A stretch of DNA of 64,000 nt, taken from assembly GCF_947498515.1 (NCBI RefSeq), contig NZ_CANMKO010000004.1, positions 62,001 through 126,000 on the forward strand. The letters are read 5' to 3'. Under the pieces are notes generated by a model, which had not been told where the DNA came from, made no database searches, and saw nothing but the letters and a program-made list of their open reading frames with translations. The DNA comes from an uncultured Pelagimonas sp. (GTDB lineage Bacteria; Pseudomonadota; Alphaproteobacteria; Rhodobacterales; Rhodobacteraceae). Of this stretch, positions 1-64,000 are shown in pieces; position 1 is the stretch's first letter; every line of letters begins with the position of its first letter. Both the position numbers and the translations under genes were made by a program.

Positions 1-271
1 CCAAGGCGGTGGTATCACGCGGCCAAAACCCGTCGTCGCCATAGGTGCGGCCAAGATGGCGAATGATGGCCGCACTTTCAAAAACCGTCACAGCTCCGTC
101 TTGCAACACCGGGATCAATCCATTGGGGTTCATCGCCAAGAATTCCGCGCTGTCCAATCCGCCAAAACCCTCGCCAACATCGCGACGATCAACCTCAAGC
201 CCGAGCTCAGTCACACTCCACATGACCGCCTGTACGTTTGACGAGGTCGCCCGCCCCCAAACGGTCATCAT
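1..271 (-). CDS. Glutathione S-transferase, N-terminal part (cut by window edge)
   Basis: The minus strand is open from an ATG pair at 271/268 to the window edge, about 90 codons. The translation starts MMTVWGRATSSNVQAV and contains NPNGLIPVLQDG followed by FESAAIIRHL. This is the thioredoxin-like N-terminal domain of cytosolic glutathione S-transferases: the cis-proline segment NPNGLIPVL, then the glutathione-binding E-S pair. Family members conjugate or reduce substrates with glutathione. AGGAC lies just upstream and suits the ATG at 268 best. The gene is downstream of betC on the same strand, but a strong hairpin lies between them, so co-transcription is doubtful. The C-terminal helical domain, which sets substrate choice, lies outside the window. 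Confidence 0.85.
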   Translation of the reverse strand, partial: MMTVWGRATSSNVQAVMWSVTELGLEVDRRDVGEGFGGLDSAEFLAMNPNGLIPVLQDGAVTVFESAAIIRHLGRTYGDDGFWPRDTTAL

Positions 272-292
272 GTCCTGCCCTCACCCACCAAT

Positions 293-341
293 GCCGCTTT
301 GAGGCGTCGGGGTGGGTGGGTGGGCGGCGCGTCAAAGCGGC
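293..341. repeat. 10-bp inverted repeat with G-quadruplex motif in its loop
   Basis: GCCGCTTTGA (293-302) and TCAAAGCGGC (332-341) are perfect inverted repeats. The loop holds GGGGTGGGTGGGTGGG (309-324) on the plus strand: four G-runs with single-T loops. It sits between the betC stop (360) and the GST start (271), so it may stop betI-betC transcription, but neither side has a T-tract, so it is not a standard rho-independent terminator. Confidence 0.7.
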
Positions 342-359
342 GGCACAACCTCTCCATGC

Positions 360-1865
360 TCACTCACCCCTCGGAAAGCGCTTGTTCTCTTCGAGATCGT
401 TCAAATCCATGTGGTTGCGCATATAGCGCTCGGAGGCCTTTTGCAGCGGTTGATAATCCCAAGGGTAATACCCACCTCGCCGCAAGGCGTCATAGACCAC
501 CAATCGGCGTGCCTGTGACTGACGGACCTCTGCATCAAATTGCGCTAGGTCCCAGCGTTTCTCGGCCTTGGCCCGCATCGCTTCCAACGTTCCGGCATGG
601 GCCGGGTTATCGGCTAGATTGGTTAACTCATGCGGGTCAATATCCAAATCGAAAAGCTGTTCAGGGTCAAGCGAACAAGCGGTGTATTTCCATTTCCCAT
701 ATCGCAAGCACACCAAAGGCGCATAAGATGCCTCCGCAGCATACTCCATCGCAACCGGGGCCGTGCGTTCGGAACCATTCATCACTGGTAAAAGGTTTTC
801 GCCACTGGTCCAGGGCGCGACCTCCCCCATATCCGCCTCGGCCAAGGCGGCAAGCGTAGGACATAGGTCAATGGTGGACACCGGCGCGTCAATCTTTTTC
901 CCCTCCCCACCGGGCAAGGCAATCATCATCGGTACCCGCGCCGATCCCTCAAAGAACGACATCTTGTACCACAACCCACGCTCTCCGAGCATATCTCCAT
1001 GGTCCGACACAAAGACCACAACCGCCTCCTGGCGAGTCTCTTCCAACACCGCCAACAACTCACCTACCTTGTCATCCAAATAGGAGATATTGGCGAAATA
1101 GGCGCGCCGGGCACGGCGAATATCTTCGGAGCTGACATCAAAAGAGCGCCAGTCATTGGCGTCAAAAATACGCTTAGAATGCGGGTCGTGGTTGTCATAG
1201 CCCATTGATGGAACCTCAGGTTCCAGATGCGGGCAATCCTCATAGAGGTCCCAATACTTCTTGCGTGCCACATAGGGATCATGCGGGTGGGTAAAGCTCG
1301 CTGTGACACACCAAGGCCGATCATCCAAACCGCGCGCAAGATCATAAAGCTTCATCTTGACGAAATGCGCGACCTCGTCGTCATATTCCATCTGGTTGCT
1401 GATCTCAGCCACCCCTGCCCCGGTGACCGACCCCATATTGTGGTACCACCAATCAATTCGCTCGCCTGGCTTGCGGTAATCCGGGGTCCAACCGAAATCG
1501 GCGGGGTAAATGTCGGTGGTCAGGCGTTCTTCGAACCCGTGCAACTGATCCGGCCCGACAAAATGCATCTTGCCAGAAAGGCACGTGTAATACCCCGCCC
1601 GGCGCAGATGATGTGCATAGGTTGGAATGTCGCTGGCGAACTCAGCCGCATTATCATAGACGCGCGTCTGGCTTGGCAATTGCCCCGACATAAAGCTTGC
1701 CCGCCCCGGCGCGCAAAGCGGGCTTGCTGTGTAGCTGTTCACGAAACGGGTCGAACGCGCTGCCAAAGCCTTAAGATTTGGGGCATGTAGCCAGTCGGCG
1801 GGACCATCGGGAAACAGCGTTCCGTTCAACTGGTCCACCATGATGATCAAGATATTCGGACTCAT
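360..1865 (-). CDS. betC: Choline-sulfatase
   Basis: This 501-residue type I sulfatase is predicted to hydrolyse choline-O-sulfate to choline and sulfate, feeding glycine betaine synthesis. The formylglycine motif is Cys51-Ala-Pro-Gly-Arg55, with metal and active-site residues at Asp11, Lys99/His101 (GKMHF), His193/His195 (THPHDP) and Asp288-His289 (SDHGD). The C-terminus has the tail typical of choline sulfatases (YYPWDYQP, then RYMRNH), which separates it from generic sulfatases. Its start overlaps the betI stop by four bases (ATGA), so the two are translationally coupled. No signal peptide is seen, consistent with a cytoplasmic enzyme. betB and betA do not follow; a GST gene does. Confidence 0.92.
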   Translation of the reverse strand: MSPNILIIMVDQLNGTLFPDGPADWLHAPNLKALAARSTRFVNSYTASPLCAPGRASFMSGQLPSQTRVYDNAAEFASDIPTYAHHLRRAGYYTCLSGKMHFVGPDQLHGFEERLTTDIYPADFGWTPDYRKPGERIDWWYHNMGSVTGAGVAEISNQMEYDDEVAHFVKMKLYDLARGLDDRPWCVTASFTHPHDPYVARKKYWDLYEDCPHLEPEVPSMGYDNHDPHSKRIFDANDWRSFDVSSEDIRRARRAYFANISYLDDKVGELLAVLEETRQEAVVVFVSDHGDMLGERGLWYKMSFFEGSARVPMMIALPGGEGKKIDAPVSTIDLCPTLAALAEADMGEVAPWTSGENLLPVMNGSERTAPVAMEYAAEASYAPLVCLRYGKWKYTACSLDPEQLFDLDIDPHELTNLADNPAHAGTLEAMRAKAEKRWDLAQFDAEVRQSQARRLVVYDALRRGGYYPWDYQPLQKASERYMRNHMDLNDLEENKRFPRGE

Positions 1866-2434
1866 GCCGATGCCTCCCCGATCAGGGCGTGTCCAACGGC
1901 TTTGACTTGCTCTGCCGCGCCGGACATATCGCCATTGTTCAATGCAGCGCGCAGATAGACCCCGTCGATTTGGGCCGCGATAATCCGCGCCGTCGACTGA
2001 GGGTTAGAACACCGGCCCCGCAACGCATGCACCAGGTTGCTGTGCAATCGTCTTTGGTAAATGTGCAAAAGCCGGGCTGCATCCTTGTCGCGTTGCGCAA
2101 AGCTATAGAAGTTGAGCCAAGCCGATACCGCCGCAGGGTCAAAACAATTCGGGTCAAAACTTCCATCGATGATGGCTTCTAGCCGTCTACCCGGTTGCGC
2201 ACATGCCAAGGCTGCGCGCACATCGCGTGAATATTCATTAAGGATATGGCGCATCGCTGCCAGAAAAATCTGGGCTTTGCCGCCAAAGTAATGGTGGGCC
2301 AAGGCGCTCGACATTCCGGCGCGTTTGGCGATTTGACCAACGGTCACCTCAAGCGATCCAGCGGCCCCGATCTCTTCGACCGTGGCTGCGACCAAGGCGG
2401 CGCGTCTTTTGGGTTCTTGTCCAATCTTAGGCAT
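1862..2434 (-). CDS. betI: TetR-family repressor BetI
   Basis: This 190-residue TetR-type regulator starts MPKIGQEPKRR, the characteristic BetI N-terminus, followed by the helix-turn-helix ITVGQIAKRAGMSSALAHHYF-type segment at about residues 28-48. In known bet operons BetI represses choline and betaine genes and is released by choline. An upstream in-frame start would place codons inside the palindrome at 2454-2471, so the ATG at 2434 is preferred. It is followed by betC with a 4-bp overlap. The order betI-betC matches the start of rhizobial betICBA operons. Confidence 0.92.
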   Translation of the reverse strand: MPKIGQEPKRRAALVAATVEEIGAAGSLEVTVGQIAKRAGMSSALAHHYFGGKAQIFLAAMRHILNEYSRDVRAALACAQPGRRLEAIIDGSFDPNCFDPAAVSAWLNFYSFAQRDKDAARLLHIYQRRLHSNLVHALRGRCSNPQSTARIIAAQIDGVYLRAALNNGDMSGAAEQVKAVGHALIGEASA

Positions 2435-2453
2435 ACAAGAATTGCTGCCGGTT

Positions 2454-2471
2454 ATTGACTGACAAGTCAAT
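2454..2471. promoter_or_regulatory. Probable BetI operator
   Basis: ATTGACTGACAAGTCAAT is a perfect 7-bp inverted repeat with a 4-bp spacer, 20 bp upstream of the betI start. The TTGA...TCAA half-site arrangement is like reported BetI sites. Autoregulation of betI-betC is inferred from position. Confidence 0.75.
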
Positions 2472-2693
2472 CAAAATCCAACGGCAGCTTTGGACAGCCC
2501 ATGCACACCTCACAACAAGCTGAAAGGCGCGTCGTAAAACATTGTCAAAGGGTCGCTTCCTGAACGCATTCCCAAAAATTCAGGCGCTCCCATGGCTGGC
2601 TCAGCTTGGGCCAACTCTGATCTGGCCACACGGCCAGCATCTCTTTTGTGCGCACGACTCGCGCGCATGTCTCCGGCCCAATAAGGCCGCAGC

Positions 2694-2891
2694 TTACATT
2701 TCAAACGTTCCTAGAACTTTGTTCTGTGGAAGGCGCGCAACTTCGACACCATCGTTTGTGCGACGCAGATTGTAGCCATAGCCACGCATCCGGAAACGCC
2801 ACTCTGCTTCGGAAAGCACTTTGGCACGTTCTTTGAGCAAGAAGGCCTCGATCTCGGTCATACTCTCGGTCAATTTATTCTCCGCAAACAT
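2694..2891 (-). CDS. Small conserved-looking hypothetical protein
   Basis: A 65-residue charged soluble protein starting MFAENKLTESMTEIEAFL. GGAG lies 6-9 bp upstream of the ATG at 2891, which is why this start is chosen over the one 12 bases earlier. The first half looks like an amphipathic helix (TEIEAFLLKERAKVLSEAEWRFRMRG), the second half basic and polar. No domain recognised and no partner gene obvious: betI lies downstream on the same strand across a gap of about 260 bases that holds only the BetI operator and a short CTGGCC/GGCCAG dyad at 2622-2637. Confidence 0.6.
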   Translation of the reverse strand: MFAENKLTESMTEIEAFLLKERAKVLSEAEWRFRMRGYGYNLRRTNDGVEVARLPQNKVLGTFEM

Positions 2892-3005
2892 TTGTTTCTC
2901 CATCGTTCACGTTAACTTCTGATGGTTGACAAATTGCTTAGGGATTTGGGCACAAGTGCGGCCAATACATGGATTTTTAACGAAATGGAGACAATAGGCC
3001 CAAGA

Positions 3006-3899
3006 TCAGTGTTTCGTTTCCACAACACCCGGCGTTACCCGCCGGTTCAACGCGGCCTCACGCAAAGTGATGAAAACCACGGCCCCCATGATGATCCCGC
3101 CCCCGGCAATCACCCACGGGTCAACGGCTTCGTCAAATAGCAACGCCCCAAGGGCCACAGACCACACCAACTGCAAGAACGTCACCGGTTGGGTCACGGT
3201 CAACGGCGCGGCCTTAAAGGCCAAAGTCATGGCGTAATGCCCCCCCGTTGCGAAACAGGCGACAAGGAACAAAATTCCAACGTCCCACCAACTTGGCCAG
3301 ACCCAAACCGGGATCGCTAAAGGGGCCAATCCGATCGTGACGGACACCGACATAGTCGCCACAACCATCGCTGGGCTGACCTCGGCCGAAAGGATTTTGG
3401 CGATTAAATAGGACGCGGCAAAACAGCTTGCGGTGATCAGCATGGCCAAATGCCCCGGGTCAAGTTCGCGGAACCCCGGCCTCAGGATGATAAGCGCACC
3501 AATCATCGCAACCGCAATCGCCAAGATGCGCCGCAATGCCAATTTTTCGCCCAACAAGAGCACCGCCAACAGCGTTACAAAAATCGGGTTGAGGTAGTTC
3601 ATCGAGGTGACTTCGGCCAAGGGAATCCGCGTCATAGCAAAAAACCAAAACGCCACCCCAAGTGATTGAAACACCCCGCGCACCGCCATTAGTTTCCATT
3701 GGCGACGAGTTGGGCGCATGTTGCGCAGTTCGCGCCAGAACGGAATGACAAACACCAGCCCCAAAACATAGCGCAAAAATGCGGCTTCGGGGGCGGGTAC
3801 GCGGCCATGCATGGTTTTAACCAAGGCCGTAACAGCGACAAAGCACAGCCCTGTCACCACCATCCAGAAAATGCCAACACTGGGGCGCGCTTGATCCAT
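3006..3899 (-). CDS. EamA/DMT-family exporter
   Basis: A 297-residue inner membrane protein with about ten hydrophobic segments and the two tandem EamA repeats of the drug/metabolite transporter superfamily. Typical signatures are AAFLRYVLGLVFVIPF in the first repeat and FLQLVWSVALGALLFDE followed by GGGIIMGAVVFI in the second. Family members export metabolites, amino acids or drugs; the substrate cannot be told from sequence. The gene is monocistronic in appearance, with the LysE exporter upstream on the same strand 77 bases away. Confidence 0.9.
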   Translation of the reverse strand: MDQARPSVGIFWMVVTGLCFVAVTALVKTMHGRVPAPEAAFLRYVLGLVFVIPFWRELRNMRPTRRQWKLMAVRGVFQSLGVAFWFFAMTRIPLAEVTSMNYLNPIFVTLLAVLLLGEKLALRRILAIAVAMIGALIILRPGFRELDPGHLAMLITASCFAASYLIAKILSAEVSPAMVVATMSVSVTIGLAPLAIPVWVWPSWWDVGILFLVACFATGGHYAMTLAFKAAPLTVTQPVTFLQLVWSVALGALLFDEAVDPWVIAGGGIIMGAVVFITLREAALNRRVTPGVVETKH

Positions 3900-3976
3900 A
3901 GGAATTACTTAACGCATTCACCATCAGGCACAAGGCCAGTATGTCTCGAATTTGTGATGCCTCCTAACAGTGGTAC

Positions 3977-4570
3977 CTAGCCCATTAGCAAAGCCGCTGC
4001 GATTGCCAGCATTGTCAGGCCAACACCTAGGTCAAGCACCCGCCACGCCCCCGGCTTTTCAAACACCGGTGCCAAAAGGCGCGCGCCATATCCCAGAGAA
4101 AAGAAGAACACGAAACTCGCACAGACGGCCCCAAGCCCAAAGCTTAGCTTGTCGTCGTATTGTGCCGACACCGCCCCAAGCAAGACAACCGTATCCAGAT
4201 AGACATGCGGGTTGAGCCAGGTCAGCGCCAAACAGGTCAAGACCGCCAAACGCAGGCTCCCGGCCTTTTCGCCCGCCTCCATCTTGTGTCCACCGTCCCA
4301 GGCGCTTTTCAACGTGCGCAACCCGTACCACACCAAAAAGGCGGCCCCAAACAAGCGCATTCCCCATTCAAGCCCGGGCACCGCCGCAACCAAAGCCCCA
4401 AAGCCGGCAACCCCGGCGGCAATCAGCACGGCATCCGAGATCGCACAGACAAGGACAACCGGTAAAACATGTTGGCGCATCAACCCTTGGCGTAAAACAA
4501 AAGCGTTCTGCGCCCCGATGGCCAAAATCAAACTAAAGCCCAGCGCAAAGCCTGCAAAATATGCTGTCAT
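3977..4570 (-). CDS. LysE/ArgO-type amino-acid exporter
   Basis: A 197-residue inner membrane protein with about six membrane segments and the LysE-family N-terminus GFALGFSLILAIGAQNAFVLRQG, where the GAQNAF(V/L)LRQ block is diagnostic of LysE/ArgO. Known members export lysine and arginine to avoid toxic build-up. It is divergent from an ArgP/LysG-type LysR regulator (4658-5539), the same pairing as lysE-lysG and argO-argP, so basic amino acids are the likely substrate and the neighbour the likely activator. Confidence 0.92.
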   Translation of the reverse strand: MTAYFAGFALGFSLILAIGAQNAFVLRQGLMRQHVLPVVLVCAISDAVLIAAGVAGFGALVAAVPGLEWGMRLFGAAFLVWYGLRTLKSAWDGGHKMEAGEKAGSLRLAVLTCLALTWLNPHVYLDTVVLLGAVSAQYDDKLSFGLGAVCASFVFFFSLGYGARLLAPVFEKPGAWRVLDLGVGLTMLAIAAALLMG

Positions 4571-4644
4571 CCCGAATTCTCCTTGTCGTCAGGCTTGACT
4601 ACGTCAGGACTTTCCAGCAATCAAATTAAAGAAACTACAGGTAG

Positions 4645-4659
4645 ATTAGTTTGACTAAT
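4645..4659. promoter_or_regulatory. Palindrome over the argP-like start codon
   Basis: ATTAGTTTGACTAAT is a perfect 6-bp inverted repeat with a 3-bp spacer. Its last two bases are the first two of the ATG at 4658. It fits the T-N11-A LysR box and lies in the lysE/argP divergent spacer, so binding by the adjacent LysR protein is inferred. Confidence 0.5.
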
Positions 4660-5539
4660 GCAATTTGATCCCCACCACCTCGCCGCGCTATCGGGCGTTT
4701 TGCGCCATGGCAGCTTTGACGCCGCCGCCAATGCGCTTCATGTCACCCCGTCGGCGATTTCCCAACGGATCAAAGCCTTGGAAGAGCGGGTCGGCTCGAC
4801 CCTCATCAATCGTGGAACACCGTGTACCGGCACGCCCCATGGGCTTCGCATCGCCAAACATGCCGAGGATATCGGCTTGTTGGAAAACGCCCTGACCCGC
4901 GATTTGCAGCTTGAAGCCTCTGACGCCCAACGCCACCTGCGGATCGCGATCAATGCCGACAGCCTTGCCACTTGGTTTGTTCAAACCATGGTGCAATTGC
5001 CCGACATCTTGTTTGATCTTGAATTGGACGATCAGGACCATAGCGCCGATTGGCTCAAACGCGGGGCGGTGAGCGCCGCAATCACTTCGACCCCAAGCAT
5101 TCCGGGCTGTGACGCCTATCCTCTTGGGGCCATTCGCTATGTCGCCACCACCTCGCCCGAGTTTCACAACCGTTGGTTCCCCGAGGGTATCACCCAAGGC
5201 AGTCTCAACTTAGCCCCCTGTTTGGTGTTTGATACCAAGGACGGTCTGCAACGGGATTGGATGGCCGCCCAAGGGGCCCCGCGTGCAACACCCCCAAGCC
5301 ACTATTTGCCCTCAACCCATGCTTTTGTTGATGCCGCTGTTGCCGGTCTTGGCTGGGGCATGAACCCGGAACCTTTGGTGCGCCGGGCTTTGCGCCGTGG
5401 TCGGCTTGTGCCATTGAATGATCAGGCCACGTGGGATGTTCCGCTTGTCTGGCAAGTGAGCCGCGTTCTTGCCCCGGCGTTGAAACCGGTCACTGATGCC
5501 GTTGTTCAAAGCGCGCGCGCGGCTTTGGTTCAACCCTGA
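4658..5539 (+). CDS. argP: LysR-family regulator, ArgP/LysG type
   Basis: A 293-residue LysR-type regulator. The winged helix-turn-helix is at about residues 2-60 (GSFDAAANALHVTPSAISQRIKALE), followed by an effector-binding domain. The N-terminus (LAALSGVLRHGSFDAAA) and full length match ArgP/LysG proteins, which sense lysine or arginine and switch on the divergent exporter. No good ribosome binding site precedes the ATG; a palindrome sits directly on it, so the start could be leaderless or a little downstream. The 3' end overlaps the convergent gene at 5530 by 10 bases. Confidence 0.85.
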   Translation: MQFDPHHLAALSGVLRHGSFDAAANALHVTPSAISQRIKALEERVGSTLINRGTPCTGTPHGLRIAKHAEDIGLLENALTRDLQLEASDAQRHLRIAINADSLATWFVQTMVQLPDILFDLELDDQDHSADWLKRGAVSAAITSTPSIPGCDAYPLGAIRYVATTSPEFHNRWFPEGITQGSLNLAPCLVFDTKDGLQRDWMAAQGAPRATPPSHYLPSTHAFVDAAVAGLGWGMNPEPLVRRALRRGRLVPLNDQATWDVPLVWQVSRVLAPALKPVTDAVVQSARAALVQP

Positions 5540-6312
5540 TCCGATTTGCCGGTGCCAAACAGATAGTCCACCATCAACCCCATCCGGAATGGAAGGCTAT
5601 CTTTGCGATCGGCCAATTGGCGCACGGTCATACGCCGCCGTCGGATCACAGCCCGCGCGACCCGGTAGTCAAAGGCGCGTTTGCGCTTGAGCAGACTTTC
5701 CGGAAGCAGCTTTTGCACGCCCTTCCACAACAACCCCAATTGCAAAAACGCCACGGCCTTAAACGCCATTTTCTGAACACTGACCCAGATGAGACGCCCC
5801 AAAGCCGTGCCACTGGCAACAATCCATAACGGCACTTGAACCGAAAACAGGATCAGCCAAAGGCCAACGGTGCTCACCGACAAGGCCAGCGCCGCAAAAA
5901 CCAAAATCAGCCCCGAGACAAATTTCTCAATACCGGACAGGCTTTGGTACCATTGGAACAATTTTGCATAACGTGCCTGCACCGCCTCGATGTAGCGGGT
6001 GAAAAACCCGGCCAGACGGCGTAACACCGCCTTGCCCAAGACCATCGGCATCAGCGTCGACATGATCCATTTCTTGATCAACTCGATTTTGAAAAACGCC
6101 GAAGCATGGGTTTTCAACCAGATCATAAAGACCGGCAATTCCAAGGTCGCTGTCTTTTTGAAGATGATCTTGAGCTGAACAAGGATCAGCCCCAAAGCGA
6201 TCAACACGTCCTTGCCAAAGTACCATGTTGCAAGGGCAGAGAGTAAAACCACCACAGTTAGCAAAAGGATCGCGCGAAATAACATGACGGTTTGATAGGC
6301 CAGCTTTGGCAC
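5530..6312 (-). CDS. Hypothetical membrane protein
   Basis: A 260-residue protein with an N-terminal membrane segment (residues about 9-30), another hydrophobic stretch around 30-50, and a hydrophobic pair at about 128-170 (FVSGLILVFAALALSVSTVGLW). Between and after them are strongly basic stretches, ending in a C-terminal KRKRAFDYRVARAVIRRRR. I do not recognise the family. Convergent overlap with the LysR gene (10 bases) shows tight packing; the upstream gene is divergent. Confidence 0.75.
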   Translation of the reverse strand: MPKLAYQTVMLFRAILLLTVVVLLSALATWYFGKDVLIALGLILVQLKIIFKKTATLELPVFMIWLKTHASAFFKIELIKKWIMSTLMPMVLGKAVLRRLAGFFTRYIEAVQARYAKLFQWYQSLSGIEKFVSGLILVFAALALSVSTVGLWLILFSVQVPLWIVASGTALGRLIWVSVQKMAFKAVAFLQLGLLWKGVQKLLPESLLKRKRAFDYRVARAVIRRRRMTVRQLADRKDSLPFRMGLMVDYLFGTGKSDQG

Positions 6313-6443
6313 GTCGGCAAGCGTTGCCCGCTTCGACAGTATGACTCATATCAACGACGGAATATGTCTTGTCCGGTATTATTTGCCTGTCGGGGTCGAA
6401 GCCCTCTGACACTCCGACGCTCACAAATGAGGGGAGGACAACC

Positions 6444-6788
6444 ATGAAACATCTTATCACCCTTGCCGCAGCTGCCGCTGTGGCGATGACCGCCGGTGCA
6501 GCCCTTGCCGGAGATTGTACAGGCTATGTGACCGGAGTTCGCCCGATCAGCCAATACAACCACGCCAAAGGCAACGGCTTTTTGGCGGTGCGGACTGGTC
6601 CGGGGTCCAAGTATCAACAGATCGGTGAGTTGTATCGCGGTGACGAAATTGCCGTCTGGGATCGCGCCGGGAACTGGTACCGTGTGCAATGCATGTCCGG
6701 CAGATGCCTCAACCCACTATGGGGGCAACCTGACCCCAATGGCTGGGTCTATGGCAAATACCTAGACATCGGCGGTGTATGCCCATAG
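6444..6788 (+). CDS. Exported SH3-domain protein
   Basis: A 114-residue protein with a signal peptide (MKHLITLAAAAAVAMTAGAALA, cleavage near ALA-GD at about 22) and one bacterial SH3 domain (FLAVRTGPGSKYQQIGELYRGDEIAVWDRAGNWYRV). Such periplasmic SH3 domains commonly bind cell wall or other proteins. Four cysteines in the mature part (GDC, VQC, GRC, GVC) suggest two disulfides. The ATG at 6444 has GGGGAGGA 5-12 bases upstream. It is followed by its own terminator, so it is a single-gene unit. Confidence 0.85.
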   Translation: MKHLITLAAAAAVAMTAGAALAGDCTGYVTGVRPISQYNHAKGNGFLAVRTGPGSKYQQIGELYRGDEIAVWDRAGNWYRVQCMSGRCLNPLWGQPDPNGWVYGKYLDIGGVCP

Positions 6789-6796
6789 CGCATTTG

Positions 6797-6828
6797 GGTC
6801 CGGCCTTTGATTGGGCCGGACCTTTCTT
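6797..6828 (+). terminator. Rho-independent terminator
   Basis: GGTCCGGCC (6797-6805) pairs with GGCCGGACC (6814-6822), followed by TTTCTT. It lies 9 bases after the SH3 gene stop. The next about 210 bases to the hydrolase gene hold nothing I can identify. Confidence 0.85.
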
Positions 6829-7041
6829 GTGCCCCCTCCCCAATATCTCCTTCGACACGACCAGAAATCAGCCGACTTTATCGTTTTGGTCCCGTGGGTG
6901 TCTTTGGTCATCTCGCGCATCTTCCACACCCTTTTGGCAGAAGCCCTCGCGATCCAACCCGCGGACATTGGCGGCGCGGAAAACTCATTGCTTGCCACGC
7001 ACTTGTGAACCTGAAAACCTGTGCGCATGGGGGGCCGCTAT

Positions 7042-7938
7042 ATGTTGGACGGGTTTGACGATCACAAAGTAACACTGCCATCTGGGATATCGCTTCGGGT
7101 TCGGCAAGCCGGAGTTGGGCCGGCTATTGTTTTGATACACGGTTACCCGCAAACCCATCTTTGTTGGCACAAGGTTGCGCCATCTCTGGTAGCGGCAGGG
7201 TTCAAAGTGATCTTGCCCGATCTGCGCGGTTACGGAGATAGCGACAAGCCGCCCTCAGATGCCAACCACTCCCCCTATTCCAAACGCGCCATGGCCACGG
7301 ATATCGCCGAGCTGATGACGATCCTTGGGCATGATCAGTTTTGCGTTGCCGGGCATGATCGTGGCGCGCGTGTCGCCCACCGTTTGGCGCGGGACTATGG
7401 TGACCGGATCAAAGCGGTGTCGTTTCTCGACATTGCTCCAACCGAATATATGTATGCGCAAACCGACCAGCGTTTTGCCACCGCCTATTACCATTGGTTT
7501 TTCCTGATCCAATCCGCCCCCTTTCCCGAAACCTTGATTGGGCACGACCCCGATTACTATCTGAACAGCAAACTCAAAGCTTGGAGCAAAGACATCCCTG
7601 CTGCCTTTGATCCCGCAGCGGTCAAGGAATACATGCGCTGTTTTCGTGATCCCGCCTGTATCCATGCGACCTGCGAAGACTACCGCGCCGCCGCGACCAT
7701 TGACCTCGAACACGATCGGGTCGATGCCGGGACAAAGCTATCCATGCCGGTTCAAGTTCTCTGGGGGGAAAACGGCGTTGTCGGAACGCTTTACGATGTG
7801 CCCAAAGTCTGGGGCCAATACGCAAAAACGGTGGAGGCCAAGGCCCTTGCCTGTGGTCATTTCCTTCCGGAAGAAGCCCCCAAGGAAACCCTAGCCCATT
7901 TGCTCAATTTCTTTTGTGGAACCCACAAACAAAAGTGA
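7042..7938 (+). CDS. Haloacetate/fluoroacetate dehalogenase-like alpha/beta hydrolase
   Basis: A 298-residue alpha/beta hydrolase whose layout follows fluoroacetate dehalogenases. Numbered from the ATG at 7042: oxyanion motif HGYPQTH (33-39), nucleophile elbow G104-H-D106-R107-G-A-R110, acid Asp130 (FLDIAPT), halide-pocket pair His151-Trp152, Tyr214, and His273 (CGHFLPEE). Asp106-Asp130-His273 and Arg107/Arg110 match the residues that bind the carboxylate and cut the C-halogen bond in the family; an epoxide hydrolase would lack the R107/R110 and HW set. Starts at GTG 7021 or ATG 7027 are also possible, but GGGGGG sits 7 bases before 7042. It is cytoplasmic, with a small unknown gene 32 bases downstream. 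Confidence 0.85.
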   Translation: MLDGFDDHKVTLPSGISLRVRQAGVGPAIVLIHGYPQTHLCWHKVAPSLVAAGFKVILPDLRGYGDSDKPPSDANHSPYSKRAMATDIAELMTILGHDQFCVAGHDRGARVAHRLARDYGDRIKAVSFLDIAPTEYMYAQTDQRFATAYYHWFFLIQSAPFPETLIGHDPDYYLNSKLKAWSKDIPAAFDPAAVKEYMRCFRDPACIHATCEDYRAAATIDLEHDRVDAGTKLSMPVQVLWGENGVVGTLYDVPKVWGQYAKTVEAKALACGHFLPEEAPKETLAHLLNFFCGTHKQK

Positions 7939-7970
7939 AGACGTCGGCCATCATTCCAGAAGAGTTCATT

Positions 7971-8390
7971 ATGCCTGTACGTGCAAAAATTATCCCCGAA
8001 TATAACTTGGTCTATATCCGGTATTCCGGCTTCGTCACACTTGCCGACGTTCAACGCAGTCAGCAAGAGACCTATAGCCACCCCTGCTACCGCGTTGGCA
8101 TGTGTGAAATCGACGATCTACGCGCGATTACTCATGTTGATATAAAATTCAGGGATATGCTGAACTACGTATCGGAACTCCTCAGCCATCATAAAGAAAT
8201 GGGAGAAACTCCGAAGGTGGCGTTGATCGAGAGTGGCCCACTTGTCTATGGATTGGCCCGGATGTTCACGTCACTTGTAGATGTTAAGGGGAATGAATTA
8301 GACGTCAAAATCGTCGATTCAGATCAAAGCGCTTGCGCGTTTCTCGGTCTTCCCGACCTGTCTTTGGCCAGCCTAGCAGCCCAGGCATAA
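7971..8390 (+). CDS. Hypothetical protein, possibly STAS/SpoIIAA-like
   Basis: A 139-residue soluble protein starting MPVRAKIIPEYNLVYIRYSGFVTLADV. An early beta strand-helix layout and an alternation of strands and helices (CEIDDLRAIT, then PKVALIESGPLVYGLARMF) resemble STAS/SpoIIAA-like small domains, but no catalytic or phosphorylation serine can be pinned down, so the assignment is weak. It follows the dehalogenase-like gene by 32 bases and is probably co-transcribed. The ATG at 7971 is chosen over an upstream start inside the preceding gene because of GAAGAG 5-10 bases ahead. Confidence 0.7.
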   Translation: MPVRAKIIPEYNLVYIRYSGFVTLADVQRSQQETYSHPCYRVGMCEIDDLRAITHVDIKFRDMLNYVSELLSHHKEMGETPKVALIESGPLVYGLARMFTSLVDVKGNELDVKIVDSDQSACAFLGLPDLSLASLAAQA

Positions 8391-8423
8391 CAGGTTATTG
8401 TGGCCGTAATTGTGGCCGTGGCC

Positions 8424-8441
8424 GCAGGCATGTCTGCCTGC
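8424..8441. terminator. Hairpin between convergent genes
   Basis: GCAGGCA, loop TGTC, TGCCTGC: a perfect 7-bp stem between two convergent genes. Neither side has a clear T-tract, so a terminator role is only likely by position. Confidence 0.45.
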
Positions 8442-8461
8442 AGCACATGATATATCTCAGC

Positions 8462-9205
8462 TTATGAGAGCTGTTCCATAACCTCATCAGAGGCCTCAAA
8501 GTTGGCGGTGACGCGCTGAACGTCATCATCATCCTCAAGCGCATCGATCAATCGCATCAACTTTTCCATTCCGTCCAAGTCCAGCTCGGTCGTGGTGGTC
8601 GGCTTCCAGATCAATTTGGTTGAATCGGATTCGCCCAACGCGGTTTCCAAAGCGGTCGAAACCTCGTTTAGATCGGTGTCCGCACAAATGATGACATGGC
8701 CATCCTCCGAACTTTCGACATCTTCGGCCCCCGCTTCGATGGCGGCCTCCATAATGGTGTCATTGTCACCTGCATCCGCCGGATAAACGATTTCACCAAC
8801 CCGATCGAACATGAACCCAACCGACCCGGTTTCGCCAAGGTTGCCGCCGTTTTTGGTAAAGGTCGAGCGCACGGTCGACGCGGTGCGGTTACGGTTGTCT
8901 GTCAATGTTTCGACGATAACCGCCACGCCATTGGGGCCATAGCCCTCATAGCGGATTTCTTCGTAATCATCACCTTCGCCTGCGACCGATTTCTTGATCG
9001 CGCGTTCGATGTTATCTTTGGGCATCGAATTTGACTTGGCTTCTTTTACGGCCAAACGCAAACGCGGGTTTTTCTCTGGATCAGGATCACCCATCTTGGC
9101 TGCGATGGTGATTTCCTTAGAGAACTTGGAAAACAATTTGGCCCGCAATTTGTCCTGACGACCTTTGCGGTGCTGAATATTTGCCCATTTGGAATGGCCG
9201 GCCAT
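8462..9205 (-). CDS. yebC: YebC/PmpR-family protein
   Basis: A 247-residue protein with the family N-terminus [18 protein letters not shown] and the conserved [30 protein letters not shown] block in the middle. YebC/PmpR proteins were described as transcription regulators; more recent work ties the family to helping ribosomes through difficult sequences such as proline runs. Length and domain order are normal. The start is unambiguous. It is divergent from a glutamine amidotransferase gene and in many alphaproteobacteria lies near the YmdB-type phosphodiesterase seen here at 12056. Confidence 0.95.
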
Positions 9206-9352
9206 GGTGTCGCCTCGTATCTGATCGTCCTGTTTGGCGCATTCTATAGGCTATTGGGCACGGGTTTCCAAGGCGGCTTTGCCGATGGAAGACCCGAGAT
9301 TGGATTGGGCTTGGGCTTGGCAAGCCCGGCAGGCTGCGCTAGGCGATGCAAC

Positions 9353-10087
9353 ATGGCTAAATTTCTCTTATTGCAACTGCGCCCGGAACCCGAAGTCAGC
9401 GACAGCGAATATCGCGCCATGCTGGACAAATCCGGACTGGATGACGCGCGTGTTCATCGCATTTGCCTTGACCGGGAAGAGCTCCCCACGGGGTTGGATG
9501 TGCATGGTTATGCCGGCGTTATTGTCGGCGGCGGTCCGGGTTGTGTGTCGGATGCGCCCGAAGACAAAACGCCGGTTGAGGCGTGCATCGAAGCCGCATG
9601 TCTATCTTTGATGCCTGAAATCACCGCAGCGGATGTGCCGTTTATGGGCTGTTGCTATGGGATTGGCATTTTGGGCCATCACCTTGGGGCGGACGTGTCC
9701 AAGGCACGCTATGGTGAACCCGTTGGGCCGACGACATGTGAAGTTACCCCTGATGGCGCAAAAGACCCGCTTTTACAAAATGTACCCGCGGCTTTTGACG
9801 CTTTGGTTGGTCACAAAGAAGCCTTGCAAGAACTGCCCAAGGGCGCGGTGCATTTGCTGGCCTCAGGCCCCTGCCCGTTTCAGATGATCCGCTATGGTGC
9901 GAATGTCTACGCCACCCAATTTCATCCCGAAGCCGATGGGGCAGAATTCGAAACACGGATCAAGTTCTATCGTCACAAAGGTTATTTCGCCCCAGACGAC
10001 GCCGACCGGCTAATCGACATTTGTCATTCGGCGGACATTTCAGCGCCCGAAAAAATCTTGACAGCTTTTGTTGCGCGTTACGGTTAA
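9353..10087 (+). CDS. Class I glutamine amidotransferase-like protein
   Basis: A 244-residue stand-alone GATase1 domain related to the amidotransferase half of GMP synthase. The nucleophile is the cysteine pair in G99-C-C-Y-G (Cys101 aligns with the usual G-x-C-x-G), and the His/Glu partners are in QFHPEAD near residue 190. Similar free-standing proteins act on unknown substrates or as gamma-glutamyl hydrolases, so the role is open. The ATG at 9353 (MAKFLLLQLRPEP) is chosen over an earlier in-frame start that would run into the yebC promoter region. The 3' end faces an intergenic repeat. Confidence 0.85.
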   Translation: MAKFLLLQLRPEPEVSDSEYRAMLDKSGLDDARVHRICLDREELPTGLDVHGYAGVIVGGGPGCVSDAPEDKTPVEACIEAACLSLMPEITAADVPFMGCCYGIGILGHHLGADVSKARYGEPVGPTTCEVTPDGAKDPLLQNVPAAFDALVGHKEALQELPKGAVHLLASGPCPFQMIRYGANVYATQFHPEADGAEFETRIKFYRHKGYFAPDDADRLIDICHSADISAPEKILTAFVARYG

Positions 10088-10097
10088 GTGAAGGATT

Positions 10098-10165
10098 AAG
10101 GGGCCAGCCCCTCTGCGCCCAAGGGCGCATTCACCCCGGGAGATTTAGGGAAAGAAGAAGACCTG
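10098..10165. repeat. Intergenic two-hairpin repeat, copy A
   Basis: AGGGGC-CA-GCCCCT (10099-10112) is followed by TGCGCCC-AA-GGGCGCA (10114-10129) and then CACCCCGGGAGATTT...GGAAAGAAGAAGACCT. The same order of parts occurs at 30222-30284. It lies between two convergent genes and could end transcription from both sides. Confidence 0.75.
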
Positions 10166-10188
10166 ATCCTCGCGAGGCTATTGTGGTT

Positions 10189-11967
10189 TTAGAGCGGCCA
10201 GAACATCGGAATAAACAACGACGCAATCAAGCCGATGCAGATATTCAATGGCAAGCCCACTTTGACAAAATCGGTGAATTTGTAGCCACCAGGACCGTAG
10301 ACCAACGTGTTGGTTTGATAGCCAATTGGCGTGGCAAAGCTACAAGACGCAGCCACCATTACCGCAACCACCAAAGGGCGCGGGTCGACGCCGATTGCGC
10401 TGGCAAGGCTGATGGCGATGGGGGTCACCACAACCGCAACAGCGTTGTTGCTCACCGCTTCGGTTAAAACAGACGTTAGAAAATAGACCGCCCAGATCAA
10501 CAAAAACGGCGGCAGGCCCATCAAATGCGGGGCGATGGCCTCGACGATCATCTGGACGGCACCGGACGCCTGCAACGCCGCGCCAATCGCCAACATCGAA
10601 AAGATCAGCGCCAGCAAGCGCCCCTCGATAAAGGAAAACGCCTCCTCAGCGTCGATACAGCGTGCCAATAGAACGATGGCGACCGCAATAATCGTAAGTG
10701 GCAATATTTTAGCCACCCCCAACGCCGACAGAATGACGATCCCGGCCAAAGCCAGCAACGCGACGGGCGCATGGCCACGACGAAACGCTCTTGCCGAGGG
10801 GCGCGACACATCAACAAGCGCCATGTCTTCGGCCAGCCTTTGGATGTCTTCCGGGTTGCCTTCGAGCAAAAGCGTGTCACCAACGCGCACCACCAAATCA
10901 TCAAGCTGACGGCCTATGTTTTGGTTTCGCCGGTGCACCGCCAAAGGGTAAACGCCATAGCGCCGCCGAAGACGCAGGGCCCCAAGGCTGCGCCCAATCA
11001 TCTTGCAACCGGGGGAAATCAGCACCTCAACCGTGGTGGTTTCCTTGGCCGACACCTGATCGACCCGTTTAAGGGATTTGTTGCGTTGTAGCGACAACAG
11101 CTCGGTCATTTGGGTGCGCAAAACCACGCGATCACCGACCTGCAATTCGACGCCTTCGAGGTTGCGCCGCAAGGATGCATCGCCGCGGATCACGTCGATA
11201 AGGCGCACACCATCGCGTTTGAACAGCTGGACCCCAAGCACCTCGCGGCCGATCAGATCGGAATCTGGTGGGACGATGGCTTCGGTAAAGAATTTCATGC
11301 GCGATCTGTCTGAAAGCATACCGGCCATTGACGTACGGTCCGGTAGTAAAAACCGACCGATGACCGCAAGGTAAACCATCCCAAACGCGATTAAAATGAC
11401 CGCCAATGGCGTGACTTCGAAAATCGTAAACGGTTCCATCCCTTGGGTCCGCGCCACCCCATCAACCAACAGGTTGGTCGAGGTTCCGATAAGGGTCAAC
11501 GTCCCCCCCAAGATTGCCGCATAGCTTAGCGGTATCAACAGCTTGGACGGGGCCAACCCCAGCGCTTTGGCCAATTGGACAAAGACCGGCAGCATCACAA
11601 CCACAACTGGCGTGTTGTTCATAAAGGCGGATGCCACCACCACAACGGCCAAAATTGCCGCCATTGCGGTGCGCGGATGGATAAGCACCTGGGCCTGAGC
11701 GTAGTTGGTAAAGGCGTCTAACGCCCCGGTGCGCACCAAGGCCCCCATGACGATAAACATGCCCGCAATGGTCCAAGGTGCGGGGTTCGACAACACCGCC
11801 AAGGCATCGTCATAGGGAAGAACGCCGGTGATCAATAGAACCGCAACGCCACCAAGTGCGGTAACTTCTGTCGGGTAAATGTCGCGCAAAAACAACGCAA
11901 ACATCACGATGACCACAGCAATGGCAACGCCTGCCTGCCCCGTCTGGCTCAGTTCAATAAAATGCAT
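10189..11967 (-). CDS. SLC13-family permease with two TrkA-C domains
   Basis: A 592-residue inner membrane protein. Two membrane halves (about residues 1-200 and 400-592) flank a cytoplasmic part with two RCK-C/TrkA-C regulatory domains (about 215-300 and 305-385; GREVLGVQLFKRDGVRLIDVIRG, then GRSLGALRLRRRYGVYPLAVHR). This is the CitT/DASS-related layout, often annotated as sodium/sulfate or dicarboxylate symporter; such proteins with TrkA-C inserts have been linked to sulfate or other anion uptake. The TNTLVYGPGGYKFTDFVKVG block near the C-terminus is typical. The substrate is not certain. It has its own start at 11967, with no operon partner. Confidence 0.88.
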   Translation of the reverse strand: MHFIELSQTGQAGVAIAVVIVMFALFLRDIYPTEVTALGGVAVLLITGVLPYDDALAVLSNPAPWTIAGMFIVMGALVRTGALDAFTNYAQAQVLIHPRTAMAAILAVVVVASAFMNNTPVVVVMLPVFVQLAKALGLAPSKLLIPLSYAAILGGTLTLIGTSTNLLVDGVARTQGMEPFTIFEVTPLAVILIAFGMVYLAVIGRFLLPDRTSMAGMLSDRSRMKFFTEAIVPPDSDLIGREVLGVQLFKRDGVRLIDVIRGDASLRRNLEGVELQVGDRVVLRTQMTELLSLQRNKSLKRVDQVSAKETTTVEVLISPGCKMIGRSLGALRLRRRYGVYPLAVHRRNQNIGRQLDDLVVRVGDTLLLEGNPEDIQRLAEDMALVDVSRPSARAFRRGHAPVALLALAGIVILSALGVAKILPLTIIAVAIVLLARCIDAEEAFSFIEGRLLALIFSMLAIGAALQASGAVQMIVEAIAPHLMGLPPFLLIWAVYFLTSVLTEAVSNNAVAVVVTPIAISLASAIGVDPRPLVVAVMVAASCSFATPIGYQTNTLVYGPGGYKFTDFVKVGLPLNICIGLIASLFIPMFWPL

Positions 11968-12055
11968 GCTCTGCTCTGTTATCCCTCAACCGATGGTCAT
12001 TGTGGCCGACCGGCGCGATGGTAACAAGGCCAAGTTTAAGGGCAATTCCCCGCAG

Positions 12056-12868
12056 TCAGAGCCCGGAGGCTTGCAAACGGCCACCATGGCGGATCGGTGT
12101 GATAGACGTCGCTTTGCCGGTTCGGTCATCGGTTTCGACAACAACCCCCGATAGCGTTGCCTCGCCCGTCGCCGGGGTAAAGCGCCCCTTGACCATGCCG
12201 GTCACAAAACGGCGCATCGGTTCGGCTTTTTCCATGCCGATCACCGAATTATAGTCGCCGCACATGCCCGCATCGCTCATGTATCCGGTGCCGCCCGGCA
12301 AAATTTGCGCATCGCCCGTGGGCACATGGGTATGGGTGCCAACCACAAGGCTGGCCTTGCCGTCGCAAAAATGCCCCATGCCCATTTTCTCGGACGTGGC
12401 TTCGCAGTGGATATCGACCAAAATCGCTTGGGCCTGACCACCCAAAGGGTGGCGACGGAACACATCATCCATGGCTGAAAACGGATCATCATAGGCGCGT
12501 TTCATGAACACCTGCCCCAACACCTGAGACACCAAAACCTTGCGGCCTCGACGGTCATTGAACAATCCAACACCGCGCCCCGGCGCAGTTTTGGCAAAGT
12601 TAATCGGGCGGAGCACGCGCGGCTCACTTTCGATAAAGCTGAGCATGTCTTTTTGGTCAAACGCATGGTCACCCAAGGTGACCACATCGGCCCCCGCGCC
12701 CAAGATCAGCTTGGCATGTTCCCCCGAGAGACCCATGCCATTCGACGCGTTCTCGCCGTTGACCACAACAAAATCCAGCCGCCAGTCATCGCGCAGCTTG
12801 GGGAGGTTTTCGGTGATGGCGGCGCGCCCGGCACGGCCCATCACATCGCCTAGAAACAGAATTCGCAT
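12056..12868 (-). CDS. YmdB-type metallophosphoesterase (TIGR00282 family)
   Basis: A 270-residue calcineurin-like phosphodiesterase. It has the family start MRILFLGDVMGRAGR and metal ligands Asp8, Glu39-Asn40 (NGENASNGMG), GDHAFD, and GTHTHVPTGDAQ with the paired histidines. Bacillus YmdB in this family cleaves cyclic nucleotides (2',3'-cNMP, cAMP) and affects biofilm and motility. The ATG at 12868 is used because the family begins MRILFLGD; upstream codons would add an atypical leader. It sits in the same order as in many alphaproteobacteria near yebC. It is cytoplasmic. Confidence 0.9.
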   Translation of the reverse strand: MRILFLGDVMGRAGRAAITENLPKLRDDWRLDFVVVNGENASNGMGLSGEHAKLILGAGADVVTLGDHAFDQKDMLSFIESEPRVLRPINFAKTAPGRGVGLFNDRRGRKVLVSQVLGQVFMKRAYDDPFSAMDDVFRRHPLGGQAQAILVDIHCEATSEKMGMGHFCDGKASLVVGTHTHVPTGDAQILPGGTGYMSDAGMCGDYNSVIGMEKAEPMRRFVTGMVKGRFTPATGEATLSGVVVETDDRTGKATSITPIRHGGRLQASGL

Positions 12869-12954
12869 AACGCCATGCCCTAGCGCCAATTGTATAGAAA
12901 GCAAAGAGGACAAGGCAAAATAGCCGCAATGAGGTTGTGGTTATTTACCCAAGC

Positions 12955-13754
12955 CTATTTACAGGCCATCGCCTGTTTGATCGCCGCCGCGCTATAGGCC
13001 CCCAATCGCCGAGAGGAGAGTTTGGACCCGTCAAATCGAACGGCTCGAACCTCGCGCCAATTTCCCGACGCCACGATCATCTCAGGGCCGTTGCCACAGT
13101 CGCGCAGACCGCCTTCGATGTAATCCCAGCCGATCTGATGGTTGCTAAACCCCGAGGCCGCGGCCACTTCGCTCAGCTGGCCATTCTCATATCGCCAGAC
13201 ACGTAGGGTTTTGGCCAGATGCGGGCGATCAATATAGGCAACTTCGATCCTGCCATCCCCGTCCAAATCGCCGGCCCCAATCGGGGCCAGCCAGCGGTTG
13301 CGTTGGCCAATATGCGGCGTCGCGGCCAGTTTTACGCCGGAACTAGAATACAACGCCAGTTGCGCCCCAAGCCGGACGTCGGTTTCGACCACCATAACCG
13401 CCTCTTTGGGGCCGCTTGACGTCTTGAGCGTTATGATGCGCGGCGCGATGTCTTCAAAAACATGGTCCACCGGCAACCGAACAATGACCTTATTCGTTCG
13501 AACAACAAGCTTGTTCACCAACAACTTCGACGCCTCTTTGCCAGGTTTACCGGGCGATTGGATCACCAAAGCGCTGTATTCAATATCATCGCCAAGCACA
13601 CCATGCGCGTATCGCGCCGTTGGCTTTTCGTAATAGGCGCGCGATATCGTGTCTGCCGCGGCAGCCCCCGCCATCCACAGGCTCGACATCAGCATCCCGC
13701 CGCGCACAAGGCGGCGCAAAGGGCGCAACAGGAGACGCGGCGCCCTTTTCAACA

Positions 13755-13755
<1 letters not shown>
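12955..13755 (-). CDS. Exported FG-GAP/VCBS-type protein
   Basis: A 266-residue protein with a basic N-terminus (MLKRAPRLLLRPLRRLVRGG), a hydrophobic stretch and a cleavage-like AGAAAADT at about 30-36, so it is probably exported. Residues about 160-185 have an FG-GAP calcium-binding loop (GAGDLDGDGRIEVAYID) and a second weaker copy follows (GGLRDCGNGPEMIVASG), as in beta-propeller proteins. Function is unknown. Its ATG overlaps the stop of the ferredoxin gene by one base (TGATG), so the two are coupled. Confidence 0.8.
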
Positions 13756-14214
<459 letters not shown>

Positions 14215-14583
14215 ATGAGACATCCGCCCCCCTGGCCCCTGCCCCCCTCGGCCCTGCAAGCCTGCCGTTTGGTTGAACCGCCAAATGGCGCGCGCATCAC
14301 TGTGGCCGGTCTGGTGATCCTGCGCCAACGCCCCGGCACCGCCAATGGGGTGATCTTTCTCACGCTTGAGGATGAGACGGGAATCGTCAACGTCATCGTC
14401 TGGCGCAAAATGTACGAGGCCTTCCGCCGTGCGGTCATCGCCGGGCGCATGCTGCGCGTCACCGGCCGTATTCAGCGTGACAATGGCGTCACCCATGTCA
14501 TTGCGGACACAATCGAAGATATTTCTGACATGTTGGATATGCTTTTGGACCCAAAGCTTGGCGAGATCGGCAAAACCGGCTAA
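14215..14583 (+). CDS. Stand-alone OB-fold protein matching the C-terminal domain of DnaE2/ImuC
   Basis: A 122-residue protein. Residues about 24-110 match the C-terminal OB domain of the error-prone polymerase DnaE2 (ImuC): ARITVAGLVILRQRPGTA, VIFLTLEDETG, NVIVWRKMYEAFRRAV and HVIADTIEDIS. The rest of the 1000-residue polymerase is absent and the upstream gene runs the other way, so this is either a domain on its own or a heavily reduced remnant. An intact reading frame and a LexA box just before the ATG favour a functional, damage-inducible gene. It may bind single-stranded DNA or a partner of the ImuA-ImuB-DnaE2 mutasome (inference). A lipoprotein gene follows after 44 bases and may be co-transcribed. 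Confidence 0.8.
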   Translation: MRHPPPWPLPPSALQACRLVEPPNGARITVAGLVILRQRPGTANGVIFLTLEDETGIVNVIVWRKMYEAFRRAVIAGRMLRVTGRIQRDNGVTHVIADTIEDISDMLDMLLDPKLGEIGKTG

Positions 14584-14627
14584 CGTCACTGCCAAACTAA
14601 GGCACGACAAGAGGCCCGAGCAGATTG

Positions 14628-15140
14628 ATGAAATGGACCGCACCGCTTTCCGCGTTGGCGCTACTTGCTGCATGCACTGCATCGCAGCCCGTCACCCGTG
14701 CCGCCACTCCCATTGGCCCGCCGCCTATGGCCGAACCCGATCGCGATGGCCGTTGTTGGGCCCGTGAAATCACCCCTGCTGTCTATGAACAGGTCATGGG
14801 TGAGGTTCAGGTCGTCCAGGCGGAAATCGCCGAAGATGGCACCGTGATCCGCCCGCCAATCTATCGCAAGGCACCGGTTCCACGGGTTGTGACCCCGCGT
14901 GGTGAGATGCGGTTTGAGGCCCCCTGCGGCTATCAAATGACCCCGGATTTTGTTGCCTCAACCCAACGCGCCCTTGCCGCACGCGGGTATTTCCACGGTA
15001 ATGTCACCGGGCAACTCGACGCCCCGACCACCGCCGCCATTCGCAAATTCCAAAACGAACGTGGTCTGGACAGCGGCCAGATGTCACTTGAAACCGCCCG
15101 CAGCCTCGGCCTTGTCGCCGTGGATCGCAGCAGTTTGTAA
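14628..15140 (+). CDS. Peptidoglycan-binding-domain lipoprotein
   Basis: A 170-residue lipoprotein: signal peptide MKWTAPLSALALLAACTAS with lipobox LLAAC (Cys16), a middle segment with Cys pairs (GRCW, APCGY), and a C-terminal peptidoglycan-binding-1 domain at about 105-165 (ALAARGYFHGNVTGQLDAPTTAAIRKFQ). It is probably anchored in the outer membrane and touches the cell wall. It follows the OB-fold gene by 44 bases on the same strand, so it could be read from the SOS promoter too; a second internal promoter was not identified. It ends in a clear terminator. Confidence 0.88.
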   Translation: MKWTAPLSALALLAACTASQPVTRAATPIGPPPMAEPDRDGRCWAREITPAVYEQVMGEVQVVQAEIAEDGTVIRPPIYRKAPVPRVVTPRGEMRFEAPCGYQMTPDFVASTQRALAARGYFHGNVTGQLDAPTTAAIRKFQNERGLDSGQMSLETARSLGLVAVDRSSL

Positions 15141-15164
15141 CCAAGCTGCCACTGTTCCAACAAA

Positions 15165-15194
15165 CAAAAAAGGCACCCAAAAGGGTGCCTTTTT
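15165..15194. terminator. Bidirectional rho-independent terminator
   Basis: AGGCACCC (15171-15178), loop AAAA, GGGTGCCT (15183-15190) flanked by A-run on the left and T-run on the right. It serves both the plus-strand lipoprotein gene and the minus-strand degP gene. Confidence 0.95.
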
Positions 15195-15213
15195 CTACGT
15201 TTGTAAGGGATGA

Positions 15214-16683
15214 TTATTCGTCTAGGCCTAGCGCCACAAAACGGGGGTCTCCACCGCGACGCACCAAAAGCAGGATCGACTTGCGACCGCCCTCTTTGGC
15301 TTCATCAATCCGCTTTTCGAGATCGTCCAATGTTGCCACTGGGCTTTGCCCGGCTTCGGTGATCAAATCCCCGGCGCGCAGGCCTTTTTCAAACGCGGGC
15401 GAGGCTTCATCAACCGCAACAACGGCCAATCCACCGGCGTCTTTGCCAAGACCAAGCTCACCCCGGATCTCATCGGTTAGCGGGCTGAGGGTCAGGCCCA
15501 TCAGTTCCATTTTTGATGGCTCTTCTGGCGTGTCCTCTTGCGCGGGTGGGGCTTTGCCCTCGGCTTCTTCGCGACGGCCCAAGGTCACCTTGAGTGTCTG
15601 CGTTTCACCACCACGGTTTACAACCACCCGGACCGTTTGACCAACGGGGGCATTGGCAACAACGCGGACCAACTGACGGGTGTCTTCAACCGCAACGCCA
15701 TCGAAATTGACGATCACGTCACCGGCCAGAATGCCACCCTCTTTGGCAGGACCATCCGGCACATCAGACACAAGCGCGCCTTTGGCATCTTCAAGACCCA
15801 GAGCTTCGGCCACATCATCGGTCACGTCCTGAATGCGCACACCCAGCCAACCACGGCGGGTTTCGCCGAACTCTTTGAGCTGATCGACAACCTTGGTCAC
15901 CACGTTGGACGCCATGGAAAAGCCGATCCCGATCGAGCCACCATTGGGCGAAAGGATCGCAGTGTTCACACCGATCACGTCACCGTCCATATTGAACAGC
16001 GGACCACCCGAGTTGCCCCGGTTAATCGCCGCGTCTGTTTGAATGTAGTCGTCATAGGTGCCGCTTAGGGCGCGGTTGCGGGCGGAAATGATCCCGGCAG
16101 AGACCGAGAACCCTTGGCCAAGCGGATTGCCCATCGCCATGACCCAATCGCCAACGCGGCCGGTGTCACTATCGCCAAAGCTGACGAATTTCAGCGGTTC
16201 TTCGGCTTCGACTTTGAGAAGCGCAATATCGGTATTTGGATCGGTTCCGATCAGTTTCGCAGGCAATTCAAAGCCTTCGAAGAACTCAATCAGAATCTCA
16301 TCGGCCCCTTCGATCACGTGGTTGTTGGTGACAACATAGCCGTCTTCGGAAATCACAAATCCCGAACCAAGGGCCGAGCTACGACGTGGGCGGTCGCCAT
16401 CTTCGCCGCCACGGTCCTGAAACTCGCGGAAGAAATCTTCGAATGGCGATCCTTCGGGTACGATACCCTGCGGGCCGGCACGCCCTTCGACGACGGTAGA
16501 AGTGGTGATATTCACGACCGATGGGCTGATGCGTTCAGCCAGATCAGCAAAGCTTTCGGGCGCGCCACGCGCATGCGCCATCAAAGATTGCGACAAGATC
16601 AGAACCATCGACAGCGTCGTCAGCCAGAACAGCCTGAGCGGCGTCACATCGTCCTTGGTCAAAGCGAGGGATTGGGGTTTCAA
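15214..16683 (-). CDS. degP: Periplasmic serine protease, Do/DegP family
   Basis: A 489-residue (from TTG 16683) HtrA-type protease that degrades or refolds damaged envelope proteins. A signal segment (LFWLTTLSMVLILSQSLMAHARG) is followed by a trypsin-like domain with His122 (TNNHVIEG), Asp152 (NTDIALLK) and Ser225 (RGNSGGPL), then two PDZ domains at about 270-365 and 390-485. The start is unclear: AAGGAG lies 7 bases before TTG 16683, but GTG 16692 is also in frame. It belongs with hflK-hflC-DUF2065 upstream, the common membrane quality-control group, but an LRR gene intervenes. The downstream terminator is shared. Confidence 0.93.
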   Translation of the reverse strand: MKPQSLALTKDDVTPLRLFWLTTLSMVLILSQSLMAHARGAPESFADLAERISPSVVNITTSTVVEGRAGPQGIVPEGSPFEDFFREFQDRGGEDGDRPRRSSALGSGFVISEDGYVVTNNHVIEGADEILIEFFEGFELPAKLIGTDPNTDIALLKVEAEEPLKFVSFGDSDTGRVGDWVMAMGNPLGQGFSVSAGIISARNRALSGTYDDYIQTDAAINRGNSGGPLFNMDGDVIGVNTAILSPNGGSIGIGFSMASNVVTKVVDQLKEFGETRRGWLGVRIQDVTDDVAEALGLEDAKGALVSDVPDGPAKEGGILAGDVIVNFDGVAVEDTRQLVRVVANAPVGQTVRVVVNRGGETQTLKVTLGRREEAEGKAPPAQEDTPEEPSKMELMGLTLSPLTDEIRGELGLGKDAGGLAVVAVDEASPAFEKGLRAGDLITEAGQSPVATLDDLEKRIDEAKEGGRKSILLLVRRGGDPRFVALGLDE

Positions 16684-16859
16684 ACTTGGCACTCCTTGTC
16701 ATTGTCAGGTGTGGGCCCGCATTGGTGCGCGCCGCGTCCTGCCTCCTGCTAGTGTGACAAAGATAGGTGCGCCTGCGCAACACCAAAGGCGGGAAAACCT
16801 GACTTCAAGCAATTGTGAAGGGAGAGTGAGCGAAATATCGCATGACGCAGGTCGTCCAA

Positions 16860-17699
16860 TCAGGAGAATTGCACATGGTCATAACGTTCTTGCAGGGCTG
16901 TTTTCTGATCCTGAGAGAGCGTTATTCCATCCAGCCATATCCGCTTTACCCCCTTCAGCTTGGCAATCCGTGGCAAGACATCTTCCGCCGTCAACGAGCC
17001 TTCATCTTCGAATTGCCCAACGGACAAATCGGTCAAATTCGGCAAATCTTGCAAAAGCGCAAGGTCCTCGGCCTTTACTCCAGTTGCCCAAATATCAAGG
17101 GTTTCAAGTTGTTCCATGCGGCACAGGTCGGTCAACCCCTCTCGCCCGATCTGGGTGGTTTGCACATAAAGGTGACGGATGCTCGAACTTTTGGACAGCG
17201 CCGCCGCATGTTCGTCAGTGAACATCGCCCCTTCGAGATGTAGGGTTTTGAGCAACGGCAAGGTCGACAAAGCCGTCATTGCCTTGGTGCTGCAATACGA
17301 ATGCTCCAAACTAAGTTCGGCCAAACCTTTCCCTTTCGCGACTGCAAAGATGTCCTTTGCTCTGGCCCCAAAGCCGATCTTAACCGAGGCAAGCCTCGTC
17401 GGGATGTCGAGCCCGTCCAAACGTCCATGCTGATGGATGTTTTTGACTTCAAGCTGCGAAAGGCTGGGAGTGTTCACAAGCTGGCGCATCGCTTGACGTG
17501 TCACCGGGCCGTTAAGCACCATCGTTTCAATTCCAGGCCAGCTTACCAGTTCTAAGGCCAAATCCCGATGCAATAGTGCGAAATCTTCCAAGTACAGCGA
17601 CTCGAGGGGGTGATCAGGTCGAATGGAGCGGAGATTGGATAGGCTGACATCACCACCGAAACGAAACTCACCATCGCGCCCCGAAACCTCTTGATGCAT
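16860..17699 (-). CDS. Leucine-rich-repeat protein
   Basis: A 279-residue protein made of irregular leucine-rich repeats of about 22-26 residues from about residue 20 to 255 (SLSNLRSI, SLSQLEVKNI, GLAELSLEH, LLKTLHLEGAMFTDE, SIRHLYVQTTQI, QLETLDIWATGVKAEDL, NLTDLSVGQF). No signal peptide or membrane segment is seen, so it is probably cytoplasmic and protein-binding. It sits between DUF2065 and degP, interrupting a conserved group. The start is ATG 17699; TTG 17705 in frame is less likely. Function unknown. Confidence 0.8.
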   Translation of the reverse strand: MHQEVSGRDGEFRFGGDVSLSNLRSIRPDHPLESLYLEDFALLHRDLALELVSWPGIETMVLNGPVTRQAMRQLVNTPSLSQLEVKNIHQHGRLDGLDIPTRLASVKIGFGARAKDIFAVAKGKGLAELSLEHSYCSTKAMTALSTLPLLKTLHLEGAMFTDEHAAALSKSSSIRHLYVQTTQIGREGLTDLCRMEQLETLDIWATGVKAEDLALLQDLPNLTDLSVGQFEDEGSLTAEDVLPRIAKLKGVKRIWLDGITLSQDQKTALQERYDHVQFS

Positions 17700-17724
17700 T
17701 TTCAAAACTCACTCGGAAAAATAC

Positions 17725-17913
17725 TCAGTTCACCCACCACAGGATGCAAACCCCGGTCACAACCGTTGCCAGCCCCAAAACCCGACGTGTGTCCAAGGGC
17801 ATCTCGCGCAGCGCCTCAAGCATGCGTTCGACAAGCGAAGGGGCCAGTGCGTACACCAGCCCCTCGATCACGAGGAGCATACCGATCCCCGTTAATATGT
17901 CCGTCCAGCTCAC
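17725..17913 (-). CDS. DUF2065 small membrane protein
   Basis: A 62-residue protein with two membrane helices (TDILTGIGMLLVIEGLVYALAP and VLGLATVVTGVCILWW), the DUF2065 family. Members lie right after hflC in many proteobacteria; the function is unknown but a link to HflKC is likely from gene order. The start is taken as GTG 17913 (VSWTDILTG), because family members begin at this point; an earlier in-frame ATG lies inside hflC. It starts 10 bases after the hflC stop. Confidence 0.85.
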   Translation of the reverse strand: MSWTDILTGIGMLLVIEGLVYALAPSLVERMLEALREMPLDTRRVLGLATVVTGVCILWWVN

Positions 17914-17923
17914 TGACGTGGTG

Positions 17924-18808
17924 TCACTGGGCTGGTGCGGCGTTTTCACTGCCGAAATAGTCAAAGAACTGACTGTCCGGAGTCATAACCATTGTCGTTT
18001 TCGACCCGCGCAGCGCCGCCTCATAGGCCTGCAAAGACCGATAGAAGGCAAAGAACTCCTGATCCGCGCCATAGGCTTCGGCAAAGACCCGGTTACGTTC
18101 CGCATCCGCTTCACCGCGGATCACGTTGGCTTCTTTTTCCGCCTCGGAGGTGGTTTCAACCACGGTACGATCGGCAAGCGCGCGAACACGCTGGGCCGCT
18201 TCGTTACCACGGGCGATCTCATCCGCCGCTTCACGTTCCCGCTCGGCGCGCATCCGGGAAAAAGTCACCTCAAGGCTTGTGGCCGGCAGGTTGGTTTGCT
18301 TGAGACGCACGTCAACAACGTCAAGACCCAAAGACAGCGCCTGAATACGGGCACGATCACGGATCCGGTTGGTCAGCCCACGGCGATCAACCGACAAAAT
18401 CCGGTCCGAGGTTACCTGATCGGCACCCAAGACTTCTCGGATCATCGAGTTGAGAATACCGGAAAGACGGTCTTCTGCGACACGAATGCCACCAACGCCA
18501 ACCGCCTGACGGAACTTGACCACATCAGCGATCCGGTAACGGGCAAAGGCGTCAACAACCAAACGACGGTCATCGGATGGGGTGACTTCGATGGTATCTG
18601 TATCAAGGCTCAGAATACGATCATCATAGTAGACAACCTCTTGGATCAGCGGGATTTTCCACGCCAAGCCGGGGTCTTCTTTGACATCCTTAATCTGACC
18701 AAACTGCAGAACCAGCGCCTTTTGACGTTCGTCCACAACAAAGACTGCTGACAGAACAATCACCAAAAGGATGACAAAGGCGGGGAGTAAATATGCTGTC
18801 TTACGCAT
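17924..18808 (-). CDS. hflC: HflC, SPFH-family membrane protein
   Basis: A 294-residue protein: one N-terminal membrane helix (residues about 5-24) followed by an SPFH/band-7 domain (VVDERQKALVLQFGQIKDV), a coiled coil at about 200-260 rich in AEREREAADE/EAEKEANVIRGEADAERN, and a short tail. HflC and HflK form a large periplasmic-facing cage that holds and controls the protease FtsH. The ATG overlaps the hflK stop by one base. Length and layout are normal. Confidence 0.96.
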   Translation of the reverse strand: MRKTAYLLPAFVILLVIVLSAVFVVDERQKALVLQFGQIKDVKEDPGLAWKIPLIQEVVYYDDRILSLDTDTIEVTPSDDRRLVVDAFARYRIADVVKFRQAVGVGGIRVAEDRLSGILNSMIREVLGADQVTSDRILSVDRRGLTNRIRDRARIQALSLGLDVVDVRLKQTNLPATSLEVTFSRMRAEREREAADEIARGNEAAQRVRALADRTVVETTSEAEKEANVIRGEADAERNRVFAEAYGADQEFFAFYRSLQAYEAALRGSKTTMVMTPDSQFFDYFGSENAAPAQ

Positions 18809-19962
18809 TAGTTTTTGCCTCCGGTCCGGTTCAACTCATTCAGAGGCAGATACGGCACAACACCGCCCTCCCCCGTCAAGCTGGGATCAAGGATCATCTT
18901 GTCAACATCCCCCAACACGCTTTCCATGGTTTCCAGATAAAGACGTTTGCGCGTCACTTCTGGGGCCTTCACATATTCATCACGAACCGAGGTAAAGCGC
19001 GCGGCTTCACCCAAGGCTTCGTTGACCACGCGGGCACGGTAACCTTCGGATTGTTCAAGAACCTGCGCCGCGTCACCGCGGGCTTCGGCCACAACCTTGT
19101 TGGCATAGGCATCCGCTTGACGTTCCAGACGGTCACGCTCTTGCTCAGCTTCCTGAACTTTGCGGAATGCGTTGATAACCTCATCGGGCGGATCAGCCTT
19201 GGCAAGGTTCACACGAACGATTGTGATACCGGATTCGTATTCGTCCAGCGTGGCTTGAATGTTTTCCATCGCCGTATCGGCGATCAAACCACGATCGCGG
19301 TTCAAAATTGGGGCAAGGTTGGTCGCCGCGATGATTTCGCGCATCACCGCCTCGGACACCGCCTGAACCGTCAACTGCGCGTCGGCAATGTTGAACAGGT
19401 ATTTGGCCGGATCGGTGATGTTCCAAACCACTTGGAAGTCAATATTAACGATATTGGCGTCCGTGGTTAGCATCAAGCCGTCGCCACCGCGCCCGCCAAT
19501 GGTTTCCGAACGTTCCGACGTCACATTCACCACCTCGGCCGTCACAAACGGCCATGGCGCAAAGTTCAGACCCGGTTCACCGGTGCTGGAGTATTCCCCG
19601 AGGAACAGCTCAACCGACTGCTCTTCAGGTTTGACTGTGTAAAAGCTTCCAAAGGCCCAGAGACCAACAAGGATCAGCGCGCCAAAAACGGCCGTTCCTT
19701 TGTTAAAGCCACCACCGGAACCGCCCGACCCGCCGCCGCGTTTCGCGCCGCCGTTATCGCCACCGCGACCGCCCATAAGGACGCGCAGCTGTTCCTGGCC
19801 TTTTTTCATCAGCTCATCAATTTCGGGGATCTGACCATCGTCGGGGCGTTTACCACCACCGCCTTGGGGGCCGCGACCGTTGTTGCCGCCGCCCTGACCG
19901 CCGCCATTGCCGCCGCCGTTATTTCCGCCGCCCCCCCAGGGGCCGCCGCTGTTTCCTGCCAT
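18808..19962 (-). CDS. hflK: HflK, SPFH-family membrane protein
   Basis: A 384-residue protein: glycine/asparagine-rich cytoplasmic N-terminus (residues 1-75, MAGNSGGPWGGGGNNGGG), a membrane helix at about 88-107, an SPFH domain (SFYTVKPEEQSVELFLGEY) and a coiled coil near 260-310 (VQEAEQERDRLERQADAYANKV). It pairs with HflC to cage FtsH. The long Gly-rich head is typical of alphaproteobacterial HflK. First gene of the hflK-hflC-DUF2065 run; its promoter must lie in the 68 bases to gor. Confidence 0.96.
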   Translation of the reverse strand: MAGNSGGPWGGGGNNGGGNGGGQGGGNNGRGPQGGGGKRPDDGQIPEIDELMKKGQEQLRVLMGGRGGDNGGAKRGGGSGGSGGGFNKGTAVFGALILVGLWAFGSFYTVKPEEQSVELFLGEYSSTGEPGLNFAPWPFVTAEVVNVTSERSETIGGRGGDGLMLTTDANIVNIDFQVVWNITDPAKYLFNIADAQLTVQAVSEAVMREIIAATNLAPILNRDRGLIADTAMENIQATLDEYESGITIVRVNLAKADPPDEVINAFRKVQEAEQERDRLERQADAYANKVVAEARGDAAQVLEQSEGYRARVVNEALGEAARFTSVRDEYVKAPEVTRKRLYLETMESVLGDVDKMILDPSLTGEGGVVPYLPLNELNRTGGKN

Positions 19963-20030
19963 GAAGTGTCGTCCTTCTTTGGTCGTTTGGCGTCTCTCTT
20001 ACAGTAACCTGTGCGTGATTTGGTTAAAAT

Positions 20031-21392
20031 TCAACCAGTCCGCGTGGGGTTCCGCATTGTGACAAGTTCTTCGGCCATAACCGGGTGAACTGCAACCACT
20101 CGGTCGAAATCCTCTTTGGTTGCACCCATTTTTACGGCGATTCCGGCCAATTGGATCATTTCACCCGCCGCTGGTGCGACGATATGCACGCCCAGCACCT
20201 TGCGATTGGCTTGGGACACGATCAATTTCATCAAAACCCGATCCGAACATCCGGCAAAGCTTGACTGCATCGGTTTGAACGAGGTCGCATAGACCTCGAT
20301 TGGCTCCTGCTCGCGCGCCGCCTCTTCGGAAAGGCCAATGGTGCCATATTCGGGCTGGGTGAACACCGCGCTTGGGATCAACTCGTGATCCACCGGGGTT
20401 GGGTTGCCCTTGAAAACGGTCTCGACAAAGGCCATGCCTTCGCGGATCGCCACCGGTGTGAGGTTAACCCGATCCGTCGCATCTCCAATCGCATAGATCG
20501 ACGGCACCGCGGTTTGGCTGTATTCGTCCACAAGAACCTCGCCCTTGCGGCCAAGTTTCACGCCCACCTCTTCAAGGCCCATGTCATCGGTGTTTGGCTT
20601 GCGCCCGGTGGCAAACATCACGTGATCAAACACATGCTCGGACCCATTGGTGGCCTTGACCCAAATGCCGTCATCGACCTTTTTCATCTCAAGCACATTG
20701 GTGCCAAGGTGAAGGTCAACACCCTTTTGAATCATCTCTTCGGCAATCAAGCCGCGCGCTTCGTCGTCAAAGCCGCGCAGAATTTGCGCGCCGCGATAAA
20801 ACTGCGTGGTTTTCACACCCAAGCCATTCATCACCCCGGCAAATTCCGACGCGATATAACCGCCACCGACAATGAGGATATTCTTGGGAAGCTTAGGAAG
20901 GTGGAAGATTTCGTTTGACGAAATCGCCAGTTCCGCACCGGGAATGTCGGGCATTGTTGGGCGTCCGCCCATCGCCAAAAGGATATGTTTGGCGGTCTTA
21001 CGTTCACCGGTCGAAAGCTCAACTGTATGGGCATCAACAACCTTGGCGCGGGCGTCAAAGGTTTCAACCCCGCTCCCCGCCAGCAGTTTGCGATAGATGC
21101 CTTCAAGGCGGTCCAGCTCGGCCGCCAGTTTGCCGTGGAAATGATCCCAGTTGAAATCACCGGACGTCATGTCCCAGCCATAGGCCTGCGCCTCGGCCAC
21201 TTTTTCGGGATAGCCCGAGGCAAACACCATCAGCTTTTTGGGTACACAGCCGCGAATAACACAGGTGCCGCCATACCGGTCTTCTTCGGCAAGGCCAACC
21301 TTGGCCCCGGTTTCCCCCGCCGCAACCCGCGCCGCGCGCACGCCGCCCGAACCGCCGCCAATCACAAATAGGTCAAAATCAAAGTCGCTCAT
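20031..21392 (-). CDS. gor: Glutathione reductase
   Basis: A 453-residue flavoenzyme that reduces oxidised glutathione with NADPH. FAD site GGGSGGVRAAR (12-22), redox-active Cys44 and Cys49 in GGTCVIRGCVPKK, NAD(P) site GGGYIASEFAG in the middle, and the C-terminal HPVMAEE whose His acts as acid/base in the partner subunit. The ATG at 21392 (MSDFDFDLFVIGGG) is chosen because the frame open above it lacks family sequence. In relatives gor follows rpiA; here three paralogous small genes lie between. Cytoplasmic. Confidence 0.95.
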   Translation of the reverse strand: MSDFDFDLFVIGGGSGGVRAARVAAGETGAKVGLAEEDRYGGTCVIRGCVPKKLMVFASGYPEKVAEAQAYGWDMTSGDFNWDHFHGKLAAELDRLEGIYRKLLAGSGVETFDARAKVVDAHTVELSTGERKTAKHILLAMGGRPTMPDIPGAELAISSNEIFHLPKLPKNILIVGGGYIASEFAGVMNGLGVKTTQFYRGAQILRGFDDEARGLIAEEMIQKGVDLHLGTNVLEMKKVDDGIWVKATNGSEHVFDHVMFATGRKPNTDDMGLEEVGVKLGRKGEVLVDEYSQTAVPSIYAIGDATDRVNLTPVAIREGMAFVETVFKGNPTPVDHELIPSAVFTQPEYGTIGLSEEAAREQEPIEVYATSFKPMQSSFAGCSDRVLMKLIVSQANRKVLGVHIVAPAAGEMIQLAGIAVKMGATKEDFDRVVAVHPVMAEELVTMRNPTRTG

Positions 21393-21546
21393 GGCTGTCC
21401 CCAGTCTTCCTGTGTCTTCTCGCGCCTGCACCGCCGCACTGTGGTGCAAAGATATTCCATAGCGCAGATAGGAAGGCCAGAGCCGGATGTCATCACAGAG
21501 TTGCGCACGAGTTTGTTAAAAGCGTTACAGTTTGGAGGGATGTGCC

Positions 21547-22062
21547 CTACCGCGAACCGCGCCGGGCCAGTTGATCTTGCCAAGGGGCATCGGCATCAGG
21601 GACGTAGTGCTTGATTGCGGACAGACAACGTTCAGCCTGTTCCGTAGGCAAAGCGCCAAAGGTCAAAACAGCACTTGTTCGTCCGCCATCTTGTGTCGAA
21701 TAGTTCACATATGATCCGATCAGACGCCTCTTCGCTCTGCGCAGTTCAATAGACCTCAGCTGGTCCCAAGGAACCACCAGCTCGCCATTCATTGACCAGC
21801 CATCTGCATCTATTCGCAAGATCGTACCCTGTTTCGACAAAGCCGCCCGAAACGAACGGAAATCTTGGGCCGCGCGGAAGATGACAGCGGCCAGAGAAAG
21901 AAAAAATATCACCGCCAATACCCATGAGTCGGTCAAAAAACGCCAATCATCCGCAAACTTCGTCGCAAACAAGATCGCGGTAGTAAGCCCAAATAATGGC
22001 GGAAACACACGGAATGGGAATTTGGGCCTTTGCAATTCGCCTTCAAAATCAGAATGATACAT
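21547..22062 (-). CDS. Small membrane protein, paralog 1 of 3
   Basis: A 171-residue protein with two membrane helices (about 22-42 and 48-68) and a cytoplasmic beta-rich domain with the shared motif VPWDQLRSIELRRAKRRLIGSYV, then LSAIKHYVPDADAPWQDQLARRG. It resembles small bacterial PH-like membrane proteins, but I cannot name the family. Clear paralog of the genes at 22118 and 22672. GTG 22077 is an alternative start; ATG 22062 follows a run of G that can serve as ribosome site. It is in a run of same-strand genes from rpiA to gor. Confidence 0.75.
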   Translation of the reverse strand: MYHSDFEGELQRPKFPFRVFPPLFGLTTAILFATKFADDWRFLTDSWVLAVIFFLSLAAVIFRAAQDFRSFRAALSKQGTILRIDADGWSMNGELVVPWDQLRSIELRRAKRRLIGSYVNYSTQDGGRTSAVLTFGALPTEQAERCLSAIKHYVPDADAPWQDQLARRGSR

Positions 22063-22117
22063 CCCCCCCCTTTTCACAATCGTCTAGATCAAAGTTCACC
22101 CCGGCTTACCTTTGGTA

Positions 22118-22546
22118 TCATGACCGACGATCACATTGAACTCTCGGCTCAGCTTCAGCATCAGGCCAGTATTTTTTGATAACTTCGAGTGCAACCTTTG
22201 ATCGTTCTTTGGTCAAGTCCTGCAGGGCCAACGGCGCTGTAACCCTTTCTGACTGCCAGACAAACGTTACAGAACTCTCAGCTCCCGGTGCCTTTAAATC
22301 GTCGGCAATGTCAAAACAACAAATGTCCGACCATGGGATCATCCTCATACCCCGAATACCCCGCTTTGGAACGCCAATTTTCACACCGTCGGGACCAATC
22401 CAAAAGATCATATCATTTATGAAATAGAACGCCGCAGCCCCAATTGAAAAGTCTATCGAAATTGCAGGGAGGTGTTCAAAATTCCATCTACTCTCTGTCC
22501 AAAACTCATAGGCAATCTGAACGACGGCAATCGCCAGCATTCCCAA
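22118..22546 (-). CDS. Small membrane protein, paralog 2 of 3 (diverged)
   Basis: About 140 residues, with hydrophobic segments (MLAIAVVQIAYEFW and FSIGAAAFYFINDMIFW), the shared motif IPWSDICCFDI and the end KKYWPDAEAEPRVQCDRRS, where the paralogs have WQDQLKRRG. The start is poor: TTG 22546 or ATG 22540. The same frame stays open back to a stop at about 22633 and reads SDFKFDEFSRHKAP, which resembles the N-terminus of paralog 1 but has no usable start codon. It is therefore either started at a rare codon or damaged at the 5' end. The region is visibly more AT-rich than its neighbours. Confidence 0.6.
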   Translation of the reverse strand: MGMLAIAVVQIAYEFWTESRWNFEHLPAISIDFSIGAAAFYFINDMIFWIGPDGVKIGVPKRGIRGMRMIPWSDICCFDIADDLKAPGAESSVTFVWQSERVTAPLALQDLTKERSKVALEVIKKYWPDAEAEPRVQCDRRS

Positions 22547-22671
22547 GAAAAAAGCCCGATCCAGCGAAGCCTGACCATGGGGCGCTTTGTGCCGCGAAAA
22601 CTCATCAAATTTGAAGTCACTTAAAAACCCCTAAACAAATCATCCGCCCCAACAGTTTTCAAACCGGCTAT

Positions 22672-23316
22672 CTACAACTCGCCCCATCGCGCAAACCGCC
22701 ACCTCCCCTTCATCTTGCCAGATAAACTCCGGGAGTTTGGGCGCTCCCCCCCAATGTACCCTCTGTACCCTCTCAACAATCCGCGCCGTTTCAATTGATC
22801 TTGCCAAGAGTCTTCAGCATCCGGCCAAAACTCCAAAATTGCCCTTAGGCAGTCATTTGCCTCGTCTGGGGACAGTTTAGAAAACGACAAAACGTTTGAA
22901 CGTTTCGTCGGCCCACCTTGGTGGCTCACAAATGCACTAACCAAACGGCCCTTAGCATCTCTTATAATTTCAAAACTGCGAATATTGTCCCAAGGCAACC
23001 ATAACAGGTTGTCGGGTTGGTCATATACGACATCACGGAGCCATAGACCTTTGTCAGTTACCGCCACACCTATCGCCCTGCTGGCAAGTCGTGGACTGCC
23101 GCCCAGAAAGCGCTCATTCACTAAATCCCAAATAGAAAAACTGATTATGACCAATAGGCAAAAATCGCCAATCACCAAGTAAAACGGGTATGAACTATCA
23201 CCGGTGTAGATCCAGAGAACATGCGCAACCGCCAAACCCAAAGCATAGCGGCCAGTCGTAATCCCACCCCCTTTTTCGCGAATGTAACCTTCGAATACAA
23301 CTGTGTCGCCCGCCAC
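22672..23316 (-). CDS. Small membrane protein, paralog 3 of 3
   Basis: A 214-residue protein with two membrane helices (about 22-40 and 44-66), the shared cytoplasmic domain (LPWDNIRSFEIIRDAKGRLVSAFV; LRAILEFWPDAEDSWQDQLKRRG) and an extra basic C-terminal tail. It starts 10 bases after the rpiA stop, so it is probably translated from the rpiA transcript. Function unknown. AT content is higher than in rpiA, which suggests later arrival. Confidence 0.75.
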   Translation of the reverse strand: MAGDTVVFEGYIREKGGGITTGRYALGLAVAHVLWIYTGDSSYPFYLVIGDFCLLVIISFSIWDLVNERFLGGSPRLASRAIGVAVTDKGLWLRDVVYDQPDNLLWLPWDNIRSFEIIRDAKGRLVSAFVSHQGGPTKRSNVLSFSKLSPDEANDCLRAILEFWPDAEDSWQDQLKRRGLLRGYRGYIGGERPNSRSLSGKMKGRWRFARWGEL

Positions 23317-23326
23317 CTAAACGTCC

Positions 23327-24109
23327 TCAAATATCGCGGAACAGGTTATCCGTTTCGACAAAATCCAAGCGGTCTTCGGATACCGTGCCCTCGTTGATGT
23401 CACGCGTTTCGACGCGGCCATCGCCATAGCCGATCACCACCTTGTCACAGATGTCGATAAACAGCCCGTTTTCTACCACGCCGGGGATTTGGTTCAGCAC
23501 CATCGCCAATTGCCGGGCGTTGCCGATACGGCCCAGATGCAGATCAAGAATATGGTTGCCTTCATCGGTGATAAACGGAATCTCGCCATTCATCCGCAAA
23601 GACGCTTGGCGCCCCATCACATCCATCGACACCAGCGTTTCTTCGACCAAGGCTTGGGTGGTTTGCCAGCCAAACGGAATGACCTCGATCGGCAATGGGA
23701 ACGACCCAAGGTGTTCCACCTCTTTGGCGGCATCGGCGATGACGATCATCTGATCCGACGCGGTCGCGACGATCTTTTCCTGCAACAAGGCCCCGCCCCC
23801 GCCTTTGACTAGCGACAGGTTGGCATCAAACTCATCCGCACCATCAATCGTCAAATCAAGCCAGCGCGCCTCATCAAGCGAAATCACCTCGATCCCGACC
23901 TCACGCGCCAGCTCGGCGGTGCGGGTCGATGTCGGAACGCCGCGGATTTTCAACCCGTCCTGTTCCACCATCTCGCCCAAACACCGCACCAACCACGCCG
24001 CCGTGGACCCGGTGCCTAGGCCGACTCGCATGCCGTCTTCTACAAAATCGGCGGCGCGTTTGGCGGCCACGAATTTGGCTTTGTCGATCGGTGACAGCTC
24101 TCCGGTCAT
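23327..24109 (-). CDS. rpiA: Ribose-5-phosphate isomerase A
   Basis: A 260-residue enzyme of the pentose phosphate pathway interconverting ribose-5-phosphate and ribulose-5-phosphate. Family motifs are MRVGLGTGSTAAWLV near the N-terminus, DGADEFDANLSLVKGGGGALLQEKIVA (catalytic Asp/Glu/Lys) in the middle, and VENGLFIDICDKVVIG near the end. Length is slightly above the usual 220-235 because of a C-terminal extension (TRDINEGTVSEDRLDFVET). A strong hairpin lies upstream (24177-24223), ending the previous gene. Confidence 0.96.
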   Translation of the reverse strand: MTGELSPIDKAKFVAAKRAADFVEDGMRVGLGTGSTAAWLVRCLGEMVEQDGLKIRGVPTSTRTAELAREVGIEVISLDEARWLDLTIDGADEFDANLSLVKGGGGALLQEKIVATASDQMIVIADAAKEVEHLGSFPLPIEVIPFGWQTTQALVEETLVSMDVMGRQASLRMNGEIPFITDEGNHILDLHLGRIGNARQLAMVLNQIPGVVENGLFIDICDKVVIGYGDGRVETRDINEGTVSEDRLDFVETDNLFRDI

Positions 24110-24176
24110 AATGGTCCCTCGGGTCTTGGAGTTAGGCTTGTGGGTGAAAAGGCGAACGCCCCCTTTATAAAAGCGG

Positions 24177-24223
24177 AAAGGCCATTGCGCGAGAAAGATT
24201 TATCTCGTTTTACAATGGCCTTT
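24177..24223 (-). terminator. Long two-tier hairpin, likely terminator
   Basis: AAAGGCCATTG (24177-24187) pairs with CAATGGCCTTT (24213-24223); inside, CGAGA (24190-24194) pairs with TCTCG (24203-24207). On the minus strand it is followed by CCGCTTTTAT. It lies 3' of the exported protein gene at 24269 and 5' of rpiA. Confidence 0.75.
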
Positions 24224-24268
24224 GTCTGGGGCCTTTATCTGGCACCGTTTTCTGTCCGCTTAACCGGA

Positions 24269-24703
24269 TTATCCGCGCACGCGCACCGGATCAAACCCCA
24301 ACTGGTAGCGGGTCTTGGAATCGCCTTTAACGGGCAAGGATCGGCACCCGGCCCTGGCATCCATCAAATTGCTTCCCGGTTTGGCCACCGTGAAAAAGCT
24401 AAGATCACGGATGACCTTTTTGCCCTGTACCTTGATAAAGCCCTTGCGCAAAATCGCCCGATTGTGCGCCGCCATTGAGGATGTTTTGTCGGCAACCATA
24501 GCGCCACAAACATAGGGTTTGCCGTCGTGGGTTTTAATGCGCCACGCCAAATGCGTTTTGCCCAATCCGCTCGACCAGTTCGAGCTGGATACTTGAAACT
24601 TGTCATCTACTGGAATGGTGATTTCAGGGGATTTGGCCGCAAGGGGCATCGCGCAAAACATTGCAATTGCGGCGCAAACACCGGTCTTTAACGTCGTAGA
24701 CAT
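24269..24703 (-). CDS. Hypothetical exported protein
   Basis: A 144-residue protein with a signal peptide (MSTTLKTGVCAAIAMFCAMPLAA-KS, cleavage at about 23) and a basic mature part with two cysteines (YVCGAM and AGCRSL) likely in a disulfide. I do not recognise the family. The ATG at 24703 is chosen because it opens directly on the signal peptide. It is followed by the long hairpin at 24177 and preceded by the anti-sigma gene, which is too far (130 bases) to assume an operon. Confidence 0.7.
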   Translation of the reverse strand: MSTTLKTGVCAAIAMFCAMPLAAKSPEITIPVDDKFQVSSSNWSSGLGKTHLAWRIKTHDGKPYVCGAMVADKTSSMAAHNRAILRKGFIKVQGKKVIRDLSFFTVAKPGSNLMDARAGCRSLPVKGDSKTRYQLGFDPVRVRG

Positions 24704-24834
24704 GATCTTCCTGTCGTTCAAATTGAATACAGGCGGCCTAACATGCGACGCCAACTAGCGCCAGATCAGACATCACTCACACCACTTAAACCTGCACCTT
24801 TGTGCAAAAATGCAACCGAACAAAACCCAAGCTC

Positions 24835-25179
24835 CTAGCTCAGGGTTGATTGCACAAGCCATGTCAGGATCGCCCCGATCACGGCCCCAATCGCGTAGGG
24901 AACCACCTGAACCCATATCGGTTTTCGCTTCTTTCCGGAAATGCGGTGCTCAACCAAATTGCGCAGCGTGTCGGGGGGCGACTTGTCAGGCAGTGTTTCA
25001 GTAAAGGTGACGAAATAAGCCCGCCACGCGGCCACATCCTGTTGCAAATCTGGGTCGGTGATCAACTGGGCCTCAAAGGCGTGTAATTCATCCGCAGTCA
25101 AAAGCCCCAACACATACTCCGCCGCTGTGGCTTCGTCTCCACCGGGTCCGGTTTTGCGCTCTAAATCGACCTGTGTCAT
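24835..25179 (-). CDS. Anti-sigma factor (RskA-like), membrane-bound
   Basis: A 114-residue protein with an N-terminal anti-sigma domain (EATAAEYVLGLLTADELHAFEAQL, then DVAAWRAYF) and one C-terminal membrane helix (VVPYAIGAVIGAILTWLVQ). The usual large periplasmic sensor part is missing; only a few residues follow the helix, so this is a short version. It would hold the ECF sigma factor encoded just upstream at the membrane. Its ATG overlaps the sigma gene stop by four bases (ATGA). Confidence 0.88.
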   Translation of the reverse strand: MTQVDLERKTGPGGDEATAAEYVLGLLTADELHAFEAQLITDPDLQQDVAAWRAYFVTFTETLPDKSPPDTLRNLVEHRISGKKRKPIWVQVVPYAIGAVIGAILTWLVQSTLS

Positions 25180-25724
25180 CGGCTTAAACACGCGCGCAGG
25201 TGGTCCAAAGACCGGCGCATCTCCCGCCGAAGAGCCTGCGCATCACCATCGGCCTGATCCGCCAAATCACTATAGGACAGCCCCTCGAGATACACAGATC
25301 GCAGCACCGACGCATGATCAGAGGGCAGTTCGGCCAAACATGCCGCAAGTTGGCCAGAGTATACGCTTGTTTGCCGATCCTGTTGGTGATCCGGCTCCTC
25401 ATACAATCGCCGCGCGATGCCAGGGGCCCGATTGTCATGCCCATTCGTCGTGTCCAAACGGAGCCGGGCCACCGCAGCGTCACGCGCCAAAGACAAGAGC
25501 CAGACCCAAGGGGACGACCCATTCGCCCGCACATATCCCGCGCTGCGCCAAATGCCGTCATAGACCGAAATCAAAACATCTTGCGCACGATCATCATCGC
25601 GTAAAATGCCCCAGCACAGACCATAAAGCCGTGGCGACGTCACATCATACAGCCCGCGCAAGGCGCGCCGATCCCCTTTGGCGATCTTCGCCAACATTGC
25701 TTCTAACTCATCATCCGTCGACAT
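25176..25724 (-). CDS. ECF-type RNA polymerase sigma factor
   Basis: A 182-residue sigma-70 family protein: region 2 at about 25-90 (LRGLYDVTSPRLYGLCWGILRDDDRAQDVLISVYDGIWR) and region 4 at about 125-180 (LAELPSDHASVLRSVYLEGLSYSDLADQADGDAQALRREMRRSL). It pairs with the anti-sigma factor downstream through a 4-bp overlap. The ATG at 25724 gives a family-like N-terminus; upstream codons run into the divergent cobS gene. The regulon is unknown; no clear ECF promoter could be assigned in the 96-base spacer to cobS. Confidence 0.92.
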   Translation of the reverse strand: MSTDDELEAMLAKIAKGDRRALRGLYDVTSPRLYGLCWGILRDDDRAQDVLISVYDGIWRSAGYVRANGSSPWVWLLSLARDAAVARLRLDTTNGHDNRAPGIARRLYEEPDHQQDRQTSVYSGQLAACLAELPSDHASVLRSVYLEGLSYSDLADQADGDAQALRREMRRSLDHLRACLSR

Positions 25725-25820
25725 TGCGTTCGAACGTCCCCGCTTCCCCTTGCCCCTTCCGGCGAAATGATGCACCACGGGGGCGCAGTTTTCGAGCCCG
25801 GATAAGAGGACATCATTACA

Positions 25821-26807
25821 ATGGCGGACGGCATGATCGATATCAACGCGAAACCCACCGAAGAAATTTCCGTCCGTGAGGTCTTTGGCATCGATACAGA
25901 CATGATTGTACATGGTTTTCCTGAGCGCACCGCCCGCGTGCCCGAAGAAGACAGTACATATAAATTTGACCCCGATACGACCCTGGCCATTCTGGCCGGT
26001 TTCAACCGGAATCGCCGGGTGATGATTCAGGGCTATCACGGCACCGGCAAGTCGACGCACATCGAACAAGTGGCGTCGCGGCTCAACTGGCCTGCGGTTC
26101 GTGTCAATCTGGACTCACATATCTCGCGGATTGATCTGATCGGCAAAGACGCGATCAAATTGGTCGACGGCAAACAGACAACCGAGTTCCAAGAAGGCAT
26201 CCTGCCTTGGGCGCTGCGCAACCCGACGGCGATTGTGTTTGACGAATATGATGCAGGTCGCGCCGATGTTATGTTTGTGATCCAGCGGGTATTGGAAACC
26301 GACGGCAAACTGACCTTGTTGGATCAGAACGAAGTCATCACGCCCCACCCGTATTTCCGCATTTTTGCCACCGCCAACACAGTGGGCTTGGGTGATACAA
26401 CCGGTCTCTATCACGGCACGCAGCAGATCAACCAAGGTCAGATGGACCGTTGGTCATTGGTCGCAACGTTGAACTATCTGTCAATCGACGCCGAAACCCA
26501 GATCATTCTGAGCAAAGCGCCGCATTACAACACCGAAGCGGGTCGCAAAACCATCAAACAGATGGTCACCGTCGCCGATTTCACCCGCCGCGCCTTTATG
26601 AATGGTGAGCTGTCGACCGTTATGTCGCCGCGGACCGTAATCGCATGGGCGCAGAACTCGGAAATCTTCCGCAATGTCGGCTATGCCTTCCGCCTGAGCT
26701 TCCTCAACAAATGTGACGAGCTTGAGCGCCAGACCGTCGCCGAGTTCTACCAGCGTTGCTTTGACGAAGAACTCCCCGAAAGCGCGGCAAGCGTTAGCTT
26801 GGGGTAA
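25821..26807 (+). CDS. cobS: Aerobic cobaltochelatase subunit CobS
   Basis: A 328-residue AAA+ ATPase which with CobT drives insertion of cobalt into hydrogenobyrinic acid a,c-diamide by CobN, in aerobic vitamin B12 synthesis. Walker [10 protein letters not shown] (71-79), Walker [10 protein letters not shown] (138-146), sensor region [22 protein letters not shown]. The family start region ([18 protein letters not shown]) is complete. CobT follows at 28328, after three small genes instead of directly. CobN is not in the window. Confidence 0.97.
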
Positions 26808-27193
26808 TGCGGCACGTCTTCCTGGCCGTCCACCTTGCGCTAATGTCTTTTAGCGGGGCTGCGGCCGGGACTATGACAGCGATCCAAGACGAGCAGCCGT
26901 CTTTGACAGAAGATGTCGCGCAGATCCGCTGCTTAGGGTTTGCGTACGCTTTAATGACTATCCGTAACATTCTAAATGCCAATCCAATAACGGGTGTAGA
27001 TTTCGCTCAGGGCGCACCGTTAGACTGGGCTGTCCCATTTGCTAGAATTAGAACTCTATCAGACGACGAAAAAGCTTGGATAGATCGTTACATGCAAGAA
27101 TTTGCGCCTATTCGAATTCCTTCATTGATCCCGAACAGAGAGCTTTACCAAAAAGACAAAGCCTTCTGTCAGCCGCTGCTTGGCAAGCATTAA
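26807..27193 (+). CDS. Small exported hypothetical protein
   Basis: A 128-residue protein with a signal peptide ([21 protein letters not shown], cleavage at about 21) and two cysteines in the mature part (IRCLGF, AFCQPL). No family recognised. Its ATG overlaps the cobS stop (TAATG), so it is coupled to cobS. The DNA is more AT-rich than cobS or cobT, which suggests later insertion. Whether it works with cobaltochelatase is unknown. Confidence 0.7.
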   Translation: MRHVFLAVHLALMSFSGAAAGTMTAIQDEQPSLTEDVAQIRCLGFAYALMTIRNILNANPITGVDFAQGAPLDWAVPFARIRTLSDDEKAWIDRYMQEFAPIRIPSLIPNRELYQKDKAFCQPLLGKH

Positions 27194-27354
27194 GGCGCAT
27201 GTGTAACCAGACCTTGCGCGCAATGACGAACCAAGCTCTGTCCTTAGTCATAGTTTCCATTTTGGGAACAGACCGTCACCAACCCCACTTACTCTTGTAA
27301 GGTTTTATTTACCCTGCTTAGCTTCCCCTGACGCAGGGCCGGGGGGCTGGGACA

Positions 27355-27762
27355 ATGACATCAAGAAAAATCACAGGCGCGATTTGTGTTTCCATATGCC
27401 TCGTCGCAGGCGCAAGAAGTCAGGCGGCAAACGACGCCGACAGGCATGTGATGCAGTATTGCGCCGGCCTGTTTGATGCGCGGGCAAAATGGCTTGATGT
27501 CATGGAACCCGAAGACGGCTATGGAGAAATCATGGCGTCAAATCGCGACCTGTTGCTTAGCGCATCGCAACATCCTGCTCAAAGCCCCCCCGCACAGCAA
27601 CGTTATGAAAGCAAAACCGGTCGTTTTGAGGAATACAGTCTCTCCATGCTCACCCACTTGGCGGACAAGGGCGAGATAACAACCTGCTCTCAGGACCCAC
27701 TGTGTTTGGCGTGCTCTGAAATTCTTCCTTTGGTTCAAAAACTGTCCGACCAACAGCCATAA
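27355..27762 (+). CDS. Small exported hypothetical protein, paralog of 27878
   Basis: A 135-residue protein with a signal peptide (MTSRKITGAICVSICLVAGARSQA, cleavage at about 24) and five cysteines in or near the mature part (QYCAGLF, TTCSQDPLCLACS). The segment QYCAGLFDARAKWLDVMEPED is similar to SCLGRYSAAREHAWLMGGED in the protein at 27878, so the two look like diverged copies. GGGGGG lies 10-15 bases before the ATG. Function unknown. Confidence 0.7.
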   Translation: MTSRKITGAICVSICLVAGARSQAANDADRHVMQYCAGLFDARAKWLDVMEPEDGYGEIMASNRDLLLSASQHPAQSPPAQQRYESKTGRFEEYSLSMLTHLADKGEITTCSQDPLCLACSEILPLVQKLSDQQP

Positions 27763-27877
27763 TGGCCAGATCAGCCGGCCGTATAGAGCCGTATAGACAT
27801 GTGATCTTCTGATCACTCGCCAAAAGTTTTCAATTTGCACATGATTTAATCACATTTTTGGGGCTAAGCTCCAATCC

Positions 27878-28282
27878 ATGAGCGTTTTGAAAACATTCAC
27901 GGCGACGATCTTTTTGGCGGCCTCCACAGCACTGCCCACTTTTGCGATGCCCGATGCCCCGCGTGAACAAGCGCAATTCTTTGCGTCATGTCTGGGGCGC
28001 TACTCTGCGGCGCGCGAACATGCGTGGTTGATGGGCGGAGAAGACCAGCAAGCCGAAGCCGGGTTTTCCATGTTCGAGGATTTGCTGGATGCGGTGGCTC
28101 CCGATGCACAGGCCGCAGGATTATCTGGCCGTCAGCTCCTCGCCCAACGCATTGATGCAAAGATGGCTCAGGCCCGCTTGATGCAGGCCGCTACCTTTCA
28201 GCGCGATGATCGACGCCGTCAAATTTCCGCGCGGCTGGCAAACAACCACCTTCTGGCCTGTAAAACATTGGTCATTGGCTAG
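27878..28282 (+). CDS. Small exported hypothetical protein, paralog of 27355
   Basis: A 134-residue protein with a signal peptide (MSVLKTFTATIFLAASTALPTFA, cleavage at about 23) and two cysteines, ASCLGRY early and LACKTL at the end. The mature part is mostly helical and similar in its first forty residues to the 27355 protein. It ends 45 bases before cobT. In the spacer to cobT no hairpin is seen, so read-through from cobS to cobT remains possible. Confidence 0.7.
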   Translation: MSVLKTFTATIFLAASTALPTFAMPDAPREQAQFFASCLGRYSAAREHAWLMGGEDQQAEAGFSMFEDLLDAVAPDAQAAGLSGRQLLAQRIDAKMAQARLMQAATFQRDDRRRQISARLANNHLLACKTLVIG

Positions 28283-28327
28283 TCTTTTCCCCTTGCGGCG
28301 GCGGCGCGTTCTGTCGATAAAACCGGT

Positions 28328-30205
28328 ATGAGCAAGCCATCCGACAACCCCGCAGATCCGTTCAAAAAGGCATTGGCCGAGGCCACCAAGGTCATGGCGG
28401 ACGATCCCGATCTTTCGGTCAGCTATACGGTTGACCCCTCTGGCGTGTCCGGGGATGCGATGCGCTTGCCCCAGATTTCCCGCCGTATGACACGGGACGA
28501 GGTGTTGTTGGCACGTGGCACCGCCGATGCCTTGGCGCTGCAACGCCGCTATCACGACGACACCACCCATGCGCGTTACGCACCCCCCGGCGATATGGCG
28601 CGCGAGCTTTATGAGGCGATGGAAACTGCGCGTTGCGAAGCCATGGGCGCACGCGACATGCCCGGCACCGCCGGAAACATCGACGCCAAGATCAGCCACG
28701 AAGCCATTCGTCGCGGGTACGGCCAAATCACTCAACCCTCCGAGGCCCCCTTGCCGGTTGCCGCCGGGTACCTGATCCGCCATCTCGCCACCGGGCGCGA
28801 TTTGCCCGATGACGCCGCCAATGTGATGGAGCTGTGGCGCGGGTTTATGGAAAATCAGGCTGGCGGAACGCTCGACAATCTTCAAGATGTCTTGTCTGAC
28901 CAATCCGCATTCGCAAAATTTGCCCGCCAGATGATCACTGATCTCGGCTATGGCGACCAATTGGGCGACGACCCGGACGATATGTCGGACGATTCCGACG
29001 AAGACGGATCATCAGACGATCAGGAAGAAGAAGAACAGCCCGATTCTTCAGGTCAGGATGACGAAGGGGATGAGGCCGACGCCTCGCCCGAGCAAAGCCA
29101 AGAAGAAACCCAAGATCCATCGCAGGCACAGGTCAGCATGGATGAAATGGCCGACCAAGAGCTTGGGGATGAGGCCGAGATGCCCGAGGGCGAGGCCCCG
29201 ATGGAGCCCCCTGCCCCGCAACCAATTTCCGAAGCCGATCCGGATTACGCCGTTTACGACACTGAGTATGACGAAGAGATTTTGGCCGAGGACTTGGCCG
29301 AAGCTCAGGAATTGGAACGCCTGCGCGCCTATCTTGATCAGCAGCTTGAGCCGCTCAAGGGGGCTGTGTCCCGTCTTGCCAACAAGCTACAGCGCCGCCT
29401 GCAGGCGCAGCAAAACCGCTCTTGGGAATTTGATCTCGAAGAGGGGATTTTGGATGCTGGCCGTTTGGCGCGTGTTGTTGCAAACCCAACCACACCGCTA
29501 AGCTTTAAGCGCGAAAAAGACACCGAATTCCGCGACACCTGTGTGACGCTGTTGCTCGACAACTCAGGCTCAATGCGCGGTCGCCCGATTTCGATTGCCG
29601 CGATTTGCGCCGACGTTTTGGCCCGTACGCTCGAACGTTGCAGCGTTAAGGTCGAAATCCTCGGGTTTACCACCCGCGCGTGGAAAGGCGGTCAAGCCCG
29701 TGAAAAATGGCTCAATGCCGGGCGTGATCAACAACCCGGTCGCCTCAATGATCTGCGCCACATCATCTACAAAAGCGCCGATGCCCCATGGCGACGGACT
29801 CGCGATAATCTTGGTCTGATGATGAAAGAAGGCCTTTTGAAGGAAAACATCGACGGCGAGGCGCTGGAATGGGCGCATCGCCGGATGGCGGGCCGCCCCG
29901 AGGCGCGCAAAATCCTGATGGTGATTTCCGATGGTGCCCCGGTGGATGACAGCACCCTGTCGGTCAACCCGGCCAATTACCTTGAAAAACACCTGCGCGA
30001 CGTGATCGCCATGGTCGAAAAGAAAAAGCAGGTTGAGCTTTTGGCGATTGGGATCGGGCATGACGTCACCCGCTATTATGATCGTGCCGTGACCATCACC
30101 GATGTCGAACAGCTTGCCGGTGCGATGACCGAGCAGCTCGCCTCGCTCTTTGATAGCGATCCGCGTGCCCGTGCTCGGGTGATGGGCATACGCAAGGCGT
30201 CTTAA
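28328..30205 (+). CDS. cobT: Aerobic cobaltochelatase subunit CobT
   Basis: A 625-residue protein: N-terminal CobT domain (1-210), a very acidic middle (about 215-330, runs of Asp/Glu such as [18 protein letters not shown]), then a C-terminal von Willebrand factor A domain with the metal site [10 protein letters not shown] at about 408-417. It forms a ring complex with CobS that powers CobN. Length is normal for alphaproteobacteria. An intergenic repeat follows. Confidence 0.96.
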
Positions 30206-30221
30206 GGTTTTGAGCGTCGGA

Positions 30222-30284
30222 TGAGGGGGCCAGCCCCCTCGGCTGCGCCTCACCCCCGGGAAATTTTGGAAAGAAGAAGACCTT
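30222..30284. repeat. Intergenic two-hairpin repeat, copy B
   Basis: GAGGGGGC-CA-GCCCCCTC (30223-30240), then a short GGCTGCGCC dyad, then CACCCCCGGGAAATTTTGGAAAGAAGAAGACCT. Same order of parts as 10098-10165; the AAAGAAGAAGACCT tail is identical. It starts 17 bases after the cobT stop. Confidence 0.75.
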
Positions 30285-30356
30285 TTCGGCGTGGTGAGCG
30301 GCGGGGTTGCATTCCGCGGTGCCGCGCGCAAAGCTGCGCGAAAAATGGAGCGGATT

Positions 30357-32123
30357 ATGTATCAGACCTTCGAGAACAGCGCGGATCCGAGCCAAGGACC
30401 GGCGCGGCTACAGGCCTTGCGGGCGGCGATGAAACATGCCGGAGTCGATGCGTTTTTGGTACCCCGGGCCGACGCACATCAAGGTGAATATGTTGCGCCG
30501 CGCGACGAACGTCTATCTTGGCTCACTGGCTTTACCGGCTCGGCGGGCTGGTGCGTGGCACTGGCCGATCGCGCCGGTGTTTTTGTTGACGGACGTTACC
30601 GCGTGCAAGTGCGCACTCAGGTTGCGGATGACTTTGAGCCGGTCGATTGGCCCGAAGTGTCGCTTGGGGATTGGATCGCCGAAGCCCTGCCCGAGGGGAT
30701 TGTTGGTTTTGACCCTTGGTTGCTATCGGTGGATCAATACCGCGCAATGAGCGCCAAGCTTCCAGATCACGAAATGCGGGCAATAGACAACCTTGTTGAT
30801 GCCATTTGGGACAACCAACCCGACCCGCCGATGGGCAAGGTTTTCGAACAACCGCTTGATTTGGCGGGTGAAGCCCATGACGCCAAGATCAAACGGTTGG
30901 CGGCCGATCTTAAGGCCGACGCCGCCATTATCACCTTGCCGGATTCGATTGCTTGGCTGCTCAACATCCGTGGCAGCGATATTCCTCGCAACCCGGTTCC
31001 GCATGGCTTTGCGGTCTTGCATAGATCCGGCCGGGTGTCGTTTTTCTGCGCGCCTGAGAAGCTCACTTCGCTTGACGGACATTTCGGCCCCTTAGTCGAT
31101 GTGCATCCCATCGACGCCTTTTTGCCGAGTGTAGAAAACCTGACCGGACCTGTTCAAATTGATCCGGCGACCTGTCCGATCTGTGTGGCCGATCTTTTGA
31201 CGGACCCGTTGGAGACCGCTGACCCGTGCCTTTTGCCCAAGGCCTGTAAAAACACCGCCGAGCTTGACGGCACCCGCGCCGCCCATATGCGCGACGCGGC
31301 GGCCATGGTGCGATTTCTCAGCTGGCTTGATGAGCAACCAGCGGAAAGTCTCACCGAGATTGATGTGGTCAAGCAGCTCGAAGGGGAACGGCGCGCCACA
31401 AACGCATTGCGCGATATCTCCTTTGAAACGATTTCAGGCGCAGGGCCAAATGGCGCGATCGTGCATTATCGCGTCACCGAAGACACCAATCGCACCGTCG
31501 AAGAAGGTCAGCTTTTGTTGGTCGATTCCGGAGGCCAATATGTCGATGGCACCACGGATATCACCCGCACCATCGCAATCGGTCAGGTCGGCGAGGAAGA
31601 GCGCGACGCCTTCACTCTGGTGCTCAGAGGTATGATCGCCATATCCGCGCTGCGCTTTCCCACCGGGTTGGCCGGGCGCGATATGGATGTTCTGGCCCGG
31701 ACCGCGCTTTGGCAACAGGGCATGGATTATGGCCATGGCACCGGCCACGGCGTTGGCGCGTATCTTTCGGTTCACGAAGGGCCACAGCGTTTGGCACGCA
31801 CTGGAACCGTGCCTTTTGAGGCTGGGATGATCCTGTCGAATGAGCCGGGGTTCTACAAAGAGGGCGCATTTGGCATTCGGATCGAAAACCTGATTGTCGT
31901 CGAACCCGCCCCCGCCCTGCCAAATCAAACGGTGCCCGAGATGTTGCGGTTCGAAACCTTGACCTGGGTGCCCATCGATACACGGCTTGTTAACCCTGAT
32001 CTCCTAACTCAGGCGGAACGTGATTGGCTCAACACCTATCACGCCGAAGTCGAGCGCCGGGTTGGTCCTTTGGTCGAAGGTGACGTAAAAGACTGGCTGT
32101 CGCGCGCTTGCCGCGCTATCTGA
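30357..32123 (+). CDS. Xaa-Pro aminopeptidase (M24B)
   Basis: A 588-residue metallopeptidase of the long eukaryote-like aminopeptidase P type: two creatinase N-domains (about 15-150 and 160-300) and a pita-bread catalytic domain. Metal ligands are in VDSGGQYVDGTTDIT (two Asp, about 387-401), HGTGHGVGAYLSVHEGP (His, about 460), SNEPGFY and IRIENL (Glu). It removes the first residue before a proline. The ATG at 30357 has GGAG 7-10 bases upstream. No signal peptide; cytoplasmic. Confidence 0.93.
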   Translation: MYQTFENSADPSQGPARLQALRAAMKHAGVDAFLVPRADAHQGEYVAPRDERLSWLTGFTGSAGWCVALADRAGVFVDGRYRVQVRTQVADDFEPVDWPEVSLGDWIAEALPEGIVGFDPWLLSVDQYRAMSAKLPDHEMRAIDNLVDAIWDNQPDPPMGKVFEQPLDLAGEAHDAKIKRLAADLKADAAIITLPDSIAWLLNIRGSDIPRNPVPHGFAVLHRSGRVSFFCAPEKLTSLDGHFGPLVDVHPIDAFLPSVENLTGPVQIDPATCPICVADLLTDPLETADPCLLPKACKNTAELDGTRAAHMRDAAAMVRFLSWLDEQPAESLTEIDVVKQLEGERRATNALRDISFETISGAGPNGAIVHYRVTEDTNRTVEEGQLLLVDSGGQYVDGTTDITRTIAIGQVGEEERDAFTLVLRGMIAISALRFPTGLAGRDMDVLARTALWQQGMDYGHGTGHGVGAYLSVHEGPQRLARTGTVPFEAGMILSNEPGFYKEGAFGIRIENLIVVEPAPALPNQTVPEMLRFETLTWVPIDTRLVNPDLLTQAERDWLNTYHAEVERRVGPLVEGDVKDWLSRACRAI

Positions 32124-32184
32124 CATATTCTTGATACATTTCCCGTGTCTTTGAGGCCGGGATCATTCGCAGAGGGGGAGAGAC

Positions 32185-32529
32185 ATGAGCAAGATCACAA
32201 TCACACCAGCAGAGGGCACATGGATTGTGCGTGCCGGTGGCGCGGTTTTGGGGGAATCCTCTCGGGCATTGGAATTGGCCGAAGGCGACTATCCCTCGGT
32301 CATCTATTTTCCGCGCGAAGACATTGGCATGGCCTTTCTTGAGGCGACGGATCACAAAACCACCTGCCCCTTCAAAGGAGAGGCCTCGTATTTTTCGATC
32401 ATGTCGAAATCCAAAACCTATGAAAATGCGGTTTGGAGCTATGAAGCCCCGATTGACGATGTGAACAAAATCGCCGGGTATCTGGCGTTTCAGATCCAAG
32501 AAGGTGTGGCGATCGAACAGATCCCTTAA
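32185..32529 (+). CDS. DUF427 domain protein
   Basis: A 114-residue protein of the DUF427 family: GTWIVRAGGAVLGES, YPSVIYFPREDI, TTCPFKGEASYFSI and ENAVWSYEAP are the family blocks. Structures show a small beta-tent fold of unknown role. It ends with a strong terminator and follows the peptidase by 61 bases. It is a single-domain, full-length member. Confidence 0.93.
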   Translation: MSKITITPAEGTWIVRAGGAVLGESSRALELAEGDYPSVIYFPREDIGMAFLEATDHKTTCPFKGEASYFSIMSKSKTYENAVWSYEAPIDDVNKIAGYLAFQIQEGVAIEQIP

Positions 32530-32550
32530 ACGTGGGTTTTCAGACTGTAG

Positions 32551-32578
32551 AAAGGCGGTCTTTTGCGGGCCGCCTTTT
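32551..32578 (+). terminator. Rho-independent terminator
   Basis: AAAGGCGG (32551-32558) pairs with CCGCCTTT (32570-32577), ending in TTTT, 22 bases after the DUF427 stop. Confidence 0.85.
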
Positions 32579-32780
32579 GCGTTTAGGCAACCCATTTGCG
32601 TATCCACAAAAAACTCACCCAATTGCTGCTCCGCGCTCGCATCACCTTCAAGGCACTTATAAAACTGAACAAATTTCAAATACGCCCTGAAAGATATCTG
32701 CTAATCACCGCCTGATATTGTATATCACACCGCCCTGCCACCATCGTCTTCCCATCGCTATTCACGAAAGGAAGTCCCAG

Positions 32781-33419
32781 ATGTTTCGCCTCCTCGCCTT
32801 TCTCATGGCCTTTGGACTGGCCAGTGCCGCCGCCGCGACCGAAGGCCCTCGCCTTTATATCAATGCGCCCAATGACGGGTTCTTGAACCTGCGCACCGGT
32901 CCGGCGACGTCTTATCACGTGCTCGAAAAAATGGCCCACGGCAGCAAGGTGACACTGCTTGCTCAACCGGGCCAATGGGCCAAGCTCTATCACCACAAGA
33001 CCGATACGATTGGTTGGGCGCATGGTCGGTTTTTAAGCCACGACAAACCCCACAAACCCAAACCGCCCCAGCATGCAAATGGTCAACGATGGGTCGATGC
33101 GCCCTACGGTGATCTCAATCTGCGCAAAGGACCGGGCACAAATTACAATGTTTTGCGCAAAATCCACAACGGCATGCGGGTTGATGTGTTGGGTCAAAGT
33201 GGCAAGTGGCGCTTGGTGCAACTGGACTCTGGTCTGATCGGATGGGCGCACAAGGCCTATCTCTCAAAACACAATCCGCGCCGTCCAACCCCGGTTCCGA
33301 CCCCCGTCCCAAACCCGCGCCCTTACTCCGACCTTCAGGCCGCCTTTGACGCCTGCGAACACAACTTTGGTCGGGCATTTCGCAACTGCATGGCCCAACG
33401 TCTGCCCGGCAATAGGTAA
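32781..33419 (+). CDS. Exported protein with two SH3 domains
   Basis: A 212-residue protein with a signal peptide (MFRLLAFLMAFGLASAAAAT, cleavage at about 19) and two bacterial SH3 domains (FLNLRTGPATSYHVLEKMAHG at about 34, and DLNLRKGPGTNYNVLRKIHNG at about 112), each ending in IGWAHG/IGWAHK. A proline-rich linker (PRRPTPVPTPVPNPRP) and a C-terminal piece with two cysteines follow. The role is probably in cell-wall or envelope binding. GAAAGGAAG stands 8-16 bases before the ATG at 32781. Confidence 0.85.
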   Translation: MFRLLAFLMAFGLASAAAATEGPRLYINAPNDGFLNLRTGPATSYHVLEKMAHGSKVTLLAQPGQWAKLYHHKTDTIGWAHGRFLSHDKPHKPKPPQHANGQRWVDAPYGDLNLRKGPGTNYNVLRKIHNGMRVDVLGQSGKWRLVQLDSGLIGWAHKAYLSKHNPRRPTPVPTPVPNPRPYSDLQAAFDACEHNFGRAFRNCMAQRLPGNR

Positions 33420-33425
33420 GCCGCC

Positions 33426-35141
33426 TTAGCTATGTTCTTCCTCAGCCGTCGCCGCCAGTGCTTGGTTGTAGGCCTTCAAGGCATCAACATGAAACAGCGC
33501 CCCTTGCAACACCGGGGCGCTGTTTGGGTTGTTTGCATCTTTGCTCACCACCGGCAAAAACGTCAGGTCCGAGCGGTCCAAAATCGGCAGCGCGGTTTCA
33601 AGCGTCGCATCATCAAGCACATAAAGCCCCTGTTCAACCAGATCGAGACAGGCCTGCTCATCGGCGGCATTGTCATCGGTGGGTCGCCGCATCACCCCTT
33701 GAACCCGGAACATCGCCAGCAAATAGGCCTGAGGACCAGCGGCCAGATGCACGTTGCGCCGCTCAAGCTGGGTAAGGAAGAAGGAGCGATCCACCAACCG
33801 CGAGGCAAGGGCCGTTGACATCGATACCGAAACCATCACCGCCAAGCCGGTCTGCCAGTCACCGGTGAGTTCAAAGACAATCAGCGTCGTGGAAATCGGC
33901 GCACCAAGCACCGCCGCCGCAACGGCCCCCATGCCCGCCAAAGCGTATAGCGTAAAGGCCGAGGAAACATCGGGGAACAAGCCCGTGGCGATATGGCCAA
34001 AGGTCAATCCGGTCAACGCCCCCACCATCAAGGCCGGTGAAAACACGCCGCCGCCCATGCGCCCGGCAACGGTTAAGGACACTGCCAATACCTTGAGGAT
34101 CGCAAAGATAAAGGCCTCATGTAGCATGAGGTTACCGGTCAACGCCAAGGAGGTGGTTTCATAGCCAACGCCAATGATATGCGGAAAGAAGATCGCCAAA
34201 CCACCCAACAACAGCCCCGCCACCGCAGGGCGCAACCAATAGGGCAAGCTCAGCTTGTTTTGCAGTTCGGTTTCGACGTCATCGGCGAAAAAGATCGCCC
34301 GCATCATCACTACCGCCACACAGCCGCACACCAGCCCCAAAAGGAAAAACGCCGGGAGTTCGAGGTAGAATTCAACCGTCGTGGTGCCGGGCAAAATAAA
34401 TTCGGTCACATCGCCATAGACAAGGCGGCTGATCACCGTTCCCGCCGCGCTGGCCACGACAATCGGCGCAAAGGCATGGAGCGCAAAATGGCGCAAGATC
34501 ACCTCAAGCGCGAACAAGGCCCCCGCGATAGGCGCGTTAAAGCTTGCCGACACCGCCGCCGCGACTGCGCAGCCCATGAGATCGCGCCCGGTGACACCGT
34601 CAACTTTGAGTTTATTGGCGACCCAGCTAGACGCCATGGCGGCGATATGAACAACCGGCCCCTCGCGGCCCGTGCTGCCCCCCGTCGACAGGGTGATCCA
34701 GGAACACAAAGCCGAGGCCAAACCGGCTTTTTTCTCGACCCGGCCATCATTTAGCGCCGCACCTTCGATCACATCGGCAACCGATTGCACCCGCCCATCC
34801 GGGGTAAGGTGATGGAGAATGAACCCAACAACAATCCCGCCAATCGCCGGGATCATCAGCACCCAAAACCACGGCAAGCCTTCGGCGAAACTGTGCAACT
34901 CGTTGACGTTTTCTGTGCCGTAGACCGTCGCCTGCAACCATTCAATCGCGGCACGAAACCCGATAGCCGCCAGCCCGGACACAACTCCCAACACCAAAGC
35001 AATCAACCAGAACTGAATCTGACTTGGGGCCTTGTGGCGCACCAAATCCCATCCCGAGCCAAATGCCCGACTGGCCTGCTGCAACTGGTTGCGCAATTGA
35101 CCCAGCAAAGTGACCTCCTCATATCCGGCGGGTTTCGCCAC
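33426..35141 (-). CDS. ClC-family chloride channel/exchanger
   Basis: A 571-residue membrane protein with the ClC fold and filter residues GSTGREGPVVH (about 155-165). The glutamate of GREGP (Glu160), which gates chloride, is present. The C-terminal part (about 470-565) holds a CBS-like region. ClC proteins exchange chloride for protons or pass chloride; which applies cannot be decided by eye. It starts 46 bases from a divergent dehydrogenase gene. Confidence 0.94.
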   Translation of the reverse strand: MAKPAGYEEVTLLGQLRNQLQQASRAFGSGWDLVRHKAPSQIQFWLIALVLGVVSGLAAIGFRAAIEWLQATVYGTENVNELHSFAEGLPWFWVLMIPAIGGIVVGFILHHLTPDGRVQSVADVIEGAALNDGRVEKKAGLASALCSWITLSTGGSTGREGPVVHIAAMASSWVANKLKVDGVTGRDLMGCAVAAAVSASFNAPIAGALFALEVILRHFALHAFAPIVVASAAGTVISRLVYGDVTEFILPGTTTVEFYLELPAFFLLGLVCGCVAVVMMRAIFFADDVETELQNKLSLPYWLRPAVAGLLLGGLAIFFPHIIGVGYETTSLALTGNLMLHEAFIFAILKVLAVSLTVAGRMGGGVFSPALMVGALTGLTFGHIATGLFPDVSSAFTLYALAGMGAVAAAVLGAPISTTLIVFELTGDWQTGLAVMVSVSMSTALASRLVDRSFFLTQLERRNVHLAAGPQAYLLAMFRVQGVMRRPTDDNAADEQACLDLVEQGLYVLDDATLETALPILDRSDLTFLPVVSKDANNPNSAPVLQGALFHVDALKAYNQALAATAEEEHS

Positions 35142-35187
35142 TGTTTAAGCTTCGTTAACATGCCCCCAATTGAATCCGGAGGCCCGA

Positions 35188-36561
35188 ATGCCCGTACAAC
35201 AGGCGCTTGCTGAACTGCATAACCTACTAGGCGAACGGTTAAGTTTGTCCAAGTCCGATCTGGAGGCGCATGGACGTTCCGAATCACATTTTCCAACAAC
35301 GCCACCTGATGGGGTGGTTTTTCCGCTAAACACTGAAGAAACACAAAAGATTGTAAGCATTTGCGCAACACATGGCGTTCCGGTGATTGGCTGGGGCGCG
35401 GGCACCTCGCTTGAGGGGCATGGCCTCGCCATTCGTGGCGGGATCTGTGTGGATTTTTCGCGGATGAACCGGATTCTGCGCATCAATGCCGCGGATATGG
35501 ATGTTGTCGTTCAACCCGGTGTCACCCGCGAATCCTTGAACGAAGAATTGCGCGCCACTGGCTTGTTTTTCCCGGTTGATCCCGGTGCCAATGCCTCGAT
35601 TGGCGGCATGGCGATGACCCGCGCCTCGGGCACGACGACGGTCCGTTATGGCACGATGCGCGACAATGTCATGGGGATGGAGGTTGTCTTGGGCGATGGG
35701 CGTATCATCCGAACCGGCACCCGCGCTCGCAAAAGCGCCGCCGGTTATGACCTGACCGCACTGATGGTTGGCTCCGAGGGCACGCTTGGCCTCGCCACCG
35801 AATTAACCCTCAAACTACACGGGATTCCCGAAGCCATCAGCGCTGGGATTTGCAGCTTTCCTGACATGGCCAGCGCCGTGGCCGCGGTCACGGAAACCAT
35901 CCAAATGGGCATTCCCATGGCGCGGATCGAATTTGCCTGCGCCGACACTGCCCGCGCCTTTAACGACTATGCTGGCGTCTCCATGGATCAGGCCCCGCAC
36001 CTGATGGTCGAATTTCATGGTAGCCCCGAAAGCACAGCCCAAGATGCGGAACGCTTTGCTGAAATCGTCGCCGATCATGACGGATCGCCCTTTCGCTGGT
36101 CATCACGCGAAGAGGAACGCCGCGCGCTCTGGTCGATGCGACACAACGGCTATTACGCGATATTGGCCTCTAAACCGGGGGCGCGTGCCCTTGTCACCGA
36201 CATTTGCGTTCCGATTTCGCAACTGGCCCGCGCCGTCGAAGAGACCCAGACCGACATCGCCCAGTCTCTCATTTCCGGCCCGATCCTTGGCCATGTTGGT
36301 GACGGCAATTTTCACGCGATCTTGCTTGTTGATCCCGATCAGCCCGCCGAACTGGCCGAGGCCAAGCGGCTCTCCAACATCATGGTGGAACGCTCCTTGG
36401 CGCTTGGCGGCACCTCAACCGGTGAACACGGCGTCGGCATCGGCAAGAAACCCTATATGCAGGCCGAACATGGCGAGGCATGGGCGGTGATGGGCGCAAT
36501 CAAAACCGCGCTTGACCCGCGAGGCATCATGAACCCCGGCAAGCTTGTCCCAAGCAATTAA
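35188..36561 (+). CDS. FAD-linked oxidase, D-lactate dehydrogenase/GlcD-like
   Basis: A 457-residue flavoprotein: FAD-binding-4 domain with GWGAGTSLEGHGL (68-80) and DPGANASIGGMAMTRASGTTTVRYG, then an FAD-oxidase C domain with GHVGDGNFHAIL and STGEHGVGIGKK. The layout is that of cytochrome-type D-lactate dehydrogenase (LDHD) and glycolate oxidase subunit GlcD; the stand-alone form without glcE/glcF nearby favours D-lactate. GGAGG lies 6-10 bases before the ATG at 35188. Confidence 0.92.
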   Translation: MPVQQALAELHNLLGERLSLSKSDLEAHGRSESHFPTTPPDGVVFPLNTEETQKIVSICATHGVPVIGWGAGTSLEGHGLAIRGGICVDFSRMNRILRINAADMDVVVQPGVTRESLNEELRATGLFFPVDPGANASIGGMAMTRASGTTTVRYGTMRDNVMGMEVVLGDGRIIRTGTRARKSAAGYDLTALMVGSEGTLGLATELTLKLHGIPEAISAGICSFPDMASAVAAVTETIQMGIPMARIEFACADTARAFNDYAGVSMDQAPHLMVEFHGSPESTAQDAERFAEIVADHDGSPFRWSSREEERRALWSMRHNGYYAILASKPGARALVTDICVPISQLARAVEETQTDIAQSLISGPILGHVGDGNFHAILLVDPDQPAELAEAKRLSNIMVERSLALGGTSTGEHGVGIGKKPYMQAEHGEAWAVMGAIKTALDPRGIMNPGKLVPSN

Positions 36562-36566
36562 CCGCC

Positions 36567-37160
36567 CTACCCACGCAGTTGAAACAACAAGGCCTCAGCT
36601 GATTGCGCTCTGGCCTGTTGTTGTGCGGGTGTTGGCGGATCAATTGCCCCGGTGGCGCATCTGATTTGCCAATCCCCCACCAACAAATCGACCCAAAGCG
36701 CAGCGGCGGTTTCCGCCGGGCCCGTTAGGGTACCCGTCTCAACAAGCTGTTGAAAAAGCGTCGAAATGCGCGGAAACACCTCCCCTCGCCCGGACTTGGC
36801 CAAAACCTGACCAAGCGTATTGCTCGCATCTGCCGCCGCCGCCCTGTTCAAGGCGATTGCACGCGGCGACAGCAGCATTCCCAAGAGAGTTGGCCCAAGG
36901 TTCTGCAAGGTTTGGCGCGGATCATCCCGCTGTTCCAGCGCTTCATCCAAAGCATCGGCAACCTGTGCTGCATTGCGTGAAATCAACGCCTGAAACAGGC
37001 CAAGCTTATCCCCGTACCACCGATAAAGCGTTTCGTTTGAGGCCTTTGCCCGTTTGGACACCGCCAACATCGACAAGCCCTGAAAGCCCTTTTCCGCCAT
37101 CAGCGCATAGGCCGCTTGGGCAATTTGATCTTCTCGTTGCTCTTTGGCTTGTGCGCGCAT
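36567..37160 (-). CDS. TetR-family regulator
   Basis: A 197-residue TetR-type repressor: helix-turn-helix at about 27-47 (LSMLAVSKRAKASNETLYRWYG) and a variable ligand-binding part. The ATG at 37160 starts at MRAQAKEQREDQ, in register with the family. It is divergent from a pair of membrane protein genes; two near-identical dyads in the spacer are likely its operators. Ligand unknown. Confidence 0.92.
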   Translation of the reverse strand: MRAQAKEQREDQIAQAAYALMAEKGFQGLSMLAVSKRAKASNETLYRWYGDKLGLFQALISRNAAQVADALDEALEQRDDPRQTLQNLGPTLLGMLLSPRAIALNRAAAADASNTLGQVLAKSGRGEVFPRISTLFQQLVETGTLTGPAETAAALWVDLLVGDWQIRCATGAIDPPTPAQQQARAQSAEALLFQLRG

Positions 37161-37186
37161 GTTGTCATCCTCCACTTGACAGCATC

Positions 37187-37230
37187 CGTACACTCAATTA
37201 CGCCAATGTCTAGACGTACACCAAATTACG
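37187..37230. promoter_or_regulatory. Paired dyads, likely TetR operators
   Basis: CGTACACTCAATTACG (37187-37202) and CGTACACCAAATTACG (37215-37230) match at 14 of 16 positions and each is a CGTA-N8-TACG dyad, spaced 28 bases start to start. Between them is the palindrome GTCTAGAC (37208-37215). They lie in the tetR/37241 divergent spacer. Confidence 0.75.
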
Positions 37231-37240
37231 GATACTTGAT

Positions 37241-37600
37241 ATGACCCACTCACCACCATTGTCTGCCGCTCTCTGGGTTTTGATTGTCTTGCAAGGCGTG
37301 ATGCTTGCCGCCCTCTTTGCAAGCGTCGCCCCCCACCCACCGCGGGCCATTGCATTGTTCGCCATGGCCCCATTTCTGGCCGCCTCCATCGCTTGCGCGG
37401 TGGCCGCCCTAAACCTGAAGTCCGGATTGTGGGGCAAGGTATTGTCGGGGCTGGCGGCAGTTATGGCTTTGCTAAGCTTTGGGCCGCAGAAATACTTTGA
37501 CCCGGCTTTCCCTGAAATCTGGCCCGCTGTCATTGCTGCGCAGCTCGCAGCCCTCGCCATCGCTGCCAACCTGTTCCGCCCAAAAGGTATCGTGTCATGA
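37241..37600 (+). CDS. Hypothetical membrane protein
   Basis: A 119-residue protein with about four membrane segments and very few charged residues (MTHSPPLSAALWVLIVLQG at the start). I do not recognise the family. It overlaps the DUF1772 gene by four bases (ATGA) and lies next to a divergent TetR gene, so the pair is probably one TetR-controlled operon. Confidence 0.75.
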   Translation: MTHSPPLSAALWVLIVLQGVMLAALFASVAPHPPRAIALFAMAPFLAASIACAVAALNLKSGLWGKVLSGLAAVMALLSFGPQKYFDPAFPEIWPAVIAAQLAALAIAANLFRPKGIVS

Positions 37601-38112
37601 AGGCCCTCGCACGCGTCTCAGCCGTGGCCGCGATCGGCTTTTCCGGAGCAATCTTTGGTTTCTTTTTTGCATGGATTTGCTCAACCATGTGGGGCCTTGA
37701 CGCCGCGCCACCCGAAGTCGCCATCCAAGCGATGCAGGCCATGAATGCCAGCGTACGCAACGCCACATTCGCCCCGATATTCTTTGCGACACCCTTGGTT
37801 ATCGCCATGGCGGCCACCTTTTCTTGGCAAAGCTCGGCGCCCAAAGCAGCCATGTATTTTACATTGGCTTCAATGCTTTATCTATGCGGTGGTTTGGTCT
37901 TAACCATGGTGTTCAATGTCCCAATGAACGACGCACTGGCCAATCAGGTCGTCCCGGACGACCCACAAAAAGCCCAAGACATCTGGCAAGCCTATTCACC
38001 CCGCTGGCAGCGGTTCAATATCCTTCGCACCATTGCGTCGGGAATGACATTGCTGCTCTGTGTTTTGGGTTTAATGGCCTTGGTCCAAACAACCGAAACG
38101 GGGCGCGCTTAG
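37597..38112 (+). CDS. DUF1772 (anthrone oxygenase-like) membrane protein
   Basis: A 171-residue protein with four membrane helices. Family signatures are AIQAMQAMNASVRNA near the first periplasmic loop and VLTMVFNVPMNDAL, then WQAYSPRWQRFNILRT. DUF1772 includes fungal anthrone oxygenases; bacterial members are of unknown role but often sit by TetR regulators, as here. Its stop overlaps the convergent recN stop by four bases. Confidence 0.85.
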   Translation: MKALARVSAVAAIGFSGAIFGFFFAWICSTMWGLDAAPPEVAIQAMQAMNASVRNATFAPIFFATPLVIAMAATFSWQSSAPKAAMYFTLASMLYLCGGLVLTMVFNVPMNDALANQVVPDDPQKAQDIWQAYSPRWQRFNILRTIASGMTLLLCVLGLMALVQTTETGRA

Positions 38113-39761
38113 CCGGCCAACAAGGCCCGTGCCGCCGCCCGCGCCTCTTCTGTGACCGTATCGCCCGACAACATGCGGGCGATTTCGGCTTCGCGCTCGG
38201 CCTCATCCAAGGGCGAGACATCGGATGTTGTGACCCCTGCGGTGACATGTTTTGCAACGCGCCAATGATGCCCGCCTAGCGCCGCGACCTGCGGAGAATG
38301 CGTGACAACCAAGACCTGCCCGCCCTCCGACAACGCCTTGAGACGTCGTCCAACCGCATCCGCCGTCGCCCCGCCTACACCACGGTCGATTTCGTCAAAA
38401 ATCATGGTGACGCCATCGTTGCGCTCTTCCGAGAGACAGACTTTGAGAGCCAAAAGAAAGCGTGAGAGTTCCCCGCCAGAGGCGATCTTGTTCAAGGCCC
38501 CAGCGGGGGATCCGGGGTTGGTGGCGACAGAAAAGCACACCGCATCCCGGCCTTCGCCGCCTGCAGTCATCTCACTGATTTCAGTCACAAAAACCGCACG
38601 TTCCATTTTGAGCGGAGCCAGTTCCGAAGCCACTGCCACGTCCAAACGCTTCGCCGCCTTGCGCCGGTTATCGCTAAGCTTTCGCGCCGCCACATCATAA
38701 GCCGCTTCCGCCTGCGCAAGCGCGGCTTTCAAATCACCAATCTGCGCCTCACCCGCATCAAGCGCATTCAAACGCCCGGTCAATTCGGTGGCGAGGCTTG
38801 CCAATTCATCTGGTTGCACCTGATGTTTTCGGGCCAATCCACGCAAGGCAAACAACCGCTCTTCGGTGTCTTCGAGATCAACCGGACTAAACTCCAACCC
38901 GTCCAGACAATCCGCAACTCCGCGCGATGCCTCGTCCAATTCGGCCATGGCACGGGTCAAGGCATTTAGCGGCGCATCCAACCGGCCATCGGCCTTGTCC
39001 GACGCCCCTTCCAGCCAGCGCAGCGCATTTGCCATCGCCCCTTCGGCCCCGTCATATCCCAACGCCGACGACGCCTGAGCGATCTCATCACGGATTTTTT
39101 CCGCCTGCTGCATCTTGCGACGGCTTTGATCAAGCTGCGCTTCTTCGCCCGGTTCGGGGCCAAGTTTCGTTAACTCGTCCACCGCATGACGCAGGAATTC
39201 TTCTTCGGCGCGCACTTCGTCCAAGGCCTCTTGCGCCTTGGTCAGGGCCCGTTTGGCCTTGCCAACCTGCGCCCAAGTCTGCCGTACCTTGTCACGCTGT
39301 TTTTCATTGTCGGCATAGCTGTCCAAAATGGCCAGATGCCCCTTTGGGTCCAACAATCCACGATCATCGTGTTGACCATGCAGCTCGACCAAAGTCGCCG
39401 ACAATTGCCGCAACACATCGCCAGAAACCCGGCGGTCGTTGACCCAGCCGGTTTTGCGCCCGTCCGCAGTATTCACCCGTCGCAGGATCAATTCATCACC
39501 GCCCGGCAACCCGGCCTCTTCGAGCACCAGACGCGCGGCATGGCTCTCGTTCAAATCGAAAACCGCCGTCACTTCGCCCTGCTTGGCCCCACTGCGCACA
39601 AGCTCAGCCCGACCGCGCCAGCCCAAAACAAACCCGAGCGAATCCAACAAGATAGATTTGCCCGCCCCGGTTTCCCCGGTCAAAACATTCAAACCCGGTT
39701 GGAACGCGAGGTCCAACCGGTCGATGATTAACATGTCTCTGATTTCAAGTGCGCGCAGCAT
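38109..39761 (-). CDS. recN: DNA repair protein RecN
   Basis: A 550-residue SMC-like ATPase for double-strand break repair. Walker A GETGAGKS (29-36), long coiled coil (about 150-360), ABC signature LSRFLLALK and Walker B MIFDEIDRGVGG near the C-terminus. The ATG at 39761 (MLRALEIRDM) is the family start. It follows bamD by 37 bases, as in other alphaproteobacteria. No LexA box GTTC-N7-GTTC is seen directly upstream, so SOS control, usual for recN, would have to act elsewhere. Confidence 0.96.
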   Translation of the reverse strand: MLRALEIRDMLIIDRLDLAFQPGLNVLTGETGAGKSILLDSLGFVLGWRGRAELVRSGAKQGEVTAVFDLNESHAARLVLEEAGLPGGDELILRRVNTADGRKTGWVNDRRVSGDVLRQLSATLVELHGQHDDRGLLDPKGHLAILDSYADNEKQRDKVRQTWAQVGKAKRALTKAQEALDEVRAEEEFLRHAVDELTKLGPEPGEEAQLDQSRRKMQQAEKIRDEIAQASSALGYDGAEGAMANALRWLEGASDKADGRLDAPLNALTRAMAELDEASRGVADCLDGLEFSPVDLEDTEERLFALRGLARKHQVQPDELASLATELTGRLNALDAGEAQIGDLKAALAQAEAAYDVAARKLSDNRRKAAKRLDVAVASELAPLKMERAVFVTEISEMTAGGEGRDAVCFSVATNPGSPAGALNKIASGGELSRFLLALKVCLSEERNDGVTMIFDEIDRGVGGATADAVGRRLKALSEGGQVLVVTHSPQVAALGGHHWRVAKHVTAGVTTSDVSPLDEAEREAEIARMLSGDTVTEEARAAARALLAG

Positions 39762-39798
39762 TAGTCTTTGCCCGTGTGGACCACTGTCCACACCATCC

Positions 39799-40653
39799 CT
39801 AGAGCCATTCGCCCTTCACAGTCTGACGATAAGCGGTTCCCATCCAATTGCCGCCAAATAGCTTGGGCTCAAGCCCCTGCCCTTTGAGCAATGAAAACGC
39901 ATCCTTGTACCAATCGGACGACTGATAGTTGTGGCCCAAAATCGCCGCTGCGGTCTGTGCCTCTTGGACAAGACCCAAAGAAAGATACCCTTCGACCAAA
40001 CGATACAACGCTTCTGCGGTGTGGCTGGTGGTTTGGAAATCCTCGACCACAACACGGAATCGGCTAATCGCGGCGCCAAAGTGATCGCGCTTAAGGTAAT
40101 AGCGCCCGATTTCCATTTCCTTACCAGCCAAATGGTCAAAGGCCAGGTCGAATTTCAGGATCGAAGACCGCGCATATTCGCTATCGGGATAGCGTTCAAT
40201 GACCGTTCTTAGCGCCTGCAACGCTTGGAACGTCAGCCCCTGATCGCGCCCAACCAACTCAATTTGGTCATAATAGCTTAGCGCCAATAGATATTGCGCA
40301 TAGGCCGCGTCGTCGTCCGCTGGATAGAAATCAATGAAGCGCTGCGCGGCTGATCGCGCCTCTTCATAATTCTTGTCCTGATGATGGGCAAAGGCCTGCA
40401 TGATCAAAGCGCGCTTGGCCCAATCGGAATAGGGGTACAAACGCTCGATCTCGCTAAAATAGATCGCGCCTTCCTCGTAATCTTTGATCGACAGCTCATA
40501 TTCGCCGCGTTCAAAGATTTGCTCAGCTGTATAGCTTTCGAGCGGCGTTCCACCCGGCCCGGTGCCTTTCGGCTCCAGTTGCGAACAGCCAGCCAGTGTC
40601 AAAACACTCAAGGCTGTCCCGATCAACAAAATCCGTGATCTGCCCCCTGCCAT
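39799..40653 (-). CDS. bamD: Outer membrane assembly lipoprotein BamD
   Basis: A 284-residue lipoprotein with lipobox LTLAGC (Cys23) and TPR-like helices across about 40-250 (AEQIFERGEYELSIKDYEEGAIYF; QAFAHHQDKNYEEARSAAQRFIDFYP). It is a core part of the BAM complex that folds outer membrane proteins. It lies between lpxC and recN, the conserved alphaproteobacterial order (formerly comL). Confidence 0.95.
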   Translation of the reverse strand: MAGGRSRILLIGTALSVLTLAGCSQLEPKGTGPGGTPLESYTAEQIFERGEYELSIKDYEEGAIYFSEIERLYPYSDWAKRALIMQAFAHHQDKNYEEARSAAQRFIDFYPADDDAAYAQYLLALSYYDQIELVGRDQGLTFQALQALRTVIERYPDSEYARSSILKFDLAFDHLAGKEMEIGRYYLKRDHFGAAISRFRVVVEDFQTTSHTAEALYRLVEGYLSLGLVQEAQTAAAILGHNYQSSDWYKDAFSLLKGQGLEPKLFGGNWMGTAYRQTVKGEWL

Positions 40654-40785
40654 GCGCGACTACCCTTTGATCTCAAGTCTGGTCACCTTGCGCGACCCTA
40701 TTTGCCTTGGTCTAGCACAGAATTTTCCGGTGCAAAACGCCTTTACGCGTATTTCATGCGCAAGGGACCGCGCATGACAAAAACG

Positions 40786-41715
40786 TCAGTACAGAGCCGG
40801 GATTTCGTCTTGTTCAACCCCTGCACCAGGCAGGTTTTGCGCCAAAACGCTATCACAAGCACGCACGCGGTACGCCGTCGGCGTCGCAAACAGCTCGCGC
40901 AGCAAAGCGTTTGTCATCGCGTGACCGGCTTTGTGCCCTTCATAATGGCCAACAATCGGGGCCCCGGCCAAAGCCAGATCGCCCAAAGCGTCAAGCATCT
41001 TGTGGCGCACGGCTTCATCCCGGTGGCGCAAACCACCCGGGCTTAGAACTTTCTCGTCATCAACAACCACGGCGTTTTCATAGGTGCCGCCCAAGGCCTT
41101 GCCGGCTGCGTGCATCGCATCAACATCCGCGGCGCGGCAGAATGTCCGGCTATCACATAGCTCGCGGACAAAAGTACCATTGGCGAGGTTCAGGTGCTTG
41201 TTCTGTTGGCCGATTGCGCGATCCACGAAATCAATGTGGAAATCCATCTGCAAGCCTTGGCCGGGAACGGCCGGGCTCAAACGCGCCCACCCCTGATCGG
41301 TTTTCACCGTCACGGGGGCTAGTATTTCGATAACCTGCAAGGGGGCGTCAAGTTTTTGCAAACCATGGGCGAGAATTTCGCGCACAAAGGGAATGCTTGA
41401 TCCATCAAGAATCGGAACTTCGGGGCCGTCGATTTCGATCAACGCGTTATGGACGCCGCAGCCTGACAAGGCCGCCATCACATGTTCAACCGTTGAAACG
41501 CTCGCACCCTCGGAGTTGCGCAACATTGTGCAAAGTGGCGAGGCATCGACAACATCCCAACGGGCTGGGATGCGGGTGTCGCCCGTTTCAATGTCTGTGC
41601 GTTGGAACCAGATGCCAAAATCGGCAGCCGCAGGGCGGATCGTCAAGCAGGCCGGTTTCCCGGAGTGCAGGCCAAAGCCCTGAAAGGTGATTGCCGATTG
41701 AATGGTTGTCTGCAC
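40786..41715 (-). CDS. lpxC: UDP-3-O-acyl-N-acetylglucosamine deacetylase
   Basis: A 309-residue zinc enzyme for the committed step of lipid A synthesis. Zinc ligands His78 (STVEHVMAAL), His238 and Asp242 (HKMLDALGDL), catalytic His265 (GHKAGH). The start is a GTG at 41715, chosen because AAAGGAT precedes it by 6-12 bases and the product then begins MQTTIQSAITFQGFGLHSG, as in the family; an upstream ATG frame is out of register. A perfect DnaA box lies upstream at 41918. Confidence 0.96.
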   Translation of the reverse strand: MQTTIQSAITFQGFGLHSGKPACLTIRPAAADFGIWFQRTDIETGDTRIPARWDVVDASPLCTMLRNSEGASVSTVEHVMAALSGCGVHNALIEIDGPEVPILDGSSIPFVREILAHGLQKLDAPLQVIEILAPVTVKTDQGWARLSPAVPGQGLQMDFHIDFVDRAIGQQNKHLNLANGTFVRELCDSRTFCRAADVDAMHAAGKALGGTYENAVVVDDEKVLSPGGLRHRDEAVRHKMLDALGDLALAGAPIVGHYEGHKAGHAMTNALLRELFATPTAYRVRACDSVLAQNLPGAGVEQDEIPALY

Positions 41716-41917
41716 GTGGCATCCTTTGGTTACCGCCTCCCTCCCCACTCGGGTGCGGCTTTGGACAATGAGATACGCAATGTGCGGCAATGGCTCAAAT
41801 CAAAGATTGTAACCAAGTGAAACATCCGCAAATGGCTATGGGCGAAACCCCGCGCACCCGCCCCTTGCCCCAGCTAACCCTTTAGAAAAGCGTCGCTATT
41901 TTTGACAACCCACAAGG

Positions 41918-41926
41918 TTATCCACA
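41918..41926 (+). promoter_or_regulatory. Perfect DnaA box
   Basis: TTATCCACA is the strict DnaA box consensus. It sits about 200 bases upstream of lpxC and about 120 downstream of the ftsZ stop. A single 9-mer match in 64 kb can occur by chance, so function is unproven. Confidence 0.4.
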
Positions 41927-41991
41927 GGAAAACTGCGCCCAATTGTTAGCGTAAACTCATGATAACTTCACGGAAACTACACATATGTCAC

Positions 41992-42024
41992 AAAAAGAAA
42001 CGCCCCCGGAAGACCGGAGGCGTT
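41992..42024 (-). terminator. Rho-independent terminator of ftsZ
   Basis: AACGCCCCCGG (41999-42009), loop AAGA, CCGGAGGCGTT (42014-42024; one mismatch). On the minus strand the stem is followed by TCTTTTTG. It starts 26 bases after the ftsZ stop. Confidence 0.92.
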
Positions 42025-42049
42025 CATTAATGCTCTGTTGAAAGCTGGC

Positions 42050-43702
42050 TTAATTGGCCTGACGGCGCAAGAAAGCTGGGATTTCAATGCGATCATCTTC
42101 TGGTTCGGCCTCTGCTTCTGGCATCGGGGCCGGAGCTGGGCGTTGTGCCTGAACGGGCGGCTGCTGGCGGCGTGGGGCCGGAGCTGGTTCTTGGGCCGCT
42201 GGCTGCTGACCATGACCGGTCATGCGACCGATCAAAGAGTTCACGCTAAAGCGCGGCTTTTCGGCCTCGACTTCCGGCTGGGGCGCAGCTTGCTCTTCGC
42301 GGCTCCGGGCGGCTGCGGCTTTGACGCGCGCAACCATATCCGGACTTGCACCACCGGCTGCCGGGCCACGTGGCGCGACAAAATCCTGTGGATCCGCTTC
42401 GATGGTGTCGGGCTGAGGACGGAACTCGGCAACCGCTGGCTGATAGGCCGGGGGTGGCAGACCGTCATCATCAAGAACTTGCTCTTCCTCGAAGATGGTT
42501 TCCATCTGCTCTTCGGCTGCGACGCGTTCTGCGTCGATGCCTTGGAACAATGATGGCTCTGGCTCTTGGTACTGAGCGGCAACTGGCGCTGGCTGAACTT
42601 CAGGTGCCGGTGCTGGCTCAGGAGTGGCGGCAACAGCCGCCATTGGTGCCGGTGCAACAGCAGGCGCATCAACGGCCTTTGTCGATCCCGGCTGAGACAG
42701 CGAACGACGTGGAAGCGGTGTTTCAGCATGGCTTTCAACCGCATCGATCCCGGTTGCAACAACCGAAACGCGCATCATGCCATCAAGACCGTCATCAAGG
42801 GTCGACCCAACGATGATATTGGCTTCCTGATCAACTTCTTCACGGATGCGGTTGGCCGCTTCGTCAAGTTCGAACAGGGTCAGGTCATGGCCGCCGGTGA
42901 TGTTGATCAAGACGCCTTTGGCACCCTTGAGCGAAATCTCGTCCAGTAGCGGGTTGGCAATGGCTTTCTCGGCCGCCTGAATGGCGCGATCTTCGCCTTC
43001 GGCTTCGCCGGTACCCATCATCGCCTTGCCCATTTCGTCCATGACGGCGCGAACATCGGCAAAGTCGAGGTTGATCAGGCCGGGACGAACCATCAGGTCG
43101 GTCACACCTTTAACACCTTGATACAAAACGTCATCCGCAAGACTGAACGCTTCGGTAAAGGTGGTTTTTTCATTGGCCAAACGGAACAGATTCTGGTTCG
43201 GAATGATGATCAGCGTATCAACAACCTTTTGCAGGTTATCAACGCCATCTTCCGCCTGCTTCATCCGCTTGTTGCCTTCAAACTGGAAAGGCTTGGTGAC
43301 AACACCAACGGTTAGAACGCCAAGCTCGCGTGCGGCCTGTGCGATAATCGGAGCCGCACCTGTACCGGTGCCGCCGCCCATACCAGCGGTGATAAAGCAC
43401 ATGTGTGCGCCCGCCAGATGGTCAACAATCTGTTCAATGCTTTCTTCAGCCGCAGCCGCGCCAACCGTGGCCCGCGCGCCTGCGCCAAGACCTTCGGTAA
43501 CTTTCACACCAAGCTGCACGCGCGATGTTGACGCGCTCTGCTGCAACGCTTGCGCGTCGGTGTTGGCAACCACGAAGTCAACGCCTTCGAGGTTCTTTTC
43601 AATCATGTTGTTCACGGCGTTACCGCCTGCCCCGCCCACGCCGAATACGGTGATACGAGGTTTCAACTCTTCCTGACCGGGCATGGTGAGGTTCAATGTC
43701 AT
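42050..43702 (-). CDS. ftsZ: Cell division protein FtsZ
   Basis: A 550-residue tubulin-like GTPase forming the division ring. GTP site [10 protein letters not shown] (21-30) and tubulin signature GGGTGTG (109-115); GTPase core up to about 320. A long Pro/Ala/Glu-rich linker (about 320-535) is followed by the C-terminal peptide [12 protein letters not shown] that binds FtsA and other partners. The long linker is typical of alphaproteobacteria. The ATG at 43702 follows GGCGGAAAG. It is separated from ftsA by an RTX gene and a terminator, so it has its own promoter. Confidence 0.98.
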
Positions 43703-44101
43703 GTGCTTTCCGCCTGTGCTTTGACAATCACTCAGGCCTGTTTTCGGCCCGTTTCGTGTCAGAATAGCGACAGAGACGCCCCGCGTCACGTAAAAAACGC
43801 GCATTTCATACCAAATATGGCATGTTTTTGGCATGAACTCGCGGTATTTCGCTTAGCTGGACAGATTGTGTGGGTTTCGCAAAACAACACACAAGACAAA
43901 AGGCGCGGCGCATGGGAGGAGATGCGCTACGTCAGGAATAACAATGTCGGGATTCTGCTCGATCCCATTGCCGCATCTCTTGAACGGAGCGGTTAATACG
44001 AACTTACCAAAATAAATGTCTGCTGTCACCAAGGAATATGGGGCACCATCTATATCTAGTAGATCGCGCGGACCAAGCCACAGGACACGTGCCGCCGCCC
44101 C
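43703..44101. other. Gene-free ftsZ upstream region
   Basis: About 400 bases between ftsZ and the RTX gene with no credible gene. It contains the direct repeat TGGCATG-TTTT-TGGCATG (43818-43835) and TTAA-N7-TTAC (43993-44007), one base off a CtrA box. ftsZ promoters are expected here, but no exact -35/-10 pair was assigned. Confidence 0.6.
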
Positions 44102-45262
44102 CTAGACGAACGTCAGGTCCGCAACATCAAAGACATTGTCGATCAAAAGCAAGTCCCCCCCGCCAAAGTCGATCTCGATACCGTCTAAATGCGTCCCACC
44201 GCTCGAAAGCGTCGTCACGGTGCTCCATGTATATCCGCTGGTGGCGGACAACCCACCCTGAAGGCGGATTTCGTCGACGCCGACCTCATAGTCAAACACG
44301 CTGTCGCGCCCAGATGCGAAGACAAAGACATCGACCTCACTCAAAGCGCTGCCACCAAACATATCGTCATTGCCTCCGCCGCCATTTAGCGTGTCTTCAC
44401 CGTCCCCACCATCAAGTGTATCCGCATGACGCCCACCTGATAGGCCATCATTCCCCGCGCCACCGGTCAAAAGGTCGGCCCCATTGCCGCCGCTTAGCTG
44501 ATCCTGCCCCGCCTCACCATAAAGCAGATCCGCGCCATCATCGCCGGACAACACATCATTACCCTGCCCACCGGCAAGCGTATCGACACCACTGCCACCG
44601 CTGACGGTATCCGCGCCATATCCGGCATAGACAACATCGTCACCGCCGCCGCCTTCGATGTCGTCATTGCCGTGCCAGCCATACAAAACATCATTGCCTG
44701 CACCGCCAATCACCGTGTCTTGACCATTGCCGCCGTTCAAGGTGTCGGCCCCATCTTGCCCGGCAAGAAAATCATCGTCGTCCCCGCCGCTGAGATCATC
44801 ATCACCGTCACCGCCAAAAAGCGTGTCATCACCCGTTTCGCCATAAAGGGAATCGTCGCCTGTTCCGCCATCTAGAAAATCGTCATAGGTTTGGCTGACA
44901 TCAGAGCCGGGCGCCGTTGAATGGTCGCCCCAAATCTGGTCGTTGCCGCTTCCGCCATATACTGTGTCGGACCCTTGCGATCCGGTGATCACGTCATTGC
45001 CCGACCCGCCATAAACCAAATCCTCGCCGTCACCGGCATCGATGCTATCCGATCCGTTCCCGCCCCAGATCGTGTCATCACCGCCATAGCCAAACAGCAC
45101 ATCATTGCCGCCCCAACCGATATAGTATTCGGCGCTGTTCTCACCGGTCCAGGTGTCGACAGTGTCGGTGCCATGGGTCACGCCTTTGGGATGCACGTAA
45201 ATTGGATGGTCCATATCCAGTTGGAAAAAGGCCGAGGGGTGGGGGAAAATCGTAAAAGGCAT
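44102..45262 (-). CDS. RTX calcium-binding protein, probably secreted
   Basis: A 386-residue protein made mainly of glycine-rich nonapeptide repeats GGxGxDxLx from about residue 48 to 315 ([37 protein letters not shown]), at least fifteen units, which fold as calcium-filled beta rolls. The N-terminal 45 residues have no signal peptide and the C-terminal 70 residues (ending [16 protein letters not shown]) are hydrophobic and acidic, as in type I secretion substrates. No enzyme domain is seen. No type I exporter genes are in the window. ATG 45262 is chosen; a TTG 15 bases earlier is possible. It sits between ftsA and ftsZ. Confidence 0.88.
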
Positions 45263-45300
45263 TTCGCAAGCTTTCAAATCGGGCGCATGGGCGACGCATC

Positions 45301-45337
45301 AAAATAAAAGGTCCTCTCAGATAACCTGAAAGGACCT
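45301..45337 (-). terminator. Rho-independent terminator after ftsA
   Basis: AGGTCCT (45309-45315) and AGGACCT (45331-45337) with an inner CAG/CTG pairing; on the minus strand TTTTATTTTG follows. A second hairpin GGAAAACC/GGTTTTCC (45380-45403) lies nearer the ftsA stop. Together they should end the ftsQ-ftsA transcript before the RTX gene. Confidence 0.9.
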
Positions 45338-45414
45338 GTTGAACTCACGCTAGAGCTCTCATTGATGTCAGTCACTTGCGGAAAACCCGACCTCCGGTTT
45401 TCCTGACCTTCGTC

Positions 45415-46743
45415 TTACCAGTTGTCGCGGAACCACTGCACCGCACGCTTCAAACTGCGGGCTGGGTACTTGTCGACCGGAATTTCGAAATCCCACCATT
45501 CGTCCTGCGGATGCGCCGCAAAAAGCGACAGGCCAACAGCCCCGGCAAAACCCGGACCGGTCGCGGCCTGCGGCAGACCATGCACACGCAATGGACGACC
45601 AAGTCGCACCTGATGGCCCAAAATCCGCGAGGCCAATCCATCCAAGCCCGGAATCTGGCTTGCTGCACCGGTCAGCACGATTTGTTGGCTTGGCAAATGG
45701 TCAAAGCCTGCGGCATCCAAACAACCGCGCACCTCTTCGAGGATTTCCTCGACACGCGGCCGCATGATGCCGATCAATTCGGCGCGGCTCACGGTGCGAC
45801 GGTCATGTTCCCAATCGCCGGTTTCGCCACCGGTTTCGATCATTTCGCGGTCATCCATCCCGGTGGCGACAACGCCACCATAAAATGTCTTGATCCGTTC
45901 CGCCGTCGCCGTAGGCACCTGAAGGCCCATGGAAATATCAGACGTAACATGATCGCCGCCCATACGCACCGTATCGGCAAAAATCATGTGTTTCTTCATA
46001 AAGATCGACACACCGGTGCTTCCGCCCCCCATGTCGATACAGGCCGCGCCCAGCTCTTGTTCATCTTCAACCAAAGCCGCAACACCCGCCGCATAGGCCG
46101 AACTTGCCAAACCAGCCAATTCAAGATCACAGCGTTTGACACAATGGGCGATGTTTTGGATCGCCTGCGCATCCACCGTGAGCATGTGCATGTCACAGGC
46201 CAATTCATTGCCGATCTGCCCGCGCGGATCATCAAGACCCGAGCGATGATCCAACGCGAAATTCACCGGCTGCGCATGGAGCACTTCGCGACCATGGCCA
46301 AAGTCCGGCACGTCACAAGAGCTTAGCACACGGGCGACATCTTGTTCATCAACCGTCACACCCATGACATCGACATTGCCCGCCAAACCATAGCTGCGCG
46401 GCCCCGCCCCCGAGAAACAGGCAATCACATGATCAACGCGAATACCGGCCATCTTTTGCGCCGCCTGAACAGCGGTGCGAATGGCGCGTTCGGTTTCACC
46501 CATGCTGGAAATTTCGCCGAATTTGACGCCGCGCGACCGGGTGGTCGCCGCGCCAATAACCCGAAACCCGGATTGCCCGGCCAGCGATCCGATACTGTCG
46601 TCGGTCGGGTCCGATCCATCAAAGCGCAGAACAAGACAGGCAATCTTGGAACTTCCCACGTCCAAAATCGCCACCACCCCGCGTTGCATCGCCGCTTTGC
46701 GCATGTTGCGCATCGCCCGTTGGGATTCGTAAAGCTCGATCAT
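45415..46743 (-). CDS. ftsA: Cell division protein FtsA
   Basis: A 442-residue actin-like ATPase that ties FtsZ to the membrane. ATP-site blocks are VAILDVGSSKIACLVLRF near 25-40, the middle ACIDMGGGSTGVSIFMK, and VLTGAASQIPGLDGLA near 375. The C-terminus is the amphipathic helix SLKRAVQWFRDNW for membrane binding. It starts 6 bases after the ftsQ stop with GAAGAA before the ATG. Confidence 0.97.
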   Translation of the reverse strand: MIELYESQRAMRNMRKAAMQRGVVAILDVGSSKIACLVLRFDGSDPTDDSIGSLAGQSGFRVIGAATTRSRGVKFGEISSMGETERAIRTAVQAAQKMAGIRVDHVIACFSGAGPRSYGLAGNVDVMGVTVDEQDVARVLSSCDVPDFGHGREVLHAQPVNFALDHRSGLDDPRGQIGNELACDMHMLTVDAQAIQNIAHCVKRCDLELAGLASSAYAAGVAALVEDEQELGAACIDMGGGSTGVSIFMKKHMIFADTVRMGGDHVTSDISMGLQVPTATAERIKTFYGGVVATGMDDREMIETGGETGDWEHDRRTVSRAELIGIMRPRVEEILEEVRGCLDAAGFDHLPSQQIVLTGAASQIPGLDGLASRILGHQVRLGRPLRVHGLPQAATGPGFAGAVGLSLFAAHPQDEWWDFEIPVDKYPARSLKRAVQWFRDNW

Positions 46744-46749
46744 TTCTTC

Positions 46750-47634
46750 TTATTCCCCAGCAGCATTGATTGTGTTTGCGGCCCACATGGCCTGAGTTGC
46801 GTCTTGTCCCATGCGAATGGTCGGGCGGCGCGGAAGGCGCAGATCCACCACGATCAAATCGCGAGACAACATTTGAATGGCTTGGTCCATGGCGATGGTG
46901 CGTTCCAGCGCCCGCACCGGATTGTCCTCTGGCAACATGATGCGCTGGCCTTGGTCCAAAACCACATCCCAGCGGCGCGCGCCCATGCGTTCGAACCCCC
47001 GCAGCCGCGCCCGCAACGGGCCGGTCACCTTATATAGGTCAAGCGCTTCGGGAACCGCGTCATGGGCCCCTTCCCCGGCAATCACCGGAAGCATGACATG
47101 TTTGGAACGGGATTTCGCCGGGCCAACCAAAGCCCCGCTGTCATCCAAAAGCTCAAGCCCACGTTCACCACGGCGCAAAACGGCCGGGATACGTTCTTCG
47201 ACTTCGACCTGCAAAACATTGCCCTGACGCACGCGAACCTGCGCGGTTTTCACCGCATGCATGGCGACCACGGTCTCGTGCATCTTGCCAAGATCAAGGT
47301 CAAACGAGCTAATCGGGAAATCAACCGGAAGCGCCAGCCGGATCTGTTCGGCCACGGCGGGCGATGCGCCATCAACGGCCATCAGCTTGACCTGAAACTC
47401 TGGGCGGCTTTCGACGGTTTCGCGCACATCGGCGATCATCTGATTAAACGCAGCGCGGTTGTCGCCGGACGAGGCCCAAAGCGAAACCGCCCCAAAGGCC
47501 ACCGCACAGGGCAATACAACCCGCATGCAAAACCGAAACCCCGGCGTCAGCTTGAGCCGCTCCATTCGGTATTTCAAACGCGAAGGCGCGGGATCGTGCC
47601 GGGCGACTTTGGCTTTACGGTTCAACGGTTGCAT
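46750..47634 (-). CDS. ftsQ: Cell division protein FtsQ
   Basis: A 294-residue bitopic membrane protein: basic cytoplasmic N-terminus, one helix at about 38-55 ([18 protein letters not shown]), then POTRA (about 75-145, [20 protein letters not shown]) and beta domains. It recruits later division proteins. The ATG at 47634 ([12 protein letters not shown]) lies inside the end of ddl, overlapping by 13 bases; a start at 47661 is an alternative. Confidence 0.93.
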
Positions 47635-48536
47635 GAGGCATCCTCCACCATCCAGGCACAAAGCTGACCAAAGCTCACCCCAACCGCCTGCGCCTGTTCA
47701 GGCGAAAGCGACGTTGGCGTCATGCCCGGCTGCGTATTGGTCTCCAAAAGGATCAAACCATCGATCCCCTTGCTGTCATCCCACCGAAAATCCGTACGGC
47801 TCACACCGCGACAGCCCAAGGCGTCATGCGCACGCAACGCATAATCAAGACAGGCGGCGGTTATCTCTTCGGGAAGTTCGGCCGGGCACACATGGCGCGA
47901 CCCGCCTTCTTTGTATTTGGCGTCATAGTCATACCAACCATCGGTCAAAATATCGGTCACCGCCAGAGCGCGATCGCCCATCACGGTTGTCGTCAATTCA
48001 CGACCCGGCACAAAGGCCTCGACCATGACTGTTTCGGGCATATCATCGGACAATTTCGGCGGGCTGTTGGCCGCTTCATTAACGAGGTAAACGCCAACCG
48101 ACGACCCTTCGTTATAGGGTTTAACCACATAGGGAGGCGCCAAAACATGCCCTGCCTCAACCTCGGCCTTCCCGGCCAAAACACTCTCGGCCACCGGCAA
48201 ACCAGCGGCGCGGTAAATCTCTTTGGTGCGCTCTTTGTCCATCGCAAGGGCAGAGGCAAGAACCCCGGAATGGCTATAGGGCAACCCCATCCATTCCAAA
48301 ATACCCTGCACACAACCATCTTCACCCCAACGGCCGTGCAACGCATTAAAAACAACATCCGGCTGAACAGCTTGAAGGCGAGCGACCAAATCGGCCCCCG
48401 CATCAATCTCTACAACCTCATAACCTTCGCCCGTCAAAGCAGCAGCGCATTCCTGCCCGGATGACAGAGAGACTTCGCGTTCCGCAGAAGGCCCACCCAT
48501 CAACACCGCTACTTTCGGGAGTGTCCTGCTCGACAT
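47622..48536 (-). CDS. ddl: D-alanine-D-alanine ligase
   Basis: A 304-residue ATP-grasp ligase making D-Ala-D-Ala for the peptidoglycan stem. Family blocks are [17 protein letters not shown] at the N-terminus, [32 protein letters not shown] and [17 protein letters not shown] at the end. It is type DdlB by position. The about 140 bases to murB hold no gene. Confidence 0.96.
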
Positions 48537-48679
48537 CCCAGTACCGCCTCATTTACATGGGGTTTATCCCTTTTCGGGCTTTCCCCTAAATTATTATATA
48601 CGACCTGCCTGTGGCCGTTTCATGTGGGTATCCGTCGCGTGGGCGTTGCCTTGTGGCCTATCCCTTGGACCTGCGTCCA

Positions 48680-49606
48680 TTATTGCGCCGGTTCACCAAC
48701 CCGCATAATTTCCCATACTAGCTCTATTTGACTCTTTTGGAAAACCCTTTTTCGCACTTCTTCCCCTAATGATTCGAGATCGGCCGCCGTGGCCCCGCCA
48801 GTGTTGACCAAAAAGTTCGAATGCATCGGGCTCATCTGGGCACCACCAATGGTTGCGCCGCGCATGCCCGCGTCGTCAATCACCTTCCACGCCTTTAGCT
48901 CATGGCTATCATCCGCCTTGCCGGTGCTGGAAAAACCCGCCGGATTGCGGAATGTGCTGCCGGCTGTGCGGTCTTTGGTTGGCTGAGTTTCATCGCGCTT
49001 TTTCAACTGCGCTGTCATTCGGGCGTCCAATTCCTCTGGATCGCCCGCCACACCCTCAAACACCGCCTCAACAATCACCCAGCCCTCGGGCAAATCGGTT
49101 TGACGATACTGAAAATTCAAATCCTCGGCTGTGAGCGTGACAAGCTCTCCGTCCCGCGTCACCGCCTTGGCGCTAACGAAATGATCCGCCACATAGGACC
49201 CATAGCAGCCCGCGTTCATCCGCACCGCACCGCCAATCGCACCGGGAATGGTGCGCAAAAACGTAAGATCAACACCCGCAGCGGCCGCCTTGCGCGCCAC
49301 ATGCGCATCCAGCGCCGCAACACCGGCGGTCACACGATTGCCCTCAACCTCGATATGGTTAAAACCCCGCCCCATGCGGATCACAACGGCGCGAATGCCG
49401 CCATCGCGCACGATGAGGTTTGACCCAACGCCCATCGGAAACACCGCAATGTCGGGGGATAAGGATTTTAGAAAATCCTTGAGATCGTCAAGATCAGCCG
49501 GTTGAAACAAAGCATCCGCCGGTCCGCCAACCCGCAACCAGGTCAGGTCATTCAACACACGATCAGGCGTCAGACGCCCCCGCACCACAGGGAATTCAAC
49601 AGTCAT
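48680..49606 (-). CDS. murB: UDP-N-acetylenolpyruvoylglucosamine reductase
   Basis: A 308-residue flavoenzyme forming UDP-MurNAc. FAD site [34 protein letters not shown], catalytic serine in GSTFRNPAG, and C-terminal Glu in [14 protein letters not shown] 49606 is chosen with GGTGGTT ahead; GTG 49615 is in frame too. In most relatives it lies directly behind murC and DUF2484; here an extra gene and a repeat-bearing gap lie between. Confidence 0.95.
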
Positions 49607-50021
49607 AGTAACCACCGCTCATTTTTGTTCGGTGTACGACAAGCCAGAACAAGGATCAACGGCCCCCGCCCCCTCAGCAATATCGCGCCCGACACGGGTT
49701 GGGCGCAATCGTCGCAATCTGACGTTTCAGGAACTACTCCAATCCCCATTCCAACTCGCAATAGAGAAGAAACAAAGGGCAGCGCCTGACCCTGGGTGGG
49801 CGCGACCACTCAAGTTAAATCCACGCCACATCAGCACAAACTTCCTTGGTGTGATGCGAAACATCAAGAATGCGCCCTCCCATGGGGAGGGTCAGGCGCA
49901 GCCCGGCACAAGGCCGGACGAGACATATGCCAATCGAATGCCGCACCCAATCCACGATATCACACCCGAAATGGGGTGGGCGGCGGTTCGGGCGCAATCG
50001 TCGCAAGGCGACGATGATGAA
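49607..50021. other. Repeat-bearing gap upstream of murB
   Basis: About 415 bases without a convincing gene. GGGCGCAATCGTCGCAA occurs twice in direct orientation (49701-49717 and 49990-50006). GCGCCTGACCCT (49782-49793) and AGGGTCAGGCGC (49888-49899) are perfect 12-bp inverted repeats. CCCTCCC-ATG-GGGAGGG (49875-49891) is a further hairpin. A minus-strand frame of 68 codons (49603-49809) overlaps the murB start but looks unlike any known protein. Confidence 0.6.
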
Positions 50022-51578
50022 CTAAAAGGCCAGTTTCAGAATGGCTTGCACGGCCGCCGCGATTTGTTCCGAATAGACAACCGCACCAACAGCCGCGCTG
50101 GCAGCCGCGGATTTCTTGCCAATAGACGCCAATCCCCCAACGATCCGATCTACTTTTTCAACCAACTCGCCTGTTTCATCCATAACAGACTTTAGGTTTT
50201 GATACCGCGCCGCAATCCAAACACTCATCACACGTCCTGCGACCCGTGTCGTTGCCCATACCCTCATTGCACGCGATTGCCCCGGCAACACCATAAGGTC
50301 AGCCGCCTCTTTGGTTTCGGCTGCCAAAGCAGGTTCCATCACCTCAGCAACAGCATAAGCCGCAAGGTTCAACACCGCTTGCGCTTCATCGTCGACGATA
50401 TCCGCTTCTGTCACCGGTTCCGAAGTTACCTTAAGAACCGCAGGTTCATCCGCCAATGTATTGGTAACCTCAACCAGTGCGGTTTCCACCAAACCAACAA
50501 CGGGTTCCTGCGCATCATTGGGGCATCCCCCTGACGCAATATTTCCCTTTAACAAGGCGAGTGCGGACCGCGCATTGTTCCAAACCATGGCGGCGTTTTC
50601 GCGATGAGTATCTACCGCATTGGAAATCAAAAACATCTCGCCACGCAATGCACCACTTAGGTTGCCCGAGACATCAACAAGTCCCCGCAACTCGGTAAGC
50701 CGTTGCACTGCAAATTCAAGCCTGTCTGGCCGAGCCACCTCGGCCACGCTTGCCTCAAAGACGTCTGTTTCCGGGTTGTAGTTAATCTTTTCGCGTTCAA
50801 GGCCTGCTTTCAAATGCGCTTGCCAAATCTCATTGATCCGCTTGTTCGCGTCCTCTTCATCCTCCCAAACCTCATTGGGAAGCAAAGCTATCTCAACCAT
50901 CATCGGGCTGTCGGCGGCTGGGGCGGTGCCGTTTAGCAATCCGTTGTACCAGTTGATCCAAAAGGCCCAAGCATCGGATTGGCCACTCTCTTGCAGGATG
51001 GTTTGAACAGCCGTCCACTTTTCTTGTACCGGCGAGGTTTCAGCCCATAACGGCCTCTTAGCCCTTGCGTCGGAAGACACAAGTTTCTCCGCATCCGATT
51101 GGAAGTTTCGCCACATCGTGGCGGCGTCGGCGGCGCGGGCGGTAGCGTCGGCGGCGCGGGCGGTGGCGTCGGCGGCGAAGGAGGCGGTGGCGGCGAAGGA
51201 GGCGGCGGCGGCGCGGGCGGTGGCGTCGGCGGCGAAGGAGGCGGTGGCGGCGGCGGCGGTGGTGGCGGCGAAGGAGGCGGCGGCGGCGGCGAAGGAGGCG
51301 GCGGCGGCTTTCCTGATATCCTCGGTTGGCACAATGGCGGCAACCGAGGATATCAAAAGACTGCGTAGAATTGGCAGGGCTGTCAAATCACCTTTGCGTG
51401 CCCGATCGGATGTCAGCGTCCACTCCCACCAAATCGGCAAAACCCGCGCCGCCGCGCGAAATGCCAATGTCACCGCAATGCGCCGGGCGCGGGCCTGCTC
51501 CTCTTCCGTGTCTTGCGGAAGGGCGTTTAGCCAAGCCTCGAGGCTCTCACGATCTTTGATATCTGCAATCTCAACCAT
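50022..51578 (-). CDS. Hypothetical protein with alanine-rich 7-residue repeats
   Basis: A 518-residue protein starting MVEIADIKDRESLEAWLNALPQDTEEEQARA. Residues 91-154 are low complexity with heptads such as ADATARA and AAAASFA, encoded by a 21-bp-like tandem array. The rest is mixed helical with tryptophans (WAFWINWYNGLL) and a hydrophobic C-terminus (AAASAAVGAVVYSEQIAAAVQAIL) that could enter a membrane. No known domain recognised. It sits inside the murC-murB interval, where it is not part of the usual cluster. Confidence 0.8.
   Translation of the reverse strand: MVEIADIKDRESLEAWLNALPQDTEEEQARARRIAVTLAFRAAARVLPIWWEWTLTSDRARKGDLTALPILRSLLISSVAAIVPTEDIRKAAAASFAAAAASFAATTAAAATASFAADATARAAAASFAATASFAADATARAADATARAADAATMWRNFQSDAEKLVSSDARAKRPLWAETSPVQEKWTAVQTILQESGQSDAWAFWINWYNGLLNGTAPAADSPMMVEIALLPNEVWEDEEDANKRINEIWQAHLKAGLEREKINYNPETDVFEASVAEVARPDRLEFAVQRLTELRGLVDVSGNLSGALRGEMFLISNAVDTHRENAAMVWNNARSALALLKGNIASGGCPNDAQEPVVGLVETALVEVTNTLADEPAVLKVTSEPVTEADIVDDEAQAVLNLAAYAVAEVMEPALAAETKEAADLMVLPGQSRAMRVWATTRVAGRVMSVWIAARYQNLKSVMDETGELVEKVDRIVGGLASIGKKSAAASAAVGAVVYSEQIAAAVQAILKLAF
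51117..51308 (-). repeat. In-frame tandem repeat array
   Basis: Degenerate units of about 21 bp built from GGCGGCGAAGGAGGC and GCGTCGGCGGCGCGGGC (plus strand). They encode the alanine heptads of the 50022-51578 protein; because units are multiples of three, copy-number change keeps the frame. Confidence 0.75.
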
Positions 51579-51716
51579 CGCGGGTAAGATGGCGGGTTAT
51601 GGGGTGCTGTGCAAGGTGGTATGACGCGGCAGAGCGTCACTTTCGGCGTCCAAAAAATCACAAGGCAATCTCTACCAAACTCGAGGTGTTTTGTACCGAT
51701 TGGCGGTTAACGCGGC

Positions 51717-51983
51717 TTAACACATTTCGCGAGGGCGCAGGTTTGCCACCCCTGCCCCGATCAATGTTGCGATCAAGCTTGGCGTCACGACGAATAGCCC
51801 CACCAGCGTGTAAATCACCCCGTCTAAACCCGGCACGGTGACCTCTTTGAACAAGAGCAAGCCGCCAAGTGCGACAAGCAATCCGGCATAGCCCCATGTC
51901 ACATCAGACCGGCAGGCGCGCACCGGTGCGTAGCCCAAAATCAGGCCCATTAGAAAAGCGAAAAATGGTATCATCAAAAGCAT
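51717..51983 (-). CDS. DUF2484 membrane protein
   Basis: An 88-residue protein with three membrane helices (start MLLMIPFFAFLMGLILGYAP; then WGYAGLLVALGGLLLF; then IYTLVGLFVVTPSLIATLIGAG). DUF2484 proteins occupy the murC-murB interval in Rhodobacterales, so this supports both the lineage call and the ancestral order. Function unknown. Confidence 0.85.
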   Translation of the reverse strand: MLLMIPFFAFLMGLILGYAPVRACRSDVTWGYAGLLVALGGLLLFKEVTVPGLDGVIYTLVGLFVVTPSLIATLIGAGVANLRPREMC

Positions 51984-52127
51984 GGCTAATCCCCCGATTG
52001 CACCAGTTTAAGATGGGCGGGGTTTAGGGGGAAAACCAGTGGGGAATTCCCCACTTTGATGCAGAGACCTTGTGCAAATCTGCATAGGACCCTGTTTTAA
52101 AGGCCATTCCGGGCGGCTGATCGTGGC

Positions 52128-52388
52128 TTAGTTCGGGTCCGGACGGCTTATCAGCCTCTTGATCCACGCAAAAAGGTATCGCACCGGCCAGCGCAGAACG
52201 CTCATCCCGGCGGCCAGAAAGATCAACCCGATCCAGGGACCGTTTTGATAGGTGACATAGCCCAACAACGGAATGCCAACCGCGATCAGCCCATAGGCGC
52301 GCGACCACATGTTGTCTTTGGACGGGATCATACCCAACACATTGGCGATGATGAGCCAAAGGAAGGCGAGGATCAAAGAAAGTGACAT
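52128..52388 (-). CDS. Small hypothetical membrane protein
   Basis: An 86-residue protein with three hydrophobic segments (SLILAFLWLIIANVLGMIP; AYGLIAVGIPLLGYVTY; GPWIGLIFLAAGMSVL) and a basic C-terminal tail. I do not recognise the family. It lies 64 bases after the next small membrane gene on the same strand. Confidence 0.7.
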   Translation of the reverse strand: MSLSLILAFLWLIIANVLGMIPSKDNMWSRAYGLIAVGIPLLGYVTYQNGPWIGLIFLAAGMSVLRWPVRYLFAWIKRLISRPDPN

Positions 52389-52452
52389 ATCCTACTCCGC
52401 TGGCCCCCAAGGCGCTTTGACAATGCCGCAAAAGGCGGTGTCGCGCAAGGGG

Positions 52453-52689
52453 TTAACGGCTAGCCCGGTCTTTCCATGTGGCCCCGAACATTGTGCCCAA
52501 GATGCCGCCGATCAAGATGGCAACAGCCGCAACAATCGCAATCGGCATGAGGCCACTAAAGCCAAGAATAACAATACAAATTGCGGCAAGGATCACCAAA
52601 CCCATGCCGATCTTGCCCCCCGCGATACGCGCCAAGATCACGCTAACGATAAAGGACAGCACAAGGAGTGTGGCAAGCGTTCCAAACAT
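52453..52689 (-). CDS. Small hypothetical membrane protein
   Basis: A 78-residue protein with three hydrophobic helices (start MFGTLATLLVLSFIVSVILA; then GLVILAAICIVILGFSG; then AIVAAVAILIGGILGTMFG) and a short basic end. It begins 11 bases after the APC permease stop, so the two are probably co-transcribed. No family recognised. Confidence 0.75.
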   Translation of the reverse strand: MFGTLATLLVLSFIVSVILARIAGGKIGMGLVILAAICIVILGFSGLMPIAIVAAVAILIGGILGTMFGATWKDRASR

Positions 52690-52700
52690 TTCTGGGCCTT

Positions 52701-53876
52701 TTAACTAAGGAAATTTCCGACCAATGCGGCCAAAGACAGGATCAAACCCAGACATGGCACATACATTGGGACGTTGAAAGGTCCATCCACACCCCGTCGT
52801 TTCACCGCGATCAGCGCCGCGTTGACCAGTACAAAGACCGCCAGCAACACCGCAGACGTCGTTTCGGCCAAAACCGCCACGGGCAATAAAACGGCGCCCA
52901 ACATGACCGACCCGCCGACAAGAACACTGGCCAATGCGGGTGTGCCAAACCGCGGATGGGCATGGTGGAAGACGGCCAAGGCCGGGGTGCGTTTGCCCAA
53001 CCCAAAGAGCACGCGGCTTGCCATGACGATCTGAGCCAGCACGCCGTTTAGCGCCGCAAAGACTGCAATCGCAGCGAGGAAACGCCCGTCACCGCCGGTG
53101 GCTGTGGACCAAACCAGTGCCAAGGGTTGTTCAGAACCGGCCAATTGGTCCGGGGCAACCGCCCGCAACGCCGCCCAAACCACCAATGCATAAAGGGTTG
53201 AGGTGATGATTAGGGATAGCAAGATGGCGCGCGGCATGGTGCGGGTCGGATCGCGGACCTCTTCGGCCATGTTGACGATGTCTTCGAAACCGATAAAGGC
53301 GAAAAACGCCAACATAGCCCCGGCCCCGATCCCGGCCCAAGGCACTGCTCCGCCAATTTGGGCAACCGGTTCGCTTGTTGCTCCGGCCCAGACAACAAGG
53401 GCAAGGCCAATGACTTCGATGGCGGTGAATAGCGCGGCGAGGCTTAGGCTTTCCATCACGCCGACAATCGCAACAGCGGTAAGAACAAGGCCCATTGCGA
53501 TGACGGCCCAGACCAGAGGAATATCAACCAGGCCAAGCAAATACCCCGCGCCGCCGCGCAGCACCGCCGCGGCCGAGATCGTGCCGGCGACGACAATGGC
53601 CAGACCGACCAAAACCGCCAAGGTGTCTGATCGAAAACCTTCGCCGACATAGGCCGCTTCGCCCGCAGCTTCGGGAATGCGGGTGCTGAATTCGGCATAA
53701 GACAGGGCGGTGGGGGCCGCGATTAACCCCGCCAAAAGAAAGGAATACGGGGCCCATTGCCCGGCGACCCCGGCAACTGCGCCGACCAAAACGTAAATTC
53801 CGGCTCCGACCATGACACCCACGCCATAGGCGACGAGCAATGGTAATCCGATACGGCGTTTGAGCTGTTCTGACAT
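52701..53876 (-). CDS. APC-family amino-acid permease
   Basis: A 391-residue inner membrane protein with about eleven helices and the APC start VAYGVGVMVGAGIYVLVGAVAG (unwound helix 1, GAGIY). FIGFEDIVNMAEEVRDPTRTMPRAI in helix 6 and its loop is diagnostic of the family. It is shorter than the usual 430-500, lacking one or more C-terminal helices. Substrate unknown. It starts its own transcript after the murC terminator. Confidence 0.92.
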   Translation of the reverse strand: MSEQLKRRIGLPLLVAYGVGVMVGAGIYVLVGAVAGVAGQWAPYSFLLAGLIAAPTALSYAEFSTRIPEAAGEAAYVGEGFRSDTLAVLVGLAIVVAGTISAAAVLRGGAGYLLGLVDIPLVWAVIAMGLVLTAVAIVGVMESLSLAALFTAIEVIGLALVVWAGATSEPVAQIGGAVPWAGIGAGAMLAFFAFIGFEDIVNMAEEVRDPTRTMPRAILLSLIITSTLYALVVWAALRAVAPDQLAGSEQPLALVWSTATGGDGRFLAAIAVFAALNGVLAQIVMASRVLFGLGKRTPALAVFHHAHPRFGTPALASVLVGGSVMLGAVLLPVAVLAETTSAVLLAVFVLVNAALIAVKRRGVDGPFNVPMYVPCLGLILSLAALVGNFLS

Positions 53877-54016
53877 AATGCACCCTGGTCTTTTCGACCC
53901 TATTATTCGGTGAAGACCGGGCCGTTCTTTGACACATCACAAGTCCCGCATGAAACGTGGCGTCAGAACGTGGTTTGGATGGGGATACAAGTTCGGTTCT
54001 GCAGTATTACCCCCAC

Positions 54017-54055
54017 AAAAAGTCAAAACCCGCAGGTCTTGAAAGTCCTGCGGGT
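54017..54055 (-). terminator. Rho-independent terminator of murC
   Basis: ACCCGCAGG (54028-54036) pairs with CCTGCGGGT (54047-54055); on the minus strand it is followed by TTTTGACTTTTTG. It lies 32 bases after the murC stop. Confidence 0.93.
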
Positions 54056-54086
54056 CGACATATTTAGCGATGCGGTTCGACGTGAA

Positions 54087-55484
54087 TTAGCCTTTGAGGC
54101 GATCCGGCAAGGCATTGGCCCATGCCGAAATTGTCCCGGCCCCAAGGCAGACAACCATATCACCGGGCTGCGCCTGTTCACGAACCAAGCGTTCGAGATC
54201 GTCCTCGCTATGCAAGGCCCGCGCATGGCGGTGGCCGTGGCGGACCAAACCGGCGACAAGATCATCGCGGCTTGCGCCTTCGATGGGGTCTTCTCCGGCG
54301 GCAAAAACCTCTGCGATGGCAACAACATCAGAGTCGTTGAAGCAGCTGCAGAATTCTTCGAAATGGTGATGCAGGCGGGAATAACGGTGCGGTTGGTGCA
54401 CGGCAATCACCCGGCCTTCGGTGGCCTGACGGGCGGCTTTGAGCACGGCGGCGATTTCAACAGGGTGGTGACCATAGTCGTCAATCACGGTGACGCCGTT
54501 GACTTCGCCAACCTTGGTGAAACGACGGTTGACGCCGCCAAAGGCCGCTAGTGCCTCGCGGATTTCATCACCAGACATACCGAGATGACGGGCCACAGCA
54601 ATGGCGGACAATGCGTTGGAAACGTTGTGGTCCCCCGGCATCGGCAGGGTACAGCCTTCGATCACCAGATCTTCGGATTGGAACGCCACATCAAAATGCG
54701 CCACACCCTTTTTGTAAGTCAGGTTGATGGCGCGCACGTCGGCTTGGGCGTTGAACCCATAGGTCACAACCCGGCGGTCAGACACACGACCGACCAGCGC
54801 CTGCACTTCGGGGTGATCAATGCAGCACACCGCCAAACCATAGAAGGGAATGTTCGACACAAACTGATAAAACCCGTCACGCAGGTTTTCGATGCTGCCC
54901 CAATGTTCCATATGCTCGGGGTCGATATTGGTGACGATGGCGACAGTTGCGGGCAAACGGTTAAAGGTGCCGTCGCTCTCATCGGCTTCGACGACCATCC
55001 ACTCGCCCTCGCCCATCCGGGCGTTGGAACCATAGGCGTGAATGATGCCACCGTTCACAACGGTCGGGTCAAAGTTACCGGCGTCCAAAAGCGTGGCCAC
55101 CATGGTGGTGGTGGTGGTTTTGCCGTGGGTTCCGGCGACCGCAATGTTGGATTTCAGGCGCATCAGCTCGGCCAGCATTTCGGCGCGGCGCACAACCGGC
55201 AAACCACGGCGGCGGGCTTCGTCCAATTCGGGGTTGCCCGGCTTGATTGCCGAAGAGATCACAACAACTTCGGCCGCCTCTAGGTTTTCGGCCTTTTGGC
55301 CGACAAAGATATGCGCGCCCAGCTCGGCCAGACGGTTGGTGATCTTGCTCTCTTTTAGGTCAGAGCCTTGAACAACATAGCCGTGGTTCAACAGCACTTC
55401 GGCAATGCCCGACATGCCAATGCCACCAATGCCAACAAAATGGATCGGCCCGACGTCGCCGGGAAGTTTGGTTGCCCCTGTCAT
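54087..55484 (-). CDS. murC: UDP-N-acetylmuramate-L-alanine ligase
   Basis: A 465-residue Mur ligase adding L-Ala to UDP-MurNAc. N-terminal Rossmann [19 protein letters not shown] loop [12 protein letters not shown], and central [22 protein letters not shown]-terminal [16 protein letters not shown] 55484 ([12 protein letters not shown]) matches relatives; ATG 55517 in frame is also possible. It follows murG closely and ends in a strong terminator. Confidence 0.96.
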
Positions 55485-55540
55485 CGCAGTGCTCCGTTCA
55501 AAATCCAGATCTTTCATGTGCTGCCCCGCCTGTTTTCTCG

Positions 55541-56665
55541 TTATTCTTGGTTTTCGTTATCAACTTGGTCTGTATATCCGGCCAATTGTTCGACCAAAGC
55601 GGCCAGTTCTTCGGTGGCCTCGGGTTTGCCGACGCTTAGGGCCGCATTTGCCATTTGGATCGCGCCCTTTTCATTGGTCAGAATCTGCAAAATCGCTTCG
55701 CTCAGGCTTTCTATGGTGAGCTTGCTTTCGGGCATGCGGATCGCCGCCCCGGCATCAACCAAGCCTTGCGCATTGGCGTTTTGGTGATCACCAGTCGCGT
55801 GTTTGTAGGGGATCAAAATAGAGGGCCGCCCAATCACGCTAATATCAGCAACGCTCGACGCGCCTGCGCGCGACACAACCAATTGCGCCTCGCTCATGCG
55901 GGCGGGAACATCGTGGAAGAACGGCTGGACATCGGCGTCTACCCCGTTTTCCGCGTAATAGGTATTTACGCGTTCGCCATCTTCGTCGCGAGCCTGATGG
56001 CTCACCCGGAGGTTCCCGAGCACATCCAGCGGCAGCGCAGCAATCGCCGGGGGCACCATATCGGACAAGATACGCGCGCCTTGCGACCCACCGATCACCA
56101 GCATCGACATCGGATAAGGCCCCGGCGCGATATAGCCGGCACCCGCGCGTTCCATCACCGCGCCACGGACCGGATTGCCAACATGGACGCCGTCTACACC
56201 TTCGGGCAAGGCCGTCGGCCATGTGCCACAGGCAATCACATCCACCTTGGGGGCAAAGATTTCGTTCACCCGCCCCAAAACGCCATTTTGTTCGTGAATC
56301 ATCCGGGGCAATTTCATCAACCACGCCGCACCTAGCGCCGGGATAGACGGGTAGCCGCCAAAGCCGATCACCACATCCGGGCGATCCTTGCGAAATTTGA
56401 AAAAGGTCGACACAACGCCGCCAAGGATTTTGAACGGCACAATCGCCTTGGCCGCGATGCCGCCACGGGCAAAAGTGGCGCTGGAAACCTCTTCGATTTC
56501 GACGGTGTGGGGAAAGCCACCGGTGTAACGCGCCCCGCGCGCATCGGTCGAAAGCTTGACCCGCCAGCCACGGCGCAACATCAGTTCAGCCAGAGCCTGA
56601 GCAGGGAACATATGTCCGCCTGTTCCACCTGCCGCCATCACCAACAAGGGCTTGCGCTCTGCCAT
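55541..56665 (-). CDS. murG: Lipid II synthase MurG
   Basis: A 374-residue GT-B glycosyltransferase adding GlcNAc to lipid I at the inner membrane. Family motifs are [18 protein letters not shown] (N-terminus), [29 protein letters not shown] and [14 protein letters not shown]. It sits between ftsW (upstream) and murC (downstream), as expected. Confidence 0.97.
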
Positions 56666-56765
56666 TTTACCTACTCCACACCCAGTTTCGGGGTCAGATA
56701 CCTTATAGGCGCGATTTGGGCAATCATGACGCTACATGCTGCGCCAAACCCTGCCCATCTGTGTC

Positions 56766-57932
56766 TTACCGCCCGCGTGATCGGAGCATGTCACCGATTT
56801 CGCCCTGAGGCCGCGTGCGGGTAAAGGCCAGTAACATGCCCACCGCAATGCCACCGGCAATGAGGGAAGAGCCGCCATAGCTTACAAACGGCAGGGTCAT
56901 GCCCTTGGCCGGAAGCAACCGCACGGCAACGCCCATGTTGATCATCGCCTGAACACCAAACATCGCCGCCAGACCGGTCCCCGCAAAGCGGATAAACGGA
57001 TCACGTTCACGCATCAGGCGCACAAGGCTGCGCACCACAATTGTGGCGTAAAGCGCGATGATGGCCAAAACCATGACAAGCCCGTATTCCTCGGCCGCAA
57101 CGGCGATGATAAAATCGGTATGCGCATCGGGAAGCGACCATTTCACCGTGCCCTCGCCCACACCAACACCAAAGAAACCACCTTCGCGGATGGCATTGGT
57201 GGCATAGCCAAGCTGGGTTGTTGGATCGACATCGGGGTTGAGAAAGCCATCAATGCGGCGGGCAAAGTGTTCGGACGCGCCATAGGCAAACATGCCGCCC
57301 AGCACCACCAGACCAGCCAGCCCGATCAACAAGATCATCGGCGCACCGCCAACAAACCACATGACGCCCCAGCCAAACAGCACCAGCGACGCTTGACCAA
57401 AGTCGGGCTGCATCGCCAGCATAAGCACAATCGTCACCACAAGGATAAAGCTATAGGTTCGACCGGGAGGCCCCCCAAGCTCAAGCCCGGCGGCCATAAG
57501 CCACGCGGCCATGATCACAAAGGTCGGTTTCAGGAATTCAGAGGGTTGGATCGAGGCAAAGCCAAGCGAGTACCAGCGCACCGCGCCTTTGCCAAAGTCC
57601 GTTCCAAGAAAAGGGAGTAAAGCCAAGGCGATAAAGGCCGCGATAAAGCCGAGGACCGCCAAACGCCGCACCAAAAGCGGGCTCATCATCGAGGTGAGGA
57701 ACATCACCATCATGGCCAAGCCGCCAAAGAAGGCCTGACGTTGGACATAGTGAAACGGGGTCAAACCGTTGCGTTCCGCCAAAGGCGGCGAGGCCGCCAG
57801 CCCAAGCAATATCCCCATACCAAACAGCATGAGAATACAGCTCAGAGTCCATTTATCGACCGTGCGCCACCACTTGGGCAACACAGGTTCAACATCACGC
57901 ACGGGAACCGTGCCGTACACCATCTCTGTCAT
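56766..57932 (-). CDS. ftsW: Septal peptidoglycan polymerase FtsW
   Basis: A 388-residue SEDS-family membrane protein with about ten helices; it polymerises lipid II at the septum with FtsI. Motifs are GAVRWYSLGFASIQPSEFLKP, the extracellular loop DAHTDFIIAVAAEEYG and LPAKGMTLPFVSYGGSSLIA near the end. The promoter must lie in the 104 bases to the azlD stop, because azlCD intervenes behind murD. Confidence 0.96.
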   Translation of the reverse strand: MTEMVYGTVPVRDVEPVLPKWWRTVDKWTLSCILMLFGMGILLGLAASPPLAERNGLTPFHYVQRQAFFGGLAMMVMFLTSMMSPLLVRRLAVLGFIAAFIALALLPFLGTDFGKGAVRWYSLGFASIQPSEFLKPTFVIMAAWLMAAGLELGGPPGRTYSFILVVTIVLMLAMQPDFGQASLVLFGWGVMWFVGGAPMILLIGLAGLVVLGGMFAYGASEHFARRIDGFLNPDVDPTTQLGYATNAIREGGFFGVGVGEGTVKWSLPDAHTDFIIAVAAEEYGLVMVLAIIALYATIVVRSLVRLMRERDPFIRFAGTGLAAMFGVQAMINMGVAVRLLPAKGMTLPFVSYGGSSLIAGGIAVGMLLAFTRTRPQGEIGDMLRSRGR

Positions 57933-58037
57933 GAGATCACCGCTTTTACTGCCTCATCGCCCCGTTTTCGGGGTCGCTTTGGGGTAGAGTAGCCAAAAAC
58001 ATATCTTTTGGCCAGAATTTTAACGTTAACAGCTGGC

Positions 58038-58334
58038 TCAAAGCCCGGCGGCGCGCAAACCAAGCAAGACTGCCACACCCAAGCCCACCGAAATCACCAG
58101 CGACACGCGCATGGCCGATAGCGCCGTGACCCCAAGGGCCAAGACCCCCGGCACGCCCCCGGCCATCAAGGACGGCGCGACCAAGGCCGAGAGGATCGCA
58201 ACCGGTACGGCGGCCAAGGCGGCCTCGACCCGGTGATGGACCTGACCAAAGCGCACCATGATGAGATGCCCGCCAATCCGGGTTAGATAGGTTGCCGCCG
58301 CACAAAGCAGGATGATCAAAACCGTATCACTCAT
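58038..58334 (-). CDS. azlD: AzlD-family branched-chain amino acid exporter subunit
   Basis: A 98-residue protein with about four helices (LIILLCAAATYLTRIGGHLIM; YLTR-G is typical of AzlD). It works with AzlC to export branched-chain amino acids. Its ATG overlaps the azlC stop by four bases (ATGA). Confidence 0.9.
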   Translation of the reverse strand: MSDTVLIILLCAAATYLTRIGGHLIMVRFGQVHHRVEAALAAVPVAILSALVAPSLMAGGVPGVLALGVTALSAMRVSLVISVGLGVAVLLGLRAAGL

Positions 58335-59053
58335 GCTGCCGCCTCCGCTTCTTTGGGTTTGCTAAGGGCCGCCGCGACCACAAGGCCAACGCCACCGCCC
58401 AAGGTGATGTGCCAAGGGCTCCCCAAAGTTTGATGGACAATGATCGAGGCCACCGCGCTAGTACTTAGGATCACCCAGAAATGCCCCCGGCCGTGAAAGC
58501 CCATGATCAGCCCCATAAAATACAGCGGCAAAAGGAAATCCATCCCCCAGGCCGCCGGATCGTCAATCAGCGCGCCAAACAGAATGCCCAAAAGGTTGGC
58601 CCCCAACCACACCGAATAGATCGCTGTGGCATAGGAGAAATAGTAGGTCGGGCGCAGCCGGGTTTTCAGCGCCCGCATTTCCGAAGCGGCAAATTGCGGG
58701 TCAACCAACAGATGAAAGGCCAATGCCTTTTGCCAAAACCCAAACGCCCCCATGTGGCGCCCGAGCGACGCCGAATACAAAACATGGCGAAAGTTCAGGG
58801 CAAAAACAGCGAGAACAATCGACCAGATCGGCAAGTCCTGCCCCATCAATTCAACCATCACAAACTGCGACGCCCCGGCGTAGATGGTGGCCGAGGCCAG
58901 CATGATATCAGCCATGCCCATACCGGCTTCGGCGGCCACCGCCCCAAACACAGCGGCAAAGGGCACCACAGCGCCCAAAACCGGGGCAACATCGCGCAAC
59001 CCGTCGCGCATATCGCTTTGCCAATGGCTTTCGATCACTGTTGCCTCGGTCAT
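58331..59053 (-). CDS. azlC: AzlC-family branched-chain amino acid exporter subunit
   Basis: A 240-residue membrane protein with AzlC blocks MRDGLRDVAPVLGAVVPFAAVFG, ASATIYAGASQFVMVELM and FALNFRHVLYSASLG. The ATG at 59053 is chosen because GAGGGTGAT precedes it; an ATG 57 bases earlier is less likely. It is divergent from an XRE-cupin regulator, which probably controls it. Confidence 0.92.
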   Translation of the reverse strand: MTEATVIESHWQSDMRDGLRDVAPVLGAVVPFAAVFGAVAAEAGMGMADIMLASATIYAGASQFVMVELMGQDLPIWSIVLAVFALNFRHVLYSASLGRHMGAFGFWQKALAFHLLVDPQFAASEMRALKTRLRPTYYFSYATAIYSVWLGANLLGILFGALIDDPAAWGMDFLLPLYFMGLIMGFHGRGHFWVILSTSAVASIIVHQTLGSPWHITLGGGVGLVVAAALSKPKEAEAAA

Positions 59054-59154
59054 ATCACCCTCATATCGAACATCGTGCGTTTTGATGAACTCGTCAGAAA
59101 CGTTTGTCAAGATGAACAGCGGTCATTATACCGAACGAAACCTGCGGAGACGTC

Positions 59155-59703
59155 ATGACCCCGATCACCCTTATAGCGCGCGCCTTAAAACGAGAACGGG
59201 CCAAAGCCGGGCTAAGCCTATCGGCATTGGCGGAACAGGCCGGTTTGGCAAAATCAACACTGTCGCAACTTGAAGCCGGTCAGGGCAACCCAAGCATCGA
59301 AACGCTCTGGGCGATCGCCACCGCTTTGGACGTGCCGTTTGGGTTCTTGTTCGACACCGCACCGCCGGACATGACCTTGGTTCGCGCCGGAGAAGGAACG
59401 CCGATCAATTCCGAAGGCACGGATCTTCGGGCCGTTTTATTGTCAAATGGCCCTCCGGGCAGCCGTCGCGATCTTTATCGCTTTGATTTGGTTGCCGGGG
59501 CGGCGCGCGATGCGGCGGCGCATCCGCAAGGCACCATCGAACATGTCATTGTCTCATCCGGGCGCGCCCGCGTAGGCCCCAAAGACGCCCCAGAAGAGCT
59601 TGGCCCCGGGGATTATTTCCGCTTTCCCGGCGATGTCGCCCATATCTATGAGGCCGTGTCAGAGCGGGCCACCTTGTTTCTGGCGATGGAATTTCCACGT
59701 TGA
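59155..59703 (+). CDS. XRE-family regulator with cupin domain
   Basis: A 182-residue regulator: helix-turn-helix at about 20-65 (LSALAEQAGLAKSTLSQLEAGQGNPSIETLWAIA) and a C-terminal cupin (about 110-180; AAHPQGTIEHVIVSSGRARVG, ELGPGDYFRFPGDVAHIYEA). Such proteins sense small ligands. It is divergent from azlCD across 101 bases, the usual place for an azl regulator. Confidence 0.9.
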   Translation: MTPITLIARALKRERAKAGLSLSALAEQAGLAKSTLSQLEAGQGNPSIETLWAIATALDVPFGFLFDTAPPDMTLVRAGEGTPINSEGTDLRAVLLSNGPPGSRRDLYRFDLVAGAARDAAAHPQGTIEHVIVSSGRARVGPKDAPEELGPGDYFRFPGDVAHIYEAVSERATLFLAMEFPR

Positions 59704-59742
59704 ACCCTTGCGCTTTGGCGCAATCTTGGGCACGGCCACGGT

Positions 59743-60927
59743 ATGAAAGTCAAAACCCTCATTCTTGGGGCCGGTGCCGCCGGTCTGATGGCCGCCGCCC
59801 ATGCCGGGCCCGATACGCTTTTGGTAGATCACGCCAAATCGCCCGGCGAAAAGATCCGCATTTCCGGCGGTGGGCGCTGCAACTTTACCAATATGTATTG
59901 CGGGTTCGAAAACTACCTTGGCGGCAACCCGCATTTCCACAAATCGGCGCTGACCCGTTATACGCAATGGGATTTTGTCGAACTGGTCGGCAAGCACGGC
60001 ATTGAGTGGCACGAAAAAACGCTGGGTCAGCTGTTTTGCGATGGCAAGGCGACGCAAATCGTAGCGATGCTGGTGGCCGAGCTTGAGGCCGCCGGAGCGC
60101 AGTTGTGGTTAAAGACCTCAATCAAAGAGGTTCGCCACGACGGCAACCGTTTTCAGGTAACCTTGGAACGCGACGGCAAGGACATCTCTGTCACCTGCGC
60201 CAATCTCATTGTGGCGACGGGTGGCAAATCCATCCCGAAAATGGGGGCAACCGGGTTGGCCTATGACATCGCCCGCCAGTTCGGCCATGCCGTGACCGAA
60301 ACCCGCCCTGCCCTTGTGCCGTTTACCTTTGACAAAGGCCGCTTTGCCGAAATTTCCGGGGTCTCTGCGCCGGTTCGGTTGACCTGCCATGACACCACGT
60401 TTGACGAGGCGATGTTGTTCACCCATCGCGGATTGTCTGGCCCGGCGGTTTTACAAATTTCGAGCTATTGGCGCGATGGGGATGCGATTTCCGTCAACCT
60501 CCTGCCTGAGCTGGATTTGAGTGCCGTTCTAAAAGACAAACGCAAAAGCGAGGGGCGCAAGGCGTTGAAAACTGAACTGGCCCGGCATTTGCCCGCGCGT
60601 TTGATCGATCACCTATCGGAAACCGTGACCTTTACCGGCAACCTTGGTGATCTCTCTGATACCCGCATTGCCGATCTGGTGCAGACCTTGGAAAACTGGG
60701 TGCTCAAACCCACCGGCACCGAAGGCTATCGCACCGCCGAGGTGACCCTAGGCGGGGTGGATACGGACGGGTTGAATTCCAAAACCATGATGTCAAAAAC
60801 GGTGCCCGGCCTCTATTTCATTGGCGAAGCCGTTGACGTGACTGGGTGGTTGGGCGGCTTCAATTTCCAATGGGCGTGGTCGTCTGCCGTGGCCGCAGGG
60901 CAAGCGGCCAAGTCAGAACCGGTTTAG
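59743..60927 (+). CDS. HI0933-family flavoprotein
   Basis: A 394-residue NAD(P)/FAD-dependent oxidoreductase (BaiN/HI0933 type): ILGAGAAGLMAAAHAG at the N-terminus, SPGEKIRISGGGRCNFTN, LIVATGGKSIPKMGATG and GEAVDVTGWLGGFNFQWAWSSA at the end. The family's reactions are poorly known. It follows the XRE gene by 39 bases and ends 14 bases from the convergent murD stop. Confidence 0.92.
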   Translation: MKVKTLILGAGAAGLMAAAHAGPDTLLVDHAKSPGEKIRISGGGRCNFTNMYCGFENYLGGNPHFHKSALTRYTQWDFVELVGKHGIEWHEKTLGQLFCDGKATQIVAMLVAELEAAGAQLWLKTSIKEVRHDGNRFQVTLERDGKDISVTCANLIVATGGKSIPKMGATGLAYDIARQFGHAVTETRPALVPFTFDKGRFAEISGVSAPVRLTCHDTTFDEAMLFTHRGLSGPAVLQISSYWRDGDAISVNLLPELDLSAVLKDKRKSEGRKALKTELARHLPARLIDHLSETVTFTGNLGDLSDTRIADLVQTLENWVLKPTGTEGYRTAEVTLGGVDTDGLNSKTMMSKTVPGLYFIGEAVDVTGWLGGFNFQWAWSSAVAAGQAAKSEPV

Positions 60928-60941
60928 AAACGAAGGGCGTT

Positions 60942-62336
60942 TTATTGCCCAAGCGCCCTGTTGACCTGATCCACAAAATCATCGCCGCGCTTTTCGAAAT
61001 TATCGTATTGATCAAAGCTGGCTGCGGCGGGTGCAAGCAAGACAACCTCGCCCTCTTGGGCGTCTTCTGCGGCTCGTGCTACGGCGGCCTCCATTGTCGT
61101 GCAAACTTCAGTGTCAGCTTGGGGGATTTGCAGGGCAAAGGCCTCGGCCTCGCGTCCGATCACATAGGCTTTGACGACGTTTTTCAAACCCGGATAAAGC
61201 GCCTCTAGGCCACCTTCTTTCATCAACCCACCACAGACCCAGCGAATTCGTGGAAAGGCCTCAAGCGCCTTGAGCGCCGCGTCGACATTGGTGGCCTTGG
61301 AATCGTTCACAAAACGCACGCCGCCGCGTTCTCCGACAATCTGACTGCGATGGGGGAGGCCTGCGAAACTGTGCAAACCGTCCTCGATCATGCGTGGCGC
61401 AAGGCCAACGGCGCGACAGGCAGCATAGGCGGCACAGGCGTTTTGATGGTTATGGGCACCGGGCAACCCGGCAACATTGCGCAGATCAATCGACGCGATC
61501 TGACGCCCCTTGCGGTATTCCGACAGGAACCCTTTGCGCGCAAACACCTGCCATCCCGGACCGGTCAGTTTCGTGCCCGATGACACGCGGATCACCCGAT
61601 CATCCCCCGGCCCTTCGGCCAGTTGATTGGCCAAAAATTGGCCTTCGGCCTCATCCACGCCTACAACGGCGCGATCCGGGCCGCCTTCGGCAAACAGGCG
61701 GCGTTTGGCGGCGAAATATCCGCCATGCCCCGCGTGGCGATCAAGGTGATCGGGCGACAGATTGGTGAACACCGCAACATCGGGCGTCAGGCTGCGCGCC
61801 AGATCGGTTTGATAGCTCGACAGTTCCAAAACAACGACACTACCATCGCCAAGCGGATCGATGTCCAAGACACCCCGGCCGATGTTTCCGGCCAATTGGC
61901 TATCGCGGCCCGCACTTTCCAGAATGTGATGGATAAGGGCGGACGTGGTGGATTTGCCGTTTGAGCCGGTGATCGCAATCACCTTTGGCACGGTGTCGAA
62001 CATGTCCCATCCGCGCCCTAAAGATTGAAAGAATAGCCCAATGTCATTGTCGACCGGCACACCGGCCTGCAAGGCCGCCGCGATCACCGGATTGGGTGTC
62101 GGGTAAAGATGCGGGATACCGGGCGAGACAACCAAGCGGGTGAGCTCATCCATGGCGCGGCGCAGATCGCGGGCGTCAAAGCCTTCGGCCTCGGCGCGTT
62201 CTCGGGCTTTGGCGTTGTCATCCCAAACAATCGGGATCGCACCACCATCGCGCAAGGCACGCGCCGCCGACAGACCAGAACGGCCCAAACCAAGTACACC
62301 GACCTTGGCATTTTCCAATCCATGTACCGGAATCAT
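60942..62336 (-). CDS. murD: UDP-N-acetylmuramoylalanine-D-glutamate ligase
   Basis: A 464-residue Mur ligase adding D-Glu. Motifs are [17 protein letters not shown] at the N-terminus, [16 protein letters not shown] (ATP loop), [12 protein letters not shown] and [20 protein letters not shown]. The ATG at 62336 ([11 protein letters not shown]) is used; the frame stays open upstream but runs through the mraY terminator. It has its own transcript because of that terminator. Confidence 0.96.
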
Positions 62337-62455
62337 AACGCGCCCTCTTCTTTTGTGTCCGGGCGACTTGCTTGGTCTGTTCGTGGTTGACCCGCCCTCG
62401 TTTGGGTCTGTTTGTCTTAGAAACCGCCCAAATGGCAAGAGGAAGCTCACCGAGA

Positions 62456-62490
62456 TAGAAAAAGCCCCCGGAACCAAAGGAACCGAGGGC
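62456..62490 (-). terminator. Rho-independent terminator of mraY
   Basis: GCCCCCGG (62464-62471) pairs with CCGAGGGC (62483-62490) with one mismatch; on the minus strand TTTTTCTATC follows. It begins 26 bases after the mraY stop. Confidence 0.9.
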
Positions 62491-62515
62491 TGGAGAATTC
62501 AATCGAAAAGACAGG

Positions 62516-63598
62516 TTAGCGCACCTTGAGCGTGGCAAGACCAATGATCGCGAGGATCAGCGAGATGATCCAAAAGCGGATCACGATCTGCGGCTCGGCC
62601 CAGCCCTTTTTCTCATAGTGGTGATGGATCGGAGCCATCAGGAACACCCGTTTGCCGGTGCGTTTGAAATAGAGTACCTGAATGATAACGCTCAGCGCTT
62701 CGACAACGAACAACCCGCCAACGATGGCAAGCACCAGTTCGTGTTTGGTGGCCACGGCAATGGCCCCCAAGGCACCACCCAAAGCCAATGACCCGGTGTC
62801 GCCCATAAAGACCGCCGCCGGGGGGGCGTTGTACCAAAGAAAGCCCAAACCACCACCAACAACACCGGCCGCAAAGACCAGAATTTCGCCGGTTCCGGGC
62901 ACATAATGAACGTCAAGATATTCAGTGAAATCAACCCGGCCCACTGCATAGGCGATAATGCCAAGGGTCGAGGTGGCGATCATCACCGGCATAATCGCCA
63001 GCCCGTCCAACCCATCGGTCAAGTTCACAGCATTGGCCGCGCCAACGATAACGATGATTGAAAACGGGATAAACAAATAGCCAAGGTTGATCAAAGTGTC
63101 CTTGAAGATCGGCAAGGCAAGCTTGTTGGCCAAAGCTTCGGGGTGGTATTGCGCCGCCCAATAGGCCGCGATCCCGGCAATGACAAAGCCCAAGACAAGC
63201 CGAATTTTGCCCGAGACACCATCGGTGTTTTGTTTGGAGACCTTGGCATAATCATCGGCAAAGCCAATCGCCGCATAAGCGATGGTGACAAAAAGAACCA
63301 TCCAGACAAAGGGGTTATCAAGACGCGCCCAAAGCAAGGTTGAGGTCACCAAAGCGCCGATAATCAACAGCCCACCCATGGTTGGGGTGCCGGCCTTGAC
63401 GAAATGCCCTTCGGGGCCATCATCGCGGATCGGCTGGCCCTTGCCCTGCTTTTTGCGCAAAACATTGATCAGCGGGCGACCAAAGAGAAAGCCAAAGATC
63501 AAAGCGGTCAGAAACGCGCCACCCGCGCGGAAGGTGATATAGCGAAACAGGTTAAAAAGGTCCCCGCCGTCGCTCAGTTCCGTCAGCCAATACAGCAT
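62516..63598 (-). CDS. mraY: Phospho-MurNAc-pentapeptide transferase
   Basis: A 360-residue inner membrane enzyme with about ten helices making lipid I. Catalytic and family motifs are [14 protein letters not shown] (Asp pair), [26 protein letters not shown] and [13 protein letters not shown]. Length is exact for the family. It starts 11 bases after murF ends. Confidence 0.98.
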
Positions 63599-63609
63599 GC
63601 TCTACCCCT

Positions 63610-64000
63610 TTACCCGTCCAGTTTCGCGCGGGATTGGCCCATTTTTCGGATCGCGTCAACCACGCGGGCCATCTTCATCGATAGCGATCCCTTGACCAAG
63701 ACCACATCAGCGGCCCCCATATCTTGTGCCACAGTGGCGGCCATCTCGTCGCTTGTTGCGCAATGACGCCCCTGTTTGTCGGCAGGCAGGGCCTGCCATA
63801 GGGATGTCATCAATGGCCCCACACAATGCACAAGGTCGATGTTTTCCATCGCGTCCAACTCTGCGATCTTTTGGTGCAGAGCGATTTCGGTCTCGCCCAG
63901 CTCGGCCATGTCCCCAAGATAAGCCACACGTCGACCGGCCCCTTTGGGCGTCGCGGCGGCGAGAACTTCGAGGGAGGCCGACAAAGACGCCGGATTGGAA
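63610..64000 (-). CDS. murF: UDP-MurNAc-tripeptide-D-Ala-D-Ala ligase, C-terminal part (cut by window edge)
   Basis: The last 129 codons of a Mur ligase, open to the window edge. Reading in from the edge, SNPASLSASLEVL corresponds to the family's N-PAS block, followed by RRVAYLGDMAELGE (the GDM-ELG motif of MurF) and DVVLVKGSLSMKMARVVDAI (the VKGS motif). MurF adds D-Ala-D-Ala to the muramyl tripeptide. It is directly upstream of mraY. The ATP-binding half lies outside the window. Confidence 0.95.
   Translation of the reverse strand, partial: SNPASLSASLEVLAAATPKGAGRRVAYLGDMAELGETEIALHQKIAELDAMENIDLVHCVGPLMTSLWQALPADKQGRHCATSDEMAATVAQDMGAADVVLVKGSLSMKMARVVDAIRKMGQSRAKLDG

Follow-up and report, generated by a model that had tools for sequence, protein, structure and literature searches.

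The locus behind betC

The window, by which we mean the whole stretch of 64,000 nucleotides analysed here, comes from an uncultured Pelagimonas sp. (genome G000; its two congeners are G001 and G002). Near its left edge lie betI, betC and gst, all on the minus strand, with a hairpin in the spacer between betC and gst. Gene order in the genome is betI, betC, the element, gst, betB, a second element and betA; gst thus lies downstream of the first element, its start 18 nt behind the end of the match to covariance model R1. The features are as follows.

290-344, minus strand: whole element, matched by model R1 with 68.4 bits and an E-value of 1.4e-12 in the whole genome; in genome coordinates G000:C4:62290-62344, the C-loop strand being the minus strand, which is the coding strand of betC
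332-341: outer stem, 5' arm on the minus strand, perfect over 10 bp
293-302: outer stem, 3' arm on the minus strand
304-309: inner stem, pairing with 325-330 in the predicted fold
325-330: inner stem partner, pairing with 304-309
310-324, plus strand: loop with four G3 runs and single-T spacers, a predicted quadruplex within the closed stem
360-1865, minus strand: betC, choline-sulfatase (TIGR03417), with its stop codon 15 nt before the start of the model
2-271, minus strand: gst, glutathione S-transferase family, truncated at the edge of the window; the whole gene encodes 213 aa
1862-2434, minus strand: betI, TetR-type/BetI-type repressor, upstream of betC, its start codon as called by computer

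The sequence GCCGCTTTGA at 293-302 has its exact reverse complement, TCAAAGCGGC, at 332-341, and GGGGTGGGTGGGTGGG at 309-324, which reads GGGG(TGGG)3 on the plus strand, is sited in the loop of this hairpin. A preliminary description had reported four G-runs with single-T loops inside a 10-bp inverted repeat; its sequence and coordinates are correct and the repeat arms are exact, but the hairpin is longer than it claimed. In the fold predicted for the plus strand without a quadruplex term, 16 pairs form, namely the outer 10, a mismatch at 303/331 and an inner 6, and they close a 15-nt loop at 310-324, GGGTGGGTGGGTGGG (GGG T GGG T GGG T GGG), which reads CCCACCCACCCACCC on the minus strand. One inner pair, T307/G327, is a wobble on the plus strand and an A.C mismatch on the minus strand. 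The G-run strand is, as had been noted, the template strand for betC, betI and gst.

The motif (GGGN)3GGG occurred in 9 of 200 first-order Markov resamples of the window and was enclosed by a perfect stem of at least 10 bp in 0 of 200; the real window has one such motif, and it is enclosed. This resampling, together with the copies found elsewhere, rules out a chance origin. Membership of a known Rfam family was rejected, since 4227 models returned no match in window positions 1-3000 at E-values up to 1. As RNA, the 88-nt betC-gst spacer folds no better than its shuffles (z -0.73 and -0.79). The reason is that, when no quadruplex term is used, the C-rich loop is paired with sequence preceding gst, and the comparison weighs neither for nor against the element. 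The alternative pairing lies in the minus-strand RNA of window 272-324, where GGUGGGUGAGGG, immediately ahead of the gst start, is a second possible partner for the C-rich loop; this pairing belongs to the minimum free energy fold, which is itself not better than shuffles.

A dispersed family in Rhodobacterales

Relatives of betC were present in 39 of 61 genomes. Among 26 betC downstream regions, 25 were readable, and the same design was recognized by eye in four, those of G000, G001, G002 and G004, the last being of another genus, with the C-rich loop kept and a different stem. The model search added a fifth copy beside betC, that of G112, which is flanked by betC (86% identity) and betB (84%). 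The preliminary description had proposed to search Rhodobacterales for the motif at the betC 3' end and had named a lack of G-run conservation in close relatives as one half of its own refutation. The motif was found at that position in these five genomes and at many unrelated loci, and the four-run loop is kept behind betC in both congeners, G004 and G112, with the first run reduced to GCC in G001. The further suggestion of a device setting GST levels relative to betI-betC did not survive: the gene after betC is betB in G002, G004 and G112, three of the five genomes that carry the element at this position, and elsewhere copies are found next to dapB, ispH, agmatinase, ccmI/ruvX and other genes.

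DNA searches gave additional copies at loci away from betC. Model R1 was built from 18 copies, including the betC copy of G000, drawn from 21 loci already filtered for pairing; they align without gaps over 55 columns, and all 16 stem pairs change on both sides among them, a figure that is partly circular as the copies were chosen for pairing. At E-values up to 0.01, R1 finds at least 9 copies in G000, 13 in G001, 7 in G002, 2 each in G004 and G007, 8 in G112, 23 in G122, 3 in G138, 44 in G096, 90 in G063, 31 in G020, 15 in G078, 8 in G090 and 5 in G103. All these counts are lower bounds: about 28-30 candidates per genome were scored in searches of more than 40 genomes, which used stricter filters, and 150 per genome in searches of few genomes.

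In a draw from the family Rhodobacteraceae, 40 of 198 genomes had a match at E-values up to 1e-4 under the stricter filters, while in a class-wide draw of 190 genomes G000 alone matched (0 of 189 others). An exact 21-base loop pattern, sought in 84,980 genomes, matched at least 30 stretches, all titled Rhodobacterales, Rhodobacteraceae or genera placed there, the genera of the remaining titles being ones that we take to be members of this order or family. A literature search confined to open-access papers, with subscription journals outside its scope, found no description of such elements. Judged by these sequence comparisons, the betC hairpin is one copy of a dispersed, non-coding element family of some marine and related Rhodobacterales.

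The copies of G000 adjoin betC, gst, betB, betA, dapB, ispH, LysE, an M20 peptidase gene and agmatinase, ccmI and ruvX, an aldo/keto reductase gene, thrS, UDG, an aspartate/ornithine carbamoyltransferase gene, a DUF1674 gene and some genes without a match, and no shared functional theme was seen among them. Sites shared between species are betC, betB/betA, dapB, ispH, thrS, UDG/carbamoyltransferase, ccmI/ruvX, aldo/keto reductase and agmatinase. The second G000 copy of the bet region, at G000:C4:60090-60145 (L117:2591-2646), lies 1.9 kb past the left edge of the window, between betB and betA and in the same orientation as the betC copy; this site is also occupied in G001, in G002 and at loci L253 (Thalassobius) and L263. 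Separately, long poly-C/G runs occur in the draft genomes G070 (C14), G077 (C4), G150 (C50) and G156 (C114); real or an assembly artefact, they inflate counts of C-run motifs.

Covarying stems around a nearly fixed loop

Two tests of pairing are cleaner than the 18 model copies. In the first, loci were picked by the 21-base loop pattern only, and 29 of 30 could be read outward (one lay at an edge; several coincide with places in other sampled genomes). All 29 had at least 9 of the next 12 pairs, a level reached by 197 of 812 combinations when arms were swapped between copies, and the mean number of pairs was 11.2 of 12 for real arms and 6.9 for swapped ones. The second used the agmatinase site, represented by 10 loci with 9 distinct sequences; nine loci were assigned by a tblastn match to agmatinase or came from G000, and the tenth, where the locus ends, by the M20 peptidase gene on its other side. 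Here 12 of 20 pairs change on both sides, and 0 of 500 shuffles scored as high. At this site the element lies 3-7 nt before the agmatinase match (L116, L143, L250, L255, L259, L264, L265, L267, L271 and L272), and its 3' arm has an invariant AAA and a nearly invariant GG, which could be part of a ribosome-binding site.

For the loop, 129 of 176 aligned matches were kept, the other 47 being gapped or having under 10 C at the 12 C positions of the loop, and removal of near-identical stems reduced the 129 to 77 non-redundant copies. In these, the twelve C positions deviate in 6 cells, the spacers on the C strand consist of A or G and seldom of T, and four intact runs are present in 72 of 77 after the prior loop filter; as the model was itself trained on such loops, weaker ones could have been missed. 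The pattern points very strongly to a lineage-specific hairpin whose stems covary around a nearly fixed 15-nt loop holding four G3/C3 runs.

Stem sequences differ between the copies of G000-G002 and mostly differ in G122, and are partly alike in G063 and G096. Such likeness, with near-identical stems in both of the latter genomes and three G096 copies sharing both flanks, suits a passive or mobile repeat that spread by transposition or slippage, serves no function in the cell and survives only where its orientation spares it from deletion during replication. We regard this explanation as very unlikely: the stems differ between the loci of G000-G002 while pairing and loop are kept, and pairing kept at orthologous sites of several genera needs selection. 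In G063, stretches L196-L211 hold many copies with one common stem sequence, some at both ends of a convergent gap and several followed directly by a second short hairpin. The G096 copies that share near-identical stems and both flanks are C1:72430, C1:442138 and C9:81272; a further one, C1:684241, shares the stem and the upstream flank only, and the group resembles a longer dispersed repeat.

Position relative to genes

Gene context was recorded for 135 of 137 places, 67 of the 137 from a search of eight genomes and 70 from the copies listed for other genomes; places were chosen for lying in or near retrieved stretches, and a few weaker matches there were left out. The upstream gene is read in the sense of the C-loop strand at 102 of the 135 and in the opposite sense at 27, five copies lie inside called genes, and one has no upstream gene. 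Copies lie a median of 18 nt from the sense stop, 85 of 130 have one within 60 nt, and between convergent genes the sense stop is the nearer in 43 of 52 cases (medians 22 versus 83 nt). Genomes differ in this respect, since 28 of 35 copies in G063 lie no more than 60 nt from a sense stop and 16 of 26 in G096 have no stop codon of any kind within 60 nt. Where neighbouring genes are co-oriented, 20 of 49 copies lie in gaps of less than 150 nt, for example betC/gst and M20 peptidase/agmatinase.

The closeness to sense stops, also in G063, which has no clear replication polarity, speaks for a gene-end signal read in sense. The element would then be an unconventional terminator or a 3'-protecting hairpin of the preceding gene, made either by the C-loop RNA hairpin or, as the preliminary description had it, by a G4-hairpin on the template strand, and its orientation would be limited to co-directional genes as the reverse harms replication. 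Against this stand the copies in tight gene pairs and those divergent or antisense positions that are kept in two to four species (ccmI/ruvX, thrS, UDG/carbamoyltransferase). A template-strand block is further weakened by an E. coli study reporting that (G3T)8 forms no quadruplex on transcription with the G-rich strand as template (PMC7023247). Tails argue in the same direction: among 56 copies with a sense gene upstream, outside G063 and G096, the C strand has its own T-tail in one and the G strand in none, so that 55 of 56 lack it on the sense side, and base counts in the 10-nt flanks of 80 copies revealed no T run. An ordinary terminator was rejected on these missing tails, and a sense signal of the unconventional kind appears somewhat unlikely.

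Neighbouring terminators were also compared. Where genes converge, the opposite gene has a T-tailed hairpin ahead of the element in 1 of 19 gaps, as against 19 of 66 control gaps, and a separate sense T-tailed hairpin is equally scarce (also 1 of 19 versus 19 of 66), the latter a point in favour of the sense signal. Gaps between co-oriented genes do not differ from controls in this respect (5 of 37 with a separate sense T-tailed hairpin, 17 of 127 controls). In convergent gaps the element thus behaves as if it were able to stand in for the terminator of either direction. Two further copies, at G000:C5:239997 and G000:C6:268830, lie in the leaders of thrS and of the aspartate/ornithine carbamoyltransferase gene with the G-run in gene sense, and have orthologues in G001, G002 or G112.

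The strand probably kept foldable

Stem mismatches were counted on the C strand of the 77 non-redundant ungapped copies, with the third pair excluded. A.C mismatches number 38 and G.T mismatches 4 (binomial p 5.7e-8), and an A.C on the C strand is a G.T or G.U wobble on the opposite strand. Every gene context shows the bias in this direction, and so do 11 of 12 groups of origin; in the twelfth neither mismatch type occurs. Both detection, which favoured G.T on the C strand, and leading-strand skew, which would favour C to T there, run against the A.C excess. When both types are allowed alike, ordinary gene-end hairpins have G.T 50 and A.C 35 in G001, 33 and 27 in G096, and 13 and 15 in G063. 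When the strong ordinary hairpins of G096 are all read on the leading strand, G.T outnumbers A.C, the opposite of the elements: those lying on the leading strand have G.T 6 and A.C 1, and those on the lagging strand, counted in gene sense, G.T 2 and A.C 12.

Folding predictions with a quadruplex term place stem and quadruplex together on the G strand in 75 of 77 copies, and for plain RNA hairpins the predicted stability of the G strand exceeds that of the C strand in 73 of 77, a preference that the passive-repeat explanation can also claim. From sequence, then, selection seems to preserve the ability of the G-run strand to fold, although the A.C excess could have a mutational cause. For a sense signal the bias is awkward, as A.C mismatches weaken exactly the sense RNA hairpin.

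Orientation relative to replication

As genes disturb local GC skew in 5-kb stretches, this measure was replaced by a transcription-corrected skew. The C-loop strand has a positive corrected replication skew in 81 of 87 copies of six genomes (26 of 29 in G000-G002, 7 of 8 in G112, 22 of 23 in G122 and 26 of 27 in G096), and where the value exceeds two standard errors the count is 69 versus 3. The G-skewed strand is probably the leading strand. Since orthologous copies share ancestry, these counts are not independent events, and no combined probability was calculated. The six exceptions are the ccmI/ruvX copies of G000 and G001, G001:C1:155142, the betC copy of G112, G122:C31:47023 and G096:C1:419202. 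The notion that the ccmI/ruvX copies, antisense to both genes, keep the replication orientation was dropped, as their corrected skew is negative in G000 and G001.

In other genomes the rule is less uniform. With the same skew, G020 gives 4 of 5 and G004, G007 and G138 together 4:3, and G063 gives 22:14 for 36 copies, following gene sense but not replication. Copies in the rpoB region of G096 and G020 are on the rpoB strand, which is taken as leading. On the three main contigs of G096 the copies are one-stranded (13 of 13, 13 of 13 and 9 of 9, among 37 listed of at least 44), so that 192 of 192 within-contig pairs, from 35 of the 37 listed copies, share a strand; the corresponding figure for G063 is 47 of 98 among 68 listed copies. 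All 12 G096 copies with an upstream gene on the opposite strand are still in leading orientation. For G001 the contig-strand test is weak alone (1959 of 20000 random draws as high), because its contigs cross skew switches; skew sampled along the two large contigs matches 11 of 12 copies and is zero at C2:5274.

This orientation does not follow from gene strand, a cause rejected because, in the 14 of 20 G001 stretches with clear skew, 131 genes lie on the G-rich strand and 135 on its complement. Of the non-element hairpins that follow stop codons in G001, 47 are leading, 49 lagging and 33 undetermined, and by a second definition gene-end hairpins are 28 leading and 37 lagging in G001, 20 and 41 in G096, and 11 and 11 in G063. 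A general strand constraint on quadruplexes was likewise discarded, other G4 motifs in the same stretches not being oriented like the elements: coding motifs are leading:lagging 10:2 in G001, 25:6 in G096, 23:13 in G063 and 5:3 in G122, and intergenic ones 4:4 in G096 and 7:7 in G063, while the G-runs of the elements are lagging:leading 24:1 in G096 and 20:1 in G122.

These observations bear most directly on a polar replication or segregation signal acting at the DNA level, in which the hairpin would become single-stranded on one fork template and be read by a replisome, segregation or repair protein (KOPS and Chi are read as double strands). The 81 of 87, the one-stranded G096 contigs, the 12 G096 copies oriented against their upstream gene and the lack of a comparable leading preference in other gene-end hairpins (47:49 in G001, 20:41 in G096) all favour it. 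Its difficulties are that a chromosome carries some tens of copies at most (at least 9 in G000), that the short distance to sense stops is left unexplained, that G063 has many copies and no orientation rule, that the ccmI/ruvX copies of G000 and G001 are exceptions, and that the leading template, on which foldability seems to be kept, would rarely be single-stranded. We consider such a signal decidedly unlikely. The passive repeat gains a point here, as the E. coli study describes more frequent deletion of hairpins on the lagging template (PMC7023247).

A possible one-way barrier to RNA polymerase

Three facts have to be joined: the sense placement behind genes, the foldable G strand and, in most genomes, a direction fixed relative to the fork. 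A sense terminator explains the first and a fork signal the third, whereas a structure formed on head-on transcription could explain all three, together with the copies in tight gene pairs. Tentatively, then, we infer that the element may be a polar G-strand structure that halts RNA polymerase from one side. Of the readings considered this is the likeliest, slightly ahead of the sense gene-end signal, though at less than even odds. Its working form would be the G-run strand folded as a hairpin with a quadruplex in the loop, arising when RNA polymerase crosses the element head-on to replication, as only then is the G strand displaced and non-template and the RNA G-rich. Co-directional transcription, with C-rich RNA and a G-rich template, would pass freely, and antisense, head-on transcription would be stopped before it enters the adjoining gene. 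In the window, betC would be read on into gst-betB, and polymerase would be kept from entering the betC 3' end.

Counted for the barrier are the selection on stems with covariation and intact G-runs, the 38 to 4 excess of A.C on the C strand, which would make the G strand the working strand, the orientation of 81 of 87 copies with the rpoB-strand copies of G096 and G020, and the placement behind sense stops (102 of 135, median 18 nt). Transparency to sense reading is suggested by the 20 of 49 co-oriented copies in short gaps, and a head-on role by the scarcity of T-tailed hairpins of the opposite gene (1 of 19 versus 19 of 66). In E. coli, according to the study cited above, (G3T)4 and (G3T)8 form quadruplexes upon transcription with G-rich RNA, and (G3T)8 is about 350 times less mutable with the G-rich strand as template (PMC7023247). 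The same study also holds a point against the barrier, in that replication direction had little effect on (G3T)n stability (PMC7023247). Further points against it are the weak polarity of G063 (22:14) and of G004/G007/G138 (4:3), the exceptional ccmI/ruvX copies (G000, G001) and G112 betC copy, the equal rarity of sense T-tailed hairpins, which suits a sense terminator as well, the possibly mutational origin of the A.C excess and the shared ancestry of related copies. Protection of gene ends would moreover not be the whole story, given the 27 of 135 copies with an opposite upstream gene and the 16 of 26 in G096 near no stop codon.

That these elements form a class of replication-oriented one-way valves for RNA polymerase, presenting an RNA/DNA quadruplex only to head-on transcription, is an unlikely proposition. 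If true, leading-strand genes would be protected against antisense transcription, and neither co-directional transcription nor replication would be impeded. The case for bacterial quadruplexes has usually been made for single promoters; in this family selection seems to have run the experiment in several genera, with a nearly invariant quadruplex loop in a covarying stem and, in most genomes examined, a single direction relative to the fork. Cultured Pelagimonas phthalicica would allow tests of whether RNA polymerase can be blocked in vivo from one direction by a G4-hairpin, and of whether bacteria use dedicated sequence elements to restrain head-on transcription. Genome annotation gains a new and readily searched family.

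Comparison with known systems

The preliminary interpretation is, as a whole, partly supported; the element family, its covarying stems and its replication orientation go beyond it. Among known systems, terminators, REP elements and KOPS/AIMS each have at least one defining feature that the element lacks. Intrinsic terminators resemble it as GC-rich hairpins close behind stop codons in gene sense. They differ from it in that the element has no T-tail, has a fixed 15-nt loop, occurs in tight gene pairs and is oriented with replication, unlike the unoriented ordinary gene-end hairpins of G001.

REP/BIME elements, which go with RAYT (Y1) transposases, are dispersed extragenic palindromes, as is the present element; in most genomes, however, its loop is fixed and its stem free, its copies are few, and it is replication-oriented. 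Of the 40 family genomes with the element, 4 have the Y1_Tnp domain, as do 14 of the other 158 if both draws of 198 genomes are taken to be the same; none was found in G000. This distribution also tells against a passive repeat. Identity with RAYT/REP was rejected on this absence of co-occurrence with Y1 genes and because the stem sequence is not conserved among copies in G000-G002.

KOPS and AIMS (Architecture IMparting Sequences) are polar relative to replication, and orientation with the replication arms is likewise seen for the element in six genomes (81 of 87). KOPS and AIMS are numerous 8-bp motifs that require no hairpin, and the KOPS of E. coli are G-rich. The element is not a short, structure-free double-strand motif in many copies: it has tens of copies at most (9 counted in G000 and, as the highest count, 90 in G063), keeps its pairing and carries its G-runs on the other strand.

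Quadruplex-forming sequences provide the remaining comparisons, one of them from Paracoccus denitrificans, which we take to be an alphaproteobacterium of the same order as the element's hosts. The G-quadruplex of its nasT promoter is a single site of other sequence, 150 nt upstream of the gene, and the text describes it without the word hairpin (PMC5123632). The dispersed G-quadruplex repeats of Xanthomonas and Nostoc, tandem arrays of GGGAATC, are like the element intergenic, G4-forming and near the 5' gene; those of Xanthomonas lie a mean of 28 nt from the 5' neighbouring gene and differ from the element in having no leading/lagging preference (PMC4692102). The feature common to G-quadruplexes, four G-runs of at least three with short loops, is present in 72 of the 77 loop-filtered copies.
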